A stretch of 64,000 nt of DNA. It comes from Candidatus Heimdallarchaeota archaeon (lineage in GTDB: Archaea; Asgardarchaeota; Heimdallarchaeia; Heimdallarchaeales; Heimdallarchaeaceae). Of the stretch, positions 1-64,000 are shown one piece after another (positions within the stretch are counted from its first letter, which is position 1; every line of letters begins with the position of its first letter). The stretch covers positions 1-64,000 of the forward strand of contig JABCTC010000010.1 in assembly GCA_018238545.1 (NCBI GenBank), written 5' to 3'. The translations under genes and the position numbers were made by a program. A model generated the notes under the pieces. The model was not told the origin of the DNA. It saw only the letters and a list, made by a program, of their open reading frames with translations, and did no database searches.

Positions 1-281
1 AAATTATCTCCAGATGCTTTTTCATCTAAGACTATAAGAAAATCACAATCAGATTCACCAGCGATGTGCTCTGCTGTGACATAACTTCCAATTAGAAGAA
101 GACTCTTAACTTCTTTAGACAATTCCTTTTTGATATCGTTTGTAAATCCATCAACCAGATTTTTGTATTCATCTCGCAATAAGATAGGTCCCATTGGCTT
201 TCCGTCAGGACCAAGTGGTCTGCCATCAGGACCGGCACGACGAATACCGGGACTAGGCGTTTTAGAGGGGGGTGTGCTCAT
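1..281 (-). CDS. Nucleotidyltransferase-fold protein, 3' end outside window
   Basis: The gene reads leftwards from an ATG at 281 and is still open at base 1, so about 93 residues are visible. The N-terminus is rich in Gly and Pro and holds a near-perfect tandem GPDG(R/K)P(L/M)GP repeat around residues 17-32. It is followed by a charged helix and then GSYVTAEHIAGESDCDFLIV, which matches the Pol-beta-type nucleotidyltransferase signature (Gly-Ser, then Asp-x-Asp for metal binding). Family knowledge suggests a minimal (MNT-like) nucleotidyltransferase, but the substrate cannot be told. The catalytic residues are intact, unlike the related-looking genes near 55-56 kb. Confidence 0.6.
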   Translation of the reverse strand, partial: MSTPPSKTPSPGIRRAGPDGRPLGPDGKPMGPILLRDEYKNLVDGFTNDIKKELSKEVKSLLLIGSYVTAEHIAGESDCDFLIVLDEKASGDN

Positions 282-459
282 AGTTAATCACTTGTAAATT
301 TTATTATTGTTTATCGCTAAACAAACAATTGTGGATACTCTCTTAAACTTTACTTAATTTGTAAAAGAAGTGTTGGTTGTTAAATATTTCTCAATATATC
401 AGCTTAAAGTTTATATTGCATAGCATTGTTAATTTCTTACCATAGCTGGTTGTGTGCCC

Positions 460-3354
460 ATGCGAAAAAAAGCCAAGCAAACAGAATTTTTAACTCAAAA
501 ATACTTGTGTCCTCATCATCTTTCAGAAGATAAAATAAGTGGGGGACTCAATACTGATATCAGATTTGGTTTACATGATGATGAAGCAGTTAAACGATTA
601 AAACAATATGGTCCTAATGTAATTCCTAAAATCAAAGGATCAATTTGGGAGATATATCTAGCTCCATTGTTTAATTGGTTAATCAATATCTATCTGATTG
701 TTTCTTCTATTCTAATATTCATGGCAATATGGGTAGACGGCGTTATTGGGCAAATTGGCTTTTGGTTAATAATAATTGTTTTCAATATTGGTTTTACAAT
801 TTTTCAACAAATAAGAGCTCAATTCAAATTGGATGCATTACACAAGCTAGCTGCTCCGAGATCTACAGTAATACGAGATGGTGTCCCTAGACAAATAGTT
901 GCTGTAGATTTGGTACCTGGTGACTTAATTGAATTGGATCAAGGAGATAGGGTTCCTGCCGATGCAAGAATAATCTATTCAAGTAATTGTTTAGCAAATG
1001 AAAGCGCATTAACAGGAGAATCGGTAGCTGTTGAAAAGAATCACAAGCCCAAAAATACTCTTCAAGAAGATACTCCTATATCGCTTAGAGTTAATATGCT
1101 CTATACTGGTACATTTGTTGAAGTAGGTAGGGCAAATGCTATAGTAGTAAATACAGGCATTTATACAGAAATTGGAAAATTATCAACAGAATTACAAAAG
1201 ATAGGAACTACAGATATCCCGATTCGAGCTAAAGTAAACAGATTAGCTAAATGGTTGGGATTAACTGTTCTAGCTTATCTGGTGATTTCAATAATATACA
1301 AAACAATCTATTATTACACTATTGGAGGAGATATACCTCTACCAAATCAGATTGTAGATTCTATAACAACTTCAATGGCGATTATGCCTATTAGTATCCC
1401 TCTATTGACGACTTTGATATTACTTACTGGAGTATTATCGATGGCAAAAGACAGAGTGATAATTCGGAATCTTTCTGCGGTAGAGACATTAGGTAGAAGT
1501 TCTGTTCTATGCAGCGATAAAACAGGAACTATAACAACTAATATGATGACTATCCAAAGGATCTGGGATACAAGTCAATTTTATGGTGTGTCAGGAATAG
1601 GATACAGTAACAAAGGTGCTATAGTTCCTCTTGGTGATGAACCGGGAAATTTCTCGGAAGACATGTATATACCTGACACGATAAAACCTTTTGCAGAAGA
1701 TTCAAAATTAGAGTATTTGCTTGTTGGAGGTATGTTAAATAATAATGCTCATTTGATTGTAGAAGAAGTTTTCGAACCTCATCATCAAGTCTCTTGGAAA
1801 ACTACTGGAGATCCTACAGATGGGGCATTTTTAGCATTATTCAATAAATCAGGATTAAATGAGAAGGAAACTAAAAAACAATATGGATACATTATGGAAT
1901 ATAATTTTGATTCAACATTGAAACGAATGAGTAAAACCTATCAAGATAAGGAAGGGTACTCACTTTTTTGCAAAGGTGCAACAGAGACCATTTTACCTTT
2001 ATGTAATAGGATTGGTAGTCCATCAGATTACAAGGAATTAACAGTTGAAGATACTAGGAAAATAAATGATTATGTTAGTGAGTTTGCATCAAAAGGTTAC
2101 AGAGTAATTTCTTTAGCAATAAGACCAATGGATAAAGATACGCTGTTAAGTCATGATAGAGCAGAATCAGAACAAGAATTAATTTACAATGGTTTTGTTT
2201 GTATGTTAGATCCAGCTCGATATGGTGTTGGTGACGCAGTGAATGAGTGTTACAAAGCTGGTGTTACTACAATAATGATAACAGGCGATAGTCCACTGAC
2301 TGCAAAAGCAATTGCTAAAGATGTAGGGATAGTTCAAAAAGATGAACTAGCAATAGAAGGAAATGATATAGCAAAACTTTCAGACGAAGAATTCTTCAAC
2401 ACAAGAATATTTGCAAGAGTTTCCCCACAACATAAACAAGTGATCATAGCAAAATATCAAAGCAAAGGTAAAATCGTATCTATGACAGGTGATGGTGTAA
2501 ATGATTCCTTAGCCCTAACAATGGCTGATGTTGGAATTTGTATGGGAATTGCTGGTACTGAAACAGCGAAACAAGCTTCTGATGTTATCATAGCTGATGA
2601 TAGTTTTACCAGTACTGTTTTAGGTATCAGAGAGGGGAGGGGATTGTTTAACCGCATTAGAATTATGATTTTCTTTTACATTGCATTAAACATAGCTGAA
2701 GCAATTTTATATTTCTCTAGCTCTTTTATTCCTGATTTTGCACTTGTTACAAGTTTTCAGAGAGTTTATATTTTCTCCACTGCTCATTTAATCCCGCCCT
2801 TTGCCTTTATTTTTGATAGTATAACTCAGGAAATAATGGAATATCCTCCAAGAGATGATGAAGACATTTTCAACAGACGCTATATAGGCGCTCTTGTAGT
2901 ACTTGCACTTTCTCTAGCATTCGCAGCTGGATTGATCTACTTCTTAGCCTTTTTTGGTATTATACCTACAACAACTAACCCGTTGAATGAAGTTAGTCTA
3001 CTAGCAGATTTGCAACAAGCTAAAGCAAGAACTATGTTTATTTCAATAATCGTCATTTCAGAAAGTTTAGTTGTGTTAGTGCTACGTCGACTGAACAAAC
3101 CTGTTCATAGATCCATAAAAGAAGATTGGAGATGGGTAGTTATGTTACTTGTAATAATTGTGCCGATTCTACATATTTTCCTAATGTACTCTGGTTGGCT
3201 CCAAGACATTGTTCTCATATTCTTTGATGACCCTTATGTTTTTATGCCACTTGGATTTACGGATTGGTTGATTGTTATAGGTGCAATAGCTATTCCTCTT
3301 ACAGCAATAGAAATTTACAAATGGATTGTCAGAAGGAGGAATAAATACTTCTAG
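460..3354 (+). CDS. P-type cation-transporting ATPase, type II/III-like
   Basis: A complete P-type ion pump of about 964 residues in the membrane. Numbered from the upstream GTG at 454, it has a cation-ATPase N-terminal domain (GL..EAV.RLK.YGPN), the actuator motif TGES at 187-190, the phosphorylation site DKTGT at D355, and the hinge TGDGVND at 678-684. Two hydrophobic pairs precede the P domain and about six membrane helices follow it. I prefer the ATG at 460 over the GTG at 454; the two differ by two codons. The transmembrane-4 ion-site motif reads PISIP (312-316) rather than the PEGLP of Ca2+ pumps or the PV(A/M)(L/M)P of plasma-membrane H+ pumps, so the ion is not assignable. It appears to be a single-gene unit, followed by a T-rich tract. 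Confidence 0.9.
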   Translation: MRKKAKQTEFLTQKYLCPHHLSEDKISGGLNTDIRFGLHDDEAVKRLKQYGPNVIPKIKGSIWEIYLAPLFNWLINIYLIVSSILIFMAIWVDGVIGQIGFWLIIIVFNIGFTIFQQIRAQFKLDALHKLAAPRSTVIRDGVPRQIVAVDLVPGDLIELDQGDRVPADARIIYSSNCLANESALTGESVAVEKNHKPKNTLQEDTPISLRVNMLYTGTFVEVGRANAIVVNTGIYTEIGKLSTELQKIGTTDIPIRAKVNRLAKWLGLTVLAYLVISIIYKTIYYYTIGGDIPLPNQIVDSITTSMAIMPISIPLLTTLILLTGVLSMAKDRVIIRNLSAVETLGRSSVLCSDKTGTITTNMMTIQRIWDTSQFYGVSGIGYSNKGAIVPLGDEPGNFSEDMYIPDTIKPFAEDSKLEYLLVGGMLNNNAHLIVEEVFEPHHQVSWKTTGDPTDGAFLALFNKSGLNEKETKKQYGYIMEYNFDSTLKRMSKTYQDKEGYSLFCKGATETILPLCNRIGSPSDYKELTVEDTRKINDYVSEFASKGYRVISLAIRPMDKDTLLSHDRAESEQELIYNGFVCMLDPARYGVGDAVNECYKAGVTTIMITGDSPLTAKAIAKDVGIVQKDELAIEGNDIAKLSDEEFFNTRIFARVSPQHKQVIIAKYQSKGKIVSMTGDGVNDSLALTMADVGICMGIAGTETAKQASDVIIADDSFTSTVLGIREGRGLFNRIRIMIFFYIALNIAEAILYFSSSFIPDFALVTSFQRVYIFSTAHLIPPFAFIFDSITQEIMEYPPRDDEDIFNRRYIGALVVLALSLAFAAGLIYFLAFFGIIPTTTNPLNEVSLLADLQQAKARTMFISIIVISESLVVLVLRRLNKPVHRSIKEDWRWVVMLLVIIVPILHIFLMYSGWLQDIVLIFFDDPYVFMPLGFTDWLIVIGAIAIPLTAIEIYKWIVRRRNKYF

Positions 3355-3387
3355 TTCTTTCTATCTCTCTCTCTTTTCTTTTTTACA
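3355..3387 (+). terminator. Pyrimidine/T-rich terminator candidate
   Basis: Immediately after the ATPase stop codon comes an almost pure T/C tract ending in runs of four to six T. Archaeal RNA polymerase terminates at such U-rich tracts without needing a hairpin. The remaining ~200 bases before the next gene are AT-rich with no other recognised signal. Confidence 0.35.
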
Positions 3388-3588
3388 CTCTAGTTCTAGA
3401 AAGACTAACTGAAAAAGATGAACAACCTTTGAATGAATTATAACATTATAGAATTTTCAGAAAAGTTGAAACTCTACAGTAAAAACATAGTTTCTTGCTC
3501 GTTTATGAGTTGCTCTTACAAATAGTTTTATAATCAAAAATCGATATATGTAGCTTTAGGGTTCAATCATTTCACAAGCTGATTGCTA

Positions 3589-4314
3589 ATGGATTCAAAT
3601 CACAAAAAGAAACTACTTATTTGCCGCGAAACCGACATTATTTGTACGGGTGGAGTAGTATTCATTGGTGATGGTGCAGTTGGAAAGACTCATACAGCTT
3701 TGAATTTGGCTAGTTATAAGAAAGGATCATTCCATACTGCTGATTGTGCTAACTTATCCAAATCCGTTAATTTGGAATTCGATTACTTCATTCTCTATTC
3801 AAATATTGAAAAATACAAAGTAACTATAAGTTCTCAATTATTCATAATGCCTGGACAGAAAGGGAGAGCTGAAGCTGGGGAAGGATTAGCTTTTGAAGAT
3901 GCGGTTGACATGTACTTCAACGTAAGAAGTATAAATGATGTAATAGCACTAATGTTAACCTATAATCTTGCTGATATTAGAACCTTTCAAAATTTAGAAT
4001 ATTGGTTAAACAGAGCAATTGATCACGAGTTGATCTCAGATTATACTAGCATAATATTACTTGGAACACATCTTGATCATGTTATTTCATCGGATGTTTC
4101 TGCCAATATGGTTGCAGATGGTGAAGTTTTTGTCAGACAAAGAATAGATGATAAACTTGGTATAGATATGGGTTCGGATAGAATAAGTTCAGTGGAGATT
4201 TCTAATTTACATAGAACGGGAATTGATGAACTACAAGATAGCGTGTCAAAAGCCTTCTTCAGGGCATTTGAGATAGAAAAAGTAGTATATGGGGTAATAA
4301 GTCAAGATAATTAG
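3589..4314 (+). CDS. Small GTPase, Ras/MglA-like, divergent G3 and G4
   Basis: A 241-residue cytosolic P-loop GTPase with a ~20-residue N-terminal extension. The Walker A/G1 motif GDGAVGKT lies at residues 27-34 from the ATG at 3589; a TTG two codons upstream is an alternative start. The expected DxxGQ (G3) reads IMPGQ, so the Mg2+/water-coordinating Asp is replaced while the switch-II Gly-Gln is kept. G4 is GTHLD, closer to the GTKLD of Rac-type GTPases than to NKxD. Loss of the G3 Asp suggests altered hydrolysis or effector control. It lies 139 bp upstream of the giant receptor-like gene on the same strand, which suggests a functional link but not proven co-transcription. No C-terminal CaaX box is present. 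Confidence 0.75.
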   Translation: MDSNHKKKLLICRETDIICTGGVVFIGDGAVGKTHTALNLASYKKGSFHTADCANLSKSVNLEFDYFILYSNIEKYKVTISSQLFIMPGQKGRAEAGEGLAFEDAVDMYFNVRSINDVIALMLTYNLADIRTFQNLEYWLNRAIDHELISDYTSIILLGTHLDHVISSDVSANMVADGEVFVRQRIDDKLGIDMGSDRISSVEISNLHRTGIDELQDSVSKAFFRAFEIEKVVYGVISQDN

Positions 4315-4320
4315 AAGCTT

Positions 4321-4347
4321 GCAAATGTAATAATCTTTATTATTTGC
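4321..4347 (+). terminator. Hairpin after the GTPase gene
   Basis: GCAAAT at 4321-4326 pairs with ATTTGC at 4342-4347, and AATAA (4329-4333) pairs with TTATT (4337-4341) around a 3-base loop. This gives an 11-bp stem with a 2-base bulge, six bases after the stop codon. It could act in termination or 3'-end stability. It is AT-rich and lacks a following T-run, so confidence is low. Confidence 0.3.
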
Positions 4348-4453
4348 ATGTTATATTGTTAAATACAATAATAGTACAAAATCTTAATAATTCAGATTAA
4401 AGAAATCTTGCGATAAATTGAGGTATTAGAAATCAAGTCTAGAAGAGGATATC

Positions 4454-7400
4454 ATGTCTAAAAATATGTCAAAATTATTATCAATTTTTATAGTTACATT
4501 ATTCGTCAGTTCACTAATCTATTTTGAACCTTCATTAAATAACGAAAATATAACTGATTCAGTATTTCCTAATGAACCTATTCTTCCAGACAATGATAAT
4601 GAATCTGATGAAAATATAAATGACGAGGATGATAGTGGAACAACTCCTATAAAGAAGTTAGAAATTCCCGGAGACTACAAATCTTTCGCTTTTTTCAGTG
4701 GCGGCGGAACAGAACAAGGACTAGAACTAATCGCTGATCCAGAAGGGGAAGAGCAAATCTACTGGGGTGATTCAAGAGAAAATGTTATCGTATGGGAAAC
4801 ATATGATGATATCAAAGATGATGCTTATTTGGCTAAGGAACTATACTGGAGAGCACTAAGTACAGCATCTCATACTTGGCCTACTCAAGCAAATGTATGG
4901 TTTCATATGCACGAACAAAATTACCCTGATGAACCTTCAAAAATGTTCAGTCCAGTTTTCTCTGAAGATTGGTATATAAGTGGAAGAGTACATTATTTAA
5001 CTTATCTTGAAACGTCAACTTTTTCTGAATCAATAACAATAGGTGTAAGATTAAGTGTTCACCTTTTCAACCCAGCTGATCAAAGCACCTCCTTAATTAC
5101 ATCAACAACATTTACCGTTCCAATATCTTATGCTATGACTCAAAGGACCTTTTCTTCTGACATAGCTTCACCAGTATTAATTCCTGCTGGCTATAGGTTA
5201 AAGTATGACATTGAGTTAAGATTTAGCAGTATCCCTACTACTGGTTCTGTACTAATGTTCACTGGATATCCTGTTGGTGGAGGAGGATCGATGACTTGGA
5301 ATATAGTCGATGGGATTTATTCCAACAGTTATACTTTATTAAACAGAACTAGGATGTCAGGTGTTCAGTTGTACATGAGGAAAGATGTTTATCCCGATAT
5401 ACAGATTTTCAATGCTGTAAATGAGACAGTATATTCTTCAGCTAGAGATATAACAATTGATGTAACAGATGGTTCAACAAGTAGTTTTAGATGGAATGGG
5501 AATCCTGTCTGGACTCCATTTGACAATGATACTTTAACTTCATTGCCTTTAGTACATGGATGGAATACTTTAGAAGTGAAAGCAAGCGATCCAATTTACA
5601 ATAACACGATAGTAGAGCTTTATCAGTTTGGTTATGATGAATCTCCAGTTAATGTTGTTTTAGATAATGCTATAAATAACTCAGTTATAGCTGGTGATTA
5701 TGATCTCCAGTTCAGCGTCTATAATATAACCTCTGCAAAGTATAGGTGGGATGGTAGTGGCCCTCAAATAGATTTCAATTCACCTTATAATATTACGGCA
5801 GATAATTTTGAAGGCTTACATGATTTAAGAATCATTACAACTGATTTCTATACTGAGGAGTCATATTATTACAAGTTCACTTTTGATTCTACGGCACCTA
5901 CCATGATTTTACAATCACCAAGCAATAATACTTTACAAGCTCCAAGAAAATCAATTAATATAGATGTTAACGATTCATCAGGAGTTGACGTAGTTACTTA
6001 TCACTGGGATGCAGATGCGGAAGCACTGTTGAACCTTATTGGTGGTATTACCTATAGAACATTCTTACCCTCTGCAGGAGGGTGGCATGATCTGTATGTT
6101 ACTGCAAATGATACCCATGGAAATCAAGTAACTTCATATTATACTTTCTTTACAGATCCAACCATACTTAATGTAGAATTAAGATATATGATAGATGATT
6201 CATATTTTGTTGGTGGTAATGATGTCGAGGTTACAATAACTTCTTCAAATGATACAATAAAATATCAATGGGATAATGATGTTTTTTGGAAAGATAAACT
6301 TGACGCAGTTTGGGATGGTACATATCTTAAACTTACGAATGTAGAAGGATTGCCTTCAACTCTAGGTGTTCACATTTTAAAAATTCGAACAGGTGATCTT
6401 TCACATGTTGAACATATTTTTACTTTTAAATTCACAGTAGATCAGCAAGCACCAGAGTATGATATTTCTGTGTTCAATTATAGTAATTTAAGATATTTGG
6501 GGTCTGAAGCACTCACGTTTACTGTAACAGACAATTATACACTTTCAGCTGAAATCTTAATGGACATTTCAGTCGATGGAGGATTTAATCAATCTCTATT
6601 GTTTCCTTTCATGCTACCACTATTTTCATTCTTTGATGGTAACCATAGCATTGTGATATATGTTTGGGATGTTGCCGGTAATGTGAACGTGACAACAATA
6701 TATGTTATAGTTGATAACACAGCTCCATATATAGATTATCTTATCACAGAACTAGTCAATTATATTCATGTAGATGGCAATAGATATGTACCAGCAGATG
6801 CTCTAGTTGATGTCACACTAACAGATGCGGATTCAACTCTTTTCAGTTATTATTCAATCAATGGAACAGCATTTTTACCATTCATTTCCGATTTTAATCT
6901 AGGTTTTCTTGAAGGTTTTCTAGAAGTAACTGTAAGAGCAAATGATAGCTTAGGTAATCAATTTGATTTGCTTTTTAGTTTAATTCTTGATAATAGTCCT
7001 CCAACATTGAATCTCATCTTTCCATTTAACTATATTTCAGAAATAAATGACCTAACACCCTTGCAATTCAATACACAAGATCTTTCTGATAAAACAATCG
7101 ATTCAGTTGAATATGAATGGGATATCTTTCCAGGATTCACAGCAAATGCATATCCTGAAACAGATGGCGATTTCGAATTCAAACTGCTCTTATTTATACA
7201 AGATGCTTATGCACCAGGTAGTACTGCACAATTGACATTTTATCTTGAAGATATAGTTGGAAATATTGCTATAACTAAGTATAATTTTACTGTTGATAAA
7301 ACAAAACCAATTGATTCATTCTACATTTTTAATGAAACTATTCTAGACTATGAACACATTAGTCAGTTTTATTATGTACAAGGAAACACAGAAATTATTT

Positions 7401-9292
7401 ATGACAATACAGAAAATGATGATGTTCTTAAGCTGGAATATTATTGGGATGGAAACACATCAGAGGGAGCGGTTATAGTACTTCTGAATGGGACAAACCT
7501 ATTTCCGTGGTTCATAAATGTACCCACAATTGATGGAGAACACAATTTAACAATCAAGCTATATGATAATACAGGCGAAGATCAATATCCAAATATCAGA
7601 ACTGAAACTTATTTCTTAAAAGTCGATGATATAACGATTAACTATATTACACCCACTGATTTTTCAAACAACTACCATACAACAATCTTGTATGAGGAAA
7701 GTTTCAATTTTAGGATAAATGTTACAGATACTTTAGATGGGCAACCTCTTGATAATGTGAATATCTCTTATAACTACGATTCCACCTACAATCTCAGTTT
7801 TGAAATTGTCCAGATTGATAATATAACTTATGATTTTACAATAACGGCTTATAACGTAACAAATGGTTTAGAAACAGAAATTGAATTTTATATCTCTCAA
7901 TATGCTGACCATAAAGATATGATTGTTATACATCTTAGGGTTGATAAGAGAGAAGGGAATTTACTTGTCTTGCAAGGTGGTTATGATAGTCTTTACTATG
8001 ATAGTATAACCAATCTCACACTGCAATTGAATGATCATTTGAACATTTCTGCTCAAGAGATTCTAAGCATTACAGTAAATGGTACTGAAGTATCTTTTCT
8101 ATATTTTTCAGAAAATAAAACAGCAAGTATCTCTCTCTATATACCTGATTTTATTGATAAGCAAGGCAATTATACTTTCGAAATTTACGTAGAGTCCTCA
8201 GAATATTTTGATACAATGATTGATTCCTCTATTATTACTATAGATGTAAAACCAATGTTAGTTCTATTAGATGTATGGGTATTAAATTCAACAATTCTAG
8301 AAGGTAATCCTGTATCAATTATGGCAAATCTAACCTTAACGGATGGAACACCAGTAGCATTTGTGGAAATTTATTTTATAATTTATATCTACCTAAAAAC
8401 CAGTCCAGAACTTCCATCTACGGTTGTTCGACTATCTTTTGAGGATTCTGACTACAATGATACACAACATGCAGATACTGGATCTAATGGTTTGGCATTT
8501 TTATCTTATACTCTGAACTCCAACATTTCTTCAATCAAAATAGAAGCTGGATTTCTGGGTGATGACACACGGGATCAAACACAATTTACATTTGATGGCA
8601 TAGTGATTACATATCCACCTCCTGAAGCTGAAGAGCTCCCTGTCTGGCTATTAGCTTTAATAATAGGTGGAAGCATTTTAATTGCTGGAATCATCTCCTT
8701 CATTATTTACAAAGCTACACGACCTAAACCTTTCGAAGAATTAATGAAGAAAATAACTGATGAGGAAATAGTTCTAAATTATTCTATTCTCTCTCCTGGT
8801 ATTATGTTGTCAATATTTGATCAACGGAAAGGTCCGATTCCATTAGTAACTGATCATTCTTTGAGTGTTGGTCGATACTTGGGAAGAATGCAGATTGGAA
8901 TAGAAAATTTTCTACTTAAAATTGCAGATCAAGCTTATTCCAGCTTAGGTTTTGAGGAACATACCAATGAGAGGAGAGTTGGATCGATAGTACTACCTAG
9001 TGAGAAAATGATCGGATTTTTGCAAGGTATTCAACTAAAGAATCCTCAATCTCGAGGAGGTTTTGAGAATCTTTCTCTGATAGTTCTTGCTGATAGAGAA
9101 TATGGAAACCTACTTCTTAACTACCAAGAGTATCTTTATCCAAAAATAGATGAATTGGAAGTTGCACTCAAAGGTAAAGATACTCTGAAGAAAGTAGAAG
9201 AGTTGATGAAAGAAATCCGTAAGATATCTGTGATAATTGTCCTCGCTGCCCAAAAAGCTGAAAAAGCACAAGAAAACGGAAATAATTCATAA
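4454..9292 (+). CDS. Giant receptor-like membrane protein with cytosolic longin-like tail
   Basis: A 1612-residue type I membrane protein. It starts with a signal-like hydrophobic segment (about residues 7-24), then an acidic D/E/N-rich stretch and a ~1300-residue exterior region. That region holds repeated Ig/cadherin-like modules, with recurring boundaries such as D.TAP...... SPSNNT and internal YxWD motifs, and many N-x-S/T glycosylation sequons. A single membrane helix follows at about 1396-1420, then a ~190-residue cytosolic tail. The tail begins with SIFDQRKGPIPL (S1453) and looks like an alpha/beta longin or roadblock-type domain ending in a charged helix. Architecturally this is a sensor or adhesin with an intracellular output. 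It has a GAGG ribosome site 6 bases before ATG, follows a GTPase gene and precedes a Rag-like GTPase gene by 100 bp. The ligand is unknown. Confidence 0.8.
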   Translation: MSKNMSKLLSIFIVTLFVSSLIYFEPSLNNENITDSVFPNEPILPDNDNESDENINDEDDSGTTPIKKLEIPGDYKSFAFFSGGGTEQGLELIADPEGEEQIYWGDSRENVIVWETYDDIKDDAYLAKELYWRALSTASHTWPTQANVWFHMHEQNYPDEPSKMFSPVFSEDWYISGRVHYLTYLETSTFSESITIGVRLSVHLFNPADQSTSLITSTTFTVPISYAMTQRTFSSDIASPVLIPAGYRLKYDIELRFSSIPTTGSVLMFTGYPVGGGGSMTWNIVDGIYSNSYTLLNRTRMSGVQLYMRKDVYPDIQIFNAVNETVYSSARDITIDVTDGSTSSFRWNGNPVWTPFDNDTLTSLPLVHGWNTLEVKASDPIYNNTIVELYQFGYDESPVNVVLDNAINNSVIAGDYDLQFSVYNITSAKYRWDGSGPQIDFNSPYNITADNFEGLHDLRIITTDFYTEESYYYKFTFDSTAPTMILQSPSNNTLQAPRKSINIDVNDSSGVDVVTYHWDADAEALLNLIGGITYRTFLPSAGGWHDLYVTANDTHGNQVTSYYTFFTDPTILNVELRYMIDDSYFVGGNDVEVTITSSNDTIKYQWDNDVFWKDKLDAVWDGTYLKLTNVEGLPSTLGVHILKIRTGDLSHVEHIFTFKFTVDQQAPEYDISVFNYSNLRYLGSEALTFTVTDNYTLSAEILMDISVDGGFNQSLLFPFMLPLFSFFDGNHSIVIYVWDVAGNVNVTTIYVIVDNTAPYIDYLITELVNYIHVDGNRYVPADALVDVTLTDADSTLFSYYSINGTAFLPFISDFNLGFLEGFLEVTVRANDSLGNQFDLLFSLILDNSPPTLNLIFPFNYISEINDLTPLQFNTQDLSDKTIDSVEYEWDIFPGFTANAYPETDGDFEFKLLLFIQDAYAPGSTAQLTFYLEDIVGNIAITKYNFTVDKTKPIDSFYIFNETILDYEHISQFYYVQGNTEIIYDNTENDDVLKLEYYWDGNTSEGAVIVLLNGTNLFPWFINVPTIDGEHNLTIKLYDNTGEDQYPNIRTETYFLKVDDITINYITPTDFSNNYHTTILYEESFNFRINVTDTLDGQPLDNVNISYNYDSTYNLSFEIVQIDNITYDFTITAYNVTNGLETEIEFYISQYADHKDMIVIHLRVDKREGNLLVLQGGYDSLYYDSITNLTLQLNDHLNISAQEILSITVNGTEVSFLYFSENKTASISLYIPDFIDKQGNYTFEIYVESSEYFDTMIDSSIITIDVKPMLVLLDVWVLNSTILEGNPVSIMANLTLTDGTPVAFVEIYFIIYIYLKTSPELPSTVVRLSFEDSDYNDTQHADTGSNGLAFLSYTLNSNISSIKIEAGFLGDDTRDQTQFTFDGIVITYPPPEAEELPVWLLALIIGGSILIAGIISFIIYKATRPKPFEELMKKITDEEIVLNYSILSPGIMLSIFDQRKGPIPLVTDHSLSVGRYLGRMQIGIENFLLKIADQAYSSLGFEEHTNERRVGSIVLPSEKMIGFLQGIQLKNPQSRGGFENLSLIVLADREYGNLLLNYQEYLYPKIDELEVALKGKDTLKKVEELMKEIRKISVIIVLAAQKAEKAQENGNNS

Positions 9293-9297
9293 CAATT

Positions 9298-9311
9298 CCC
9301 TTTTTTTTCTC
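9298..9311 (+). terminator. Poly-T terminator candidate
   Basis: A run of eight T flanked by pyrimidines directly follows the receptor gene stop. It is typical of archaeal intrinsic terminators. Confidence 0.4.
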
Positions 9312-9348
9312 CAGCCTTCATCGATATATTGATATTTTAATATAACTC

Positions 9349-9362
9349 TATATTTTTAAAGA
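9349..9362 (+). promoter_or_regulatory. TATA-like promoter of the Rag-like GTPase gene
   Basis: CTATATTTTTAAAG is centred about 26 bases upstream of ~9380, which would give a short leader carrying the GAGGT ribosome site before the ATG at 9393. This separates the GTPase gene from the receptor transcript. The assignment rests on spacing and composition only. Confidence 0.35.
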
Positions 9363-9392
9363 GGTCAACAACGCTGTTAGAGGTTACTACTT

Positions 9393-11123
9393 ATGTCATA
9401 CCTATTCGATGAAATATACGGCAAAAATGAAGAAGCTCCTGCTATCGAAGATAAGATTCTACTTATGGGTCTCCAAGCTGCAGGGAAAACCGCAATAAAA
9501 GACGTGGTTTTCTTCAATAAATCTCCAGAAGATATGGAAGATTACATGGCTACAGTACACTATCAACGTCATTTTATTGACGAAGAAAAATCAAGTATGG
9601 TTATTGATTCAGGTGGCCAAGAAAGTTATTGGAACGAAGCTGTAACACATTTTCGACATCTTGTATTTTCAAATGTCAAGTTACTTATGTGGATTGTTGA
9701 TGTCACTCATCCCGAGATGTTTGAAGAATCAGAAAGAAGATTCAGTTTTACAATACGACAATATAAAAAAGAAAACCCCAATGGAAAAATAACTGTATTG
9801 TGTCACAAAGTAGATCTTGTACCACCAGAGAGAATGGTAGTTATTCATCAACACATACGAGAATCATTTGATGATCCCCGTTTTGAAATAGATTATGAGA
9901 ATACAAGTATCTATTACGGAGAAAGTCTAAAGGAATTAGTTTTTACAATTATGGCTGAAGCTGGTATCGATACTAAACGATTTGAGTTAATTTCCAACTT
10001 AGGTCAGAAAGTGGAGGAAAGTGATGAGTTCCAAAGCTATCTTATGGAACATAAAGAAGATCCAAGAATTGAACAGCTTTTAGATTTTCTCAAACCTGAA
10101 GCTGATATTACATTACCCACATTTGGTAATTTAGATCTACAATTTGACTTAACAGAATATGGCATTGTAGAAATTGTTCTTATTGATAGGGACACATTTT
10201 CTCCTATAGTAGGTGCATCCTCTAAAACCGATGTTTCAACACAAAATTCAATGGATTATCTAATCGCTCTTCATGATTTCAAACGTTATGTTAAGGAGAA
10301 GAGTCAAGAGATTGAGCCCACGGGAACTATAGTTACATCATCAAATGAAAAAGTTCATGGAATGATTTTCAATCTTGCTAGTAATTTCTTACTTGTAACT
10401 TCTTTCTCTGAAATTACAGAAGAGAAAAAGAAAATGTTTTTTGAGCTTATACTCAAGTTTGCAAAATCAACTGCAGATTCAACTCAAGAAACTAAACCTG
10501 AACCAGCTCCTGTTGTTGTTCCAGAATCTGCACCAGTAACAGTTCCTTCAGTTCCTATTACTGAAGAAACAGTAACTGTTGATACTGAACCAATAGTTAT
10601 TGAAAAGACAGTGGAGGTTCCTCACATGGAGATAATAGAAACAGAGTTGGTTGTAGAAGAAGCTAATACTGTTGAACCAGAAATCATGTTACCACCCTCT
10701 CCATCTCCTGTTAAACTTGTTTCAGAGGAAACAGAAGGAGAGAAAGAACAAGTTAAATCAGAACCAATTGAAATAGAGCATATTGAAGAACCTGCTGAGA
10801 CACCAAAAATTCCTGTAGAATCAGAACCCACTATTGTCGAAGAAACTCTAGAAATTTTAACTGAGCCAACAACTCCATCAGTTCTAGAGTCCAATACTGT
10901 ATCAGATATTCTAGATTCAACTGAACCTGTAGCTACACTAAGTGGTATCGGAGATTCAAGTGCAATCAGTTTTTCAGCAGATGATATAAAGGACTTTGCT
11001 AATTTCTTAGTTAACAAGAAAGAAACAGTACTAGAAGAAATATCATTAGATGAGGTTAAAGGTATGTCTGACTTTCTGACAAAAGGATTAGTAGCTGAAG
11101 AAGATGATACAATTGAAGAATAA
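9393..11123 (+). CDS. Rag/Gtr-like GTPase with roadblock-like domain and long acidic linker
   Basis: A 576-residue cytosolic protein. The GTPase domain spans about residues 20-200, with G1 GLQAAGKT at 26-33, G3 DSGGQE at 72-77 and G4 HKVD at 138-141. HKxD in place of NKxD is a hallmark of eukaryotic Rag/Gtr GTPases. A roadblock/longin-like alpha/beta domain follows at about 245-355, the same domain order as RagA/RagC. Residues ~360-505 are a low-complexity E/P/V/T-rich linker, and the last ~40 residues form a predicted helical segment (ADDIKDFANFL). Rag proteins work as dimers through the C-terminal domain, and a second Rag-like gene lies convergently next door, so they may pair. The long disordered tail is unlike eukaryotic Rags. 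Confidence 0.85.
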   Translation: MSYLFDEIYGKNEEAPAIEDKILLMGLQAAGKTAIKDVVFFNKSPEDMEDYMATVHYQRHFIDEEKSSMVIDSGGQESYWNEAVTHFRHLVFSNVKLLMWIVDVTHPEMFEESERRFSFTIRQYKKENPNGKITVLCHKVDLVPPERMVVIHQHIRESFDDPRFEIDYENTSIYYGESLKELVFTIMAEAGIDTKRFELISNLGQKVEESDEFQSYLMEHKEDPRIEQLLDFLKPEADITLPTFGNLDLQFDLTEYGIVEIVLIDRDTFSPIVGASSKTDVSTQNSMDYLIALHDFKRYVKEKSQEIEPTGTIVTSSNEKVHGMIFNLASNFLLVTSFSEITEEKKKMFFELILKFAKSTADSTQETKPEPAPVVVPESAPVTVPSVPITEETVTVDTEPIVIEKTVEVPHMEIIETELVVEEANTVEPEIMLPPSPSPVKLVSEETEGEKEQVKSEPIEIEHIEEPAETPKIPVESEPTIVEETLEILTEPTTPSVLESNTVSDILDSTEPVATLSGIGDSSAISFSADDIKDFANFLVNKKETVLEEISLDEVKGMSDFLTKGLVAEEDDTIEE

Positions 11124-11211
11124 GAAGAACAAACTGTAGAATAAATTACTTCTAATCCAGAATCTTTTATGATTGTCTTTTTGTACAACTTTTGGATTTT
11201 TCTGTATTACT

Positions 11212-12441
11212 TTATACTGGTCGACTGTCACCATATCTTCTATATTCTAGTTGTGCATCTAGGAAGATTGGTATCTCTCGCATCTCTGTAACACATTCAT
11301 GAATAGGATAAATCTCAATAGATGTTGAACCAAATCCTTTCTGAACCTTAATCCCTCTTTCAAGTTGTTCAGAGTTTTCAACTGCCACATCAAGCATTGA
11401 TTTCTGCAGGTTTCTTCCACAAACATCGCACCTAAAACTAATTTTCTTGTCAACTCTTATTTCAACAACCTCGTCTTTAGGAATACTATTTTTTGCTAAA
11501 TAATTGATGAGAGTGTCTTTCATCTTGAGTTTAGCTCTTCCAAGAAGTTCGTCAGGTTGGAATAGTTGTTGCATCTCAACTGCTAAGGTATCGAAATATT
11601 CCTTTTCATTTACTATATCAGTTGCTGGAGGAAAAACGGTTGTTAATACTAAATCTTCATTTATTTCTTTCATATAGACTCTGTTTTCTTCAAAAGAAAA
11701 TATAACATGATCTAAAACTAAAGTTGGTGAAAACATTTTTGCAAGATCATTTTTCAATTTAATGAAATTATATCCAGCATACCTTTCAGGTTGAGAATAT
11801 AACATTAAACCTTGTGCTGTTGATAGCGCAATAAACACTAAATCTTGCTGTTGGAACTTTTCTTTAATTTTACTGGATTTACTGTCATCTTTTGGGTAAA
11901 CATAAGCTAATACTTGTTGCATTGCATCCCATATTGTATCTTCAAAAATTGATGTTCCAATGATTTCTGCGTTTGGGAAATCCTCAATTTCGAAAATCTC
12001 TTTAATTGATTGTAAAACCGATTCTCGTTTATTAGGTGGGACTACATCCATCTTATGTGCAAATACGTATATTCGTGCTTCTCCACTTATCTCTTTTGTA
12101 GATTTAACAGTAAGATCAAAATAGTATTTTGAACGCATGATATTTGATGCATCAGAGATATCAACAACAAAAATCAAAGCTTTTGCATCACTGAATGTTC
12201 TTTCTTTGTATTGATCAAAAACTTCGTTCAAGTAATTGCTCTGCCCGCCGACATCAAAAAGATTAATCGCACTACCTGCAAGATTAAACAATTTCCGGTT
12301 TATACGGACTGTGGCTGGGTTCATTGATGTTGCTTCGGGAGCAAATCCTTCAAAAACAACTTGGCGAATGGAGGTTTTCCCTGATTGAGATAAACCTAAA
12401 ACGACTATCTTCGATTCTAATTCACTAGTACCGCCGTACAT
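11212..12441 (-). CDS. Rag/Gtr-like GTPase with roadblock-like domain and C-terminal Zn-binding motif
   Basis: A 409-residue protein from the ATG at 12441; the reading frame extends upstream to 12510, but that stretch is lysine/valine-rich and falls before the conserved start. G1 is GLSQSGKT (16-23), G3 DVGGQ (63-67) and G4 HKMD (129-132), identical in form to eukaryotic Rag GTPases. A roadblock-like domain spans ~198-300. A C-terminal segment has C338-x2-C341 and H381-x-C383, a likely zinc site of about 45 residues. It converges on the other Rag-like gene with 88 bp between stops. Together they resemble a Rag-type heterodimer gene pair; dimerisation is inferred, not shown. Confidence 0.85.
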   Translation of the reverse strand: MYGGTSELESKIVVLGLSQSGKTSIRQVVFEGFAPEATSMNPATVRINRKLFNLAGSAINLFDVGGQSNYLNEVFDQYKERTFSDAKALIFVVDISDASNIMRSKYYFDLTVKSTKEISGEARIYVFAHKMDVVPPNKRESVLQSIKEIFEIEDFPNAEIIGTSIFEDTIWDAMQQVLAYVYPKDDSKSSKIKEKFQQQDLVFIALSTAQGLMLYSQPERYAGYNFIKLKNDLAKMFSPTLVLDHVIFSFEENRVYMKEINEDLVLTTVFPPATDIVNEKEYFDTLAVEMQQLFQPDELLGRAKLKMKDTLINYLAKNSIPKDEVVEIRVDKKISFRCDVCGRNLQKSMLDVAVENSEQLERGIKVQKGFGSTSIEIYPIHECVTEMREIPIFLDAQLEYRRYGDSRPV

Positions 12442-12851
12442 TATCCTCACAACTACAACGTTTTTTTTCTTATAAAAAATTAATGTTACTCCAAATAGTA
12501 TGTATTGCACTTCTTTATATACAATTTTTTCTAGATTAGAAAAATCAAACTATTATTCGAAATAAGAATTCGTGTTTATGATTCTTTAATTCTCAATGCA
12601 ATCTCATCCATTTGCCTTGTACTGGCATCTAGAACATTATTTTGGAGTTTGTATTAAGGAGATCTTATTAGAAGATATCTCTTCTTTCCGATTTATTTCT
12701 TTATTTCCCTAAGGACCTTCTTGTATCGGGCACCTTTTTAGTAGGTAACTAGCGTTGCATCATAATGAAACAGCGTATTTCAGAATAATCTTATTATTTT
12801 TTCAAATAACTTTATATTTCCATTTTTGATTGTACAATTTGAGTAGATTAC
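12442..12851. other. Intergenic region with divergent promoters
   Basis: About 410 bp without a convincing gene between two divergent genes. On the plus strand, TTTATATTT at 12811-12819 is a TATA-like box about 27 bases upstream of ~12841, fitting a short leader before the nitroreductase ATG at 12852. The minus-strand promoter for the Rag-like gene presumably lies near 12470-12520, where ATATAA/TATAAAAA-like sequence occurs. An imperfect inverted repeat around GAGATCTT and AAGATATCTC (12660-12682) is visible. No tRNA or other RNA gene was recognised. Confidence 0.4.
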
Positions 12852-13634
12852 ATGAAGGACATTTTTAGTATAATGCATAATAGAAGGTCTATAAGAAAAT
12901 TTACTGATAAAGAAATCACAAAAGAGGTATTAGAGCAAATCCTAACAGCTGGTTTCCGTGCTCCTTTTGCAGCTCAATTGTGTAGTATAGTATATACATC
13001 AGATAAAGAAAAAATGAAGAAATTCAAAAGGATAGGTGTATACCCAACAACTCAGATTTTGATGATATTTTTTATTGATTACGATAGAATGGAGAAAATC
13101 ATTAAAGCGCGAGGATACGAAAATATCTTTGACGATAGTATGAGTCTTTGGTTAGGAATCCAAGATGCTACCTTAGTAATTGAAAATATTATTCTTGCTG
13201 CTGAAGCTTTAGGTTTGGGTTCTGTACTTTTAGGTGCCGTTCCACAGAGAGCTGATACTGTATCTGAAGTATTCAAGGTTCCACAAAGAGTTTTTCCAGT
13301 AGTGGGCTTATGTTTAGGTTATCCTGATCCTTCTGTGGAAACAGAAATACGTCCAAGATATCCTTTAGAGTACAGTGCGTTTGAAGAAGAATACAAAGTA
13401 TTGGATGAAACAGAAATCAAGGAATGCATGAAATCAATGGATGAAGGTTATATCACTCAAGGGTATTATATTAAGAACAAGGCAAAAATACCATTACCAG
13501 AAGATAAAGAAGACACAATTGATTATGATAAATATTCTTGGTCAGAACATATCTCTAGAAAACACTTGAGAAAAGGATGGGGAGATAAAACATTGATTGA
13601 TATAATAAGAGAACATGGGTTTAAAATAAAATAA
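12852..13634 (+). CDS. Nitroreductase-family flavoprotein
   Basis: A 260-residue cytosolic FMN-binding oxidoreductase. The N-terminus carries the family signature NRRSIRKF (about residues 9-16), used for FMN phosphate contact, followed by ...ILTAGFRAPFA. The later segment with AAEALGLGSVLLGAVPQ is the second FMN-contact region, followed by VVGLCLGYPD. Family members reduce nitro compounds, quinones or flavins with NAD(P)H, and the natural substrate here is unknown. A C-terminal extension of about 60 charged residues (DKYSWSEHISRKHLRKGWGDK) is typical of the archaeal/clostridial subgroup. It is a single-gene unit with a TATA-like box upstream. Confidence 0.85.
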   Translation: MKDIFSIMHNRRSIRKFTDKEITKEVLEQILTAGFRAPFAAQLCSIVYTSDKEKMKKFKRIGVYPTTQILMIFFIDYDRMEKIIKARGYENIFDDSMSLWLGIQDATLVIENIILAAEALGLGSVLLGAVPQRADTVSEVFKVPQRVFPVVGLCLGYPDPSVETEIRPRYPLEYSAFEEEYKVLDETEIKECMKSMDEGYITQGYYIKNKAKIPLPEDKEDTIDYDKYSWSEHISRKHLRKGWGDKTLIDIIREHGFKIK

Positions 13635-13659
13635 GAAAATTTTATTATTCTAAGATTCA

Positions 13660-14313
13660 TTAAGCCGTTGAAAATTCCTGTTGGAAACGTTTAACTAACT
13701 CTGTAAGATTCTCAGAGGGAAGTTCATATACTTCTCCCATCATGAAAGAATTAACATATATTTTAGCCATCTTTTCAACTAACTGTGCACCAAAAACACA
13801 GTGTTTAACACTTCTTCCCACAATAATTAACCCATGATTAGCTAAAATGACCGCATTTTGTTTTCCCATCGCTTTCAAAGCATTTTTCCCCAATTGTTCT
13901 GTTCCAGCTTGAGCATATTCAGAGCATGGAACCCCTCCTCCTAAAAATACACCCATTTCTTCGAAAATCATTGGAAGAGCTTTTCTTTGAACAGCTAGTA
14001 TACTTGCATAAGTTGAGTGAGTATGAATAACACAATTTACTTTGGGTCGTTGTTTGTAGAAATACTTGTGAAGGAAGAATTCTGATGATGGGTTTTTTAT
14101 TGGTGAGAGAACTTTCCCTTCAAAGGTTATATGTACCATGTCTTCAGGTAAAGGATTTAGATAATTGTTCATTGAAGGAGTTATTACCATCTCCTCTTGA
14201 TTTTTAACCCTTAGACTGATGTTTCCCTCTCCTATATTAACTAGACCACATTTATAGATTTCTTTGGAAGCCCAGCACATCTGATTTTTCGTCTCGGAGA
14301 TACTTAAATTCAT
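13660..14313 (-). CDS. Class II aldolase/adducin-family sugar-phosphate aldolase (FucA-like)
   Basis: A 217-residue zinc-dependent aldolase. Numbered from the longer start at 14331, the family zinc ligands are H103 and H105 in HTHS and H166 in ILANHG, with E84 (NPSSE) in the position of the catalytic base. The GN.S phosphate-binding stretch (EGNISLR) is near residue 36. Relatives cleave L-fuculose-1-phosphate or act as methylthioribulose-1-phosphate dehydratases, so the exact substrate is open. I chose the ATG at 14313 because a TATA-like box lies 27 bases upstream, fitting leaderless initiation; the ATG at 14331 would sit too close to that box. Confidence 0.85.
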   Translation of the reverse strand: MNLSISETKNQMCWASKEIYKCGLVNIGEGNISLRVKNQEEMVITPSMNNYLNPLPEDMVHITFEGKVLSPIKNPSSEFFLHKYFYKQRPKVNCVIHTHSTYASILAVQRKALPMIFEEMGVFLGGGVPCSEYAQAGTEQLGKNALKAMGKQNAVILANHGLIIVGRSVKHCVFGAQLVEKMAKIYVNSFMMGEVYELPSENLTELVKRFQQEFSTA

Positions 14314-14334
14314 ACAAAATAAAAACCACATTAA

Positions 14335-14347
14335 TCAATATAAGTTT
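14335..14347 (-). promoter_or_regulatory. TATA-like box for the aldolase gene
   Basis: On the minus strand the sequence ACTTATATTGATT has its TTATAT core centred at about 14340, 27 bases from the ATG at 14313. This is the usual archaeal TATA-to-start distance and suggests a leaderless transcript. The rest of the ~300-bp gap (14348-14614) is AT-rich and shows nothing else I can assign. Confidence 0.4.
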
Positions 14348-14614
14348 CACTCAATCAATGTGTAAGGTAAAGGAACAGAATTTTCCGGATTACATGGCAT
14401 TCCCAAACTCCAAATACTTCTTAAAATCAAATAGCAAGTCTCTAGCAAAATACTTTTAATTTTCTAAAACATTTGAAATACATGAGAAATCTTTCCCCAA
14501 TTAATTTTGAAAAACATTGTTTAGGGTAGGTGGAATATGTATTCATGATAAAAGATAATTTTGAACTTCAAAACTTTCAACTCTTTTATATTTAAAAAAA
14601 GAAAAGAATGAAGT

Positions 14615-16291
14615 CTATTTTATCTTTATTTCTTCAGGTAAAATCATCCATACATTCGTATTCTTAAATGGTTTAAGCCACTCCTCTAAAGTTAGATCAA
14701 TTTTTCCATCTTTATACCAAATAGGTGCTTCATGATCAGATTTGTAAATATCTACTATTCTATATTTTTCTGGTTTTAGATGAGCTAGCTCTGCTGCTTT
14801 TTCTATTGCTTTAGTAATACTTCCTAGTTCATCTACTAACCCTAGGTCTTTGGCATCTTCTCCCGTCCAAACTCTTCCTCCACAATGTTGTTCAAAATCC
14901 TTTCTTACCATCTTTCTAAATTCAGCAACATGATCGAGAAACAAGTCATAGACGCTAGTAATTTGCCTAACAACAATTTTTTGTTCCTCTTTTGTAAAAG
15001 ATTTTTCAGAACTAAAAATTCCTGCTTTTTCTCCTTTTTTAAGAAAGACTCTGTTGATTCCCTGTTTTATTAATGCTTCTTGAGTTATCATTTTTCCTGC
15101 TAAAACTCCTATAGAACCTGTTAGGGTCATAGGTTGAGTAACAACCCAATTAGCTCCAGTTGCGATGTAATATCCCCCAGAACCTGCTACATCGCTGAAG
15201 TAAACAACTAAAGGTTTGTTTTTTGCTAGTTCAATTGAAGCAGAACGCATAGCTTCAGAGGAAGCAGCAGATCCTCCACCTGAATTAACATGTAAAACAA
15301 CAGCTTTGATTTTTTTATCTTTAGTAACTTTCCTCATGTGCTCGACAATAGTTTGATCTCCTGATTGAACATCACCAAAGATAGGAATAGGTAACTTTAC
15401 AGGTGGCTTCTTACTTTTGCCGTCAACTATTGTGCCTTCAACACTAATTATAGCTATTTTTTTTCGTGATGGGGGTGGACGAGGAATAGTAAGCATTTTA
15501 AGTGATTTTTTCCAAGTAACAAGTTTAAATTTGCGGTATTTTGAATACTTATTCGTGATTATATCAATCAATTTTTCTTCATTTGTCAATTCTTTTACAA
15601 GACCCTTTTCAATAGCTTCTTCAGCAGTATATGGGGCATTGTTAACAATGTTAATAATTTCTTCTTGAGATTTGTTAAGTGAAAGACTCATGTCAGAAAC
15701 TAATGATTCAAATGAAGAATCAATAATACGCTGATATTGTTCTCTATCTTCATCAGAAATATCAGTTCTAGTAAACATGTCTAAGGCAGATTTATAAGGC
15801 GAAATAGGGATAGCGTCAAAAGAAAAGCCATACTTCTTCAAGACATCTCTCATAAGTAGTCTGGACAATTGAAAACCAATAATTGAAATACTGCCACCGT
15901 ATTGTAGGAAAATTGTGTCTGCAGCTGTTGCTACATAATAACTTCGGGTATCGTAATTATTTGCATAAACAATTATTTTTTTCCCTTTTTCTCTAAATCT
16001 TAGAATAAGATCTCTAAGAGATTGTAATCTAGCATTTCCATCAGGAATTGTACGTAAATGAAGAACTACTCCTTCTAGAGTTCTGACTTTTATTAAGCGT
16101 TTAAAGTAATCATCAAGAAAAGCAAGGTTAAGTATCTTTGTAGGAAAAAATCTTCTAGTAATGAAGTTTTTAGGTGGTTCTGGGCGTTCATTAAGGGAAA
16201 TATCTAAATCTAGATATATCCAACGTAATTTATTGGATTTAATCTTTCTTCTAATATTTCGGCATCCTCTTATAAATATCTTGTAAACCAT
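14615..16291 (-). CDS. sppA: SppA-type serine protease (signal peptide peptidase, protease IV family)
   Basis: A 558-residue tandem-domain S49 peptidase, the 67-kDa class found in E. coli SppA. In the N-terminal half, YKSALDMFTR places the catalytic Lys at K167. In the C-terminal half, NSGGGSAASSE and GSGGYY place the nucleophile Ser at S371. This Lys/Ser dyad split over two repeats is the known SppA arrangement. Unlike E. coli SppA no clear membrane anchor is seen; the N-terminus is instead strongly basic (IRGCRNIRRKIKSNK), so association with the membrane surface is possible. It would degrade cleaved signal peptides or damaged membrane proteins. It has its own transcription unit. Confidence 0.9.
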   Translation of the reverse strand: MVYKIFIRGCRNIRRKIKSNKLRWIYLDLDISLNERPEPPKNFITRRFFPTKILNLAFLDDYFKRLIKVRTLEGVVLHLRTIPDGNARLQSLRDLILRFREKGKKIIVYANNYDTRSYYVATAADTIFLQYGGSISIIGFQLSRLLMRDVLKKYGFSFDAIPISPYKSALDMFTRTDISDEDREQYQRIIDSSFESLVSDMSLSLNKSQEEIINIVNNAPYTAEEAIEKGLVKELTNEEKLIDIITNKYSKYRKFKLVTWKKSLKMLTIPRPPPSRKKIAIISVEGTIVDGKSKKPPVKLPIPIFGDVQSGDQTIVEHMRKVTKDKKIKAVVLHVNSGGGSAASSEAMRSASIELAKNKPLVVYFSDVAGSGGYYIATGANWVVTQPMTLTGSIGVLAGKMITQEALIKQGINRVFLKKGEKAGIFSSEKSFTKEEQKIVVRQITSVYDLFLDHVAEFRKMVRKDFEQHCGGRVWTGEDAKDLGLVDELGSITKAIEKAAELAHLKPEKYRIVDIYKSDHEAPIWYKDGKIDLTLEEWLKPFKNTNVWMILPEEIKIK

Positions 16292-16581
16292 AATAATCAG
16301 TATAACTAATAAATAAGATTATTTTAATATTTACTAAAAAATCCCATATTTAGGTTTAAAAAAGCATAAAATACGTTTAAATTGGAAACTCGTATTTTGT
16401 CTTTGCTATTTTCTTCTAAATAATTACAATCGTTAATAACTTGAATCTCAAACCCTAGTTTTTTTCCTACCTTTCTTTATATTTCAATTAAGCAACTATT
16501 TTAATGATTAGAAAGCCTGCAGAACGTTTTTATTAATTGAAGAGTAATTGTTTTAATTGAAAAGAAGAGTAGAAAGGAAAC
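16292..16581. other. Divergent intergenic region
   Basis: About 290 bp between the protease and the binding-protein genes. TATTAATT at ~16530 is a possible TATA box for the rightward gene, whose ATG is preceded by GAAAGGAA at 16574-16581. The leftward promoter probably lies near 16310-16330 (ATAAATAAGATTATTTTAA). No RNA gene is seen. Confidence 0.3.
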
Positions 16582-18405
16582 ATGAGAAAGAGGAAGATAT
16601 TAGCAATATTGATTATTGTTTTTGTAAGTATTTCTCCAGCATTAGCAGGTGACGACGAAGGAGATGAAAATAGACTAGCCATGTTTTCTATTTCATTATT
16701 GTCTCCTAATACGTTGGAAGCTAGAAATCAGTGGGCAGTGTTAATGCAGAAACAATTGCCCAAAATTGGCATAGATGTTTATCTTCATGAATCAACTGGT
16801 TGGGGGAATATCGATCCTCGTACATGGAACTACCCACTAATTGATTTTGATTATATTCCTACCTATGCAGAGGGTGGTTATGATATTCTTTCTGTTGGTT
16901 GGAATTGGGAGATGGACTTTAACCCAACAGGACATTATGACACGGGATGTTGGATTAGTAGCGAAAATTATTACCAATATTCGAATCCATTTTACGACGG
17001 CAAACTGAATGATTATTTAACCTCTTATAACCCCGATGAAAGAGATCAATTTGCCTATGAACTTCAGGCAATTCTCTATGAAGATTTACCTGCAATAAGT
17101 ATTCTTTATGAGTCGTCTCTTTTCCTTATTGACAATGGCATTTCAGGGATAGTCCCTCTTCTGCATAAAGTGCGATGTGATCATTCAGAAAATTGGAATA
17201 ATTCACTAAGTACTGATTTGATTTATTGTAATAAAAATGAACTAAATTCTTACAATGCATTTCAACTTGAGAAAGAAAATTTTGCTATTTCAAATCAGAA
17301 CTTTGATCATCTTTGGGCTCAATGTGTTTATGGTTCACTCTACAAACGTAATCTTCTGGATTATAGATGGGAACCTTCTATTGCAAAGAACGCAACTATA
17401 ATCCCCCATTATTATGATAGTAAGTATATTCGTAATGTGAGTATTTTTGTTGATATCGATCCAGAAGCGAAGTTTAGCAATGGTGATCCAGTTCTTGCAG
17501 AAGATATAAAATACTCATATGATTTACATTTTTCAACTTCTGCTCACTCAACCTACGGTAACTTACTCACTAAATATTTCTCCTCTAATGATTCCATTGT
17601 AGTAATTGATTCAGATACTGTTCGATTTGATTTTCGGTATATGTATAATTTTCCTTTCAGTCTACTGTCCTATAGTTTAATAGATAAAAGTACGGTTGAA
17701 CCAATTGTCTCTATTTATGGTTATGAAGTCTTAAAGGAAGCTCCATTTTCTGTGAATGCTAGTGATTCTTTAGTAACCTCTTGTGGTCCTTTCAAACTTG
17801 ATTCTTATAATGTTACAGAAAATAAAATAGTACTAACTAAAAATGAATATTGGTTTGGTTCTGCTCAAAAACTAAACAATATTACTTTCCTTTCTGTTCC
17901 CAATAGGGATGAAGCATTTTCTATGCTTGTTGAAGGAGAAGTTGATATTTTAGATGTAACTTATGATTATCTCTATTCTGAGGTTGTTAATCCCCCTGAC
18001 TTTGAATTATCTTATAAGGTGATATTGTGCGATTCTTTGTCCCATCAAGAGATGGGAATCAATATGAGACATCCTATGATAGGAACTGGTGAACTTACAC
18101 CAGTCGGTACTGCTGACGCCGGAAAATATCTTAGAAAAGCGATAAGCCATATAATACCTAGACAAAAAATAATTGACGAGTGCCTAGAAGGACTGGGAAT
18201 CCCAGGAGTAACACCTATACCTCATGGATGTGTAGGTTTCGATGAATCGTTAGATCCTTATGCTTATGCTTTGGAATTAGCAATTGAATATACTGAAAAA
18301 GCAGGATTTATTCTTTGTCCACCTTTGAGTACTTCCACCATATTGTTATTACCATTTCTCGTTAGTTTAGTCTATATTTCTATCTTAAAATGGAAGAAAA
18401 GATGA
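16582..18405 (+). CDS. Extracellular solute-binding protein family 5, lobes in permuted order, C-terminally anchored
   Basis: A 607-residue exported protein. A signal peptide spans residues 1-22 (ILAILIIVFVSISPALAG) and a C-terminal membrane helix with a KWKKR stop-transfer lies at about 583-607. The segments match SBP_bac_5 binding proteins but in swapped order. Residues ~30-200 look like the usual C-terminal part (QKQLPKIGIDV, GGYDILSVGWNWEMDF, NPFYDGKLNDYL, AILYEDLPAISILYE). Residues ~215-580 look like the usual N-terminal and middle part (FVDIDPEAKFSNGDPVLAEDIKYSYDL through LRKAISHIIPRQKIIDECLEGLG). Canonical relatives bind peptides, nickel or sugars for ABC importers. No permease or ATPase gene is nearby. 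Confidence 0.8.
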   Translation: MRKRKILAILIIVFVSISPALAGDDEGDENRLAMFSISLLSPNTLEARNQWAVLMQKQLPKIGIDVYLHESTGWGNIDPRTWNYPLIDFDYIPTYAEGGYDILSVGWNWEMDFNPTGHYDTGCWISSENYYQYSNPFYDGKLNDYLTSYNPDERDQFAYELQAILYEDLPAISILYESSLFLIDNGISGIVPLLHKVRCDHSENWNNSLSTDLIYCNKNELNSYNAFQLEKENFAISNQNFDHLWAQCVYGSLYKRNLLDYRWEPSIAKNATIIPHYYDSKYIRNVSIFVDIDPEAKFSNGDPVLAEDIKYSYDLHFSTSAHSTYGNLLTKYFSSNDSIVVIDSDTVRFDFRYMYNFPFSLLSYSLIDKSTVEPIVSIYGYEVLKEAPFSVNASDSLVTSCGPFKLDSYNVTENKIVLTKNEYWFGSAQKLNNITFLSVPNRDEAFSMLVEGEVDILDVTYDYLYSEVVNPPDFELSYKVILCDSLSHQEMGINMRHPMIGTGELTPVGTADAGKYLRKAISHIIPRQKIIDECLEGLGIPGVTPIPHGCVGFDESLDPYAYALELAIEYTEKAGFILCPPLSTSTILLLPFLVSLVYISILKWKKR

Positions 18406-18455
18406 TGTCCTAATAATAGAAGAAAGTTTCTATATGAAAAACTGTAAAATATCTT

Positions 18456-19076
18456 ATGGTAGAACTTGCTTTAGTAAGATATATTGTCTTGATTTCATAT
18501 CTTGCTTTTTACCTTCTGGTTCATATCCCCTTAGACCTCTATATGCTAATACACAAAGGAAAAGCAAGTTATCCTCGATCATCTTTCAACTCTCTTTATG
18601 AAGGTATTTTAGTTGTTATACCAACTTCGATATTTTGGATTTTTCTTCTAGTAGCTCCCATAGTCTACTTTGTATCAGATAGTCCAATACTAACATTAAC
18701 TTTCGTTAATGATACTATACAATTACCAATTTTCATAATAGGTTCCATTTTCATGTTTTTAGGATTGATTGTTGGGTGTTTAGGTAGGATAAGTAGGGGA
18801 GTTTATCTAAGTAATGATGAACCTGAATTAGCTACGAAATTTGGACACGCGATTGTTCGTCACCCTTCCTATTTTCTCTATATCACAGGTTTTATTGGTC
18901 TCCCACTGGTTGCTTTCTCTCCCTATCTGTTTATTCTATTATTTGGAATCCTTGGATATTTGACCACTATCAAATATGAAGAGGAAGGGTTATTGGAATT
19001 CTTTGATGAGAAATATATTGAATACTGTGAAAATGTTGGGAAGATTTTTCCCAAAATAAGGAAAAGAAAATCTTGA
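18456..19076 (+). CDS. Isoprenylcysteine carboxyl methyltransferase / PEMT-like membrane methyltransferase
   Basis: A 206-residue polytopic membrane protein with about five hydrophobic segments. The C-terminal half has the ICMT/PEMT pattern: VRHPSYFLYI (SAM-binding RHP motif), then a hydrophobic hairpin, then the EEEGLLEFFDEKYIEYCENVGKIFP region that matches E..L...FG..Y..Y...V.RFIP. The family methylates isoprenylated cysteines, phospholipids or small lipids. No gene in this window ends in a CaaX box, so a prenyl-protein substrate is not supported locally. It starts 50 bp after the binding-protein gene on the same strand. Confidence 0.75.
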   Translation: MVELALVRYIVLISYLAFYLLVHIPLDLYMLIHKGKASYPRSSFNSLYEGILVVIPTSIFWIFLLVAPIVYFVSDSPILTLTFVNDTIQLPIFIIGSIFMFLGLIVGCLGRISRGVYLSNDEPELATKFGHAIVRHPSYFLYITGFIGLPLVAFSPYLFILLFGILGYLTTIKYEEEGLLEFFDEKYIEYCENVGKIFPKIRKRKS

Positions 19077-20432
19077 TTAGTTAAATGGCCATTTCTCAAG
19101 CACTTTCAAATTATCTTCTAGATTTGCTTCCCTTAGAAGTGTGATTACTTCTTTCTCTGAAATTCTTTTGGGGAACTCGTCTATAGAAACAAACAACGTA
19201 AGAAAACTGAAAATGAATCCTAAAGCTAGTTTTGCATCTAGTTTTGTTATTTTATCAAATGTATCTGCTGAAGTGTGTCCATATCCTCGACCTGATTTAG
19301 GGTCTGGATTTTGACCGTAAATGCAAACGTTGGGAATCCCCTTGAGTAAAAATGGGTAGTTATCACTGGCAGTGATTATTGTTTTTAGTATTATAGGGTC
19401 ATAGAGTAGTTGATCTCTTATATTTTTAACGAGATGAACCATCTCCTCATAACCTCCACACGCCACAATTTTTGGGATATGTCCTACTAATCCATCTACA
19501 TTGATCATTGCAACAACATCACTTACATCTGTTTTATTGACATAGATTGTTGACCCTACGACACCGAATTCTTCAACTCCAAAAGCAATGAAACGTATCG
19601 TTCGTTTTGGAACATAATTTATTTCTTTCATCAGTTTAGTCAGTTCCAAAAGAGCTGCAACTGATCCTGCATTATCTGTTGCTCCTTGAGCCAAATCATG
19701 ACCATCATAATGACCACCAATTACAATAATTTCCTCTTTATCCTCTCCTTCAATTTCCCATATGATATGCTTTGAAGTGGTTGTTGATGCATGATTTAAA
19801 ATATAGATTTTTCCGTTAACATCCTCTTTTCTTCGTATTTGTTCTTTGATATACTCATAAGTTTCTTTAGAAATCCCTATAGCTGGAATCTCTCCCATTC
19901 TGTTTGATCTAACAGACCCAGTTGGGAACAGCTGACCAGGATTATGATTTGCAAATAGGAAAGCTTTTGCTCCGAATTCAACAGCAGTAGCATATTTTAT
20001 TCTTCGATGGAGCCATCCTTCCTCTGTTTGACCGGAATGAATCATTACTATGTTTCCTTTCACTTCTTCTTGAATACGCATTAATTCAGTTTCAGATCCA
20101 CCTCCGCCATCAACGATTTTTCCCACAAATCCTTCATCTTCCGTGGATGGAGAATATACTAATGAAAAAGCAGGGAAAGGTTTTGTTTCTTCAGCTTGTA
20201 AAAAGAAAATACACGTACCTCTATACCACCCCATGTATTCAAATTCATACTCTATGGGCTCTATACCTAAATCTCTGATGTAATTCTTCATATACTCTTG
20301 TGCTTCTTTTTCACTAGTGGTACCCGCAAATCTACTTCCAAGAAGACACAAATCTTTGATTGTCTCATAAATTGAGCTCGACGCAAAGATTTTACCGTGT
20401 CCAATCTCTGTAAACTTATCAAGATTATCCAT
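19077..20432 (-). CDS. M28-family zinc aminopeptidase with PA domain
   Basis: A 451-residue metallopeptidase. A PA (protease-associated) insert covers about 100-215, then the M28 catalytic domain follows at 225-435. The co-catalytic zinc ligands can be read as H241 (GGHYDGH), D253 (ATDNAGS), E287/E288 (GVEEFG), D313 (NVDG) and H386 (YGHTSAD). It would release N-terminal amino acids from peptides. No signal peptide is visible, so it is probably cytosolic. It is the third gene of an apparent leftward operon after the KaiC-like and thioredoxin-like genes (30-bp gap), and it converges directly on the methyltransferase stop codon with no spacer. Confidence 0.9.
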   Translation of the reverse strand: MDNLDKFTEIGHGKIFASSSIYETIKDLCLLGSRFAGTTSEKEAQEYMKNYIRDLGIEPIEYEFEYMGWYRGTCIFFLQAEETKPFPAFSLVYSPSTEDEGFVGKIVDGGGGSETELMRIQEEVKGNIVMIHSGQTEEGWLHRRIKYATAVEFGAKAFLFANHNPGQLFPTGSVRSNRMGEIPAIGISKETYEYIKEQIRRKEDVNGKIYILNHASTTTSKHIIWEIEGEDKEEIIVIGGHYDGHDLAQGATDNAGSVAALLELTKLMKEINYVPKRTIRFIAFGVEEFGVVGSTIYVNKTDVSDVVAMINVDGLVGHIPKIVACGGYEEMVHLVKNIRDQLLYDPIILKTIITASDNYPFLLKGIPNVCIYGQNPDPKSGRGYGHTSADTFDKITKLDAKLALGFIFSFLTLFVSIDEFPKRISEKEVITLLREANLEDNLKVLEKWPFN

Positions 20433-20462
20433 AAGAGAAATTCTGCGTTAAGCCTTATATTT

Positions 20463-20723
20463 TTATCCCATAATCAGATAGAAATCTAATTGTTCCCTAA
20501 TGAATGCCTCATCAGCTGCTCCAATGATGCGCTGATTATTTGGTAAAATGACTGTTGGAATTGCTACAATTTCCATTTCTTCAGCTCTTTCAATATCTTT
20601 TGTGATATCTATTATCTCAAGTTCTAAATGGGGAGCCTCCTCTACTATCCTTTCTAATACTTGTTCAATGAATGGGCACCAACTACATGTTGCGCTTGTG
20701 AAGAATAGTATTTTCAATCCCAT
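20463..20723 (-). CDS. Thioredoxin/glutaredoxin-like protein, CSWC active site
   Basis: An 86-residue minimal thioredoxin fold. The redox motif is C13-S-W-C16 in FFTSATCSWCPF, and the cis-proline loop is VAIPTV. The length matches small archaeal glutaredoxin-like thioredoxins rather than full thioredoxins of ~105 residues. It would act as a disulfide reductase in the cytosol. The start lies 9 bp after the stop of the KaiC-like gene, which indicates co-transcription. Confidence 0.85.
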   Translation of the reverse strand: MGLKILFFTSATCSWCPFIEQVLERIVEEAPHLELEIIDITKDIERAEEMEIVAIPTVILPNNQRIIGAADEAFIREQLDFYLIMG

Positions 20724-20732
20724 TTTTGCTAC

Positions 20733-22139
20733 CTAACCTATTATCTCTATTAGTGGATATTTATCTTTGAATTTGACTACTTTTGGAAGGAAAGTTGCCC
20801 CTGTAGAGCTTTTCATACATTCTATATAATTTGTGTAATTAATTCTAGAGAATCTTATGATAATATCAGCTGTTGTTCTCAAACGTGCTAGAATCTCTCT
20901 GCTAATGGCATTATGGTTGATAAATGAAAAAGCGACAGCTCTTTTTTCTTTCACATTGAAAGATTGAAGAGCATAATATCTTAAGAAATCTGTCTCCGAG
21001 AGAATATTAACATCATCGGTTAAATCTCCATAAATTACAGAACTCTGTCCAGTTCTAGTGAAAGCTTCCATTAATTCAACTGTAACAGAAATCATGTCAT
21101 CAGTAGTCATCAGTTGGCTCATCTCTCTTGCTTCAACGGCTGTAACAGTTCTGTTGTATTTGTCAATAAAAACTAGATTACCTTCATTAAGATGGGAGGA
21201 TATGTCACATTCAACTCTATTGAATTCCTTCAATATCCTTGCTGAATGCATATGAACATTAGAATGGATAATTACTCCTCTGTTCTTTTTTAGTTGATGT
21301 AATAGTGTTGTTAGAAATAATGGAAAATAGTTTGTCTCTCCATCAATTTCAATAAGAATCACACTTCCTGCTGGTATCCCTCCTCCTAATAATTCGTCGA
21401 GTCTATCAATACCTGTCTTTTCTTCTTGGATATGGATAGTGGGAGGATTCTCTGATCGAAGAATCATTATACCTTCTTTGTTTATGATAAATCTGTTCTC
21501 AAAACTAATTGGTTGAGCTGATCTTAATTTAGGGACTGAAATTCTCTTAATAAGCTGATTATCTATAAGTTCGGTTCGTATTTTGATTACACCGTCAACT
21601 AGGAATTCCTCGAGTGTTGCATATTCCTCAGAAATTTGCGATTCAGCAGTAAGAATTAAAGCAGCATCCTCTTTAGTAATTTCTCTGATGAAATCCATAA
21701 ATCCGCTTCTAGCTGTTTTTTCAAATTCAAACTCTGCAATAAATGCAGAGATAGAATCAAATACAACAAGTTTTGCCTTAATTGATGCCATTTTAGCTTT
21801 GGTTCTTGCAATAATGGCTGATAAATCAAACTTATCCGTTTGGACAAGATTGACACCTTGGGGTTTAAGAGAAATTTTATCAACGACAAGAAGACCTTTT
21901 TTGATATAATCATCAAAATCCATCCCAAAGGATTTGACATAATCAATAATTTTTGAAGGGTCAACTTCTGTTGAAATGAAGAGCACAGGAATGTTTTGTT
22001 TAAGAGCACCCAAAGTCATGAAAAGTGACAAGACAGTTTTGCCTGCTCCAGCAGTTCCTTTTATGGCATAACATTGTCCAGTTCTTAATCCTCCATCAAT
22101 CATATTGTCTAATTCTTTTATCCCAGTTGAGATATTCAT
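20733..22139 (-). CDS. KaiC-like RecA-superfamily ATPase, second domain degenerate
   Basis: A 468-residue protein from the ATG at 22139 (a TTG three codons upstream is possible). The first domain opens with the KaiC signature STGIKELDNMIDGGL, Walker A GTAGAGKT at 28-35 and Walker B LVVFDSISAF. The second domain repeats the opening (TGIDRLDELLGGGIPAGS), but its P-loop reads IEIDGETNYFP and lacks GxxGxGK(T/S), so it probably does not hydrolyse ATP. Archaeal KaiC-like proteins are widespread signalling ATPases often tied to motility or stress, and no clock role is implied. It is first in an operon with a thioredoxin-like protein and an M28 peptidase. Confidence 0.85.
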   Translation of the reverse strand: MNISTGIKELDNMIDGGLRTGQCYAIKGTAGAGKTVLSLFMTLGALKQNIPVLFISTEVDPSKIIDYVKSFGMDFDDYIKKGLLVVDKISLKPQGVNLVQTDKFDLSAIIARTKAKMASIKAKLVVFDSISAFIAEFEFEKTARSGFMDFIREITKEDAALILTAESQISEEYATLEEFLVDGVIKIRTELIDNQLIKRISVPKLRSAQPISFENRFIINKEGIMILRSENPPTIHIQEEKTGIDRLDELLGGGIPAGSVILIEIDGETNYFPLFLTTLLHQLKKNRGVIIHSNVHMHSARILKEFNRVECDISSHLNEGNLVFIDKYNRTVTAVEAREMSQLMTTDDMISVTVELMEAFTRTGQSSVIYGDLTDDVNILSETDFLRYYALQSFNVKEKRAVAFSFINHNAISREILARLRTTADIIIRFSRINYTNYIECMKSSTGATFLPKVVKFKDKYPLIEIIG

Positions 22140-22205
22140 GATTCTCAAATTAGTAACTGTTAATCGGATATAAATTAGTTCAGATTGTTTTCATTGTGAA
22201 ACTAA

Positions 22206-22802
22206 ATGAACGTTATCTATTTAAATAATCAAAAACGGTTCTATTTGTCTATGTCACCGAAGTTTACAGCTCAATTCATTGGAAATAGAATAATTATATG
22301 GGATGTAACACAAGGTCAGTCTCTCTACAAAAATGGTTTTTATGGTAAACCAATAGGTGTTAGGAAGCCTCAATTAGGTGATGAATTTCGTGATCCTTCA
22401 GAGATATCGTTTTTTGAAGGACTTTATTTAATAGAAAAGAAAAAACTGAAAGTTCTTGATGAAAATGGCGTTCCTTTAACAAAGAAGTTGTTTCATGAGA
22501 GGTGTTTGACCAAATACACCGGTTTTGATAATAAAATGTTAGTATACAAACATCTTAGAAAAAAAGGATATGTAGTTAGACCAGGTTTAAAATTCGGTGT
22601 AGATTTCGCTGTTTATCTTAAAGGTCCTGGATTAGAACATAGTCCTTACATGGTTCAGATTATCGAAAGAGATGGAAATCTAGATCCAATTGAACTGGTA
22701 AGAGCTGGAAGATTAGCTACAACTGTTCGCAAAAATTTTGTTATTGCTTCAATTATCAAGAAGAAACCTCACTTTTTCGTTTTTAATAGATATAAACCTT
22801 GA
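22206..22802 (+). CDS. endA: tRNA-splicing endonuclease
   Basis: A 198-residue archaeal tRNA intron endonuclease that cuts pre-tRNA at bulge-helix-bulge sites. An N-terminal domain (1-95) is followed by the catalytic domain with the conserved triad readable as Y137 (DFAVY), H145 (EHSPY) and K176 (TVRKNF). The motif RPGLKFGVDF is typical. The length suits the homotetrameric or homodimer-of-dimers class with one active subunit per gene. It is transcribed divergently from the KaiC-like gene across a 66-bp spacer. Confidence 0.95.
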   Translation: MNVIYLNNQKRFYLSMSPKFTAQFIGNRIIIWDVTQGQSLYKNGFYGKPIGVRKPQLGDEFRDPSEISFFEGLYLIEKKKLKVLDENGVPLTKKLFHERCLTKYTGFDNKMLVYKHLRKKGYVVRPGLKFGVDFAVYLKGPGLEHSPYMVQIIERDGNLDPIELVRAGRLATTVRKNFVIASIIKKKPHFFVFNRYKP

Positions 22803-22856
22803 TTGTAATTGCTAACATAACCACAAAGCATTAAAGGAATAAAACAGTTTTTTTTA

Positions 22857-24044
22857 ATGTTTATGAGTTCTGTAAATGAATGGCAAGTTGATATTCTCGA
22901 AGCAGTACAACAATGTGTTTATTGTGGTTACTGTGCTGTATGTCCAACATTCAAAGAGTTGAAATGGGAAACTTACCATCCTCGTGGCATTTTAGACCAA
23001 ATAAAAACGTATTTTCTAGATACTACGAAAGAGGAACTCAAAGGTGACATCTCTAAATCACTTTTCGATTCAATTTTTGCTTGTACAATGTGCAAAGCAT
23101 GTGAAAATATCTGTATTGCAGACATCCCATTACTAAAAATATGGGAACAAGTAAGACAAGAATCTTTCAAAAGGGGTAGATGGAATCCTGATTTGCTTTC
23201 ATTATACAACAAAGTAAAAGACACACAAAATATCTTTGGTCTTCCAAAGGATGAGAGAGTTTCTTGGGCAGAATTAGCCAACATGGTCATGACAAAAAGA
23301 ACCCAGAGAAAAGCTTCATTAGCTTATTTTGTAGGCTGTCAAGCCTCATATTCAGGAAAGATGGAAGGCGTTGCAGCTAGTGTAGTAAAAATACTGCGAA
23401 AAGCCAGAGTTGATTTTACAATTCTAGGAAATGAGGAATGGTGTTGTGGATCTCCTGTGTTTTTAGCTGGAGGATACTCTGTTGGAAAATCTTTTGCAAA
23501 ACATAATCTTGATCAATTCAAAAAACTTGGTGTGAAGCGAATAGTGACTGCTTGTGCAGGTTGTTATAGAGCTTTCAAAATTGTTTATCCACGTATTCTA
23601 GGCGACAAATGGGACTTAGAAGTTTTGCATATCTCTGAACTTGTTGCTGAATTACTAGAACAGAATAAATTAAAATATAAGAAAACAATCAAGGAAAAAA
23701 TAACATTCAAGGATCCATGTGAATTAGCGAGACATTGTGGGTTAATAGAACCTCCAAGAGAAATTATAGAAAAAATACCAGGCGTTAGATACGAAGATCT
23801 TCCATCAAATCGGGAAGAAGCGCTTTGTTGCGGAGGTGGAGGTTTGCTCAAGCTTAATAACCCAGATTTAGCCCGACAAGTTAATTCACGATTAATAGAA
23901 GAAATAGAATATTCAGAAGCAGAGATTGTAGTAAATGGTTGTCCTACATGTCTAGATTCAATACAACAAGGTGTGAAAAAGAAAGGTCTTGACGTGGAAG
24001 TTATTGATATTGCTGAACTAATTAAAAGAGCAATAGGAGAATAA
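22857..24044 (+). CDS. Iron-sulfur reductase subunit, GlcF/HdrD-like
   Basis: A 395-residue protein with two N-terminal 4Fe-4S motifs and a C-terminal pair of CCG domains. The first cluster motif (C20 to C29) is C-x2-C-x2-C-x2-CP, one residue shorter than usual before the last Cys. The second, CTMCKACENIC, has the standard spacing. The CCG domains show EEWCCGSP, CAGCYRA, DPCELARHCG, CCGGGG and NGCPTC. Such subunits pass electrons from a flavoprotein partner in glycolate, lactate or glycerol-3-phosphate oxidation, or act in heterodisulfide reduction. The next gene overlaps its stop by one base and is the expected flavoprotein, so a two-subunit dehydrogenase is likely. Confidence 0.85.
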   Translation: MFMSSVNEWQVDILEAVQQCVYCGYCAVCPTFKELKWETYHPRGILDQIKTYFLDTTKEELKGDISKSLFDSIFACTMCKACENICIADIPLLKIWEQVRQESFKRGRWNPDLLSLYNKVKDTQNIFGLPKDERVSWAELANMVMTKRTQRKASLAYFVGCQASYSGKMEGVAASVVKILRKARVDFTILGNEEWCCGSPVFLAGGYSVGKSFAKHNLDQFKKLGVKRIVTACAGCYRAFKIVYPRILGDKWDLEVLHISELVAELLEQNKLKYKKTIKEKITFKDPCELARHCGLIEPPREIIEKIPGVRYEDLPSNREEALCCGGGGLLKLNNPDLARQVNSRLIEEIEYSEAEIVVNGCPTCLDSIQQGVKKKGLDVEVIDIAELIKRAIGE

Positions 24045-25453
24045 TGATAATGAATAAGAAAACTAGAACAAAATTTGTTAGATATCTGGGAAAACAGATG
24101 AAGGAAGATGTGGCTGCATTACAAATTTATTCTAGAGATATGTCAAAACTCCCTAATCTCACTAAGTTACTCTTCAACAGTACACCAGATGGTATCATCT
24201 TACCCAGAAATACTGAGGATCTTCAACGAATATACAATTTAGCTACTGAAACAAAAACTCCTATTATACCTCGTAGTGGAGGGACAACTGGTTTTGGAGG
24301 AAGTATACCTTACAACAAAGGACTAGTTATAGATTGTAAAGGATTGGATAGAGAACTTCTAATTGAACCTATTGATCAAACTGTTACAACATCTCCATCA
24401 ATCATCTTCTCCGAATTACAGAAAAAATTGAAGCTGCAAGGATTCTCTCTCTGTTCATATCCATCCAGTTACTATTCTGCTACTGTTGGTGGTTGGATTT
24501 CTCATGGTGGTCATGGTATTGGTAGTATAAAATATGGAAGCGTTGTTGATCAAATTGCAGAAATGCAAGTTGTTCTTCCAAATGGAGAAGTGCAGGTTTT
24601 TAGTGAAAAGAAGGATATATCCTTATTTTTTGGATCTAATGGAACCTTAGGCATTATTTCTGAGATAAAACTTAAAATCAAATTTGATATTCCTTTGAAG
24701 CAATTTGGTTGTATTTTTGATTCGCCTGTAGAACTAATGAAAGGATTGAAAGAATTGCAAGAAGTTGATCCATACTCTGTTTGGTTTCTAAATCCTTCTC
24801 AAGTTTCAGCATTTAATGATGCTTTTGGATATAATCTCCCTCATAGTTATGTTGCTATCATATCAAAAGAAATCAGCTATGAGGAGGAAGAACACACATT
24901 TAGTAATAATTTCAATAATACTATAAGAAAAGCAGGAGGGCAAATTCTAGATAGAAGATACATAATAGATATTTGGGATTTCCGATTCAAAACATTCGCA
25001 TTATTAAAGGAATATCCTGATTTCCTAGTCTCTGAAGTGATATTGCCAATTGAAACCAGCGCAAAATATCTTAAAAAATTAACCAGTCTTTTTGAAGGAT
25101 CATTAAGAGTTGAAGGTGAACTTATTTCCAATACTCATTATTCGCTCTTACTCTATCTTCCAATAGAAGAACCAATCAATGATTTCAAGAAAACTCTCCT
25201 AATGCTTAAAATCAATAAACACGTTTTAAAGAGTAAAAGAATAGGTGGATTTCCATATTCTACAGGTTTGTGGTTTGCTGGTTACTACTCCCAAATCTAT
25301 GGGAAGGAAATGTACAAACGTTATAAGAATTTCAAGAAAAAAGTTGATCCTAAAAATATAAGCAATCCTGGGAAAGTATGTTCACCTAAGATGAGAATTT
25401 TCCCGCTATTTAATCTAAAATTCGTTATAAGAATAGCAAGTGAGTTTTTATGA
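24044..25453 (+). CDS. FAD-linked D-lactate/glycolate dehydrogenase-like oxidase (GlcD-like)
   Basis: A 469-residue flavoprotein of the PCMH/VAO family. The FAD-binding half has PRSGGTTGFGGSIPYNKG (about residues 84-101), TVGGWISHGGHG and GSNGTLGIISEI. The C-terminal half matches the FAD-oxidase C domain and ends near the usual NPGKV motif (ISNPGKVCSP). It would oxidise a 2-hydroxy acid such as D-lactate or glycolate and pass electrons to the Fe-S subunit encoded upstream; the substrate is not fixed by the sequence. TAATG overlap upstream and ATGA overlap downstream indicate translational coupling in a three-gene operon. Confidence 0.85.
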   Translation: MIMNKKTRTKFVRYLGKQMKEDVAALQIYSRDMSKLPNLTKLLFNSTPDGIILPRNTEDLQRIYNLATETKTPIIPRSGGTTGFGGSIPYNKGLVIDCKGLDRELLIEPIDQTVTTSPSIIFSELQKKLKLQGFSLCSYPSSYYSATVGGWISHGGHGIGSIKYGSVVDQIAEMQVVLPNGEVQVFSEKKDISLFFGSNGTLGIISEIKLKIKFDIPLKQFGCIFDSPVELMKGLKELQEVDPYSVWFLNPSQVSAFNDAFGYNLPHSYVAIISKEISYEEEEHTFSNNFNNTIRKAGGQILDRRYIIDIWDFRFKTFALLKEYPDFLVSEVILPIETSAKYLKKLTSLFEGSLRVEGELISNTHYSLLLYLPIEEPINDFKKTLLMLKINKHVLKSKRIGGFPYSTGLWFAGYYSQIYGKEMYKRYKNFKKKVDPKNISNPGKVCSPKMRIFPLFNLKFVIRIASEFL

Positions 25454-25890
25454 TAAACATAGAACAATATATCTTCCCCGATAACCTGCTTTATGTGACA
25501 GGAGAACCTGGACATATTTGGTTAAAGAAAAAATCTAACACTGAAGTTATTTTGGGTGTTGATGATTATGTATCAAAAAAAGCAGGAGACATTGAATATG
25601 TTCGTACAATGAAATTAGAAAAACGGGTGAAAAAAGGTCAGGTGATAGGGACATATGAAAGTGGGAAATGGATAGGGCAACTGAAAGCTCCTTTTGATGG
25701 AGTGATTATAGAAAAGAATGAAAAACTAAAAAATTCTCCAAATCTCTTAAATTCTGACCCATATGGTGAAGGGTGGATTCTTTCAATAAAAATAAAAAAC
25801 TTTGAAGCTGCCATTGCGGAAAATGAGACCATCGTACCCGTTGGAGAAAAACTAGAAGTATATATTCGCTGGAGAATTAGCCAAGAATAG
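25450..25890 (+). CDS. Glycine-cleavage H-protein-like lipoyl carrier
   Basis: A 146-residue lipoyl-domain protein. The region VILGVDDYVSKKAGDIEYV resembles the H-protein N-terminus (GItdya...lGdi.yv). The segment E70-S-G-K73 aligns with the lipoylation site ES.K of GcvH, followed by APFDGVIIEKN (the A/SP.sGeV.evN element) and NLLNSDPYGEGWI, matching P..iN..PYg.GWl. K73 is therefore the predicted lipoyl lysine. Its start overlaps the dehydrogenase stop as ATGA. No other glycine-cleavage genes lie in the window, so a carrier role with the dehydrogenase is more likely locally than glycine decarboxylation. Lipoate-binding H-like proteins paired with redox complexes are known in sulfur oxidisers. 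Confidence 0.8.
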   Translation: MINIEQYIFPDNLLYVTGEPGHIWLKKKSNTEVILGVDDYVSKKAGDIEYVRTMKLEKRVKKGQVIGTYESGKWIGQLKAPFDGVIIEKNEKLKNSPNLLNSDPYGEGWILSIKIKNFEAAIAENETIVPVGEKLEVYIRWRISQE

Positions 25891-25924
25891 CTTTTTATAA
25901 CCATTTTTTCATTTTATTCTCGAG

Positions 25925-26746
25925 ATGCTTTTCTGGATACTTTTACTACTCGCTTTTATTCAAGGCATTCTAGAATGGTTACCTGTAAGTTCTGAAGGGC
26001 AAATAATAACTGTTTCAACTTTGTTAGGAATTCCTTCTAGCAGTGCTTTAGATCTTGCTTTGTGGCTTCATTTGGGGACGCTTATCGCTGTATCTGTAAA
26101 ATATCGAAAAGAAATTTATCTCTATATCAATCCAAAAGTTAGGGATTCTGTTACAGTACAATGGCGATGGTTTTTAGTTTTAAGCACCATTGGGACAATA
26201 ATCATTGGGGTGCCTTGCTTTCTCTTAGTTTACTATTTAACTCTTGACCCATCTATAGGTGAGTATATTATGCTAATTGTAGGAGTTGCGCTTCTTGTGA
26301 CAGCTGGATTTCTCTTCTACGCGAAAAAACAGCAGAAGGCGGGAAAGAAAATAGAAAATCTCTCAAAAAAAGAGATGACATTTATTGGTCTTCTACAAGG
26401 ATTCACAATCATCCCCGGCATTAGTAGATCAGGTGTTACAATGAGTGGTTTGTTATTCTTTTCTGTGAATAAAGAAGATGCAATTAAGGGGAGTTTTATT
26501 ATGAGTATCCCCGCTGTACTTGGAGGTTTTATTCTTAATCTTATAATCAAACTGATTAAACATGAAAGCGTATTTCCAGCTGATTGGTGGATGATTATTA
26601 TAGCAATATTGGTAACTGCTATAATCGGTTATCTCACTATGGAATTATTTGTCTTTATTGCACGCAAGTATAATTTCGCAATTGTTTGTATTATTCTAGG
26701 TGTTTTAATACTCATTCTATTTGCTTTAAGATGGATTCCAAGTTAA
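25925..26746 (+). CDS. uppP: Undecaprenyl-diphosphatase family (UppP/BacA) membrane phosphatase
   Basis: A 273-residue membrane protein with about eight helices. The two family signatures are QGILEWLPVSSEGQ (about 13-26; usual form EG..EflPiSStaH) and IPGISRSGVTMSG. The enzyme dephosphorylates polyprenyl diphosphate to recycle the lipid carrier of glycan assembly; in archaea the carrier is dolichol-like. The usual histidine of the first motif is replaced by glutamine, which deserves a check. It starts 34 bp after the H-like gene and may be the last gene of that operon. Confidence 0.9.
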   Translation: MLFWILLLLAFIQGILEWLPVSSEGQIITVSTLLGIPSSSALDLALWLHLGTLIAVSVKYRKEIYLYINPKVRDSVTVQWRWFLVLSTIGTIIIGVPCFLLVYYLTLDPSIGEYIMLIVGVALLVTAGFLFYAKKQQKAGKKIENLSKKEMTFIGLLQGFTIIPGISRSGVTMSGLLFFSVNKEDAIKGSFIMSIPAVLGGFILNLIIKLIKHESVFPADWWMIIIAILVTAIIGYLTMELFVFIARKYNFAIVCIILGVLILILFALRWIPS

Positions 26747-26911
26747 CCTTCAATCTCCGCCACTTGATAGTTTGGAATGACTTAAATACGATACACACAA
26801 TGTTAAAAAAGATATTACGAGTAGCGAAAACATTAAAATAATTAATAAGTATATTCAGTTGAACTAATAGTATGTCCAAGCTCCGTTACTGAAAACAAGA
26901 TAGGTGAAAAC

Positions 26912-27922
26912 ATGTCTTTCTATGAATTTCGAAAACGCATAATGGAAGAAAAAGCTAAACGAGAAAAACGAGGAAAAAAAACTCGGACAGAAGCAACATC
27001 TCAACAAGAATCAATTGTTGGAAGAAACAAATTTAGTGTAGCATTATTAGGGTTAGAAAGAGCTGGAAAAACATCGTTAGTTAAAAAATTATTAAAACAA
27101 GAAGATATTGTTGTTAGACCAACGTATGGTGTTAATCTAGAAAACTATCAATATCGAGATTTAAACTTTACTTGCTTTGATCTAGGAGGCCATCAGCCTT
27201 TCAGATTGAGCTTATGGAAAAAATTTATTGAGCGAGCCGATGCAGTAATTTACTTAGTAGATTCAGCTGATCATGTAAGATTTGATGAATCTAAGCAAAC
27301 TTTTTGGCATTATATTAATTTCGCAAAACAGAACGCTCCTGTATTATTCTTAGCGAACAAAAGTGATCTACCCAATTCAAAAGAATTATCTGAAATCAAT
27401 GAACATTTCGAACTAGATAAATTTTTAAGAAATCTCAGACCATTCAACATCAAAAAAGTTTCAGCTTTAACAGGTCAAGGAGTCTATGAAGCTTGGGATT
27501 GGATGGTGGACGTTCTATGCGGAGCAGCTCAGTGGAAGGTTAAGATAGGCGCTGCTGTTTTGACAGATATTTCAGGTAACATTATCTCTGAAGCTATTTT
27601 TGGTAACCCTAATGAGCAAGCTACTGTTGCAAACGATTTTAAGAAATTAAAAGAATTAACTAAAATGTTTGCAGTTGAAGCTAAGGAAAGTATTCAATCA
27701 ATAAAGCTAGAGAATTTATATAAAAAACACGTTAGTCATGTTAAACGTGGAGCGTATTGTCTTTCAGTAATGATCGACCCTATTGATCCTGTTACAAGAG
27801 CCCAACAGATTCAACTTCGAATTTTAGAAAATTTCAGTAGGAATCCTGCTGAAGTAAGTAAAGACTTAGGAGATGTCTTCGAAAGTAAGTTCCCACTTGA
27901 AGTAGAAGGAGGAAGACGGTAA
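26912..27922 (+). CDS. Sar1/Arf-like GTPase with C-terminal roadblock/longin-like domain
   Basis: A 336-residue protein. A basic, charged N-terminal helix (1-40) precedes the GTPase domain: G1 GLERAGKT (47-54), switch-I T71, G3 DLGGH (90-94), G4 NKSD (149-152) and a G5-like SALTGQG. DLGGH instead of DxGGQ is the Sar1 form. A second alpha/beta domain at about 205-325 (GAAVLTDISGNIISEAIFG) looks like a roadblock/longin fold fused to the GTPase. AGGTGA stands 7 bases before the ATG. It is first of a tight cassette: the next gene starts directly after its stop codon. A role in membrane-associated signalling or trafficking is inferred from the family. Confidence 0.85.
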   Translation: MSFYEFRKRIMEEKAKREKRGKKTRTEATSQQESIVGRNKFSVALLGLERAGKTSLVKKLLKQEDIVVRPTYGVNLENYQYRDLNFTCFDLGGHQPFRLSLWKKFIERADAVIYLVDSADHVRFDESKQTFWHYINFAKQNAPVLFLANKSDLPNSKELSEINEHFELDKFLRNLRPFNIKKVSALTGQGVYEAWDWMVDVLCGAAQWKVKIGAAVLTDISGNIISEAIFGNPNEQATVANDFKKLKELTKMFAVEAKESIQSIKLENLYKKHVSHVKRGAYCLSVMIDPIDPVTRAQQIQLRILENFSRNPAEVSKDLGDVFESKFPLEVEGGRR

Positions 27923-28912
27923 TTGAGTAATTATCTCTCGTTTATACGAGATAAGATGATGTCTGAGAAGAGTAGAAAAATCCCCCAAATTGTTATTCTT
28001 GGGCTAGAAGGTTCAGGAAAGTCAACCGTTCTTAATCGTCTTTTGTTTGGAACTATTGCTGAGGGACAACCTTCACAATCTACTTGTTTCGTTAATGTAA
28101 AATATGGTACGACCATTCTTTCAGTTATTGAAGCTAGTGAAGAAACAGCTCGTGAAAGTCCTTACTTCCAAGATATTCTTGGTGAGATAGATGGGGTTGT
28201 ATTCGTGATAAATTCTCAGTCACTTCGACATATAGAAGCCTCGTTTGAATATGTTTTTACCTTATTTGATAAAATCCCTCAAAAGACATCAATTCTTTTC
28301 CTTGCAAACAAAATAGACAAACCAGGTGCTGTTCCTTTTCCAGATTTACTTCAAGATCCAGCATTTCAAATAATTATGGACGATATCAATCGTTCTGTTT
28401 CAATTTATCCAATAAGTGCCAAAACCGGAGAGACTTTCTATACCGCTTTTGATTGGATTATTTCAAGAATGACAGGGAGGACACCTTTACGTGAAGATGT
28501 AACTCCAAAGAGAGTTATTATTCTTCAAGAAGGAGGAGTACCTGCATTTGATTATATCTTCGATGCTTCTGGCGAGGAGCATGATAGCACATTGCTTGGA
28601 GGATTGATTAGTGCATTAAATATAATGGCTACTACTATCTTTGAAAGCGAATCTGTGATGGATGTTGTAAAACTAGGCGCTATGAAGATGATTATACGAA
28701 AAGTAAGTGGATGGAGCATAGTATTATTCGTTGGTAGAGATGATAGTGAGTCTAAAGCACAATCTCTTGCCGAGGAGATTCTTCAAGCATTTATTGAAGA
28801 ACGGGATAGAGATCCGACTAAAGAAATGCCAAAACAAGTTAAATACGAAATTTTGCGCAAAATCCCTGAAATCGCGATTGCTTTAGATCAAGAACCAATA
28901 AAGGATGATTAA
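27923..28912 (+). CDS. Degenerate Arf-like GTPase with C-terminal roadblock/longin-like domain
   Basis: A 329-residue paralogue-like partner of the gene upstream. G1 GLEGSGKS (27-34) and G4 NKID (129-132) are intact and G5 is ISAKTG. The G3 DxxG motif is gone: the region reads VIEASEETARES at ~68-79, so it may bind GTP but probably does not switch or hydrolyse normally. The C-terminal domain (~195-305) includes GGLISALNIMATTIF, the same pattern as in the Arf-like protein at 49-50 kb. The start is a TTG with GGAGGA nine bases upstream, immediately after the previous stop; an ATG at 27956 is an alternative. A pseudo-GTPase partnering the active one is the likely arrangement. Confidence 0.8.
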   Translation: MSNYLSFIRDKMMSEKSRKIPQIVILGLEGSGKSTVLNRLLFGTIAEGQPSQSTCFVNVKYGTTILSVIEASEETARESPYFQDILGEIDGVVFVINSQSLRHIEASFEYVFTLFDKIPQKTSILFLANKIDKPGAVPFPDLLQDPAFQIIMDDINRSVSIYPISAKTGETFYTAFDWIISRMTGRTPLREDVTPKRVIILQEGGVPAFDYIFDASGEEHDSTLLGGLISALNIMATTIFESESVMDVVKLGAMKMIIRKVSGWSIVLFVGRDDSESKAQSLAEEILQAFIEERDRDPTKEMPKQVKYEILRKIPEIAIALDQEPIKDD

Positions 28913-28926
28913 AAGGAGAAAAATAA

Positions 28927-29697
28927 ATGATAAATCCAAATATTTCCAAAGAACCAACTTTGGTGTTCAGTATATTCAAAGATTATGGACCAGAAATATT
29001 ATTCAATAATTCTATATTAGATGAAAATACAGCTCTAACACTAGTTATGACAGGTATGACCCTTGTTGAAATGAACAAGCCTTCAATTGGCAGATTAGAT
29101 GGAAGTCAAAGACCAAAAATGCTTGGTCCCATACCTGTTCCAGATAATGAAACTTTGAAAGCTATAGCTATTCCGTTTGAAACTGAAATAACCTCATCTA
29201 CTGATGTGAGAATTGAGCAAGCAGGATACAGATTATGTGTCGCATATTTCTTATTTGAAGGCTCAGCTGTACGAGAAGTATTAGATAGTTATGGCCTAAT
29301 TATACCCTATTTCACATTAATTGCAAGAAGTCTTGGCACAGAAGCGAATATTAATCCTTCATCCATTAAACAGGTCTTCGTAAAAATGGTTGATATGTTC
29401 TCTGGAAAAATCCCCAGGATCTATGGTGTTAATCAAGATAATTCTCTGAAAGAAATGATAGGCAAAAGATTAGAATACGCAGATACATACCTTCTTTGTG
29501 ATTTGCACAAAAATGAGATGTACATACTTTTGTATAATCCTTCAATGGATGTGTGGAGAAGAAGAGAGATCTACAAAGTGGCGTCCGAGTTAAATTCTAA
29601 TATGTTCAAGAGTTCTATGAGAATAAAAACAGTTGAAGATGTTAAGGAAATGGTGAGGATTTTAGACATTCTTAACATAGAAATATCTCCCGTATAA
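28927..29697 (+). CDS. Longin-like partner protein of the GTPase cassette, function unknown
   Basis: A 256-residue cytosolic protein with no membrane segment. It starts with PTLVFSIFKDYGPEILFNNS, followed by alternating strands and helices that suggest a longin/roadblock-like N-terminal domain (1-130) and a second alpha/beta half. The N-terminal part resembles the cytosolic tail of the receptor-like protein at 4.5-9.3 kb (both have SIF, then GP, then a small-residue/SL stretch). A clear AAAGGAG ribosome site lies just before the ATG, 14 bp after the previous stop. It is the third gene of the GTPase cassette, so a regulator or effector role is inferred from position. Confidence 0.6.
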   Translation: MINPNISKEPTLVFSIFKDYGPEILFNNSILDENTALTLVMTGMTLVEMNKPSIGRLDGSQRPKMLGPIPVPDNETLKAIAIPFETEITSSTDVRIEQAGYRLCVAYFLFEGSAVREVLDSYGLIIPYFTLIARSLGTEANINPSSIKQVFVKMVDMFSGKIPRIYGVNQDNSLKEMIGKRLEYADTYLLCDLHKNEMYILLYNPSMDVWRRREIYKVASELNSNMFKSSMRIKTVEDVKEMVRILDILNIEISPV

Positions 29698-29770
29698 GCA
29701 TATTCTCGCTTTTCTATTTTATTCCTTTTATTTCTTGTTGATTATGACATGAATTTTGTACAAATTCTTT

Positions 29771-29905
29771 AGAAGTGCCTGGGCACATCATGGGGGACGT
29801 CACATCCCCTCCTACACCGCCCACATCTTCTTGCAAAGATGCTTACGGTTCGCTTTTGGCAGTTCGTTGGATGTAGCCCCAAGGATCATCGTGAATTTGA
29901 TGCTT
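29771..29905. ncRNA. GC-rich island with several hairpins, candidate structured RNA
   Basis: Within a 306-bp gap, bases 29771-29880 are 55% G+C by direct count (61 of 110) against roughly a third in the surrounding sequence. Hairpins readable on either strand: GTGC/GCAC at 29775-29778 and 29783-29786; GGGGA/TCCCC at 29793-29797 and 29805-29809; CATCTT/AAGATG at 29824-29829 and 29836-29841. A long-range CTACA/TGTAG pair (29812-29816 with 29872-29876) closes the middle part. It does not match tRNA, SRP or RNase P RNA motifs that I know. A 63-codon frame overlaps it but has no recognisable product. Strand is undetermined. Confidence 0.35.
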
Positions 29906-30003
29906 AGCTACAATCCTTCAAAGTATAATCTACACTGCCTTATTTAAACACCAAAAAAAATGTACAAATTGCAAGTTATAATTAGCACGTAATAAAATAA
30001 TCT

Positions 30004-30417
30004 TTATTCAGGTATATAGCTCATCATTTTGAGATCGTCTCTTACATACCAACCTATTTTTTTGTAAAACTCGATCACTCCTTCAGTATCATTTTCTACA
30101 AATAGATGAACTTTAACCACTCCTTTTATTAGAAACCTTTTATGCAACTCCACCATAATTTCCTTCCCATATCCCTTCTTTTGAAACTCAGGATCAACGG
30201 CTAAATGATGTACATATCCTCTTCTTCCGTCGAATGCACCCATTACAACAGCTATAATGTTGCCTTCAGCTTTCCCTACAATGAATAACTCAGAGTTATA
30301 CTCTAACAATCTTGCAACCTGTTCTTCAGTATCAGAAGCTGTCAAAGTAAGACCTGTTATCTCCCACAATCTGTGCACATCCTCATACATATCTATAGAA
30401 AAATCAGAGATTTCCAT
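30004..30417 (-). CDS. GNAT-family N-acetyltransferase
   Basis: A 137-residue acetyltransferase. Motif A, which binds acetyl-CoA, is clear: LAVDPEFQKKGYGKEIM (Q-x2-G-x-G) at about 73-89, with the following strand VHLFVENDTEGVIEFYKKIGW matching motif B. Length and layout are typical of single-domain GNAT enzymes such as RimI-like or small-molecule acetyltransferases. The substrate is not predictable. It lies alone on the minus strand. Confidence 0.85.
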   Translation of the reverse strand: MEISDFSIDMYEDVHRLWEITGLTLTASDTEEQVARLLEYNSELFIVGKAEGNIIAVVMGAFDGRRGYVHHLAVDPEFQKKGYGKEIMVELHKRFLIKGVVKVHLFVENDTEGVIEFYKKIGWYVRDDLKMMSYIPE

Positions 30418-30494
30418 AAATTAAATGAGAGTGTTTCCTTAAAGAATTTTTTCCTTATCTAAACATTCTAAAAGGTTGAAATTCAGATAACTTG

Positions 30495-31118
30495 ATGATA
30501 AACCGCAAAGTTATCTTGTTGTTGAGTGGTGGTTTTGATAGTAGTGTAGCAGGTTATCTACTTCAAGAACAAGACTATCAAATTATTCCTTTACACCTCT
30601 CTAATGTTGACTTTGCTGGTGAAGATTCAATAGATAAGAGTAAAGAAATAGCAAGGAATTTTGGGTGGGAGAAAATATATGTAATTGATATTGCCGATAC
30701 TCTCCAAACCTTTGTTGATAAGTGTAAACACTCTTACTATTTCGTACTGATGAAACGTTTCATGTTGAGATTAGCTGGAGAAATCGTTAAGATTGAAAAT
30801 GCATACTATATTGGGACTGGTGAGAGCCTTGGTCAGGTTTCAAGTCAAACTTTGGCAAACATCTCTGTTATTGAGCAAGCTGCAGAATACAGAGTTTTGA
30901 AACCACTGATTACGTTTGATAAAGAAAAAATTATCGATTATACTCGCTCATTGAAAATCTTTGATATTTCAGCTGGGCCAGAAATATGTGATTTGTTAGG
31001 GCCAAAACACCCAGTTACAAATGCTGTACTAGAAAATGCAATAAAGGAAGAAGGTAAATTGGATGTTCCTAGAATGATTGAAAATTCTATGAAAAACCTT
31101 CAAATGTTATCAAGTTAA
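30495..31118 (+). CDS. thiI: Stand-alone ThiI-type PP-loop ATPase (tRNA 4-thiouridine synthesis)
   Basis: A 207-residue protein equal to the ATP-pyrophosphatase domain of ThiI alone. The PP-loop is SGGFDSS (about 11-17). The C-terminal signatures are GESLGQVSSQTLANI and PEICDLLGPKHPVTNA, which match ThiI (GEslgQVaSQTl.nl and ..C..l.pkHPvt). The N-terminal ferredoxin-like and THUMP domains that bind tRNA are missing. A single Cys remains in the PEICDLL segment, at the place of the ThiI sulfur-relay cysteine. It would adenylate U8 of tRNA for thiolation, perhaps with a separate THUMP protein. I chose the ATG at 30495 over the TTG three bases upstream. Confidence 0.8.
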   Translation: MINRKVILLLSGGFDSSVAGYLLQEQDYQIIPLHLSNVDFAGEDSIDKSKEIARNFGWEKIYVIDIADTLQTFVDKCKHSYYFVLMKRFMLRLAGEIVKIENAYYIGTGESLGQVSSQTLANISVIEQAAEYRVLKPLITFDKEKIIDYTRSLKIFDISAGPEICDLLGPKHPVTNAVLENAIKEEGKLDVPRMIENSMKNLQMLSS

Positions 31119-31120
31119 TC

Positions 31121-32029
31121 TTATTCTAACCTTTTTAGAGATTCAAGTATTGTTTCTGCTATTTTTATGTAATCTTTCGATGCTAAGAATTGCAATCTAT
31201 CCAATTGTACTTTTTCTGCTGCAAGAGCCATACCAAATGCAATAGACAATTCAAGATCATCTGTTTCAACTAGTTTCGACAATATACCTGATACAAGTAC
31301 ATCACCAGCTCCAGTGGGGTCTCTCTCTATTCTAGATGGAGCAGATAACTTGTAATATCGTTCGTTTTTTGAAAATAACAACCCTTCTTTTCCAAGTGTT
31401 ACTATTTGAGTATTGTGAGAGGGTAACCCTTCCATGATATCAATGTATGATCTCTTCTGAGTATAGTGTTGTGCTTCGTTTAAAGAATACTTCACAAAGC
31501 TTGTATTTTTAGTTAATTCAGATAATAATTGTGGATTGTATAGAAGAATTATTTTGTTATTTGCATCTAAACCTCTCATAAAACCTTGAACATCTACTCC
31601 AATATAATCGTGTTCTTCGCATGCCCATTCTACAGTTGTTGACGTAACCTCGTGATAAACTGGAGATATTAAACAACCTTTAGCACCTGGAATTTTTGTT
31701 ACATATTCATCTAAATTTGATGCTTGTTTTAATAAATATAAAAATCTAAAGTCCTCGTAAATTTTGTGGAGAAACCGAGTGGTTTTTTCACTGTAATCAA
31801 ACTCAAAATGGCAATTTTTAATTTGTGAGAAGTACTCTAAATGCTCTTTTGGAAAATCCCTTCCAACTGTAGTTATACATCTCCCTTTAATTGATAAAAT
31901 AGGAAAAATAGTAGATGCAAAAGAGACTGGTCCCCCTAATTGATTTTTCACTTCTTTTTTATCCCCTTTTGTGAAAAATATTTTATTATCTAAAACTGCA
32001 TGACTAATTATATTGAGGTCAACATTCAC
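31121..32029 (-). CDS. PfkB-family sugar/nucleoside kinase
   Basis: A 302-residue ribokinase-family protein. The C-terminal signature DPTGAGDV is at about 237-244, with the Asp of GAGD as catalytic base; the upstream ATP-site strand IVTLGKEGLLFSKN is also typical. The N-terminal glycine pair (QLGGPVSFAS) matches the substrate-lid region. The substrate is unknown; archaeal members phosphorylate sugars, inositol or nucleosides. The start is GTG at 32029. Its 3' end lies 2 bp from the convergent thiI stop. Confidence 0.85.
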   Translation of the reverse strand: MNVDLNIISHAVLDNKIFFTKGDKKEVKNQLGGPVSFASTIFPILSIKGRCITTVGRDFPKEHLEYFSQIKNCHFEFDYSEKTTRFLHKIYEDFRFLYLLKQASNLDEYVTKIPGAKGCLISPVYHEVTSTTVEWACEEHDYIGVDVQGFMRGLDANNKIILLYNPQLLSELTKNTSFVKYSLNEAQHYTQKRSYIDIMEGLPSHNTQIVTLGKEGLLFSKNERYYKLSAPSRIERDPTGAGDVLVSGILSKLVETDDLELSIAFGMALAAEKVQLDRLQFLASKDYIKIAETILESLKRLE

Positions 32030-32126
32030 AAGTAATATTGCTCTGAATCCTTTCTTAAATCTTCTTGCGTGCTTAACCCTGTAATCCTAGCAAACATTTT
32101 TGAATAAGGAATAGAAATGAATATTC

Positions 32127-33629
32127 ATGACTGAACAAGAAGAAAAAAGAGTAAGAGATTTTGGATTAGTCTTCTACTTATGGGCTCTTTTAGCTCTTGC
32201 GGCATTGGCTTTAGGGGTTATTGCTATCGTAGAATTTGTCAGAAAAGACATCGGTTTTATAGATTATGCAATTGCTTTCATAGCTGATATAGATATCTCA
32301 ACAGTTCCAGGGCTAGTTCCAGATTTAAACGCAATAAAATACTGGATACTAGGCGGTGTTGCTGCTTTGTTCCTAATTGGAATTTCGCTAGCATATCTAG
32401 AAATTTGGATTATGAGCTTTATTGGTGCTGAATTTGTTAGTGCAGTTGTATTTGGTATTCCTCTAGCAATCTTAGGTGGAGGTATATATTGTATTATAGA
32501 TTTAAAACCGATTTGGATAGGAATTGGTATAGTCGCCTTAGCTGCTATGCTTATAATGGTGATACTTCTAGTTTCAAGAAGAATAGTTCTTGGAGCTAAG
32601 ATATTCGAAACAAGCTGTGAGGCAGTAAATGAAAATAAACGTACGTTGATTCCCATTCTGATTTTTGCTGTTGCATCAATTATCACATTCATTCTTGGAG
32701 CAGCAACAAGTGTGTGGGTCATAAACCTATCTTGGTTGAATGATCAAGAAACATGGGTTCAATGGTTAGTATTATTCCTTGTTATCTATGTGTATCTGGC
32801 AATTTACTGGACAACAATGTACTTCCTCGATGCTATCAACATTTGTATGTTCAAAAGATGGAATAATTACAAAGACGCCAGTATTCGTTATGCTATGAAG
32901 GAAGTTTGGAAAGTGAAAGGAAGTATAGTAATGTTTGGTATGTTCATGGCTTTCTTTGATTGGATTGTAAAAATAGTTCAATACTTTGGAGCGAAGAAAA
33001 TCAAAGAAACTTCAAAATTCTATAAAGCTTTTACTATCATTAAAAAGGTACTTTACTGGGTATTTATCCTATTCGTACTGCTCTTCAAATGGTTGTTCAA
33101 GATTATTAAATTCCTGAACTATTACACTTTAACAATTATAGTTGTAGAGAAACAAGGCTTCATTCGAAGTATTGCTAGATCTTCCGATTTAGCTTTAGAT
33201 TCTGGTGCAGATATCATCATAGGAAAAACTGGTGTAAATATTGCTAAAGGATTATTCTCAGTGATGACCTTTGCTATATTTGTTGTTGCAGGTTTCTTTG
33301 TTGGACGATATTGGTTCGGTATTTCAATCTCAGTTTCAACTGATTTTGGGGTTTTAGCTCTATTTGGAGTAGTTGTAGCAGTGTTCTTCTTCATCTTTGG
33401 TTATTTGCCAATGTCTGCATTGCTCAAACCACTAAATACAGCATATCAAACTATCCTATTCTTTTACATCACAGATCCATTCAGAGGAAAACCAGGACGC
33501 AAAACAAGGTTGTCAACTGATGTTCAAGAAAGCATATCAAAAGTCAGAGAAAACATCATGGAAAGTTACGATAAAGAAGAGAGAACCTCATGGTCATCAG
33601 ACAAGAAAGAACAACCAGCTGAGGTTTAG
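32127..33629 (+). CDS. Polytopic membrane protein, function unknown
   Basis: A 500-residue integral membrane protein with about nine to ten hydrophobic helices (for example residues 10-34, 70-92, 95-118, 126-148, 172-195, 210-240). A loop around residues 335-365 reads VEKQGFIRSIARSSDLALDSGADIIIG, reminiscent of uncharacterised membrane families in which this amphipathic segment precedes the last helices. The C-terminal ~45 residues are hydrophilic and charged, likely cytosolic. It starts 97 bp from the divergent kinase gene. I do not recognise a transport or enzyme motif. Confidence 0.7.
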   Translation: MTEQEEKRVRDFGLVFYLWALLALAALALGVIAIVEFVRKDIGFIDYAIAFIADIDISTVPGLVPDLNAIKYWILGGVAALFLIGISLAYLEIWIMSFIGAEFVSAVVFGIPLAILGGGIYCIIDLKPIWIGIGIVALAAMLIMVILLVSRRIVLGAKIFETSCEAVNENKRTLIPILIFAVASIITFILGAATSVWVINLSWLNDQETWVQWLVLFLVIYVYLAIYWTTMYFLDAINICMFKRWNNYKDASIRYAMKEVWKVKGSIVMFGMFMAFFDWIVKIVQYFGAKKIKETSKFYKAFTIIKKVLYWVFILFVLLFKWLFKIIKFLNYYTLTIIVVEKQGFIRSIARSSDLALDSGADIIIGKTGVNIAKGLFSVMTFAIFVVAGFFVGRYWFGISISVSTDFGVLALFGVVVAVFFFIFGYLPMSALLKPLNTAYQTILFFYITDPFRGKPGRKTRLSTDVQESISKVRENIMESYDKEERTSWSSDKKEQPAEV

Positions 33630-33633
33630 ACCA

Positions 33634-33657
33634 ATTTTTCTCCTTTCCTTTTTTTTA
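33634..33657 (+). terminator. T-rich terminator candidate
   Basis: A T/C tract with runs of five and eight T begins five bases after the membrane-protein stop, a typical archaeal U-rich termination site. Confidence 0.4.
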
Positions 33658-33750
33658 TTCCATATTATATTTGTTTAATTACATAATAAAATTTAGAAAA
33701 ATCATTCTAAAGGATTATAAAGAGATGGAACATATTTATTTTGTGAGAAA

Positions 33751-35127
33751 ATGTCATCGCGTCTACAACGTAGAAGTTTGATTGGAAGTTATAGATATAG
33801 TGTCGTTATTAAACCAAATGAGAGTGAATTTAGTGAGCAAATGACGGGTGTTCTTGATTTATATGATGGCAAACATGTAACACAGACACACAAATATTCT
33901 TCGTTTGATCAACTAGTCTCGATTATAATTAATTTCTGGGAAAAAATGCTTGGATCTGAGGTGAATATTCACCGTTTTGCCAACTGGTTAGCAGAATACT
34001 TCTCAGATATAGGTGTTTCTAATATAAACTTCTATCAACTCATAGAAATTGTTAGAAATTTGGGTAAAGGTGTCTCTTTACACTCTTCTGGTATGAAGAT
34101 TAGAGAAACTAAAGTTGTTCCTGATCCCATTATACCATCTTCAAGGAAAAAGGAGATGACTACTGACGTTGAAAGCCTTATATCTCCAGTTACAGAAATT
34201 GTTAAACCAAGTGAACTATTCAAGAAAAAGGAAACAGTTTCTCCTAGTGTGAAAACTATGCCTCCAGTGAGAGTTGAGGAAGAGGAACCTGAAGCACCAC
34301 CTGTGAATACTTTACTGAAACCAAGTGAAGTAATAAAAAAGCATGATACAATTTTTGAAGCAGAAGCAACTAAACCAGAAACTCCGAAGAAAGTTATGGG
34401 AGATCCTATCGTCACACAACCCAGACCCAAAACAGAGAAGAAAGCTAAACCTGTTGATATACTCAAACCCACTCAGTATCTAAAAGGTCAAGAAACAATA
34501 AATGCAGTATCAGATACAATAGTTAAACCAAGTTTACTGTCACATGAAAAAACCATTGAATCCGCAAGAACTGAAACAAAAACAGCGAAACCTGTTCAGC
34601 AACCATCCAAGAAAAAAGACGTAGTAGAACAGAAACTAACTCCTCCTAGTAATGTGTTGTTAAAACCTTCGGATTACCTCAAGGATAAGGATGTTGTATT
34701 TGAAAAAGTTGAACATCTGAGGAAGCCAAGTGAACTTATCAGAAATAAATCCGATGCTTTTATTCATCCTGTAAGAAAAATAGATCCTGAAGTAGATGTA
34801 ATCCCATTACCTCCTGGAAGTGAAAGGAAGAAAGCTGAAGGATTCCCATCTAGTAGCAAACCATCGGTAAAAACAAAAGAAGCCATGCCATTTGAAATAG
34901 AAGTAATGGATGATAGAGAAGAAACAAAATTCCCAATCGAACTGAGGATAACAGATATAATAGGAGTAGGAGAAAAAATTGCTATGTTACTCAAAGATGG
35001 TGGTATCGAAACAATTGACCAGCTTGCCAAATCCAAACCTGAAGAATTATGCAAAATAAGAGGTATAGGAATAACTTCAGCAAAGAAACTTATCTATGGA
35101 GCAAGTGCTTTAATCACAAGACAATAG
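33751..35127 (+). CDS. Repeat-linker protein with C-terminal helix-hairpin-helix domain
   Basis: A 458-residue cytosolic protein. Residues 1-110 form a folded domain that I do not recognise. Residues ~150-340 are a charged linker with a short motif repeated about six times in varied form, [LVI]KPS-x-L-x-K-K-x-[ED]-[TV] (for example KPSELFKKKETV, KPSEVIKKHDTI, KPTQYLKGQETI). Residues ~398-455 are a tandem helix-hairpin-helix (ITDIIGVGEKIAMLLKDGG and LCKIRGIGITSAKKLI). HhH domains bind DNA or RNA backbones non-specifically. The same HhH pair occurs at the N-terminus of the eL33-like fusion at 41.2 kb. The regular linker repeats suggest a docking array, perhaps for a partner or for phosphorylation. 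Confidence 0.7.
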   Translation: MSSRLQRRSLIGSYRYSVVIKPNESEFSEQMTGVLDLYDGKHVTQTHKYSSFDQLVSIIINFWEKMLGSEVNIHRFANWLAEYFSDIGVSNINFYQLIEIVRNLGKGVSLHSSGMKIRETKVVPDPIIPSSRKKEMTTDVESLISPVTEIVKPSELFKKKETVSPSVKTMPPVRVEEEEPEAPPVNTLLKPSEVIKKHDTIFEAEATKPETPKKVMGDPIVTQPRPKTEKKAKPVDILKPTQYLKGQETINAVSDTIVKPSLLSHEKTIESARTETKTAKPVQQPSKKKDVVEQKLTPPSNVLLKPSDYLKDKDVVFEKVEHLRKPSELIRNKSDAFIHPVRKIDPEVDVIPLPPGSERKKAEGFPSSSKPSVKTKEAMPFEIEVMDDREETKFPIELRITDIIGVGEKIAMLLKDGGIETIDQLAKSKPEELCKIRGIGITSAKKLIYGASALITRQ

Positions 35128-35208
35128 GACAGTTAAATCCTCCTCCAACTTTTTCTCGTCGATTCTTAATACATTATACTTAAAAAGTTAAATGAAAGTA
35201 TTAGTAAA

Positions 35209-35730
35209 ATGAAGAAATCAAGAATTGTACAGATTGTTGGTCTTTCAAATTCTGGTAAAACAACTTTAATTCTTGATATGATAAAAATTTTCGCAAAACA
35301 AAATCTTTCTGTAGCAACAATAAAATCTGCTAGAAACCATACTTCAGTCTCATCAGGTAAAGATTCAGACATATTTCTTACACAGGGTGCAATGTCTTCC
35401 ACCATCTCATTTTCGAATGTAACACAAATAACAACAACTAAGAAAACCACTTTGACTGAACTTATTGGAGATATTCAGTCACTGAGTGAGCCTGATATAA
35501 TTTTTGTGGAAGGTTTCAAAGGAGAAGAGGGCTATGACAAAATACTCGTTTGGTCTGAAAAATTTAAGGAAAATATCGATTTATTTAACCTTACTAATCT
35601 CAAGCTAGTTTATTGTCAAAAGGATAGATATAACACATATTCAGTTGCCCTAAAGAAACTTGAAAAAAGCCTATCCACAGTTGTACTGTCTGATCCATTT
35701 GATGCTTATTCCCACATAATAAATAACTGA
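35209..35730 (+). CDS. mobB: MobB-like molybdopterin-guanine dinucleotide biosynthesis adaptor
   Basis: A 173-residue P-loop GTPase-like protein. Walker A is GLSNSGKT (11-18). VATIKSARNHTSVSSGKDSD aligns with the MobB segment vatIKH......d..gkDs, and DIIFVEGFK is the Walker B/VEGFK signature. MobB assists MobA in attaching GMP to molybdopterin. This implies molybdenum or tungsten enzymes in the organism; none is in the window. The gene is followed by an overlap-spaced protein gene 13 bp downstream. Confidence 0.85.
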   Translation: MKKSRIVQIVGLSNSGKTTLILDMIKIFAKQNLSVATIKSARNHTSVSSGKDSDIFLTQGAMSSTISFSNVTQITTTKKTTLTELIGDIQSLSEPDIIFVEGFKGEEGYDKILVWSEKFKENIDLFNLTNLKLVYCQKDRYNTYSVALKKLEKSLSTVVLSDPFDAYSHIINN

Positions 35731-35743
35731 TTTGAGGATTGAT

Positions 35744-36826
35744 ATGCATAGTTCATTGAGAAACCTACTAGAAAAAGCACAAGAGAAAATCTCTAAACAT
35801 AAAGTAGATAGAACAAGCATATCTGGAATTATTTTTTGTTATAATGTAGATGATGATTCAACTAATTTAATCGTAAATAAGATATCTCTTTTACAAAAAT
35901 TCGTAAGCGAAATTGTATTAATTATCCCAAAAAACGACATTATTGATAATAAAAAAATTGATCAATTGAATTTTCCTATCAAAGTTCTGGAGTTAGAACA
36001 GAATATTCTTGAAAACGAAATTTTCGCTTTTGAGATGGCTTTAAAACGATGTATTAATGATAAAATAATAGTCATACCCACCTATTTGTCTATTGAACCT
36101 AAAAGAATAGAATTATTGGTCTATTACGGTTACCCTTTAACAACATATGTAGGCCAAAAGGGTGGCATCACCTCTAATTTGTTCTACTACGATAAATGGA
36201 AAAATAGGTTCATAGTGCAGTTATTGCGTTTAAATGGTAGAAAGAAACTAATCGAGTTATTTAGAATATCAAATAAGACCGCTTTTCTACGTATAAGTGA
36301 TAATGATAAAATTGTTAAAATATCCTGTGAGAATAATACTTCTGAAATAAGACAGAAAAAATCTGAAAAGAAAATCATCTCTCCAATTCTCTTTCAGAAT
36401 CCTATTGATGTGCAAGAAATTGTAAAATTAATTGCTCTACTCAACGTAATGAAAGATGATGTTATAGAAAATAGAACCATTACTTCTCACTTCAAGATTG
36501 GGTTACTACTAACACAAAGTCAGAAGCTTTTAGGTTTGGGTCATTATGGATTAGCCTTTCAAGCACCATTATTCTTTAGTAAAATTGCAGAAAAAATAGA
36601 TAAATATCCACCCGATTGGGATTTTGCTAAAACGCTTGAACTAGGAAAAATTTCACTGGAAAAGGAGCAGAAGCGCTATTCTGTTGAGGGAATTGAAAGT
36701 TTACAATTAGTCTGCTTAAAGGATCTTCAAGTGTTGGATTCTAGAAATTCTAATGAAATAGATCGTATAGAACAAGAGATAAAATTATTGAAAGAGCAAT
36801 TACTTCAAGACAATATAGAATTGTGA
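35744..36826 (+). CDS. Uncharacterised protein in the mobB operon, possible MobA-like remnant
   Basis: A 360-residue cytosolic protein from the ATG at 35744, with GAGG 8 bases upstream; a TTG at 35732 is an alternative. Residues ~25-130 alternate strands and helices in a Rossmann-like way (ISGIIFCYN, VSEIVLIIPKN, KIIVIPTYLS), which recalls MobA-type nucleotidyltransferases, but the GG-x-S-x-R-M-G nucleotide motif is absent. The C-terminal third is helical (HYGLAFQAPLFFSKIAEKI onwards) and ends in a coiled-coil-like segment. Position directly after mobB suggests a cofactor-related role. I do not recognise a family with certainty. Confidence 0.55.
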   Translation: MHSSLRNLLEKAQEKISKHKVDRTSISGIIFCYNVDDDSTNLIVNKISLLQKFVSEIVLIIPKNDIIDNKKIDQLNFPIKVLELEQNILENEIFAFEMALKRCINDKIIVIPTYLSIEPKRIELLVYYGYPLTTYVGQKGGITSNLFYYDKWKNRFIVQLLRLNGRKKLIELFRISNKTAFLRISDNDKIVKISCENNTSEIRQKKSEKKIISPILFQNPIDVQEIVKLIALLNVMKDDVIENRTITSHFKIGLLLTQSQKLLGLGHYGLAFQAPLFFSKIAEKIDKYPPDWDFAKTLELGKISLEKEQKRYSVEGIESLQLVCLKDLQVLDSRNSNEIDRIEQEIKLLKEQLLQDNIEL

Positions 36827-36904
36827 TTCATTAGGGAAAATGGTCCTTTAATGTAATCTCTTCTTACCATCATACATTTAAATGAAGAATTGTTTTTTAT
36901 CATA

Positions 36905-38326
36905 ATGAGCCATAAGTCGAGTTCAAGTGTAATTCCTTTACTTATCAGGGTAGTTTTTGGATTAATTTTGCCGTTGTTACTTGAAATTTTAATCTATATA
37001 GTGTATACGGGACTTAGAACTGGTGATTTTCAGTTTTCAGCAATTCTCTACTATACTTTTCTAGTTATTCCAATCCTTTTTCTCTATCTATTAACACCAA
37101 AACTACTTTTCCAAATAGGAGGAGTTAAGAATCATATAACTCAAAATCTTACCGAAAATTATGATGAAATCTTTTTGAAACCAAGAAAATTCAGATTTCA
37201 AGAGAAAGCTGTTCCACTTATCTCCATGGAAATAAAATTGAAAAGAGATGAACAAGAGCTCTTGGAGAGAAAGATAAAGAAGGATCTAATACCTGAATTA
37301 TCCAAGGAAGCACAGAATCAATATAATCAAAATTTCATAGATCGAACACATACTACAAGAAATGAGAAATTATTGACATATAATGAGTCTTTGTTCCTTT
37401 TTAGCTTAGTTTCATCAATTTTACTCTTACTCAACTTTATTCTAGTGATAGTTATGAGATTTACAACTATTAAACTGGATTTCATTGAACTTGATCAGAT
37501 AACAAATCTAACAAATGTGATAATCTTTGCATGTTTGTTTGGAATTCTCCTAGGATTTAGCATATATCTTTTATATGCTTCCTCAAAGAATCTGTGTTCA
37601 TTAATCCCTAGAGTTCTCCCAATAATTTATTTTGAGCTAGAAGAGGAAAGAGAAAAAAGAATTTTGCAAATTCTAGCAATTGCTGAATTCCCAATCAGCA
37701 ATTTATTTGTCAGAAGAACACAAAGAGAACTTTTTGGAATAATTGATGAAGCTAAAAAACAGCTTCTTTTTGTTAAACTGGTTGAGACAATTTCCTGGCA
37801 TTATCGAGATGAAATGGCAAAATCCATAGCCTGGAAGCTATATAAGGAGGTATTAGAAGAGATTAAAATTCCTGAGGAAACAAGAGAGAAAATTGAAAAA
37901 CAATTCAAGTTTGACCCATTAGCTCACCTAATATCCAGCGAGATACTTACTGCAACCGAGGAACAAGCAATTAAAGCTGATTTAGATTATATCAAGGAAA
38001 AGATAGTGAATTGGGATAAAATTAGAAGTGAAGAACAAACCTTATCTTTTCTCTTAATCTATAGAAGTCTTGAAACAATTTTCAGAAGATCACTATCAAG
38101 CCTAAAAACAGATGCTGAAGATGACGAAATAAATTTCTTAAAACTAATCGATATTCTAGAAAAGAATAAAATGTTAACAAAAGATGAGGTTACTCTTTTG
38201 CATGAGATAAGGTTCAAACGAAATCTTCTATTCCATGAACCTGGAAAATCAATAGACATAGGTAAGAATACTATGGAAAGACTCCTCATGTTAATAAGTA
38301 AGATTCTAGACCGTTTGAATAAATAA
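36905..38326 (+). CDS. Membrane protein with C-terminal HEPN-like RNLLFH motif
   Basis: A 473-residue protein from the ATG at 36905 (TTG at 36890 possible). Two pairs of membrane helices lie at about 8-66 and 160-225 with a charged cytosolic loop between. The ~245-residue C-terminal part is helical and ends with LLHEIRFKRNLLFHEPGKSI. The segment R439-x4-H444 matches the Rx4-6H motif of HEPN RNases and the DUF4145-like helical bundle seen in many defence or anchor proteins. No nucleotidyltransferase partner is adjacent. Ribonuclease activity is a possibility only; the pattern also occurs in non-catalytic HEPN proteins. Confidence 0.65.
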   Translation: MSHKSSSSVIPLLIRVVFGLILPLLLEILIYIVYTGLRTGDFQFSAILYYTFLVIPILFLYLLTPKLLFQIGGVKNHITQNLTENYDEIFLKPRKFRFQEKAVPLISMEIKLKRDEQELLERKIKKDLIPELSKEAQNQYNQNFIDRTHTTRNEKLLTYNESLFLFSLVSSILLLLNFILVIVMRFTTIKLDFIELDQITNLTNVIIFACLFGILLGFSIYLLYASSKNLCSLIPRVLPIIYFELEEEREKRILQILAIAEFPISNLFVRRTQRELFGIIDEAKKQLLFVKLVETISWHYRDEMAKSIAWKLYKEVLEEIKIPEETREKIEKQFKFDPLAHLISSEILTATEEQAIKADLDYIKEKIVNWDKIRSEEQTLSFLLIYRSLETIFRRSLSSLKTDAEDDEINFLKLIDILEKNKMLTKDEVTLLHEIRFKRNLLFHEPGKSIDIGKNTMERLLMLISKILDRLNK

Positions 38327-38341
38327 CATGAAGGTGAGAAA

Positions 38342-39157
38342 TTGTATCAACCTATTTGGAAAACTTCTGGAATTCCTTTCCTTAAAGGTAAAAGACCTCT
38401 GGTGATGGCTCATCGAGGAAGAAGCGTTTTCACACCAGAAAGTTCATTTTTGGCATTTAATGAGGCATATGATGTAAATGTTGATGTTTTGGAAACAGAT
38501 ATTAGAATCACCAAAGATTGCACCCCAGTTATATTTCATGATGAAACTTTAGACAGAACTACCAATGGCAAAGGAAAAATCTCAGATTTTAATCTGGATG
38601 AGCTTATGGAGTTTGATCTTGGCTATTGGCACACAAACAAGGGGAAAGATGATTATCCTTTCAGGAATAAAGGATTACATATTTTGCCTCTTTATACATT
38701 CTTCGAGAAATTTCCAAAAGTGAAAATTAACTTGGATATCAAAGATGATTTCAAACAAGCTCCTTCTATATTATTCGAAACAATAAGAGAAAGTGGAGCT
38801 GAACAAAGAGTTTTGGTAAGTTCATTCCACAATAAACAAATTCTTAGATTTAGAGATATAAGCAAGCATTCTGAAATACCAACTAGTGCAAACAAAAAAG
38901 AAGTTTTAGCTTTTGTTTCCAATCTTTGGATATTCTCGAAGAAGGATTACTGCGCATTACAAGTTCCTTTAACACATTCTTTTATTAGAATTGTAACTGT
39001 TAATTCTATAAAGAAGGCTCATCGAAATAATATTGCAGTGCATCCATGGACAATAAACAGTAAAGAAAACATGCTTTCTTTATTGTCATGGGAAATTGAT
39101 GGAATCTTTACTGATGATCCAGAATTATTGATTGAAATTCTTGATGCTACAGATTGA
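38342..39157 (+). CDS. Glycerophosphodiester phosphodiesterase
   Basis: A 271-residue GDPD enzyme with the TIM-barrel signature at its start: MAHRGRSVFTPESSFLAFNEA (catalytic His-Arg, metal Glu), LETDIRITKDCTPVIFHDETLDRTTNGKG (metal E-x-D and catalytic His). It hydrolyses glycerophosphodiesters to glycerol-phosphate and an alcohol. No signal peptide is seen, so it is cytosolic. The start is a TTG with GGTGAG six bases upstream, 15 bp after the previous gene; an ATG at 38405 falls inside the conserved HRG segment and is too late. Its 3' end overlaps the convergent PHP gene by 11 bp. Confidence 0.9.
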   Translation: MYQPIWKTSGIPFLKGKRPLVMAHRGRSVFTPESSFLAFNEAYDVNVDVLETDIRITKDCTPVIFHDETLDRTTNGKGKISDFNLDELMEFDLGYWHTNKGKDDYPFRNKGLHILPLYTFFEKFPKVKINLDIKDDFKQAPSILFETIRESGAEQRVLVSSFHNKQILRFRDISKHSEIPTSANKKEVLAFVSNLWIFSKKDYCALQVPLTHSFIRIVTVNSIKKAHRNNIAVHPWTINSKENMLSLLSWEIDGIFTDDPELLIEILDATD

Positions 39158-40004
39158 AAAAGGATTGTATCTGCAAAATATATTCTTTTGGTACAGAAAC
39201 TCCACCCAGTGTTCCTTTGTCACCATGAAAATCACTTCCTCCAGTTACCAATAAATCATTTTGTTTACAATAATCTAAAAGAAACTTTGTAACTTTTTGA
39301 ATCTTCTTTGCAGGAAAATTTGAGAAAGCGTTTTCATAATTATAATATACTTCAATTCCCTTCAACCCCCATGAAATAAGCATATCTAATAATTCTTCCA
39401 TTTTCTTCAAATCGTGTTTTTCAACGAATAGTGGGTGGGGAAGAACTGCTATCCCTTTTGCTTTATTGATTTGTTGAATGGCTTCTTCTGGTTCTATAGT
39501 CAGTCTAGGCACGTAAGCCGGTCGCCCCTCTGCTAGATATTCATTAAAAGCTTCTTTAATAGAACTCACATACCCTTTTGTTTTTAGTGCTCTGGCAAAA
39601 TGTGGTCTTCCTGGGCTAGAGGCATCACCGATTTCTTTGATTACATCATCAAAAATAATATTTAATCCAATTTCTTGAAGTTTTGCTAGTATTTTGTGTG
39701 TCCTGTCTCTTCTAGCGTTTTGTAGTTTCACTAAACTTTGTTTAAAAGTAGAATTATTGGCGTTGAAATTGTAACCAAGTATCTCGATTTTTTCTTGTTT
39801 ATGTCTAGCAGAAATTTCTATTCCTGTAATATATGAAAAGGAGTAGTTTACTGAATCCCTACTTGCAATTGCTGTTCCCTTAATTGAATCATGATCTGTT
39901 ATTGAGAAAATGGTGAGTCTCTCCTTTTCTGCCATTTCTAGCAGTTGTAGAGGTGTAAATATTCCATCTGAAAAACTAGAATGGCAATGCAGATCAATTT
40001 TCAT
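39147..40004 (-). CDS. PHP-domain phosphoesterase
   Basis: A 285-residue metal-dependent phosphoesterase of the PHP family. Metal ligands appear in order: HCHSSFSDG (6-14), TDHDS (about 37-41), an E in the GIEISARH segment, H in LPHPLF and a final GGSDFHGD. This set matches the YciV/RNase AM type, including nucleoside 3',5'-bisphosphate phosphatases. The substrate may be pAp or 5' RNA ends, by family analogy only. It precedes nothing in its own direction except the convergent GDPD gene. Confidence 0.85.
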   Translation of the reverse strand: MKIDLHCHSSFSDGIFTPLQLLEMAEKERLTIFSITDHDSIKGTAIASRDSVNYSFSYITGIEISARHKQEKIEILGYNFNANNSTFKQSLVKLQNARRDRTHKILAKLQEIGLNIIFDDVIKEIGDASSPGRPHFARALKTKGYVSSIKEAFNEYLAEGRPAYVPRLTIEPEEAIQQINKAKGIAVLPHPLFVEKHDLKKMEELLDMLISWGLKGIEVYYNYENAFSNFPAKKIQKVTKFLLDYCKQNDLLVTGGSDFHGDKGTLGGVSVPKEYILQIQSFFNL

Positions 40005-40008
40005 GTTT

Positions 40009-40422
40009 CTATACCTCTACTCTGTATAATCTCTTGTTTATTTCGTCTACTTCAACAAATGTCTGGTAGATAAGACAAATAACTACCATAATCCAAGCAA
40101 TACCTACAAGGATGAAAGTAAGGGCACTAAATTTGTTAACAAGTGTTGAAATTCCATAAACTATTGCTTCAAGTGCTGCTAGAATAGGTATGGATAGAAG
40201 CAGTATTGGCAGAAAGTTGATTGTTCTGGTAACATTTAAGCAATTATTTTCTTCTTTCACATAGAATGTGATAATTGATGCTGGTATAACTATGAAACAG
40301 ATTATTTTCATTTCATTGTCAGTTCTTTTTTTTTGTTTCAATGTACTTCTTTTTCTTGATATCTTAGCTATCATATCAAAAAATTCTTCGGTTTTTAGGG
40401 CTAAAAACTGAAACTTCTTCAT
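40009..40422 (-). CDS. Small membrane protein, unknown
   Basis: A 137-residue protein with a basic N-terminal ~45 residues and three hydrophobic segments (about 45-60, 70-92, 98-122). No motif is recognised. Its ATG overlaps the pcp stop codon (ATGA), and the PHP gene follows after only 4 bp, so it sits in a leftward operon pcp, this gene, PHP. Confidence 0.6.
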   Translation of the reverse strand: MKKFQFLALKTEEFFDMIAKISRKRSTLKQKKRTDNEMKIICFIVIPASIITFYVKEENNCLNVTRTINFLPILLLSIPILAALEAIVYGISTLVNKFSALTFILVGIAWIMVVICLIYQTFVEVDEINKRLYRVEV

Positions 40423-41051
40423 TCTCTATTCTCCTCTTGTAAATGTTTAATTGTTGTTGTTATTGCAATTTCTAGAGCGTGGATAATTAATTCTAATGTC
40501 ATTGATGGGGAATTTTTACCAATAACCTGCTCAGGGAGTGAAGGAACATGAATGAATCCAGCGGGAATATTAATCTCATTGTTATTTATAAACTGCATTA
40601 AATGGTAAAAAATCTGATTACATCCAAATGTGCCTGCTGAATTCGATATTTCACATGGGATTTTATTTTCTTCTAGACACTCCTTGATTTTCCTAATCGG
40701 TAATGTGGAGAAATACCCTTCTTTACCATTATCCTCTAATATTTCATCGATTGGTTTTGTACCACAGCTATAAGCAGATTTTTCTAAGCTAGCGATATTT
40801 ATCGCAATTCTTTCTAAAGAAATAACTGATCTTGGTGATTGACCAGTACATATTACTATTTCCGGTTTTTCTTCTGTCAAAATGCGCTCAATAATATTTT
40901 TAATTTCATTATAGCGTAGTGGAATCTCAATAGCTTTTATTTTGTATCCATCTATAATCTTCTTATTGAAAGCTTTACATGCTACTATTGAAGGATTAAC
41001 ATCTGATCCCCCAAAAGGCTCGAAACCGGTTAATATTATCCTTTTTGACAT
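40419..41051 (-). CDS. pcp: Pyrrolidone-carboxylate peptidase (pyroglutamyl peptidase I)
   Basis: A 210-residue C15 cysteine peptidase that removes N-terminal pyroglutamate. The full catalytic triad is visible with the family's usual numbering: E80 (SLERIAINI), C144 (SAGTFGCN) and H168 (GFIHVPSLP). The N-terminus LTGFEPFGGSDVNPS is diagnostic. It is cytosolic, first of a leftward three-gene operon, with a 4-bp ATGA overlap to the next gene. Confidence 0.95.
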   Translation of the reverse strand: MSKRIILTGFEPFGGSDVNPSIVACKAFNKKIIDGYKIKAIEIPLRYNEIKNIIERILTEEKPEIVICTGQSPRSVISLERIAINIASLEKSAYSCGTKPIDEILEDNGKEGYFSTLPIRKIKECLEENKIPCEISNSAGTFGCNQIFYHLMQFINNNEINIPAGFIHVPSLPEQVIGKNSPSMTLELIIHALEIAITTTIKHLQEENRE

Positions 41052-41215
41052 ACTATATCAATTCTTTAGCTTAGATTTGCGTTTGAGACTAGTTTTAATT
41101 AGCAAAATAAAAGCTTTCACGTTTTTCTTATGATACATTCAGTAGATAAAAACTTTGCAATCTAAAGATTTTTAAAAAGAATCATCTCAATTTTGACATT
41201 CAGAAGGGTTACGCA

Positions 41216-42061
41216 ATGGTAATTAATGAAATTGAAAATATTAGCGGAATTGGACCCAAAGCAGCTAAAACACTTGTAGATTGTGGTTTCAACACTATAG
41301 AAAAACTAGCAAAGGCTACAGCAGATGAATTATCACAATTACCTGGTATAGGGAAATCAACTGCTGAAAAAATGATTCTAAATGCAAATGAAGCATTAAC
41401 TTCAAACAAGAAACCTGTTACTAAAGCAGTCACAAAGAAAGCTGAAGTTAAACCAAAGGTAAAGAAAGTAGATAAAGAGTCAATTCCTAAACCTCCGGCT
41501 TTGAAGAAAAAAGCAGATGAAACATCCATACATCCATCAGTCAAAACTACTAAACCAGTTGCTAAAACCCCACCTAAAAAGCCTGCTGTTAAAAAACCAG
41601 CAATAAAAGCTGAAACAAAGAAACCAATAACTAAAAAACCCGCAGTCAAACCCAAAGCAACTATCGCTGTGAAGAAAGGTATATCATCAGCTGCTAGAAA
41701 AGCTATTAAACAAGCATCTGGTATGCCAAGGATAAAATCTAAGACTTCTAAAAAGAAATCGAAAGTTAAGAAAAAGGTTACTTTGTCTAAAACATATGGA
41801 ATTGTCCATTCTGTTCTCCATGATGCTTCAGGTAGATCTTCTAATAGAGCAGTGATATTACATCTTTATGATATGGAACTGCCAATTTACAGTTACTTAG
41901 GAAGAAAAGTAAGCCTAAAATATGCTAAATCAGATAAACAACTGACTGGAACAATATCACGTGTCCATGGTAAGAAATCTTCCAGAAATAATGCTGTTAT
42001 AGTACGTTTCCAAAAAGGAGTAAGCCCACATATACTATCTGCAAGAGCCACCTTAAAATAA
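41216..42061 (+). CDS. HhH domain, Lys/Pro-rich linker and eL33 (L35Ae)-like ribosomal domain fusion
   Basis: A 281-residue strongly basic protein. Residues 1-60 are a tandem helix-hairpin-helix (ISGIGPKAAKTLVDCG and LPGIGKSTAEKMIL). Residues ~60-190 are a histone-H1-like K/P/A/T-rich linker (for example PPKKPAVKKPAIKAETKKP). Residues ~192-281 match ribosomal protein eL33: YGIVHSVLHDASGRSSNRAVILHL, then YLGRKVSLKYAK and ISRVHGKKSSRNNAVIVRFQKG (the HG-n-G-v-vra-F stretch). eL33 sits on the large subunit near the E site. If this is the only eL33 of the genome, the ribosome carries a nucleic-acid-binding extension; otherwise it is a repurposed paralogue. Confidence 0.75.
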   Translation: MVINEIENISGIGPKAAKTLVDCGFNTIEKLAKATADELSQLPGIGKSTAEKMILNANEALTSNKKPVTKAVTKKAEVKPKVKKVDKESIPKPPALKKKADETSIHPSVKTTKPVAKTPPKKPAVKKPAIKAETKKPITKKPAVKPKATIAVKKGISSAARKAIKQASGMPRIKSKTSKKKSKVKKKVTLSKTYGIVHSVLHDASGRSSNRAVILHLYDMELPIYSYLGRKVSLKYAKSDKQLTGTISRVHGKKSSRNNAVIVRFQKGVSPHILSARATLK

Positions 42062-42105
42062 ACTACCCCAATAATTTTAAAAGGGATTATCTATAGTGAA
42101 ATACA

Positions 42106-42471
42106 ATGGTGACTAAACAAGGTTATATCAGAATTAGTCAGGGAATTTCAATAGGTGGAGGTATACTATATATTATAGGTGGTATCATTCTAATTGTAGA
42201 CTTTTTTATGCCTAGTTTTGAGCTGCCCCCTGTTGCAATTGGACTGATAATTGGAACCCCCTTTTATATTATACAGCTGGATATTTTAATCCTAACTGTT
42301 ATTTGTATAGTAATTGGGGCTTCAGCGGTAATTTTCGTGAGTAGGGAAAAGCATATACTGCTTGGAGGCATATTTGTTATTATAGCAGGTCTTATAGGAT
42401 TAGGTATTCCAGGCCTGGTAATTATTGTAGGAGGAAGCATCTACATTGTTGCTTCGACGAGAAATCGTTGA
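42106..42471 (+). CDS. Small glycine/isoleucine-rich membrane protein
   Basis: A 121-residue protein with four predicted membrane helices and no soluble domain. Glycine-rich helices (GIGGGILYIIGGIILIV, LGGIFVIIAGLIGLGIPGLVIIVGG) are packed with small residues. No family is recognised. The next gene downstream encodes a similar-sized, similarly composed protein, suggesting related partners. Confidence 0.6.
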   Translation: MVTKQGYIRISQGISIGGGILYIIGGIILIVDFFMPSFELPPVAIGLIIGTPFYIIQLDILILTVICIVIGASAVIFVSREKHILLGGIFVIIAGLIGLGIPGLVIIVGGSIYIVASTRNR

Positions 42472-42536
42472 TATGTTTTTTTAAAAACAAATCCATTTTC
42501 CTATAAATTTAAATATAAATACCATTTTCTATTAAC

Positions 42537-42893
42537 ATGGCAAAACGAAATAAATCACTTTCTAATGTAGGATCCATTCTAGCTGTTCTAGGAGGAGCAA
42601 TTGAAGTCGTTGTAGGCGTTTTAATGCTGATAGGGGAAACCTTAGGTGGTATTGTTGATATTTTTAACACTGCAAACTGGCTAGGTGATCTAGTTGGAGG
42701 ATTAGGAGCAATAGTTGGTGCTATAATACTAATTGTTATTGGTGTTCTTTCCATTCTCTTGGCACTTGGAAGATTCGGATTAGATTGGATAGTTTTAGGT
42801 ATCCTATTAATTGTGCTCGGTGTTGTAGGAAGCGGAATCGGTGGGTTATTAGTAATAATCGGTGGAATACTATTCCTAATTGCTGGACTGTAG
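42537..42893 (+). CDS. Small membrane protein, unknown
   Basis: A 118-residue protein with a short basic N-terminus and about three to four membrane helices rich in Gly, Ile, Leu and Val (GSILAVLGGAIEVVVGVLMLIG, GLGAIVGAIILIVIGVLSILLAL, LLIVLGVVGSGIGGLLVIIGG). It resembles the preceding small protein in size and composition. A strong hairpin terminator follows its stop codon. Confidence 0.6.
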   Translation: MAKRNKSLSNVGSILAVLGGAIEVVVGVLMLIGETLGGIVDIFNTANWLGDLVGGLGAIVGAIILIVIGVLSILLALGRFGLDWIVLGILLIVLGVVGSGIGGLLVIIGGILFLIAGL

Positions 42894-42918
42894 AAAGAGT
42901 TTACAACTCTTTTTTTTT
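42894..42918 (+). terminator. Hairpin plus T-run terminator
   Basis: AAAGAGTT (42894-42901) pairs perfectly with AACTCTTT (42905-42912) around a 3-base loop, and eight or more T follow the stem. This is the classic intrinsic terminator form, placed at the stop codon of the small membrane-protein gene. Confidence 0.6.
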
Positions 42919-42978
42919 ATACCCTAATTCATTTTACAATAGTTTTTATACATTGATTCTTCTTTTTAATTGAAGAAG

Positions 42979-45963
42979 ATGACAGAGAAAAATGCACAGA
43001 ATCCATCGATGCATATTGGAAAAGAACATTCAACACAAGAAGATGTTTATTTGCCTGTTAAAGCTTTGAGCAAACATATCAGTGTTTTTGGTCAGAGTGG
43101 TTCAGGAAAAACTGTAGTATGTAAAATCCTTATTGAAGAAGCTGTAAGGAATAACATCCCAGCGATTATAATTGATCCTCAAGGGGATATTAGTAGTCTT
43201 GTTATTGTTGAAGATTATGATAAATTGAAACCTTATGGCATCTCTAAAGCGTTTTTTGAACAATACAAAGATAAGGTGGAAGTCGTTGTTTTCACTCCAG
43301 CATCGGAGAAAGGAATACCTCTTTCCATAAACCCACTAATCATGCCTCCCCAAGAGTTGGACAGAGAAGAAAAGATTCTTGCAATAGATGGAATTGCAAC
43401 AACCATTGCTAATGTTTTGGGCTATAAACTAAATTCTGAAAAAGGAGGAGCAATTAAAGCTTATTTAGTGTCTCTTTTTGAACAGTGTCTGATCAAAGAT
43501 ATTCTGATTGCAGATTTTGAGATGTTGATTGATTTAATAAAAACAGAAATTGCATACTTACCAGAAAATATCCGAACACTGCTCTCACAAAAAGAAAAAG
43601 CTTCGTTGATTAAGAGAATAAAATCTATTAATGTTGGAGCACCTTCTTTGGTATTCAATTTAGGACCAAAGCTCTCAATTCAGACTCTAATAAAACCAAC
43701 CAATCCTAATAAAGTAAGAATTTCAATAATTTATCTAAATACTTTAACAAATTTAAGGCTGAGGGAAATCTATATTACTACTTTAGCTCAAAGCCTCTAT
43801 ACATACATTAGATCCAATCCTTCACCAGATCCTCAACTGATTTTTTACATTGATGAATTGGCAGGACCACCACAACTTATACCACCTCATCCAAAAAATC
43901 CTGTAACAAAACAATGGTTGCAATTATTATTCAAACAGGGACGTAAATTTGGTTTATCAATGCTTGTTGCAACGCAAAATATCAGTGATGTCGACTACAA
44001 AGCTTTTGGACAAGTTAGTACTTTCTTCTTCGGTCGTTTTGTCACTCCCCAAGATCTTAGAATTGTTGATAATATGCTGCAATCTCATCCAGACGCACGG
44101 TTTATTGTTGACCAGTTACAACAATTCAAAAGCGGTGAATTTTACATTCTTTCACCTGATGTCTTCCCAGAACCAGTTCACATAAGCACTCGCAGGCTCT
44201 ATTCAATCCACAAAACTCTTTCAGATGAAGATGTCGCTAAAATGTATGATTTTCCCCCACCAACGTTATGTAAACAAATTGGAACTTATGATCACGATAT
44301 CGACTCAATGGATTTAGAGGATATTTCAAAGGAACTAAATTTGGATGATTTAGAGAAAGAATTATCTTCAATAAGAAAGTTTTCTAGTAAAACAAGTCTC
44401 TTGGATAAACAAGCAGGAATCGATAAGGCAGAAACTTCTGATTCAGAATCAGAAACTCAACCTGAAGGGCTAGAAGCATTACCCATAGAAACTAAGGAAG
44501 GTTTTCAAGAAGTAATTGAAAAGGAACCAGAGATGGAACCAATCGACTTTTCCAATATAATAAAAACAATGAAAGATCAGTATCTGAAATATGAACCAGT
44601 AGAATTTAAGGAATTATTAGAAAAATTCTTTGGGAATAAAAAATTAAGTTATCTCGGGACTCAAAATCTAGAATTGGCCTATATACCATTTTTGTATTTG
44701 GATTTTAGAATTAAAGCTCAACGAAGAATTCAAGTAAACTATGCCAATGCTGATCGTTGGGGTGAAGTAACTCTTGATCTACCAATTAAACGAATATTCC
44801 CATTACTAGATAAAATTGAGTTAGGGGGAGAAGAAAAAATCTGGGGTCAGAAATCCATACCTATTCAAGCTGAAGAGGTATTTGATGAGCTCATTTCAGT
44901 CCTTCCTCTGAAAAACCTTGGTAGTTTATATGGCACTAAATCCTCAAATATCAGAAAGCTAGAAATTCAAAGAACTCCTGAAACAATATTGGAATCCTTC
45001 CACGATGTGTTGCTTAATGATGAAACTTTCTATGGACAAGCATGGAAGAAAGCTATTGAAGAAGGATTAGTGAATATTGAAAATGAACATAAAGCTGAAA
45101 TTAATCACTGGGCAGAAGAATTACAAAAAGAAAGAAAAGATATTTTCACTGTAATTGATAGTAAGCGAAAAAGAGTGAAGAAATTCAAAGCTCAAATTGA
45201 GAAAGCTAAAGGAATTTATGTTGCACTGAAACCTTTGATGACAGACAAATACAAATTTAAGAGCAACCGTGATGTTGGGGATTACAACAAAGCTCTAGAA
45301 ACAATAAAGTTTGGTCCTGAAGTAATTAAGAATCATATAAAGGAAATTGAAGATGGAGTTGAAAAAATTAAATCAATAGATACTCAGCTTAAATCATATC
45401 CAAGAGTTAAGCTTCTTCAAGATAGCAATTTTACTCTAAGTAAGAAAGATTTTAGCATTCCAAAAGCTAGCGAAATTAAAGATATTTATGCTGCAATAAT
45501 TTATATTCCTGTTTCACTCGCAGAAATATCTATAGTAGATGAGAAAGGCAATAAATTATTGCTTGAAGGGATTGCTGAATCTACTTTAGGCACTGAAATT
45601 CATCTTCTATGTGAAATATGTCTAGAACAGAAATCTTCCAAGATGTTATTTGTTTCCACTCCAGATGTTTGTAGTGTTTGTGGAAAGGTTTTATGTCAAG
45701 ACCATTCTATAGAAGGTTCTATATCAAAAAACATAATTTGTACAAATCATGCTGTCGTGTGTACATCGTGTAAAAATGTTGTTTCTACCGAATATGCAGA
45801 GAAATGCGAATTCTGTGATAATTTTACTTGTAATGATCATATTCAAAAATGCTCTCGATGCGGAAAAGTTGTTTGTAATAAGCATGGAAGAGAAGTAGTT
45901 AAAAAGAGTCTTTTCAAAGAAGAAACAGTGATACTCTGTCCTGATCATCAGAAAAGGAAGTGA
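42979..45963 (+). CDS. HerA/VirB4-like P-loop ATPase with cysteine-rich C-terminal domain
   Basis: A 994-residue protein from the ATG at 42979 (TTG at 42970 possible). Residues ~15-430 are a HerA-type (DUF87) motor: Walker A GQSGSGKT (38-45), then IDPQGDISSL, Walker B LIFYIDELAG, and a sensor-like VATQNISDVDYKAFGQ. The middle is helical with a coiled coil (~690-790). The last ~110 residues hold at least 14 cysteines and several histidines in CxxC, CxxCxxxxCxxH and CxxHxxK repeats (C-E-I-C, C-S-V-C, C-T-S-C, C-E-F-C, C-S-R-C), like stacked treble-clef or B-box zinc fingers. HerA motors pump DNA, but no NurA gene is adjacent. The role and DNA substrate are inferred. Confidence 0.8.
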   Translation: MTEKNAQNPSMHIGKEHSTQEDVYLPVKALSKHISVFGQSGSGKTVVCKILIEEAVRNNIPAIIIDPQGDISSLVIVEDYDKLKPYGISKAFFEQYKDKVEVVVFTPASEKGIPLSINPLIMPPQELDREEKILAIDGIATTIANVLGYKLNSEKGGAIKAYLVSLFEQCLIKDILIADFEMLIDLIKTEIAYLPENIRTLLSQKEKASLIKRIKSINVGAPSLVFNLGPKLSIQTLIKPTNPNKVRISIIYLNTLTNLRLREIYITTLAQSLYTYIRSNPSPDPQLIFYIDELAGPPQLIPPHPKNPVTKQWLQLLFKQGRKFGLSMLVATQNISDVDYKAFGQVSTFFFGRFVTPQDLRIVDNMLQSHPDARFIVDQLQQFKSGEFYILSPDVFPEPVHISTRRLYSIHKTLSDEDVAKMYDFPPPTLCKQIGTYDHDIDSMDLEDISKELNLDDLEKELSSIRKFSSKTSLLDKQAGIDKAETSDSESETQPEGLEALPIETKEGFQEVIEKEPEMEPIDFSNIIKTMKDQYLKYEPVEFKELLEKFFGNKKLSYLGTQNLELAYIPFLYLDFRIKAQRRIQVNYANADRWGEVTLDLPIKRIFPLLDKIELGGEEKIWGQKSIPIQAEEVFDELISVLPLKNLGSLYGTKSSNIRKLEIQRTPETILESFHDVLLNDETFYGQAWKKAIEEGLVNIENEHKAEINHWAEELQKERKDIFTVIDSKRKRVKKFKAQIEKAKGIYVALKPLMTDKYKFKSNRDVGDYNKALETIKFGPEVIKNHIKEIEDGVEKIKSIDTQLKSYPRVKLLQDSNFTLSKKDFSIPKASEIKDIYAAIIYIPVSLAEISIVDEKGNKLLLEGIAESTLGTEIHLLCEICLEQKSSKMLFVSTPDVCSVCGKVLCQDHSIEGSISKNIICTNHAVVCTSCKNVVSTEYAEKCEFCDNFTCNDHIQKCSRCGKVVCNKHGREVVKKSLFKEETVILCPDHQKRK

Positions 45964-45980
45964 AATAAATAAGTTCTCGA

Positions 45981-46544
45981 ATGGGTAGAAGAGCTCCTTT
46001 AGTAATCTTGTTAGCAGGATTACCTGGAACTGGTAAATCGACGTTAGCTAGAAAACTTGCTAGAAAGTATAGATTGGAGCATATAAGTACAGATTCTGTC
46101 AGAAAAAGAATCTTCCGTGATGTCAAACAAAATTCTTTTGGTAGAGGATCTTATTCACAAAGACAGAGGAATGTGGTTTATGATACTATCTGCTATGTTC
46201 TCTATACTCTTCTGAAACATGGAGTCGGTTGTGTATTAGATGGAACATTTTACCAAGATAAACTTAGGAGCAAGGTAGGTAGAATCTGTGCACGTTTTGA
46301 TGCTACATTTGTATTAGTTATAGTAGAAGCCCCAGAAGACTTAATACGCAAGAGGTTTGAAGAGAGAGCGAAGAGAAACAGAAGAACTTTAAGTGATGCT
46401 GATATAAAAGTTTTAGAAAAATACCTAGATCTCTTTGAATCAACAAATCTCCCACATATTGTAGTCAATATGGCAGATGATCACTACAAAACACTTGAAA
46501 TGATTGGAAATGCTATCTCAAAAAGAAGTAGTAGAAAAACTTAG
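45981..46544 (+). CDS. P-loop kinase of the AAA_33 (COG0645-like) type
   Basis: A 187-residue nucleotide kinase-like protein. Walker A is GLPGTGKST (13-21), followed by ISTDSVRKRI (substrate Asp-Arg) and VLDGTFYQDKLRSKV, typical of AAA_33 kinases related to gluconate kinase. Charged residues RKRFEERAKRN form the lid. In many bacteria this domain is fused behind an aminoglycoside-phosphotransferase-like domain; here that domain is the next gene, overlapping by 35 bp. The substrate is unknown. Confidence 0.8.
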   Translation: MGRRAPLVILLAGLPGTGKSTLARKLARKYRLEHISTDSVRKRIFRDVKQNSFGRGSYSQRQRNVVYDTICYVLYTLLKHGVGCVLDGTFYQDKLRSKVGRICARFDATFVLVIVEAPEDLIRKRFEERAKRNRRTLSDADIKVLEKYLDLFESTNLPHIVVNMADDHYKTLEMIGNAISKRSSRKT

Positions 46545-47499
46545 AATCCCGTCAGCTTATCCACACGAGGTTCTAGAAAATATTGATGTAATTGAAACAA
46601 ACATTAGTTGGATTTTTCTTACTGGAAACTACGCCTATAAAATGAAGAAATCTATCAAATTTGGTGATGTTTTGGATTTCACATCCTTAGAGAAAAGGCA
46701 CGAAACAATAAACGCTGAGTTAGTATTAAACAAAAGAATGGCTCCAGATTTATATCTAAGTGTAGAAATGGTTAATTCTCAAGGAAAAATAGGTTTGACG
46801 TCTGATCCTATAGAATATCTTGTAAAGATGGTTCAACTTCCTCAAGCTTCCTTACTTCTAAATATTTTGAAGGATGAAGGTTCCATAGATAACAGTATTC
46901 TACAGAAAATAGCAGATGAAGTATCTGCATTTCATAAGCAAAATATCGTTTATCCTGAATTCTCAATATATGATAGCATTTTTGAGAAATGGGATGAGAA
47001 TTTCAGAACTACTAAAACGTACCTTGGATTTCCATATGATAAAAGTTTAGAAAATAGAGTTTACACGTTCCTAGAGACAAATAAGGAAACCTTCGATAAA
47101 AGAAAGGACGAGGGAAAAATAGTAGATGGACATGGAGATTTAATTGTAGGAAATATATTCTATAATCAAAATGAAATAATAATTTTTGACTGCATTGAAT
47201 TTAACAATATGTTGCGGATTCAAGATATTTTAGAAGAAGTAGCTTTTCTTTCCATGGATTTAGACTTTCACAAACAGGTTCGATTATCTGAGTTCTTTAT
47301 TCAACAATATATGAAAAATATGGGGGAAAAGATCGAAAATCATATCGAACTACTTTATTTTTACAAATCATATCGTGCTTATGTTAGAGCCAAAGTTTAT
47401 TATTCTTTAGCCTTACAAGAAGATTCAAATAATCAAAAACAAAAGCTAAAATCATTGACATCAGATTATATGGTTCTTGCATCATCCTATAATTTCTAA
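46510..47499 (+). CDS. APH-like phosphotransferase (COG2187 type)
   Basis: A 329-residue aminoglycoside-phosphotransferase-fold kinase from the ATG at 46510, inside the 3' end of the kinase gene. The catalytic loop HGDLIVGNIF (H-G-D-x4-N) and the metal loop IIFDCIEFN (Asp-Phe-like) are clear. The N-terminus (NIDVIETNISWIFLTGNYAYKMKK) matches COG2187 with the Lys of KMKK as the ATP-contact residue. It is likely translationally coupled to the upstream kinase and may form a two-subunit enzyme equal to the bacterial fusion with reversed order. Confidence 0.8.
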   Translation: MLSQKEVVEKLRIPSAYPHEVLENIDVIETNISWIFLTGNYAYKMKKSIKFGDVLDFTSLEKRHETINAELVLNKRMAPDLYLSVEMVNSQGKIGLTSDPIEYLVKMVQLPQASLLLNILKDEGSIDNSILQKIADEVSAFHKQNIVYPEFSIYDSIFEKWDENFRTTKTYLGFPYDKSLENRVYTFLETNKETFDKRKDEGKIVDGHGDLIVGNIFYNQNEIIIFDCIEFNNMLRIQDILEEVAFLSMDLDFHKQVRLSEFFIQQYMKNMGEKIENHIELLYFYKSYRAYVRAKVYYSLALQEDSNNQKQKLKSLTSDYMVLASSYNF

Positions 47500-47597
47500 A
47501 TCATTTCAGTAATCAAGTAAGTCTACAAATACTTTATTAGTCATTTGTCACTAGTTGCGTATCATCATTTGAGATAGTGAAAGAATTGGTTGATGAA

Positions 47598-48437
47598 ATG
47601 AATATTGGTTGTCATGTTTCTATCGCAAAATCTGTTGATCTGGCATTTGATAGAGCTAAAAAAATTGGCTGCTCGACATTTCAAGTTTTTTTAAAAAATC
47701 CTAGAGGGTGGGCTTTCAAAGAAATTTCCAAGGAGGAAACTGAGCGTTTTAAGAAAAAGTATTCGAATTATAATATCTCACCAGTTGTAGCTCACATATC
47801 TTATCTTCCTAATCTAGCTTCACTAGATGATGAAATTTACACTAAATCCATGGATTCATTTCGTCAAGAAATAGAACGATGTGTAATTCTAGGAATTCCT
47901 TATTTTGTTATTCATTCTGGTTCTTATAAAGGCGGGACTTTTCAAGAAGGTTTTGAAAAATATGTTGAATCTATTCAGAAGGGTATTGATTTTGGAAAAC
48001 GCAAAGTTACTATTTTAGTTGAAAACTCGGCTGGGGGAGGAAGAACTCTTACTGGCTCTTTTGTTAATATTAATGCTATTCTCAAGGAAATTAATGATTC
48101 TAAAGTAAAAGTTTGTTTTGATACATGTCATGCTTTTTCTGCAGGATATGATATCAGCAGCCAATTAGGTGTATCTAATTTCATTGCAGAAATAGAAACA
48201 ACAATAGAGATGGAATCAATAGCAATAGTTCACGCAAATGACTCAAAAACAGGAGTGGGATCAAATCGAGACTTACATGAACATTTGGGTTTGGGGAAAA
48301 TAGGCAAAATAGGCTTCTCTGAATTGATTAATGATTCAGATCTGAGAAAGAAACCATGGATTCTTGAAACTCCTATCGACGAAAGACGTACAGATGTAGA
48401 AAATATCAATTATCTTCGTTCTTTAATAAACAAATAG
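47598..48437 (+). CDS. nfo: Endonuclease IV (AP endonuclease)
   Basis: A 279-residue zinc TIM-barrel AP endonuclease of base-excision repair. The N-terminus MNIGCHVSIAKS matches the family start (GaHvS.agG). Metal-binding segments are VVAHISYLPNLAS, IHSGSYKGG, LVENSAGGGRTLTG (E), CFDTCHAFSAGYD (D, H), IVHANDSKTGVGSNRDLHEHLGLG (H, D, H) and ILETP (E). The frame extends upstream to a GTG at 47577, but the family start favours the ATG at 47598. It cuts DNA 5' of abasic sites. Confidence 0.95.
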   Translation: MNIGCHVSIAKSVDLAFDRAKKIGCSTFQVFLKNPRGWAFKEISKEETERFKKKYSNYNISPVVAHISYLPNLASLDDEIYTKSMDSFRQEIERCVILGIPYFVIHSGSYKGGTFQEGFEKYVESIQKGIDFGKRKVTILVENSAGGGRTLTGSFVNINAILKEINDSKVKVCFDTCHAFSAGYDISSQLGVSNFIAEIETTIEMESIAIVHANDSKTGVGSNRDLHEHLGLGKIGKIGFSELINDSDLRKKPWILETPIDERRTDVENINYLRSLINK

Positions 48438-48446
48438 AATAGAAGA

Positions 48447-48462
48447 AAGAGAATCTTCTCTT
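48447..48462. terminator. Inverted repeat between convergent genes
   Basis: AAGAGAA-tc-TTCTCTT forms a palindrome across the 23-bp gap between two convergent stop codons, usable as a short hairpin in either direction. It may act as a bidirectional terminator; the stem is only 5 bp if a 6-base loop is assumed. Confidence 0.3.
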
Positions 48463-49045
48463 AAATTGGTGGGAAGATATTAGAAAACACAATAATAAAC
48501 ATAGCTGCGAGGATAATTGTGTAACTACCAGCTAAAAATGAAGGGGCAAGTTTTGCAATACGTTTCTCTCCAGGTCTAATATCTGTATCAACAGCTTTAC
48601 CTGTAGTTTCGTCAAGAGCTTGACCTGTAGCCATTTCTTTTACTATTTTCTCTTTTCTCTTCGCTTGAACTTCGAGTTTAGCATCTTCAAAAGTAATTTT
48701 TTCTTTTGAGAACCATCCTTTAATGAATTTTCCAACAACACTGAAGAAATCTAAAGATGCTGATATACCATACAATAAAGCTGATGCTCCATATATGAAT
48801 AGGAACAAAATAGTAGAAGATAATGATGTACTACTAAAGCCTAAGCCTAATAAAACTCCTGTAACCATAGCTGAAAACCAGAGCATTGCTGCTAACAACC
48901 ATGAATTAAGAGGCATTTGCATCATTTTATCATAAAATATGGCTGTTTTTCCAACTTCAAATGAATAACCACAATAACTGCATTTAAAGGTAGAACCATC
49001 TTCTAACAAATCGATTTTCTCAAGTTTACAGAATTTACAATCCAT
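48461..49045 (-). CDS. Zinc-ribbon membrane protein, unknown
   Basis: A 194-residue protein. The N-terminal ~30 residues hold C3-x2-C6 and C22-x2-C25 (CKFC and CSYCGYSF), a rubredoxin-like zinc ribbon. Three membrane helices follow at about 48-70, 74-98 and 170-192, with a charged KK/EAK-rich segment between the last two. The arrangement suggests a cytosolic sensor or adaptor linked to the membrane. No family is assigned. It lies 75 bp before the end of the Arf-like GTPase gene reading in the same direction. Confidence 0.65.
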   Translation of the reverse strand: MDCKFCKLEKIDLLEDGSTFKCSYCGYSFEVGKTAIFYDKMMQMPLNSWLLAAMLWFSAMVTGVLLGLGFSSTSLSSTILFLFIYGASALLYGISASLDFFSVVGKFIKGWFSKEKITFEDAKLEVQAKRKEKIVKEMATGQALDETTGKAVDTDIRPGEKRIAKLAPSFLAGSYTIILAAMFIIVFSNIFPPI

Positions 49046-49120
49046 TAATAATCACCACGAAACTCAATTTTAAGTAAATTTAATGTCTTTATATTCTTTG
49101 TGGAAGGAACTTCTTTTCTC

Positions 49121-50038
49121 TTACAATTTTTTCTTTGGTAAATGGTCGCTCAACAGTGCATTCAATTCTGTTGTCAAATCCTTATGTTCATCTTTCAGAT
49201 ACTCATGTAACACTATAGAAAGTCTACGGGCTTCTGGTAATGCTTCTTCTCGATCTACAGCGATGAGCACAACATGGTCATCAATCTCCGAAATAAAGAA
49301 ATGGTTTTCATCAACTTTCAGAACTTTAAACCGCTCATGCCCTAGAATCTCGTTTGCAAATCCGCTCAAAGCTTTAATGTAACCTACAAACATCCCTGTG
49401 TCTTGTGCAATTTCATCAGGGTCATGAATGTATAATGGGTTTCCAAAAATGTCAGAGATGATGAGTGCCTTGAATTTCTTAAATTGAAGTTCCCTAAAAC
49501 GTTTAATCTTTGAAGTAAACCATTTAAAAGCAAGCTCAATATTTTCTTCATTTCTTACTGATATTTTGAAGAATTGGAAAGAAATATTTGGATATGAAGA
49601 CATTTCATCCAGTTTCATGTCACTAATTATTTTATCAAGACTAAGAGCTGTTTTCAGATCAGATTTATTAGCAAGAAAAAGGATGGCTTTATCTGAATAA
49701 GATTCACCTAACCATTCTTTCACTATTTTCCAGTACCAAGTGGAAGCTTCTTCTAATTTTGAAGTATCAGAAGAATCAATAACAAAAATAATGCCCATGG
49801 ATGTTAGCACATTGGATTCCCACATATTCTCTCGAGAAGATTCTTGCCCTGATATATCGTAAATATTGAAAAGTATATTGCCTATCTTTATGTTTTCAAC
49901 AACCATTCCAACAGTAGGTTTAGGGCGAGTAAATCGTTTATTCTTAAACCAGTTGACAAGTGTTGTTTTTCCAGCATATTGAAGCCCAACAATTACGATT
50001 GGCACTGTATCTTGTTCATACCGAAATAGGTTCTCCAT
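49121..50038 (-). CDS. Arf-like GTPase with C-terminal roadblock/longin-like domain
   Basis: A 305-residue protein. G1 GLQYAGKT (18-25), switch-I T42, G3 DISGQ (61-65), G4 NKSD (124-127) and a SVRNEENIE G5 region make it an intact Arf/Ras-type GTPase. The C-terminal domain at ~190-300 (ALIISDIFGNPLYIHDP, MFVGYIKALSGFANEILG) has the same beta-alpha pattern as the two cassette GTPases at 27-29 kb. It starts 40 bp after a 764-residue helical protein gene on the same strand, probably its operon partner. No N-terminal myristoylation glycine is evident. Confidence 0.85.
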   Translation of the reverse strand: MENLFRYEQDTVPIVIVGLQYAGKTTLVNWFKNKRFTRPKPTVGMVVENIKIGNILFNIYDISGQESSRENMWESNVLTSMGIIFVIDSSDTSKLEEASTWYWKIVKEWLGESYSDKAILFLANKSDLKTALSLDKIISDMKLDEMSSYPNISFQFFKISVRNEENIELAFKWFTSKIKRFRELQFKKFKALIISDIFGNPLYIHDPDEIAQDTGMFVGYIKALSGFANEILGHERFKVLKVDENHFFISEIDDHVVLIAVDREEALPEARRLSIVLHEYLKDEHKDLTTELNALLSDHLPKKKL

Positions 50039-50077
50039 ATTGCTTCCCTAATTATCTAATCATTGAATTTTGAGTGT

Positions 50078-52372
50078 TTAAAGGTTAAGTATGAGGTAAT
50101 CCAAAGTTGAAATCATATCAGAGTATGGCGGTTCTTGTCTTTTTCTTCTGTTTCGTATAGAGGAGGCATTTTCTCGGCAGAACAATGAAAGTTGGTAAAT
50201 GAATTTTGGAAGCTCTGCTTGATCTTCTAAATAATTTATGATTTTACCCATAGATTCACTAACTTCAAAGAATAATTTGTTAGCTCGATTGTAACTGCCT
50301 TCAGCTCTGGTCATTTTGTTACTTTTTGCAAAAAGTTCTCCCAAAATGATATGTTCGACTGCTTCAACCATTATTTTAATAGAAGGTATGAAAACTTCTC
50401 TTCTTCTAACAAAATCAAAATTGATGGCATTACCTTTTATTGAAACGTTTTCATTAGCTGCTAATAGTTCTTGTGTATCGAGTAGAATTAAGTCAAGCAA
50501 CTCATGGAAGTCTGTTTTTTCATTGAACTGAGCTTCAACGGATTCCGCAATAAACTCTGGTAACTCCTCTGCTTCAATAACAAGGGTTATCATCTCTTCC
50601 ATCAATGCTCTCTTAGTATTCTTATAGGAGCTTTGAAGCCCTAAAGAAACTAAATTAGATTCTGTAACCATTCCGGAAATTTTTGTTTCAACCAATCTTT
50701 GATTAATTAATTTCTTTAGCTCTTTTTCTCCTTTTTTAATCTCTGATATGCTCTGCTCTGCTTTCTTTACATAATAGTGAGCTCTGGCTCTTAAAATTAA
50801 ATCTAGGACTATATTGTAATCACTGTATAGGTAGATTTTATTCTCTGCAATTATTGATTTGATATAATTTCTCATGGCATGGATTTTATTTCTTTGCGCA
50901 TCTTTTTCCTGAATGAACTGTGGTAATAGTTCTATTGCCCTTTCCAAATAAGAAAGTTTTTCATCTATTTCTTGCAATTCATCTAAACTAGCCATTGGAT
51001 TGTCGTGATTAACTTTAATGTGCGCTATTGGTACATCAGATAATGCAGTACTCATAGCTCTTAATGGAAAGTTAAATTGGGAAATCAACCTGTCGATAAC
51101 ATTGAAAGTTACATTTTCTTGCGTAAGTAAATCATTTATCATAAAAGCTGCGGATGAATAAGTTACACTAACCCCATAAATATATGGAAGTGATCCTGCA
51201 CCCTCAATATTTTTTAGTATTTCTGTTATTTCCATACAAGATGTTAGAGCTCCCTCAGTATCTTGAGCATATAACTTATCAACTATCTCTGTATATTTTA
51301 AAGCAAGCTCTGTGATGGATTTTAGGATTTTAAGTTCAGATTCTTCAGCTTTTATTCTTTTGTAAAGATTCTCACTCTGAGAACTTTCTGATTTCTTTAG
51401 AATTTTGTAAGCTTTCTTGTATTCAGACAATGCTCTCGAATAATATCTAGATGCATGACCAAGATCTCCTCCTTCAAGTGCGCTTTCTGCAAGTAATTTG
51501 AAATGTTGGACCATCGAAACAGAACTTTGTGCATCAACTATAGGCATAAAATCCATCTTGATTGCCATCCCCTTACTTCCTACAGATTCTGGAGCTTTAT
51601 TCCACAACTTGATAACTGTCTTAAAATGCTCCTTTGCATGATTTAGGATGGACAGTTCGGAAATAGGATCTGACCACCAAAAATCTTGAGATGTTTTTCG
51701 GGAGATATCTATGATATGAGTTAATAAAGTGACACCTTGAAGGTAATCATATTCTCCTTTCTTAGAAAGCACTCTAGGATCGGTATTACTATTAGGTAAA
51801 CTATCATAAAGAGGTAACAATCGCTTCAAATTTTCCAATTGAACTAAAGGCATAATAACATCAAGAAGATCCTCCCTTGTTGGGGTGGGAGTTAGCCCAG
51901 AAATTTCGACATCTGGTAATGAATCGGTTAGGATTCTATATAAAATTCGATCAATTGATTCTTTTGCTATAATATAGTACGTATATTGACTTGTTGCTGG
52001 TTTATGATTGAATACTCCTCTATTTCTCACCTGGGAATAAACATAGGTTAAAACTCCTAGCTGTAATTCAAATTTATTCAAAGCCATTATTTGATTTGGA
52101 AAATCACCATAGAGTAATTCATGAAGAGCTAATGGATTATCTTTCCCTTGCTTAATGTCTTGATAAACGTCATATATTCTTTCTATTGCCATATCTGCTA
52201 AACTGTTTATTGCTGACAAGTTTTTTGAACATGATTCAGCAAATGTAACCCACGCTTCAGATATTTCCTTTGGTTCATCTAATTGAGTAAATGAACTGTA
52301 GAGATTATCTCTTTCTAGCTCCATCTCAACAAATTTGTTGAATGGTCTAGTGTCCAATAGTGATAAGTTCAT
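50078..52372 (-). CDS. Large all-helical protein upstream of an Arf-like GTPase gene
   Basis: A 764-residue cytosolic protein from the ATG at 52372 (a GTG at 52411 extends it 13 residues with a hydrophobic, less likely N-terminus). It is almost entirely amphipathic helix with repeated pairs of ~35 residues such as ARYYSRALSEYKKAYKILKK and GSYNRANKLFFEVSESMGKI, which resemble TPR or alpha-solenoid scaffolds. No catalytic motif is visible. Close spacing to the Arf-like GTPase gene suggests it is an effector or scaffold for that GTPase. Confidence 0.6.
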   Translation of the reverse strand: MNLSLLDTRPFNKFVEMELERDNLYSSFTQLDEPKEISEAWVTFAESCSKNLSAINSLADMAIERIYDVYQDIKQGKDNPLALHELLYGDFPNQIMALNKFELQLGVLTYVYSQVRNRGVFNHKPATSQYTYYIIAKESIDRILYRILTDSLPDVEISGLTPTPTREDLLDVIMPLVQLENLKRLLPLYDSLPNSNTDPRVLSKKGEYDYLQGVTLLTHIIDISRKTSQDFWWSDPISELSILNHAKEHFKTVIKLWNKAPESVGSKGMAIKMDFMPIVDAQSSVSMVQHFKLLAESALEGGDLGHASRYYSRALSEYKKAYKILKKSESSQSENLYKRIKAEESELKILKSITELALKYTEIVDKLYAQDTEGALTSCMEITEILKNIEGAGSLPYIYGVSVTYSSAAFMINDLLTQENVTFNVIDRLISQFNFPLRAMSTALSDVPIAHIKVNHDNPMASLDELQEIDEKLSYLERAIELLPQFIQEKDAQRNKIHAMRNYIKSIIAENKIYLYSDYNIVLDLILRARAHYYVKKAEQSISEIKKGEKELKKLINQRLVETKISGMVTESNLVSLGLQSSYKNTKRALMEEMITLVIEAEELPEFIAESVEAQFNEKTDFHELLDLILLDTQELLAANENVSIKGNAINFDFVRRREVFIPSIKIMVEAVEHIILGELFAKSNKMTRAEGSYNRANKLFFEVSESMGKIINYLEDQAELPKFIYQLSLFCRENASSIRNRRKRQEPPYSDMISTLDYLILNL

Positions 52373-52472
52373 AGCTAAAAATAGTACTTTCCAAAAATAA
52401 ACCTTTTGCACATTCTTTTCGACTTATATTTGAATGCAAAACATCTAAATATGGTAATTTTAAACGGACGAT

Positions 52473-53558
52473 GTGAAACCTCTAGATTTTAAGAAAAGAC
52501 AATCGACTATTGTAGAAGATATGAATAAGTCAGAAATAGATTTATTCCTTATTACTCCTTCAATAGATTTTGGTTATCTGTTTAAGTCATTTATGTCTAT
52601 AAGTGAGAGACTAATATGTGGTGTTTTGAGTATTCATGATGATGCTAAGATTATTGCACCTTCTTTTGAAAAAGAAAATATCAAAAATCATACTCCATTT
52701 GATGATGTGATAACTTGGAAAGAAGAAGAAGACCCCTTTGTAGTTCTCAAAGAATCTATCAATTTTAATGTGAAAAAAATCGCTTTGGAGCCAACATTAC
52801 CCTTTGAAATCTACACCAAACTAAAAAAACAATTTCCAGAAACTGAATTTATAGATGGGAGCTCGATTATAAGGAAACAAAGATCAATCAAAACAGAAGC
52901 TGAGATTGAACGTTTGGAAGAAGCTGGCAAATATACTATCGCAGGTATGATGAGCGCTTTGGAATTACTTAAACCAGGTTTAACAGAATTGGATGCTTTG
53001 AAAATATTCCAGAAAGAAATGACCTTACAATCAGGTGAACCAAGTTGGGTTCTTGTACAGTTTGATGAGAACAGTGCTGTTCCCCATGGACCACCCTCTG
53101 AAAGAAAAATGAAGGAAAACAGTGTTGTGCTCATTGATGCGGGAACGATGTGCGATCATTATTTTGCAGATATAACATTGACAACATTCTATGGAAACGT
53201 TACTGATGAATTTCTTAAAGTATATGAGATCGTCCAAGAAGCTAATGATGTAGCACTTGAAGTGTCAAAAGTGGGTGTACGATGTGAAGAAGTTGATTTT
53301 GCTGCTAGAAAAGTAATTGATAATGCGGGTTATGGACAATACTTTACACATCGTTTAGGGCATGGGCTAGGCTTAGAAGTACATGAGGAACCTTACATGG
53401 TAAAAGGAAATAAACGACAATTAGTCAAAGGAAATGTCCATACTGATGAACCTGGAATTTACATGCCAAATAAATTTGGTATAAGAATAGAAGATGACGT
53501 TCTTGTGGGAGATAAGTCTAAGAGATTAATAACATTTGATCGATATTTGTGGAAGTAA
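52473..53558 (+). CDS. M24-family aminopeptidase, Xaa-Pro type
   Basis: A 361-residue creatinase-fold metallopeptidase. An N-terminal domain of ~135 residues is followed by the pita-bread domain. The five metal ligands are D222 (IDAG), D233 (FADIT), H297 (LGHGLG), E326 (DEPGIY) and E340 (RIE). VHEEPYM is the usual proline-peptidase segment. It removes N-terminal residues before proline or cleaves X-Pro dipeptides. The start is GTG at 52473, because the neighbouring ATG is out of frame. The methyltransferase gene follows 2 bp after its stop. Confidence 0.9.
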   Translation: MKPLDFKKRQSTIVEDMNKSEIDLFLITPSIDFGYLFKSFMSISERLICGVLSIHDDAKIIAPSFEKENIKNHTPFDDVITWKEEEDPFVVLKESINFNVKKIALEPTLPFEIYTKLKKQFPETEFIDGSSIIRKQRSIKTEAEIERLEEAGKYTIAGMMSALELLKPGLTELDALKIFQKEMTLQSGEPSWVLVQFDENSAVPHGPPSERKMKENSVVLIDAGTMCDHYFADITLTTFYGNVTDEFLKVYEIVQEANDVALEVSKVGVRCEEVDFAARKVIDNAGYGQYFTHRLGHGLGLEVHEEPYMVKGNKRQLVKGNVHTDEPGIYMPNKFGIRIEDDVLVGDKSKRLITFDRYLWK

Positions 53559-53560
53559 AA

Positions 53561-54337
53561 ATGAATTACATCAATTTTGATAGAGTAGCAGGGGTTTATG
53601 ACCGAACAAGAGCCGTTCCTATGGAAATTATAGAAATATTAATCCAAGAGATAAACAAAAAACTGCAGGCTGCATTTGGGTCACCTCCCTATCAAATACT
53701 TTCTTTAGGAATAGGTTCTGGTAGAGTTGAGAGCTACATTTCCTCTACAAACAACCATCTTTTTGGTATTGATATTTCAGAATTAATGTTGAAAGAACTG
53801 AAAAAAAAGGATGCAGTTGAGGGTATTTCTATACTGCAAGCTGATGCATGTAATCTTCCATTCCGAGGTAAATTTCATCTAACTATAGCCATTCATGTGA
53901 TTCATTTAATAAAAAACCAAAAAGAATTTCTGAGTGAGATAATAAGAACTTCTCAAATGGCTATTTTTGGTGATGTTTATACAGATGCATATCAAAGCAA
54001 ATTATATACATCATTCCTTAACATTTTGTCAACATTAGGTTGGACAAAACAAGAATCGAAGCTAAAAAACAGTTATATCGTAACTGAAATGTCAAAACAC
54101 GGATTTGGAGTTGAGGGATTTTCTGAAACAATCTCCACTTCCCAGACTCACGCTTCAATCTTTGAAAGTATAAAAAAGCGATACTTTTCTTGGTTATGGG
54201 ATGTTCCTGAACCAATCTACAAACAGGCAATAAAACTTCTGGAAACCAGAATTAGAAATGAAGAAATAAACCTGAATGAATCATATAATACAAACTCTAG
54301 TGTCAAATTGCAAGTTTTCAAGAAATTAGATGATTAA
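53561..54337 (+). CDS. SAM-dependent methyltransferase
   Basis: A 258-residue class I methyltransferase. Motif I is LSLGIGSGRVE (about 45-55), motif II FGIDISELML and motif III ILQADACNLPF. The carboxyl part is unusual and helical (SWLWDVPEPIYKQAIKL). The substrate is unknown. The ATG at 53561 lies 2 bp after the M24 stop, an apparent two-gene operon. Its 3' end overlaps the convergent ATPase gene by 4 bp. Confidence 0.8.
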   Translation: MNYINFDRVAGVYDRTRAVPMEIIEILIQEINKKLQAAFGSPPYQILSLGIGSGRVESYISSTNNHLFGIDISELMLKELKKKDAVEGISILQADACNLPFRGKFHLTIAIHVIHLIKNQKEFLSEIIRTSQMAIFGDVYTDAYQSKLYTSFLNILSTLGWTKQESKLKNSYIVTEMSKHGFGVEGFSETISTSQTHASIFESIKKRYFSWLWDVPEPIYKQAIKLLETRIRNEEINLNESYNTNSSVKLQVFKKLDD

Positions 54338-55701
54338 GGTAGAGTATGTTTGTAATGCTGATCGGTTTCAGTATAATCTTTGCCATCAAAAACTAAATAT
54401 TCAGCATGAACATCATGAATATCTCCATATTTTTGGTACCATGGAGATGTACTCAACATTGACCACTTCTCAACAAGCTCTCTTGTAACAGTAATAGGCT
54501 GTTTCCTTAATTCAGCTATCTTCATAGCTTCAATGAAGGATAAACTAGCAGCCAAAATAACGGAAGTTGGTGTTCTTCGAGATATATGTAAGTTCCATAG
54601 TCTTGTTTTTTCTACTAATATTTTTATTAGTTTTCTGGGAAATAACCCTTCATCAATATTGGAAAGGTGTAATAAATTCTCGATTAATTCATAATACTGG
54701 TCACCAGAAAATGGATATTCTTTGCTAATGTCGAATAAATCAAATCTATTTTTTGTAAAACTGGGTATATCTTTACCCCCTGAAATAATTAAATATGAAA
54801 TTCTAGCTTCAGTAAATTTCTCTTCCATTTTTTTCTCCAATAAACTCAGTTCAACATCTACTTCATCCAGAAATATTACCACTTTAGGAGTTGAAATGTT
54901 CTTGATTAACCAGTATGCTACTTCTTCGCTCACATTTTCTGGATTTGTTTCAATATCTTTATAGAGTCCATTCTTATCCTTCCAAAACTCAGATCTGTAG
55001 ACGAACGGTAATTTGAGTTCTTTACATAATTTCATTAAGGAATATATTATCTGTGTTTTTCCTGAACCACCATATCTGCCATAAATATGTGCAAATTTCT
55101 CTGGCTGAATTCCATTAACTACTTTTTCAAACTCTCCCCTTAGAATGCCAACAATTGAATGATTTATAGTAAAGTTGTGCCTTTGCCAGCAGCATTCTGG
55201 ATCGATTAAAGGTTGATATTTCTTATACCTGTTTGCAATATCCTTTGCTTCTTTTCTAGTCAAACCAATACTGATTTTTAGAATTTCCTCTTTGTTATGT
55301 GGGAAAGACATTTCTTCTATAATATCCTTGCCATAAACTAAAACACCAGTTTCTCTTAGGTTTAATTGATCCTCAGGTAGCAAGCATTGTGGATTTTGAA
55401 CATTAATATGCCATAAATTTGCTTTTGTTCTAACATAATTCCTCGAGAAGGAAGTTGCTAATTCTAAGCCTCCTTCCCATCCAAACTCATCTTGGATTGA
55501 ATCATAGATTAAATCAATTAATATGAAATTTTGAGCAGAAAAATCTCTCCCTTCTAAGATTATTACTAAGCCATTCTTATCCTTAAGCAAATTATCAAAC
55601 TGGGAAATATCCCTTGTAAAACTATATACTGAGATTGTATCTGGTGCAACTAATAGAAGTTTCTCTATAAAAGATTGAAGTGCTTCTTCTCTAAATTTCA
55701 T
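54334..55701 (-). CDS. Nucleotidyltransferase-like/P-loop ATPase fusion
   Basis: A 455-residue protein. The first ~165 residues resemble the nucleotidyltransferase-like gene directly upstream (VIILEG strand, then VLVYGKDIIEEMSFP), but the catalytic Gly-Ser and Asp-x-Asp positions are lost (NGLVIILE). A STAND/AAA-like ATPase follows: Walker A GRYGGSGKT (208-216), Walker B VVIFLDEVD (274-282), then an ISGGKD sensor-like segment and a helical C-terminus. The gene starts 8 bp after the upstream one. The two together look like a cassette of degenerate NTase and ATP-dependent regulator; no toxin activity is claimed. Confidence 0.65.
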   Translation of the reverse strand: MKFREEALQSFIEKLLLVAPDTISVYSFTRDISQFDNLLKDKNGLVIILEGRDFSAQNFILIDLIYDSIQDEFGWEGGLELATSFSRNYVRTKANLWHINVQNPQCLLPEDQLNLRETGVLVYGKDIIEEMSFPHNKEEILKISIGLTRKEAKDIANRYKKYQPLIDPECCWQRHNFTINHSIVGILRGEFEKVVNGIQPEKFAHIYGRYGGSGKTQIIYSLMKLCKELKLPFVYRSEFWKDKNGLYKDIETNPENVSEEVAYWLIKNISTPKVVIFLDEVDVELSLLEKKMEEKFTEARISYLIISGGKDIPSFTKNRFDLFDISKEYPFSGDQYYELIENLLHLSNIDEGLFPRKLIKILVEKTRLWNLHISRRTPTSVILAASLSFIEAMKIAELRKQPITVTRELVEKWSMLSTSPWYQKYGDIHDVHAEYLVFDGKDYTETDQHYKHTLP

Positions 55702-55709
55702 GATAGTTC

Positions 55710-56612
55710 CTATCGCAGATTATCAATTATATTATGTACTTCCATGAAAACTCGGCTGAAATTTGCAATATCATTTTCCACCTTCATCAAATCTTTCAAG
55801 TGTGTCATTTGGATTCCCTTTATTCTAAAAGCTCTTTCTAATGCAAACATCATTAATTCTCTAGATTTAGGTACAATTTCCATTATGCTTGTAAGCGATA
55901 TGTTTCTTTTGCGACAATTTGCCACTTCTACTACAAAATCACCCATTCTTCCAGGATATTCATTTGTAAACCAATAAGCACTTTTCATCTTACCGATTAG
56001 ATTATTGTTTTTCAATGAATGTAGAAGAAATGGAAACCACAAAATCCAATCCATCGCTTTTTCATAGTTTGGTGATTTTGTATGTTGAAATGGAAAGTTC
56101 ATAGATGCTTTTTCCAATTTCGAAAACCTTTCTAAAAACTCATACCAAAAGCCCTCAACTGGCGGTATTGGAAAATGTTTTTTTAAATCCTCTCCATAAA
56201 GAACATGGCTTTTCTCGCGAATAAGAAAATCATCTGATTGCTCAAGAGGATACTTATTTATGATTTCTTGCTGCAACTTACGGACAATAATACCTTCAAT
56301 ATCATCATGTGCTACTCTAGTATCAGAAAGCATGGCGTAAGGTATGAAAAATATTTTACAAATATGAGCAAATTCTTTGTTAACGATGACCATTCGATTT
56401 ACTAGTTCATCTATCTTATCGTAATCTTTATCCCAAAGATTTTTTTCTAGAATAATTACAATATCTATGGTACTATATCTTTTTGAAAAATCATCTAGAA
56501 CAATATCTCCAGCTAGAATAATAGAACGGGTTTGTAAAGTTGTAACTGCGTATTCTACGAATAATTTCAAGAATCTTGGTAATTCTGGATATCGTTCGTA
56601 AGTGACTTTCAT
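55710..56612 (-). CDS. Aminoglycoside-nucleotidyltransferase-like (DUF4111-type) protein, degenerate
   Basis: A 300-residue protein. AGDIVLDDFSKRYSTIDIVIILE (33-55) aligns with the NTase core G[S]......SDIDLxV: the usual Gly-Ser reads G35-D36, the first Asp of Asp-x-Asp is T48 and the second, D50, is kept. LYGEDLKKHFP (about 136-146) and the helical tail with WILWFPFLLHSLKN match AadA/DUF4111 layout. Loss of two catalytic positions suggests a non-catalytic or changed function. The downstream gene begins 8 bp after its stop and carries a still more degenerate copy of the same domain plus an ATPase. Confidence 0.65.
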   Translation of the reverse strand: MKVTYERYPELPRFLKLFVEYAVTTLQTRSIILAGDIVLDDFSKRYSTIDIVIILEKNLWDKDYDKIDELVNRMVIVNKEFAHICKIFFIPYAMLSDTRVAHDDIEGIIVRKLQQEIINKYPLEQSDDFLIREKSHVLYGEDLKKHFPIPPVEGFWYEFLERFSKLEKASMNFPFQHTKSPNYEKAMDWILWFPFLLHSLKNNNLIGKMKSAYWFTNEYPGRMGDFVVEVANCRKRNISLTSIMEIVPKSRELMMFALERAFRIKGIQMTHLKDLMKVENDIANFSRVFMEVHNIIDNLR

Positions 56613-56715
56613 AATATGAACACTACTAATTACATTATTAGGTTTTCGTCAGTGCTAATTGATAATTATCATAAAAGACATAAAAAATAAAAGAAAAAAA
56701 GGAAAGTTATAGTGT

Positions 56716-58518
56716 TTAAACAGAATCTATAACAAAAGTTTCCCAACCGGTAAATATAGGACTGGAAATATATATTGATATAGTGAAAGTTATACCTGTT
56801 GGTTTATCTCCATAATCAAATTGTATTGTTATGTGATGATCTAATGTAGCAGTGATATTAACACCACCTTGTGATTGTGCGATATTATAGGTAGTATCTT
56901 CTACATATGGACCACTTCCACTATCCAACCAATATTGTGCTGTACTATCATCATAAACTGAGTCGATTTCAGTTATTCTGTTGCTACCTTCCCAGTTTAC
57001 CGTAATCTGTTCTAAAGTAAGATAATCAGGTACCAAACATTGGAGGTTAAACGATAATATTCCTCTTCTTCTAAAGAAGAATCCACCCCTACCATCTGTC
57101 GCAGTTGCTCCATATAACTTCATAACATCATTGTCTACCTCTACAATATCAACAACCGCAGAAGCTCCATTCCCACTTGAAGATAAGTCATATACTTGAG
57201 CTACGATAGAGTAATTATCATCAGGCAAAACAAAACTATTGAAGTATAAAACCCATTTATTTTGATTTGCAATATATGTCGCTTCTCCTTGAACGCTTTG
57301 TTGATAGAGATAAGTAAAAGATGAAGAGAAACTGAAGAAATACACATCAAATCTGTTTGTATCGATGCCAGATGGGTCAGAAGCATAGACCTCAATGAGA
57401 ATAGTGTCTGATTTGCTAGTATCATTTTCAGGCGAAATAAAATATGCTATCGGAGCAGTGTTATCGATTAATGAAAAAGTATCTCCTGCACTGTTAAGAT
57501 TACCTGCTTCATCCTTAACGAACAAAGTAAAAACTAAGTCATCTTCAGCCATCTGTAAAGTTTCTGCACCAGTTAGAATGTATTCTGTTACAGTGGCTTC
57601 AGTTGAAGTGAAAACTTGTTGGTATGGAAAAATATTACCACCAAGGACCAATGTTTGATTAATCAAATCAGCACCATCGATAGTAAATGTCCATGAGGCA
57701 CTTAAGAAATCACCAGGATTTATACTTGAACTGTTTACTCCAAAAGTTATTCCTATATAGTCATTATCTATACCAAAAGTTCTTCTGATTGTAGATGATT
57801 GACCAAGACTATCCTCAACGTAAAAATCTATTTTATAGAGATCTTCATCTGGATATAGTGTGGAATCGATATTATGTGTAATTGCTTGATCAGCAAGAAC
57901 AACAGTGTCATCTGGTAGAAGGAAATCATAAGTTATCGCGGATGTATTAAATCCACCTATGGCAATAGCTTGAGGGTCTATAATCCCACTTACCCAACTG
58001 CCATCTATAGGATTGAGAACGGTCAAATCTAGTGGCTCAATAATATCAGTATGTCTGAGATTATCAGGGGCAAAGGATGTTAAATCGTTATCGTAAGTTA
58101 TTCTAATTCTAAATATATTCTCTCCAATTTCTACTTTACTTGTTGGATCAAAAACGAGTACTAAATCTACTCTCTGCGTTGTGTCTATAGACAACGGCAT
58201 ATCATAACCTTGAACAAATGCGTTGAGTATGTCAGTTTCATTTTGCGTATCTGTATTGATGGTCACATTAAGACCTTTTACAATAGCCGCCGCCGTTCCT
58301 GAATTTTGTAGAGTAACATAAGCTACATCAGTAACAGAGTCTCCATCTCTATCAAACCATTGAACTGTAAGTAAATCTACATCAGAACTGCCTCTTAACA
58401 TAGGTACAACTAAAAAATAAACCATCGCACTAGCTGCTACAACAAGACTAATCAACATCACTGTAGCTAAAACAGGTGAAACGGCTCTCTTTGATTTTCT
58501 AAAATTTGGTAGTTTCAT
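56716..58518 (-). CDS. Large surface protein with archaeal type IV pilin N-terminus
   Basis: A 600-residue exported protein. The N-terminus KSKRAVSPVLATVMLISLVVAASAMVYFLVV is the archaeal pilin N-terminal (DUF1628-like) class III signal: a basic stretch, cut site before the AVSPV hydrophobic helix by a PibD/FlaK-type peptidase, then the assembly helix. The remaining ~560 residues are beta-rich modules including DNTAPIAYFISPEND, the same Ig-like linker form as in the receptor-like protein at 4.5-9.3 kb. It is far larger than most pilins (100-200 residues), so it may be a minor pilin or tip adhesin. TAGAGGT lies upstream of the ATG. It has its own transcription unit. Confidence 0.8.
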   Translation of the reverse strand: MKLPNFRKSKRAVSPVLATVMLISLVVAASAMVYFLVVPMLRGSSDVDLLTVQWFDRDGDSVTDVAYVTLQNSGTAAAIVKGLNVTINTDTQNETDILNAFVQGYDMPLSIDTTQRVDLVLVFDPTSKVEIGENIFRIRITYDNDLTSFAPDNLRHTDIIEPLDLTVLNPIDGSWVSGIIDPQAIAIGGFNTSAITYDFLLPDDTVVLADQAITHNIDSTLYPDEDLYKIDFYVEDSLGQSSTIRRTFGIDNDYIGITFGVNSSSINPGDFLSASWTFTIDGADLINQTLVLGGNIFPYQQVFTSTEATVTEYILTGAETLQMAEDDLVFTLFVKDEAGNLNSAGDTFSLIDNTAPIAYFISPENDTSKSDTILIEVYASDPSGIDTNRFDVYFFSFSSSFTYLYQQSVQGEATYIANQNKWVLYFNSFVLPDDNYSIVAQVYDLSSSGNGASAVVDIVEVDNDVMKLYGATATDGRGGFFFRRRGILSFNLQCLVPDYLTLEQITVNWEGSNRITEIDSVYDDSTAQYWLDSGSGPYVEDTTYNIAQSQGGVNITATLDHHITIQFDYGDKPTGITFTISIYISSPIFTGWETFVIDSV

Positions 58519-58648
58519 CTATATACCTCTAACTGGTCACTAAACATATTATGAAGTTTAAGGTAATAAATTTTGTTGCTGTGCTAGTGCCTAAGATAGT
58601 TGAATGGAATAACTTATAATCACCTCAAAGCGTTCGTTGCATGATAAT

Positions 58649-59299
58649 ATGCCCTCAGAGAAAAAAGTTGTAGTGAAGAAGCATGCATATCAAGTAAATG
58701 ATGAACTTGCGGATAAAATTAGAGAATTAATGAAGAGTAAGAACAAACTATTTTTCAATATGATGGGCTCAATCGGGGCGGGAAAAACTCTAATATTAGA
58801 GCAGCTGGCTGCAAAACTCTCTTCGAAATATCGAGTCTTTGTTATCAATGGAGATGTAGCTACTACGATAGATGCTGATAGAATAGCTAAACAGGGAGCA
58901 ACAACAGTACAGATAAACACTGGTGGTGGTTGCCATCTGAGCGCAAAACTAATCCAAAATGAATTAGATAAAATAAATATTGATGATTATGATATCTTCA
59001 TCGCTGAAAATGTAGGGAATCTAATTTGCCCAGCTGCTTGGGATATTGGCGCACAGCTCAACATTACTGTTGTTAGCATAACAGAAGGAGAATATGTTGT
59101 TAAGAAACATCCTATAATCTTTAAAGATGCAGAAATTGCAATAATCAATAAATGTGATCTCGAGGGAATGGGTTTTGAATCTGCAGTCTTAGCAGAAGAT
59201 GCTGCAAAAATAAAATCTGGCATGAAAGTTATTTTAACCAGTGCAAAAACTGGTCAAGGGATAGATGAACTTATCAAAACACTTGGAATTTCAATCTGA
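58649..59299 (+). CDS. hypB: Hydrogenase nickel-incorporation GTPase HypB
   Basis: A 216-residue G3E GTPase that delivers nickel into [NiFe] hydrogenase. Walker A is GSIGAGKT (40-47), followed by NGDVATTIDADRI, QINTGGGCHLSAKL (metal-binding Cys-His), the IAENVGNLICPAAWDIG segment and G4 NKCD. The ATG at 58649 is preferred over a TTG four codons upstream; no N-terminal poly-His metal store is present. hypA follows 12 bp downstream, an operon pair. No hydrogenase structural genes are in the window. Confidence 0.95.
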   Translation: MPSEKKVVVKKHAYQVNDELADKIRELMKSKNKLFFNMMGSIGAGKTLILEQLAAKLSSKYRVFVINGDVATTIDADRIAKQGATTVQINTGGGCHLSAKLIQNELDKINIDDYDIFIAENVGNLICPAAWDIGAQLNITVVSITEGEYVVKKHPIIFKDAEIAIINKCDLEGMGFESAVLAEDAAKIKSGMKVILTSAKTGQGIDELIKTLGISI

Positions 59300-59311
59300 A
59301 GGACGATAAGA

Positions 59312-59686
59312 ATGCATGAATATAGTGTTGCTTCTGCAATTGTTGATCAAGTGAAGGTGATTGTAGAAGAGCACAAAGCTACCCAAGTGAAAAAGATTAT
59401 CGTAACTGCAAGTCCATATGATGTGATTATACCCGAGCTTCTAGTTGAAGCGTATGGAATAATAATTCATGGGTTGGATAAATTTAAAGATTCCACACTT
59501 GAAATACAAATCAGTAAGGCAGAGATTAGGTGTATAGACTGTGATTACGCGGGAGAACCTGATGAAAAAGGTGACCCTGAGTTTGCTTACAATTTCATTT
59601 GTCCAGAATGTGGTTCAAGGGACACTCATGTTAACATGAAAAATCTAACAATAGAAACTGTAGATTTAGTGATCCCCGATAATTAA
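59312..59686 (+). CDS. hypA: Hydrogenase nickel-incorporation protein HypA
   Basis: A 124-residue nickel metallochaperone. It begins with the obligatory MHEYS (His2 and Glu3 coordinate nickel). The zinc site is C-I-D-C ... C-P-E-C in the C-terminal half. It works with HypB, encoded just upstream. The length and motif spacing (EIRCIDCDYAG ... FICPECGS) fit archaeal HypA. Confidence 0.95.
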   Translation: MHEYSVASAIVDQVKVIVEEHKATQVKKIIVTASPYDVIIPELLVEAYGIIIHGLDKFKDSTLEIQISKAEIRCIDCDYAGEPDEKGDPEFAYNFICPECGSRDTHVNMKNLTIETVDLVIPDN

Positions 59687-59717
59687 TAGAGATTTAAATG
59701 ACAATTAATCTGCTTGG

Positions 59718-60758
59718 CTATATTAGATGTTCTGATTCTTCAGAAACTATGGCGTTTGTTTGCGCATAAGGCAAAATCTCACTTAGTTCCCCTCTTAAAT
59801 CATTGACTCCTTTCTCATGGAAGAAATTGAGATACAGCATACCAAATAGATACAATGTTCCAAAAGCTAATATCGTTACGATTAGTATTCCTGCAATAGC
59901 CATAAAGAATATAGCCACTTTAGCTGCAAATTTATCACCAAATGACGTCATTTCTTCAGCTAAAGTTTTGAAGAAACTGAATCCAGCTAACCAAGCAGAT
60001 ATGCCAAAGAACATGCTTACAAGACTTCTTCTTACTTTGTCTGCTAACTCGTTATTACGATTATTTGTTTTACTATACTTAATTTGTGAATCTCTTATAG
60101 TCCAAACAACTGGTGTTAACCAACATATGAGAATGGGCGAAAATAGTAATACAAGGGATCCTGTTATGAATCCAATAGAAGGATCTGATATAGCAGATTT
60201 AATTATAGTTGCAATGAGAAATCCTATTCCAAGAGAAGCCGAGATTATATCATATAATCTTGTACCTACAAACGATTTGAAACTCCCAATATCAATACTA
60301 TGTGTTTTTTCCTCCAAATAGTACTTTGAATCTGGTGTTAAATCAAAACCAAACAGAAGAGCAATAGAAATGCGAAAGAAACCAAATTTATGATATTTCC
60401 TATCTTTTTTTAGTTTGCCTAAGGTTTCTCGTATTTCCCCTTTTTTCTCATGTTTAGTTTTTAATGTTTCAAATATCAGTTTCTTAGAGACCCATCCACC
60501 AACCTTTTTCCAGAGAAATAAACCTAAAAGTGGAGAAGCTATAGAAGCAACGACGACTAAAATTGCGATTAAAAGTTTTTGTGAAGGGTTATCTGTGCCA
60601 CTTAGAAACCAGATAGATAAAAACCATGCTACATAACAACTGAGAAATATTAACACACTAATGAACCACACTTTTTTTGAAGGCTTAATAACTTTGAAAA
60701 AGAAATTCTTTGTGTCTAGCTCTTTTAGCGGAATCATATATTCCAAGTCTTTTTCCAT
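59718..60758 (-). CDS. Polytopic membrane protein, unknown
   Basis: A 346-residue protein with about six hydrophobic segments (around 33-54, 65-85, 168-190, 195-217, 250-270, 285-310), a hydrophilic loop and a positively charged region near 230-245. It appears to sit in the membrane with large cytosolic parts. No motif is recognised. I use the ATG at 60758, though a GTG at 60767 is possible. It is co-directional with the glycosyltransferase gene upstream, 68 bp away. Confidence 0.6.
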   Translation of the reverse strand: MEKDLEYMIPLKELDTKNFFFKVIKPSKKVWFISVLIFLSCYVAWFLSIWFLSGTDNPSQKLLIAILVVVASIASPLLGLFLWKKVGGWVSKKLIFETLKTKHEKKGEIRETLGKLKKDRKYHKFGFFRISIALLFGFDLTPDSKYYLEEKTHSIDIGSFKSFVGTRLYDIISASLGIGFLIATIIKSAISDPSIGFITGSLVLLFSPILICWLTPVVWTIRDSQIKYSKTNNRNNELADKVRRSLVSMFFGISAWLAGFSFFKTLAEEMTSFGDKFAAKVAIFFMAIAGILIVTILAFGTLYLFGMLYLNFFHEKGVNDLRGELSEILPYAQTNAIVSEESEHLI

Positions 60759-60826
60759 TGAAATCACTTATACTATTCTAAATCTAACAAATTTAATAAA
60801 CATTATGAGAACTGCAATGAGAAAAG

Positions 60827-62398
60827 CTAGTGAAAAATGTGCTTCTCTTCAAAGTCTGCAGTTTTAAACTTGTTTTTAGCAATTAAGATAAATGGTAACA
60901 CAAAAGATAGAGCAAAACCAATCGCAAGAAAAATTGCAAAGTAGAAATTATCACCATAATAATTTACTATCCCTAATAGATCTAATGTTGAAATCACTGT
61001 AAGACCAAAGAATATAATCCCAATTGCAGAAAAGATTGCTCCCCATAAGCCTAATTTTAGTTTTTTATTCCATTCACTTTTCTTTGATCTGAATAGAGAA
61101 CTGAATAATCCATCTAGAGCTGCAAGTTTTAGATATGGTGAAGCCAACCCTCCAAAAATAACATAGAATGGAACATTATAGGCTTTAAGTTTAAGAAATT
61201 TAGATTTAATGAAATAGATAATCATAATGGCAAATGTTCCTCCATAAATAATCATGATTAGTATGGGCATAATAATTTGTGAAAGTGAGTCCAAACCTAA
61301 GGCTCGAAAGTAGGGTGTTTTGAACAAATACATGAAACCATAAACAAATCCAAGTTCATAGAAACTTGTGACACCGAATATAATAGTGGATGTAAAGAAT
61401 AAATCTGCTGATTGTTTAAAGCTTAATCTCCCCATAAGAATGTCCTTAATATGAGCAACAAAGGAACCATTTTGTCCTTTTATCCACCGATACAATTGTG
61501 ACATCTGATGATCTAGGGTACTTGGTAGTAATGTTTGAGCTGCAAATTCATCTAAGAAGTAACCTTGTTTCTTTTGAGTCATAAGAGAAATTGAGTGGGA
61601 ATAATCTTCTATAACAACATTCTCAGGTATGTTTTGAACTCCACTCCTGCGAAAACAAGCAGATGCTCCTTGGAAAAGAACTGCTCCAAAAGTACGTCGT
61701 GCATTTTGAGAACAAAAAATCTGACTAGTAGTCATTGCAGACCAAACATGAAGCACATTGGTTGCATTGCGAAATCCATACTTCGCTTGAACAAACTCAT
61801 ATTCCGGATATTGATTTAGAATTGCAACAAATTTCGTGAGAATACCTTCAGTTGGAACATGGTCTACATCAAAAAATGAAACATAATCTCCTTTTGTTTT
61901 TGGAATAACAAGATTTAACATCCCTGCTTTAAGATTCTTATTTTCTGCATAAAAGTATGTGAAATTATATCTTTTACAGAGATTTTCATATTTTTTCCTT
62001 AGGTTTTCATCAGGACTATCATCACCAACCCAAACATCGAAATTTTTGTATGTTTGTTTGGTTAAACCCACTAAAGTTTCCTCTAAAACGGGGATTGGAA
62101 CATTGTGAATGGGTATGATAACACTAACTTTCTTTTGCTCATCTATTGCATTAATATCGTAATCCACTTCACCTATTTTGAGAAAGCCATCAATAAGTTG
62201 GACTAGGAAATAGATCATATAAATCGGACCCAATATTTCTAAAATCAATGATAAAATATTCAAGATGATACCTCCTGCACCTAATAGAACACTTTCCCGA
62301 ATGATAGAAATAAGAGATAGAACAAAGTAAACAGCAAAGGTAATATAGAATAGAATACCAATCAAGTGATTGATTTTGTGGATGGCTTTACTGGACAT
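60827..62398 (-). CDS. Processive family-2 glycosyltransferase, cellulose/hyaluronan-synthase-like
   Basis: A 523-residue membrane glycosyltransferase. Two N-terminal helices (~12-34, 38-66) precede the GT-A domain with D-D126/127 (WVGDDSPD), DVDH (177-180, the D-x-D sugar-nucleotide site), E-D264/265 (catalytic base region) and Q301-LYRW (the QxxRW motif of processive synthases). At least four C-terminal helices likely form the export channel. It would polymerise an extracellular or lipid-linked glycan, but the sugar is unknown. The N-terminal start is the ATG at 62398. Confidence 0.9.
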   Translation of the reverse strand: MSSKAIHKINHLIGILFYITFAVYFVLSLISIIRESVLLGAGGIILNILSLILEILGPIYMIYFLVQLIDGFLKIGEVDYDINAIDEQKKVSVIIPIHNVPIPVLEETLVGLTKQTYKNFDVWVGDDSPDENLRKKYENLCKRYNFTYFYAENKNLKAGMLNLVIPKTKGDYVSFFDVDHVPTEGILTKFVAILNQYPEYEFVQAKYGFRNATNVLHVWSAMTTSQIFCSQNARRTFGAVLFQGASACFRRSGVQNIPENVVIEDYSHSISLMTQKKQGYFLDEFAAQTLLPSTLDHQMSQLYRWIKGQNGSFVAHIKDILMGRLSFKQSADLFFTSTIIFGVTSFYELGFVYGFMYLFKTPYFRALGLDSLSQIIMPILIMIIYGGTFAIMIIYFIKSKFLKLKAYNVPFYVIFGGLASPYLKLAALDGLFSSLFRSKKSEWNKKLKLGLWGAIFSAIGIIFFGLTVISTLDLLGIVNYYGDNFYFAIFLAIGFALSFVLPFILIAKNKFKTADFEEKHIFH

Positions 62399-62526
62399 GT
62401 TTCACAATAGTCTCAAGGATACTATTAAATGTTATATTGAAAAAGTGAAGGAAGGATTATTTATAATGAAGGAGAGTTTTTTATTATTTATCTAAATTTA
62501 AATAGTTTAATCAGTAAGTGTGTGTG

Positions 62527-64000
62527 ATGGAAGTAAGCAGGAAGAATAGAGTGAACAAAATACTATCAAATATCTTCTATTACTTATTTGTAGTTCTAAT
62601 TTTCGGATTTCTTGGCTTATCGTTTTTCATTGATGAATTAGGGTTACTGTATGATATATTATTTGTTGCATTGATTGTAAACTCATTCGTAATTACCTTT
62701 TATCTCGCAATTCAGATGTTAAGGTATAATATCAAAGTAAACAAGAAGGTGCAGATCGGAATTTTCCTTATAGTACTAGGCTTTCTACTAATTCTTACTT
62801 CCTTAAGTAAAAGCATAACTTTCACTAGTGAATTACTATCAGAAATATTAACGTATGAATTCTTTGTTTATTGGGGAATAGGTTTTGTTTTGTTAGGCTT
62901 TCTTATAGAATTAACATTGTTTGATCAATGGTTTTGGGATAATCTTCTGGTTAAACCCGCCAAGAAGATTTTTAATGCAATCAAATCATTTCTCTTGCTA
63001 ATTCGAAAACATTGGAAAGGTATAATATTTGAATTACTTAGATTATTAGGGGTTGCTGGTGGAGTTGTATTAATCTACTTTGGTTACGTTTTACCTGAGT
63101 TCAATTGTTTCATATGGATAGGAATCCCTGTTATAATAGTAAGTGAAACACTTACAAGAAAATCAGTTTTAGTGTTTATTAAGAATACAATTATCGCAAT
63201 AGGAAAATCTGTCAAACGTTTGTTTGTGACCTTATGGAATAAAGCGAAAGAAGTGATAAAAAAGACTCTTGAATCTTTAAAAACATTCTTTTTTAATCTC
63301 TGGAAGTTCTTTAAAAATAATTATGTGACAATTCTACTTGAATTGGGGAGATTGATACTCGCAGGAGGAGGGGGCTACCTTATCTACTTTGGTTTAGTTG
63401 AAGAGTCATTTCGATATTTTATTATAATCGGATCTGGCATAATACTCCTTTTTGAAATAATATTGAGAAAATCTGTTCTCAGAATATTATTTGAATATCT
63501 AAAAGCCTTAGGTCGATTATTCAGAGAACTTGGAATACTCTTCTGGAAACTACTAAAACTATTGTATCAGCCCTTTAAATTCTTAATTAGACACTGGGTA
63601 AAAGTAATTCTCTATACTTGTGATGTTGTAGCGATAGGTTCCATAGCAACCACAATTTATTTCACATTTAGTATACAATTCTATTGGTGGTATATTGTCA
63701 TCCTATCAGCAAGCGGTGCTTACTTAATCATACATCATGCAAGAAGTATCTGGAAAGCGGTAAGATATGTGTTTGTAGATATATTTTATGGAATTATAAA
63801 AGAGATATACTTACTAATTGAAAGATTCTTTACAACAATTGGCAGATTTCTCAATAAACATTGGAAAACAATTGTGAAAGAGCTAATTAGGTTAGTTTTT
63901 GTCGCAGGAGGAATATCACTAATTATTTTTGGTGATGAATTTGAACCAACTATAATAGGAACCGTTATGGTGTGGTCAGGAATAGTAATAATCCCAATTA
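62527..64000 (+). CDS. Repetitive multi-pass membrane protein, 3' end outside window
   Basis: Open from the ATG at 62527 to the end of the window, so at least 491 residues. It contains a tandem unit of roughly 90-100 residues: a basic amphipathic stretch (KxHWKxI), a membrane hairpin with (G/A)GG...LIYFG, and a hydrophilic loop. Copies begin near 63007, 63313, 63590 and 63853, with motifs KHWKGIIFELLRLLG, NNYVTILLELGRLIL, RHWVKVILYTCDVV and KHWKTIVKELIRLVF. Internal repeats of this kind suggest growth by duplication. No catalytic or transport motif is recognised. The function is unknown. Confidence 0.65.
   Translation, partial: MEVSRKNRVNKILSNIFYYLFVVLIFGFLGLSFFIDELGLLYDILFVALIVNSFVITFYLAIQMLRYNIKVNKKVQIGIFLIVLGFLLILTSLSKSITFTSELLSEILTYEFFVYWGIGFVLLGFLIELTLFDQWFWDNLLVKPAKKIFNAIKSFLLLIRKHWKGIIFELLRLLGVAGGVVLIYFGYVLPEFNCFIWIGIPVIIVSETLTRKSVLVFIKNTIIAIGKSVKRLFVTLWNKAKEVIKKTLESLKTFFFNLWKFFKNNYVTILLELGRLILAGGGGYLIYFGLVEESFRYFIIIGSGIILLFEIILRKSVLRILFEYLKALGRLFRELGILFWKLLKLLYQPFKFLIRHWVKVILYTCDVVAIGSIATTIYFTFSIQFYWWYIVILSASGAYLIIHHARSIWKAVRYVFVDIFYGIIKEIYLLIERFFTTIGRFLNKHWKTIVKELIRLVFVAGGISLIIFGDEFEPTIIGTVMVWSGIVIIPI

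What the first reader, a model, noticed from the sequence alone, without database searches (positions are those of the whole stretch)
4454..9292. Receptor-like protein with a cytosolic longin/roadblock-like tail next to GTPase genes
A 1.6-kilo-residue exterior region of Ig-like modules, one membrane helix and a ~190-residue cytosolic tail give a receptor layout rare in archaea. The tail shares a SIF-x3-GP-x2-L opening with the third protein of the GTPase cassette at 28.9 kb, and a GTPase gene lies on each side. This could be a surface-to-GTPase switch.
Basis: partly seen in the sequence, partly recalled or inferred. Interest (0 to 1): 0.75.

Follow-up and report, generated by a model that had tools for sequence, protein, structure and literature searches.

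The report
Archaeal receptor with folliculin-like GTPase-regulator tail
A Heimdall archaeon encodes a large cell-surface protein whose inner end has the same fold and the same key arginine as the human tumour suppressor folliculin, and its gene sits beside the two best Rag GTPase genes of that genome, suggesting that surface sensing was wired directly to Rag switches before eukaryotes arose.

Summary
ORF 4454-9292 encodes a signal-like start, a ~1,370-residue exterior (N-terminal jelly-roll-like domain plus Ig-like stalk), one membrane helix (~1395-1421) and a 190-residue cytosolic tail. The tail is a longin domain (AlphaFold pLDDT 92); its nearest solved eukaryotic structure is FLCN, followed by Lst4, GATOR1 and C9orf72/SMCR8. 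The domain family, searched against all PDB sequences, returns folliculin first, and its invariant arginine (R1534 here, kept in 61/61 tails) aligns with the arginine fingers FLCN R164 and SMCR8 R147. Downstream lie two Gtr1/RagA-type GTPases, the two best Rag matches of the 3.63-Mb genome. Receptor plus downstream Rag is conserved in 19 of 20 testable named loci, and both genes are present or absent together in 32/32 genomes of two families. Elsewhere in Asgard archaea the same longin is fused to a Rag GTPase. The 28.9-kb protein is a related but distinct longin with a gelsolin-like end; its family sits next to receptor and Rag pair in four genomes of another family. Best reading: a surface receptor that regulates a Rag switch, probably as a GAP. 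Activity, ligand and sign of the response are untested.

The parts
4454..9292 (+). receptor ORF, 1612 aa, single-pass membrane protein with C-terminal longin tail
4454..4528 (+). signal-peptide-like N-terminus (residues 1-25)
   Evidence: hydropathy
4643..5407 (+). N-terminal ectodomain (residues 64-318), all-beta jelly-roll-like domain
   Evidence: AF2 pLDDT 86; Foldseek CocE/X-Pro dipeptidyl peptidase family, E 1e-8 to 1e-6
5408..8623 (+). Ig-like stalk (residues ~319-1390)
   Evidence: Pfam Big_13 at the cut-off; repeat count not resolved
8636..8716 (+). membrane helix (residues ~1395-1421)
   Evidence: hydropathy maximum 2.68
8720..9289 (+). cytosolic folliculin-type longin tail (residues 1423-1612)
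   Evidence: AF2 pLDDT 92, b-b-a-b-b-b-a-a order; Foldseek FLCN/Lst4/GATOR1/C9orf72; Pfam Folliculin in 16/27 homologues
9053..9055 (+). codon of R1534, candidate arginine finger in the b4-b5 loop
   Evidence: invariant in 61/61 distinct tails; aligns with FLCN R164 and SMCR8 R147; codon checked
9393..11123 (+). Rag GTPase A (576 aa; Gtr1/RagA G domain), 100 bp downstream of the receptor
   Evidence: PF04670 1.6e-25; PDB GTR1 3e-16, RagA 9e-15
11212..12510 (-). Rag GTPase B (432 aa), convergent; strongest PF04670 match of the genome
   Evidence: PDB GTR1 4e-28
3583..4314 (+). small Ras-like GTPase (243 aa), upstream gene conserved with the receptor
   Evidence: PF00071 8e-6; upstream on the same strand in 14 of 17 testable cases
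28927..29697 (+). 28.9-kb protein (256 aa): distinct longin family plus gelsolin-like C-terminal domain
   Evidence: hhalign to the tail E 2.5e-5; PDB 7c2f gelsolin-like E 0.002; family adjacent to receptor and Rag pair in L055, L066, L212, L214

Best explanation
A modular single-pass cell-surface receptor of Heimdall archaea. A jelly-roll or lectin-like tip on a long stalk contacts something outside. The state of the ectodomain is passed through one membrane helix to a folliculin-type longin domain inside. That longin domain docks on one or both Rag-family GTPases encoded next door and controls their nucleotide state, most likely as a GAP that inserts R1534 into the active site as FLCN R164 and SMCR8 R147 do. 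The 28.9-kb-type longin may be the second longin of a FLCN:FNIP-like pair. Shown: architecture, longin fold, folliculin-type similarity, invariant arginine at the finger position, conserved linkage and co-occurrence with a Rag GTPase. Inferred: physical binding to these Rags, GAP rather than GEF action, ligand dependence, and the second-longin role.
For: Fold: AF2 pLDDT 92 with longin strand order; Foldseek of 350,542 PDB chains gives an archaeal longin, then FLCN, Lst4, GATOR1, SEA and C9orf72/SMCR8 chains. Sequence: PF11704 Folliculin hit by 16/27 tails (best 5.9e-4), a prediction written down beforehand; over the cut-off in 19/57 Heimdall relatives, 0/14 controls; family profile vs all PDB sequences: FLCN first, E 0.0014. 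Arginine: aligns with FLCN R164 and SMCR8 R147; catalytic roles from PMC8107286 and PMC8213707; fingers in DENN-type GAPs lie between b4 and b5 of the longin (PMC12803157), as here. Rag link: the two best of 19 PF04670 hits in the genome are the two genes downstream; receptor followed by Rag 39-110 bp away in 19/20 testable named loci; joint presence or absence in 32/32 genomes of two families; longin-Rag single-protein fusions in other Asgard lineages; receptor + two Rags + longin cluster in four genomes of another family. Receptor nature: the tail is the most conserved part while tips differ (jelly roll, laminin-G, GH16-like).
Against: No biochemical data and no complex model (no multimer prediction available). 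The window tail alone has no Pfam hit; the folliculin signal needs relatives. Foldseek TM-scores to FLCN are modest (0.47 by query). Eukaryotic longin GAPs other than the Avl9 type act as heterodimers, and the second subunit here is uncertain: in the window's genus the candidate lies ~20 kb away. Several paralogous receptors (tails ~45-52% identical) lack the Rag neighbour. C-terminal dimerisation domains of the two Rags were not recognised by sequence. Ligand unknown. Joint absence could partly reflect linked genes missing from incomplete genomes.
Confidence: 0.6

Rival explanations
1. The tail is a non-catalytic platform or an exchange factor: like Ragulator, TRAPP or Mon1-Ccz1 it recruits or loads the Rags at the membrane, and the arginine is structural.
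For: Longin/roadblock pairs act mainly as GEFs and scaffolds (PMC10933270); the nearest solved structure is an archaeal longin (8yqg) that, in the alignment shown, lacks the RGG motif.
Against: The closest eukaryotic structures are GAP complexes; R1534 is at the arginine-finger position and invariant, also in the longin-Rag fusions inspected.
Confidence: 0.25
2. Inside-out control: the protein is an adhesin or surface scaffold, and active Rag binds the longin tail to position, cluster or release it, as with integrin-type regulation.
For: Long Ig-like stalk, lectin-like or GH16-like tips in relatives, tandem receptor copies; archaeal surface proteins are often adhesins (general knowledge).
Against: The tail is better conserved than the ectodomain, and conservation of a finger arginine suggests action on the GTPase rather than only by it.
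Confidence: 0.12
3. The tail works with another GTPase (the 243-aa Ras-like neighbour or an Arf-like protein), and the Rag linkage is incidental.
For: The Ras-like gene is conserved upstream; SMCR8- and Avl9-type longin GAPs act on Arf (PMC8213707, PMC12803157); longin-Ras fusions also occur (L061, L207).
Against: The top two Rags of the genome adjoin the receptor, longin-Rag fusions are commoner in the sample inspected, and the Rag link persists in a second family without the Ras-like gene.
Confidence: 0.1

Closest known systems
Folliculin (FLCN) of the FLCN:FNIP complex, RagC GAP
   Same: Longin fold, ARG motif with catalytic-position arginine, Rag GTPases as (likely) targets
   Different: FLCN is soluble, has a DENN part and works with FNIP on lysosomes; here the longin is the cytosolic end of a single-pass surface protein without DENN
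SMCR8 of C9orf72:SMCR8:WDR41 (ARF GAP)
   Same: Arginine finger (R147) aligns with R1534
   Different: Soluble complex, Arf target, DENN domains
GATOR1 (NPRL2/NPRL3) and the asCOG 'NPRL2-like longin' of Asgard archaea
   Same: Longin class found by Foldseek; NPRL2-like longins and Gtr1/RagA are already listed Asgard signature proteins (PMC9834061)
   Different: No membrane receptor is described; Pfam prefers Folliculin for these domains
Asgard longin-GTPase fusions and Rag-like GTPases (Tran et al. 2024, PMC10933270)
   Same: Longin joined to Rag-like GTPase in one protein
   Different: That study found GTPase genes generally not in operons with longin genes in MK-D1 and, in the passages read, described no membrane-receptor form; here they are linked and the longin is on a receptor
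Lokiarchaeal longin structure 8yqg
   Same: Closest solved fold (E 6.7e-6)
   Different: Part of a roadblock-longin protein; lacks the RGG arginine motif in the alignment shown

Membership tests
Longin domain | b1-b2-a1-b3-b4-b5-a2-a3 fold | tested here: met
   AF2 model pLDDT 92; longin structures are the top Foldseek hits
Folliculin longin (PF11704) | score above Pfam's gathering cut-off | tested here: inconclusive
   No Pfam hit for the window tail alone; 16/27 receptor tails match, best E 5.9e-4; soluble and fused Asgard relatives exceed the cut-off
Folliculin / longin-domain GAPs | arginine finger in the loop between b4 and b5 | tested here: met
   R112 of the tail (R1534) lies between b4 97-107 and b5 115-125 and aligns with FLCN R164 and SMCR8 R147
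Folliculin / longin-domain GAPs | DENN domain after the longin | tested here: not met
   The tail ends after the longin a3 helix; nothing follows. Hence not filed as a folliculin orthologue
Folliculin / longin-domain GAPs | heterodimer with a second longin subunit | not testable with these tools
   Candidate partner family adjacent in four genomes; no complex prediction available
Folliculin / longin-domain GAPs | stimulates GTP hydrolysis of Rag or Arf GTPases | not testable with these tools
   needs an assay
Rag/Gtr GTPases (9393-11123 and 11212-12510) | Gtr1/RagA G domain | tested here: met
   PF04670 1.6e-25 and 1.1e-32; PDB best hits GTR1 and RagA
Rag/Gtr GTPases (9393-11123 and 11212-12510) | C-terminal roadblock dimerisation domain | tested here: inconclusive
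   C-terminal regions give no meaningful PDB hit and do not match each other

The most novel reading that the evidence does not exclude
A transmembrane longin-GAP receptor: extracellular ligand binding directly switches a Rag GTPase pair through a folliculin-type arginine finger. The eukaryotic Rag-folliculin nutrient checkpoint on lysosomes would then descend from, or be cousin to, a cell-surface sensing system of Heimdall archaea.
Probability: 0.35. Interest if true: 0.95.

Novelty: new variant of a known kind. Interest (0 to 1): 0.82.

Why it matters
Rag GTPases and their longin GAPs (FLCN, GATOR1) are the core of eukaryotic nutrient sensing, and Asgard archaea have the GTPases but, as far as I found, no known upstream input. 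A receptor whose cytosolic end is a folliculin-type longin beside the genome's best two Rag genes gives a concrete, testable input and a candidate pre-eukaryotic form of the pathway.

Tried and rejected
Chance motif for the shared SIF-x3-GP opening: rejected by profile alignment. Disordered tail: rejected. Direct PDB sequence search with the single tail or with A1 found nothing meaningful; the wider family A5 was needed. AF2 of the 28.9-kb protein was not run: only two jobs, and its relatives came from a tool not named among the allowed sources; profile methods were used instead. Roadblock nature of the Rag C-termini could not be shown. Literature searches for a folliculin-like receptor or DENN domain in Asgard archaea found nothing. 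The folliculin idea first came from remembered FLCN sequence motifs; only the tool alignments are used as evidence.

Full report
WHAT IS THERE. The window is contig C109 of a 3.63-Mb assembly; its nearest named relatives are 'Candidatus Heimdallarchaeota' genomes. ORF 4454-9292 encodes 1612 residues: a signal-like start, residues 64-318 forming an all-beta domain (AF2 pLDDT 86) whose solved neighbours are CocE-type and X-Pro dipeptidyl peptidase-type hydrolases (from general knowledge, their non-catalytic jelly-roll part) and, further down, TNF-like jelly rolls, an Ig-like stalk (one Pfam domain just over the cut-off), one membrane helix at ~1395-1421 and a 190-residue tail. The tail is the best conserved part of the protein (majority-residue frequency 0.6-0.8 against 0.3-0.6 outside).

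THE TAIL IS A FOLLICULIN-TYPE LONGIN. From the alignment of tails down to ~20% identity I wrote down, before testing, that the strand order and the GP and ARG motifs recalled folliculin (the motifs came from memory and served only as a lead). Four tests followed. (i) Pfam: 16 of 27 tails hit PF11704 Folliculin, best E 5.9e-4; soluble and fused Asgard relatives exceed the curated cut-off, with none in 14 control genomes. (ii) AF2 with 41 sequences: pLDDT 92.1, pTM 0.89, b1 27-34, b2 38-46, a1 61-76, b3 87-92, b4 97-107, b5 115-125, then a2 and a3, the longin order. (iii) Foldseek against 350,542 PDB chains: a Lokiarchaeal longin first, then the active FLCN GAP complex (E 5.1e-4), FLCN-FNIP2-Rag-Ragulator, Lst4, GATOR1, SEA and C9orf72:SMCR8. 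(iv) A profile of 16 Asgard domains against 177,635 distinct PDB sequences: folliculin first (E 0.0014), SMCR8 also listed (E 0.27, not significant alone).

THE ARGININE. In those alignments the invariant arginine of the family falls on FLCN residue 164 and SMCR8 residue 147 (residue numbers counted from the printed alignments, chain numbering). FLCN Arg164 is described as the catalytic finger (PMC8107286) and SMCR8 Arg147 was seen in the ARF1 active site (PMC8213707). A 2026 preprint places DENN-type GAP fingers between b4 and b5 of the longin (PMC12803157), where tail residue 112 (R1534, codon 9053-9055) lies. It is kept in 61 of 61 distinct receptor tails (60 with RGGxxN, one with RAGxxN). 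The two hits share one query profile, so they are not fully independent tests of the register.

THE RAG LINK. The gene 100 bp downstream (9393-11123) and the convergent one after it (11212-12510) are Gtr1/RagA-type GTPases. In the whole genome PF04670 has 19 matches; these two are the best (92 and 115 bits; third best 69.5). With 3 strong matches placed at random, two or more within a 13-kb stretch has a Poisson probability of ~6e-5, a rough figure since genes are not placed at random. Among named loci with enough downstream sequence, the receptor (or last of tandem receptors) is followed by the Rag homologue at 39-110 bp in 19 of 20 (the exception, L070, has its receptor split into two ORFs). 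In the 32 genomes of the window's family (f1) and of f6, receptor and Rag are both present in 25 and both absent in 7, none discordant (tables; 1/C(32,7) is about 3e-7, but relatedness and linked loss in incomplete assemblies inflate this; the single-contig 3.3-Mb genome G022 lacks both, and in G021 they lie on different contigs). In family f5 four genomes have receptor, two Rags and a 28.9-kb-type longin side by side (L055, L066, L212, L214). In other Asgard families the same longin is the N-terminal part of ~455-505-residue longin-Rag proteins; Pfam finds Rag and Folliculin in the same ORF (L054, L195; weaker in L204, L205).

THE 28.9-kb PROTEIN. It belongs to a broad family (found in 53 of 57 relatives). 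Its profile aligns to the tail profile over 141 columns (E 2.5e-5, prob 75, 16% identity): same fold class, distinct family. Its C-terminal part resembles an archaeal gelsolin-like domain (7c2f, E 0.002).

RECEPTOR CHARACTER. Every one of 81 ORFs with a strong tail match has a membrane helix directly before it (some genes were fetched twice, 61 distinct tails). The same tail sits on different ectodomains: jelly roll plus stalk here, three laminin-G matches in L066, a GH16-type domain in L051. One conserved inside with varied outsides is what a receptor family would show.

MECHANISM, STEP BY STEP. Shown: architecture, longin fold, folliculin-type similarity, finger-position arginine, linkage and co-occurrence with Rag. 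Inferred: the tail binds these Rags; it acts as a GAP; ligand binding changes that action; the 28.9-kb-type longin is a second subunit. A GEF or platform role is the main rival.

LIMITS. The window tail alone is invisible to Pfam and PDB sequence search. The DENN part of folliculin is absent, so this is not a folliculin orthologue. Rag C-terminal roadblock domains could not be confirmed. No complex could be modelled. Paralogous receptors (45-52% tails) lack the Rag gene; five of thirteen such loci have a small Rag-like GTPase nearby instead.

PRIOR KNOWLEDGE. NPRL2-like longins and Gtr1/RagA are listed Asgard signature proteins (PMC9834061); longin-GTPase fusions were described in MK-D1, with the remark that GTPases there are generally not in operons with longins (PMC10933270). 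I found no description of a membrane receptor with such a tail in the open-access library, which omits most subscription papers.

Noticed in passing
L195-L207, L054, L061: Single proteins joining a folliculin-type longin (ARG motif) to a Rag GTPase, or in L061 and L207 to a Ras-type GTPase, in several Asgard families.
   Followed up: partly
L145, L146, L148, L156 (family f6); L152, L154, L157, L160 (f5): Soluble ~410-445 aa proteins with a Folliculin Pfam match over the cut-off and a long second half that may be DENN-like; possible fuller folliculin/SMCR8 relatives in archaea. L153 (379 aa) also has a weak C9orf72-like match.
   Followed up: partly
window 28927-29697: Longin fused to a gelsolin-like C-terminal domain, directly after two Arf-like GTPase genes (26912-28912); a possible link between GTPases and actin control.
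   Followed up: partly
L211:1128-2381 (own genome, C119): 417-aa protein with a folliculin-like longin motif (ARGG) and a V4R-like domain.
   Followed up: no
L035, L038, L039, L048, L049, L050, L064: Two or three receptor genes in tandem; in f5 arrays the last member (960-1060 aa) has a strongly diverged tail.
   Followed up: no
L070/L063 (G021) and L104 (G041): Receptor genes broken by stops or frameshifts (603 + 981 aa ORFs in G021); Rag orthologue still present in both genomes.
   Followed up: no
L051, L066: Ectodomains with a GH16-type domain (L051) and laminin-G / DUF2341 domains (L066) on the same tail.
   Followed up: partly
L196, L201: A transglutaminase-like membrane protein (judged by eye) is encoded convergently after the longin-Rag fusion gene.
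   Followed up: no
window 454-3354: P-type cation ATPase upstream of the cassette, also kept there in some relatives (L037, L039, L090).
   Followed up: no
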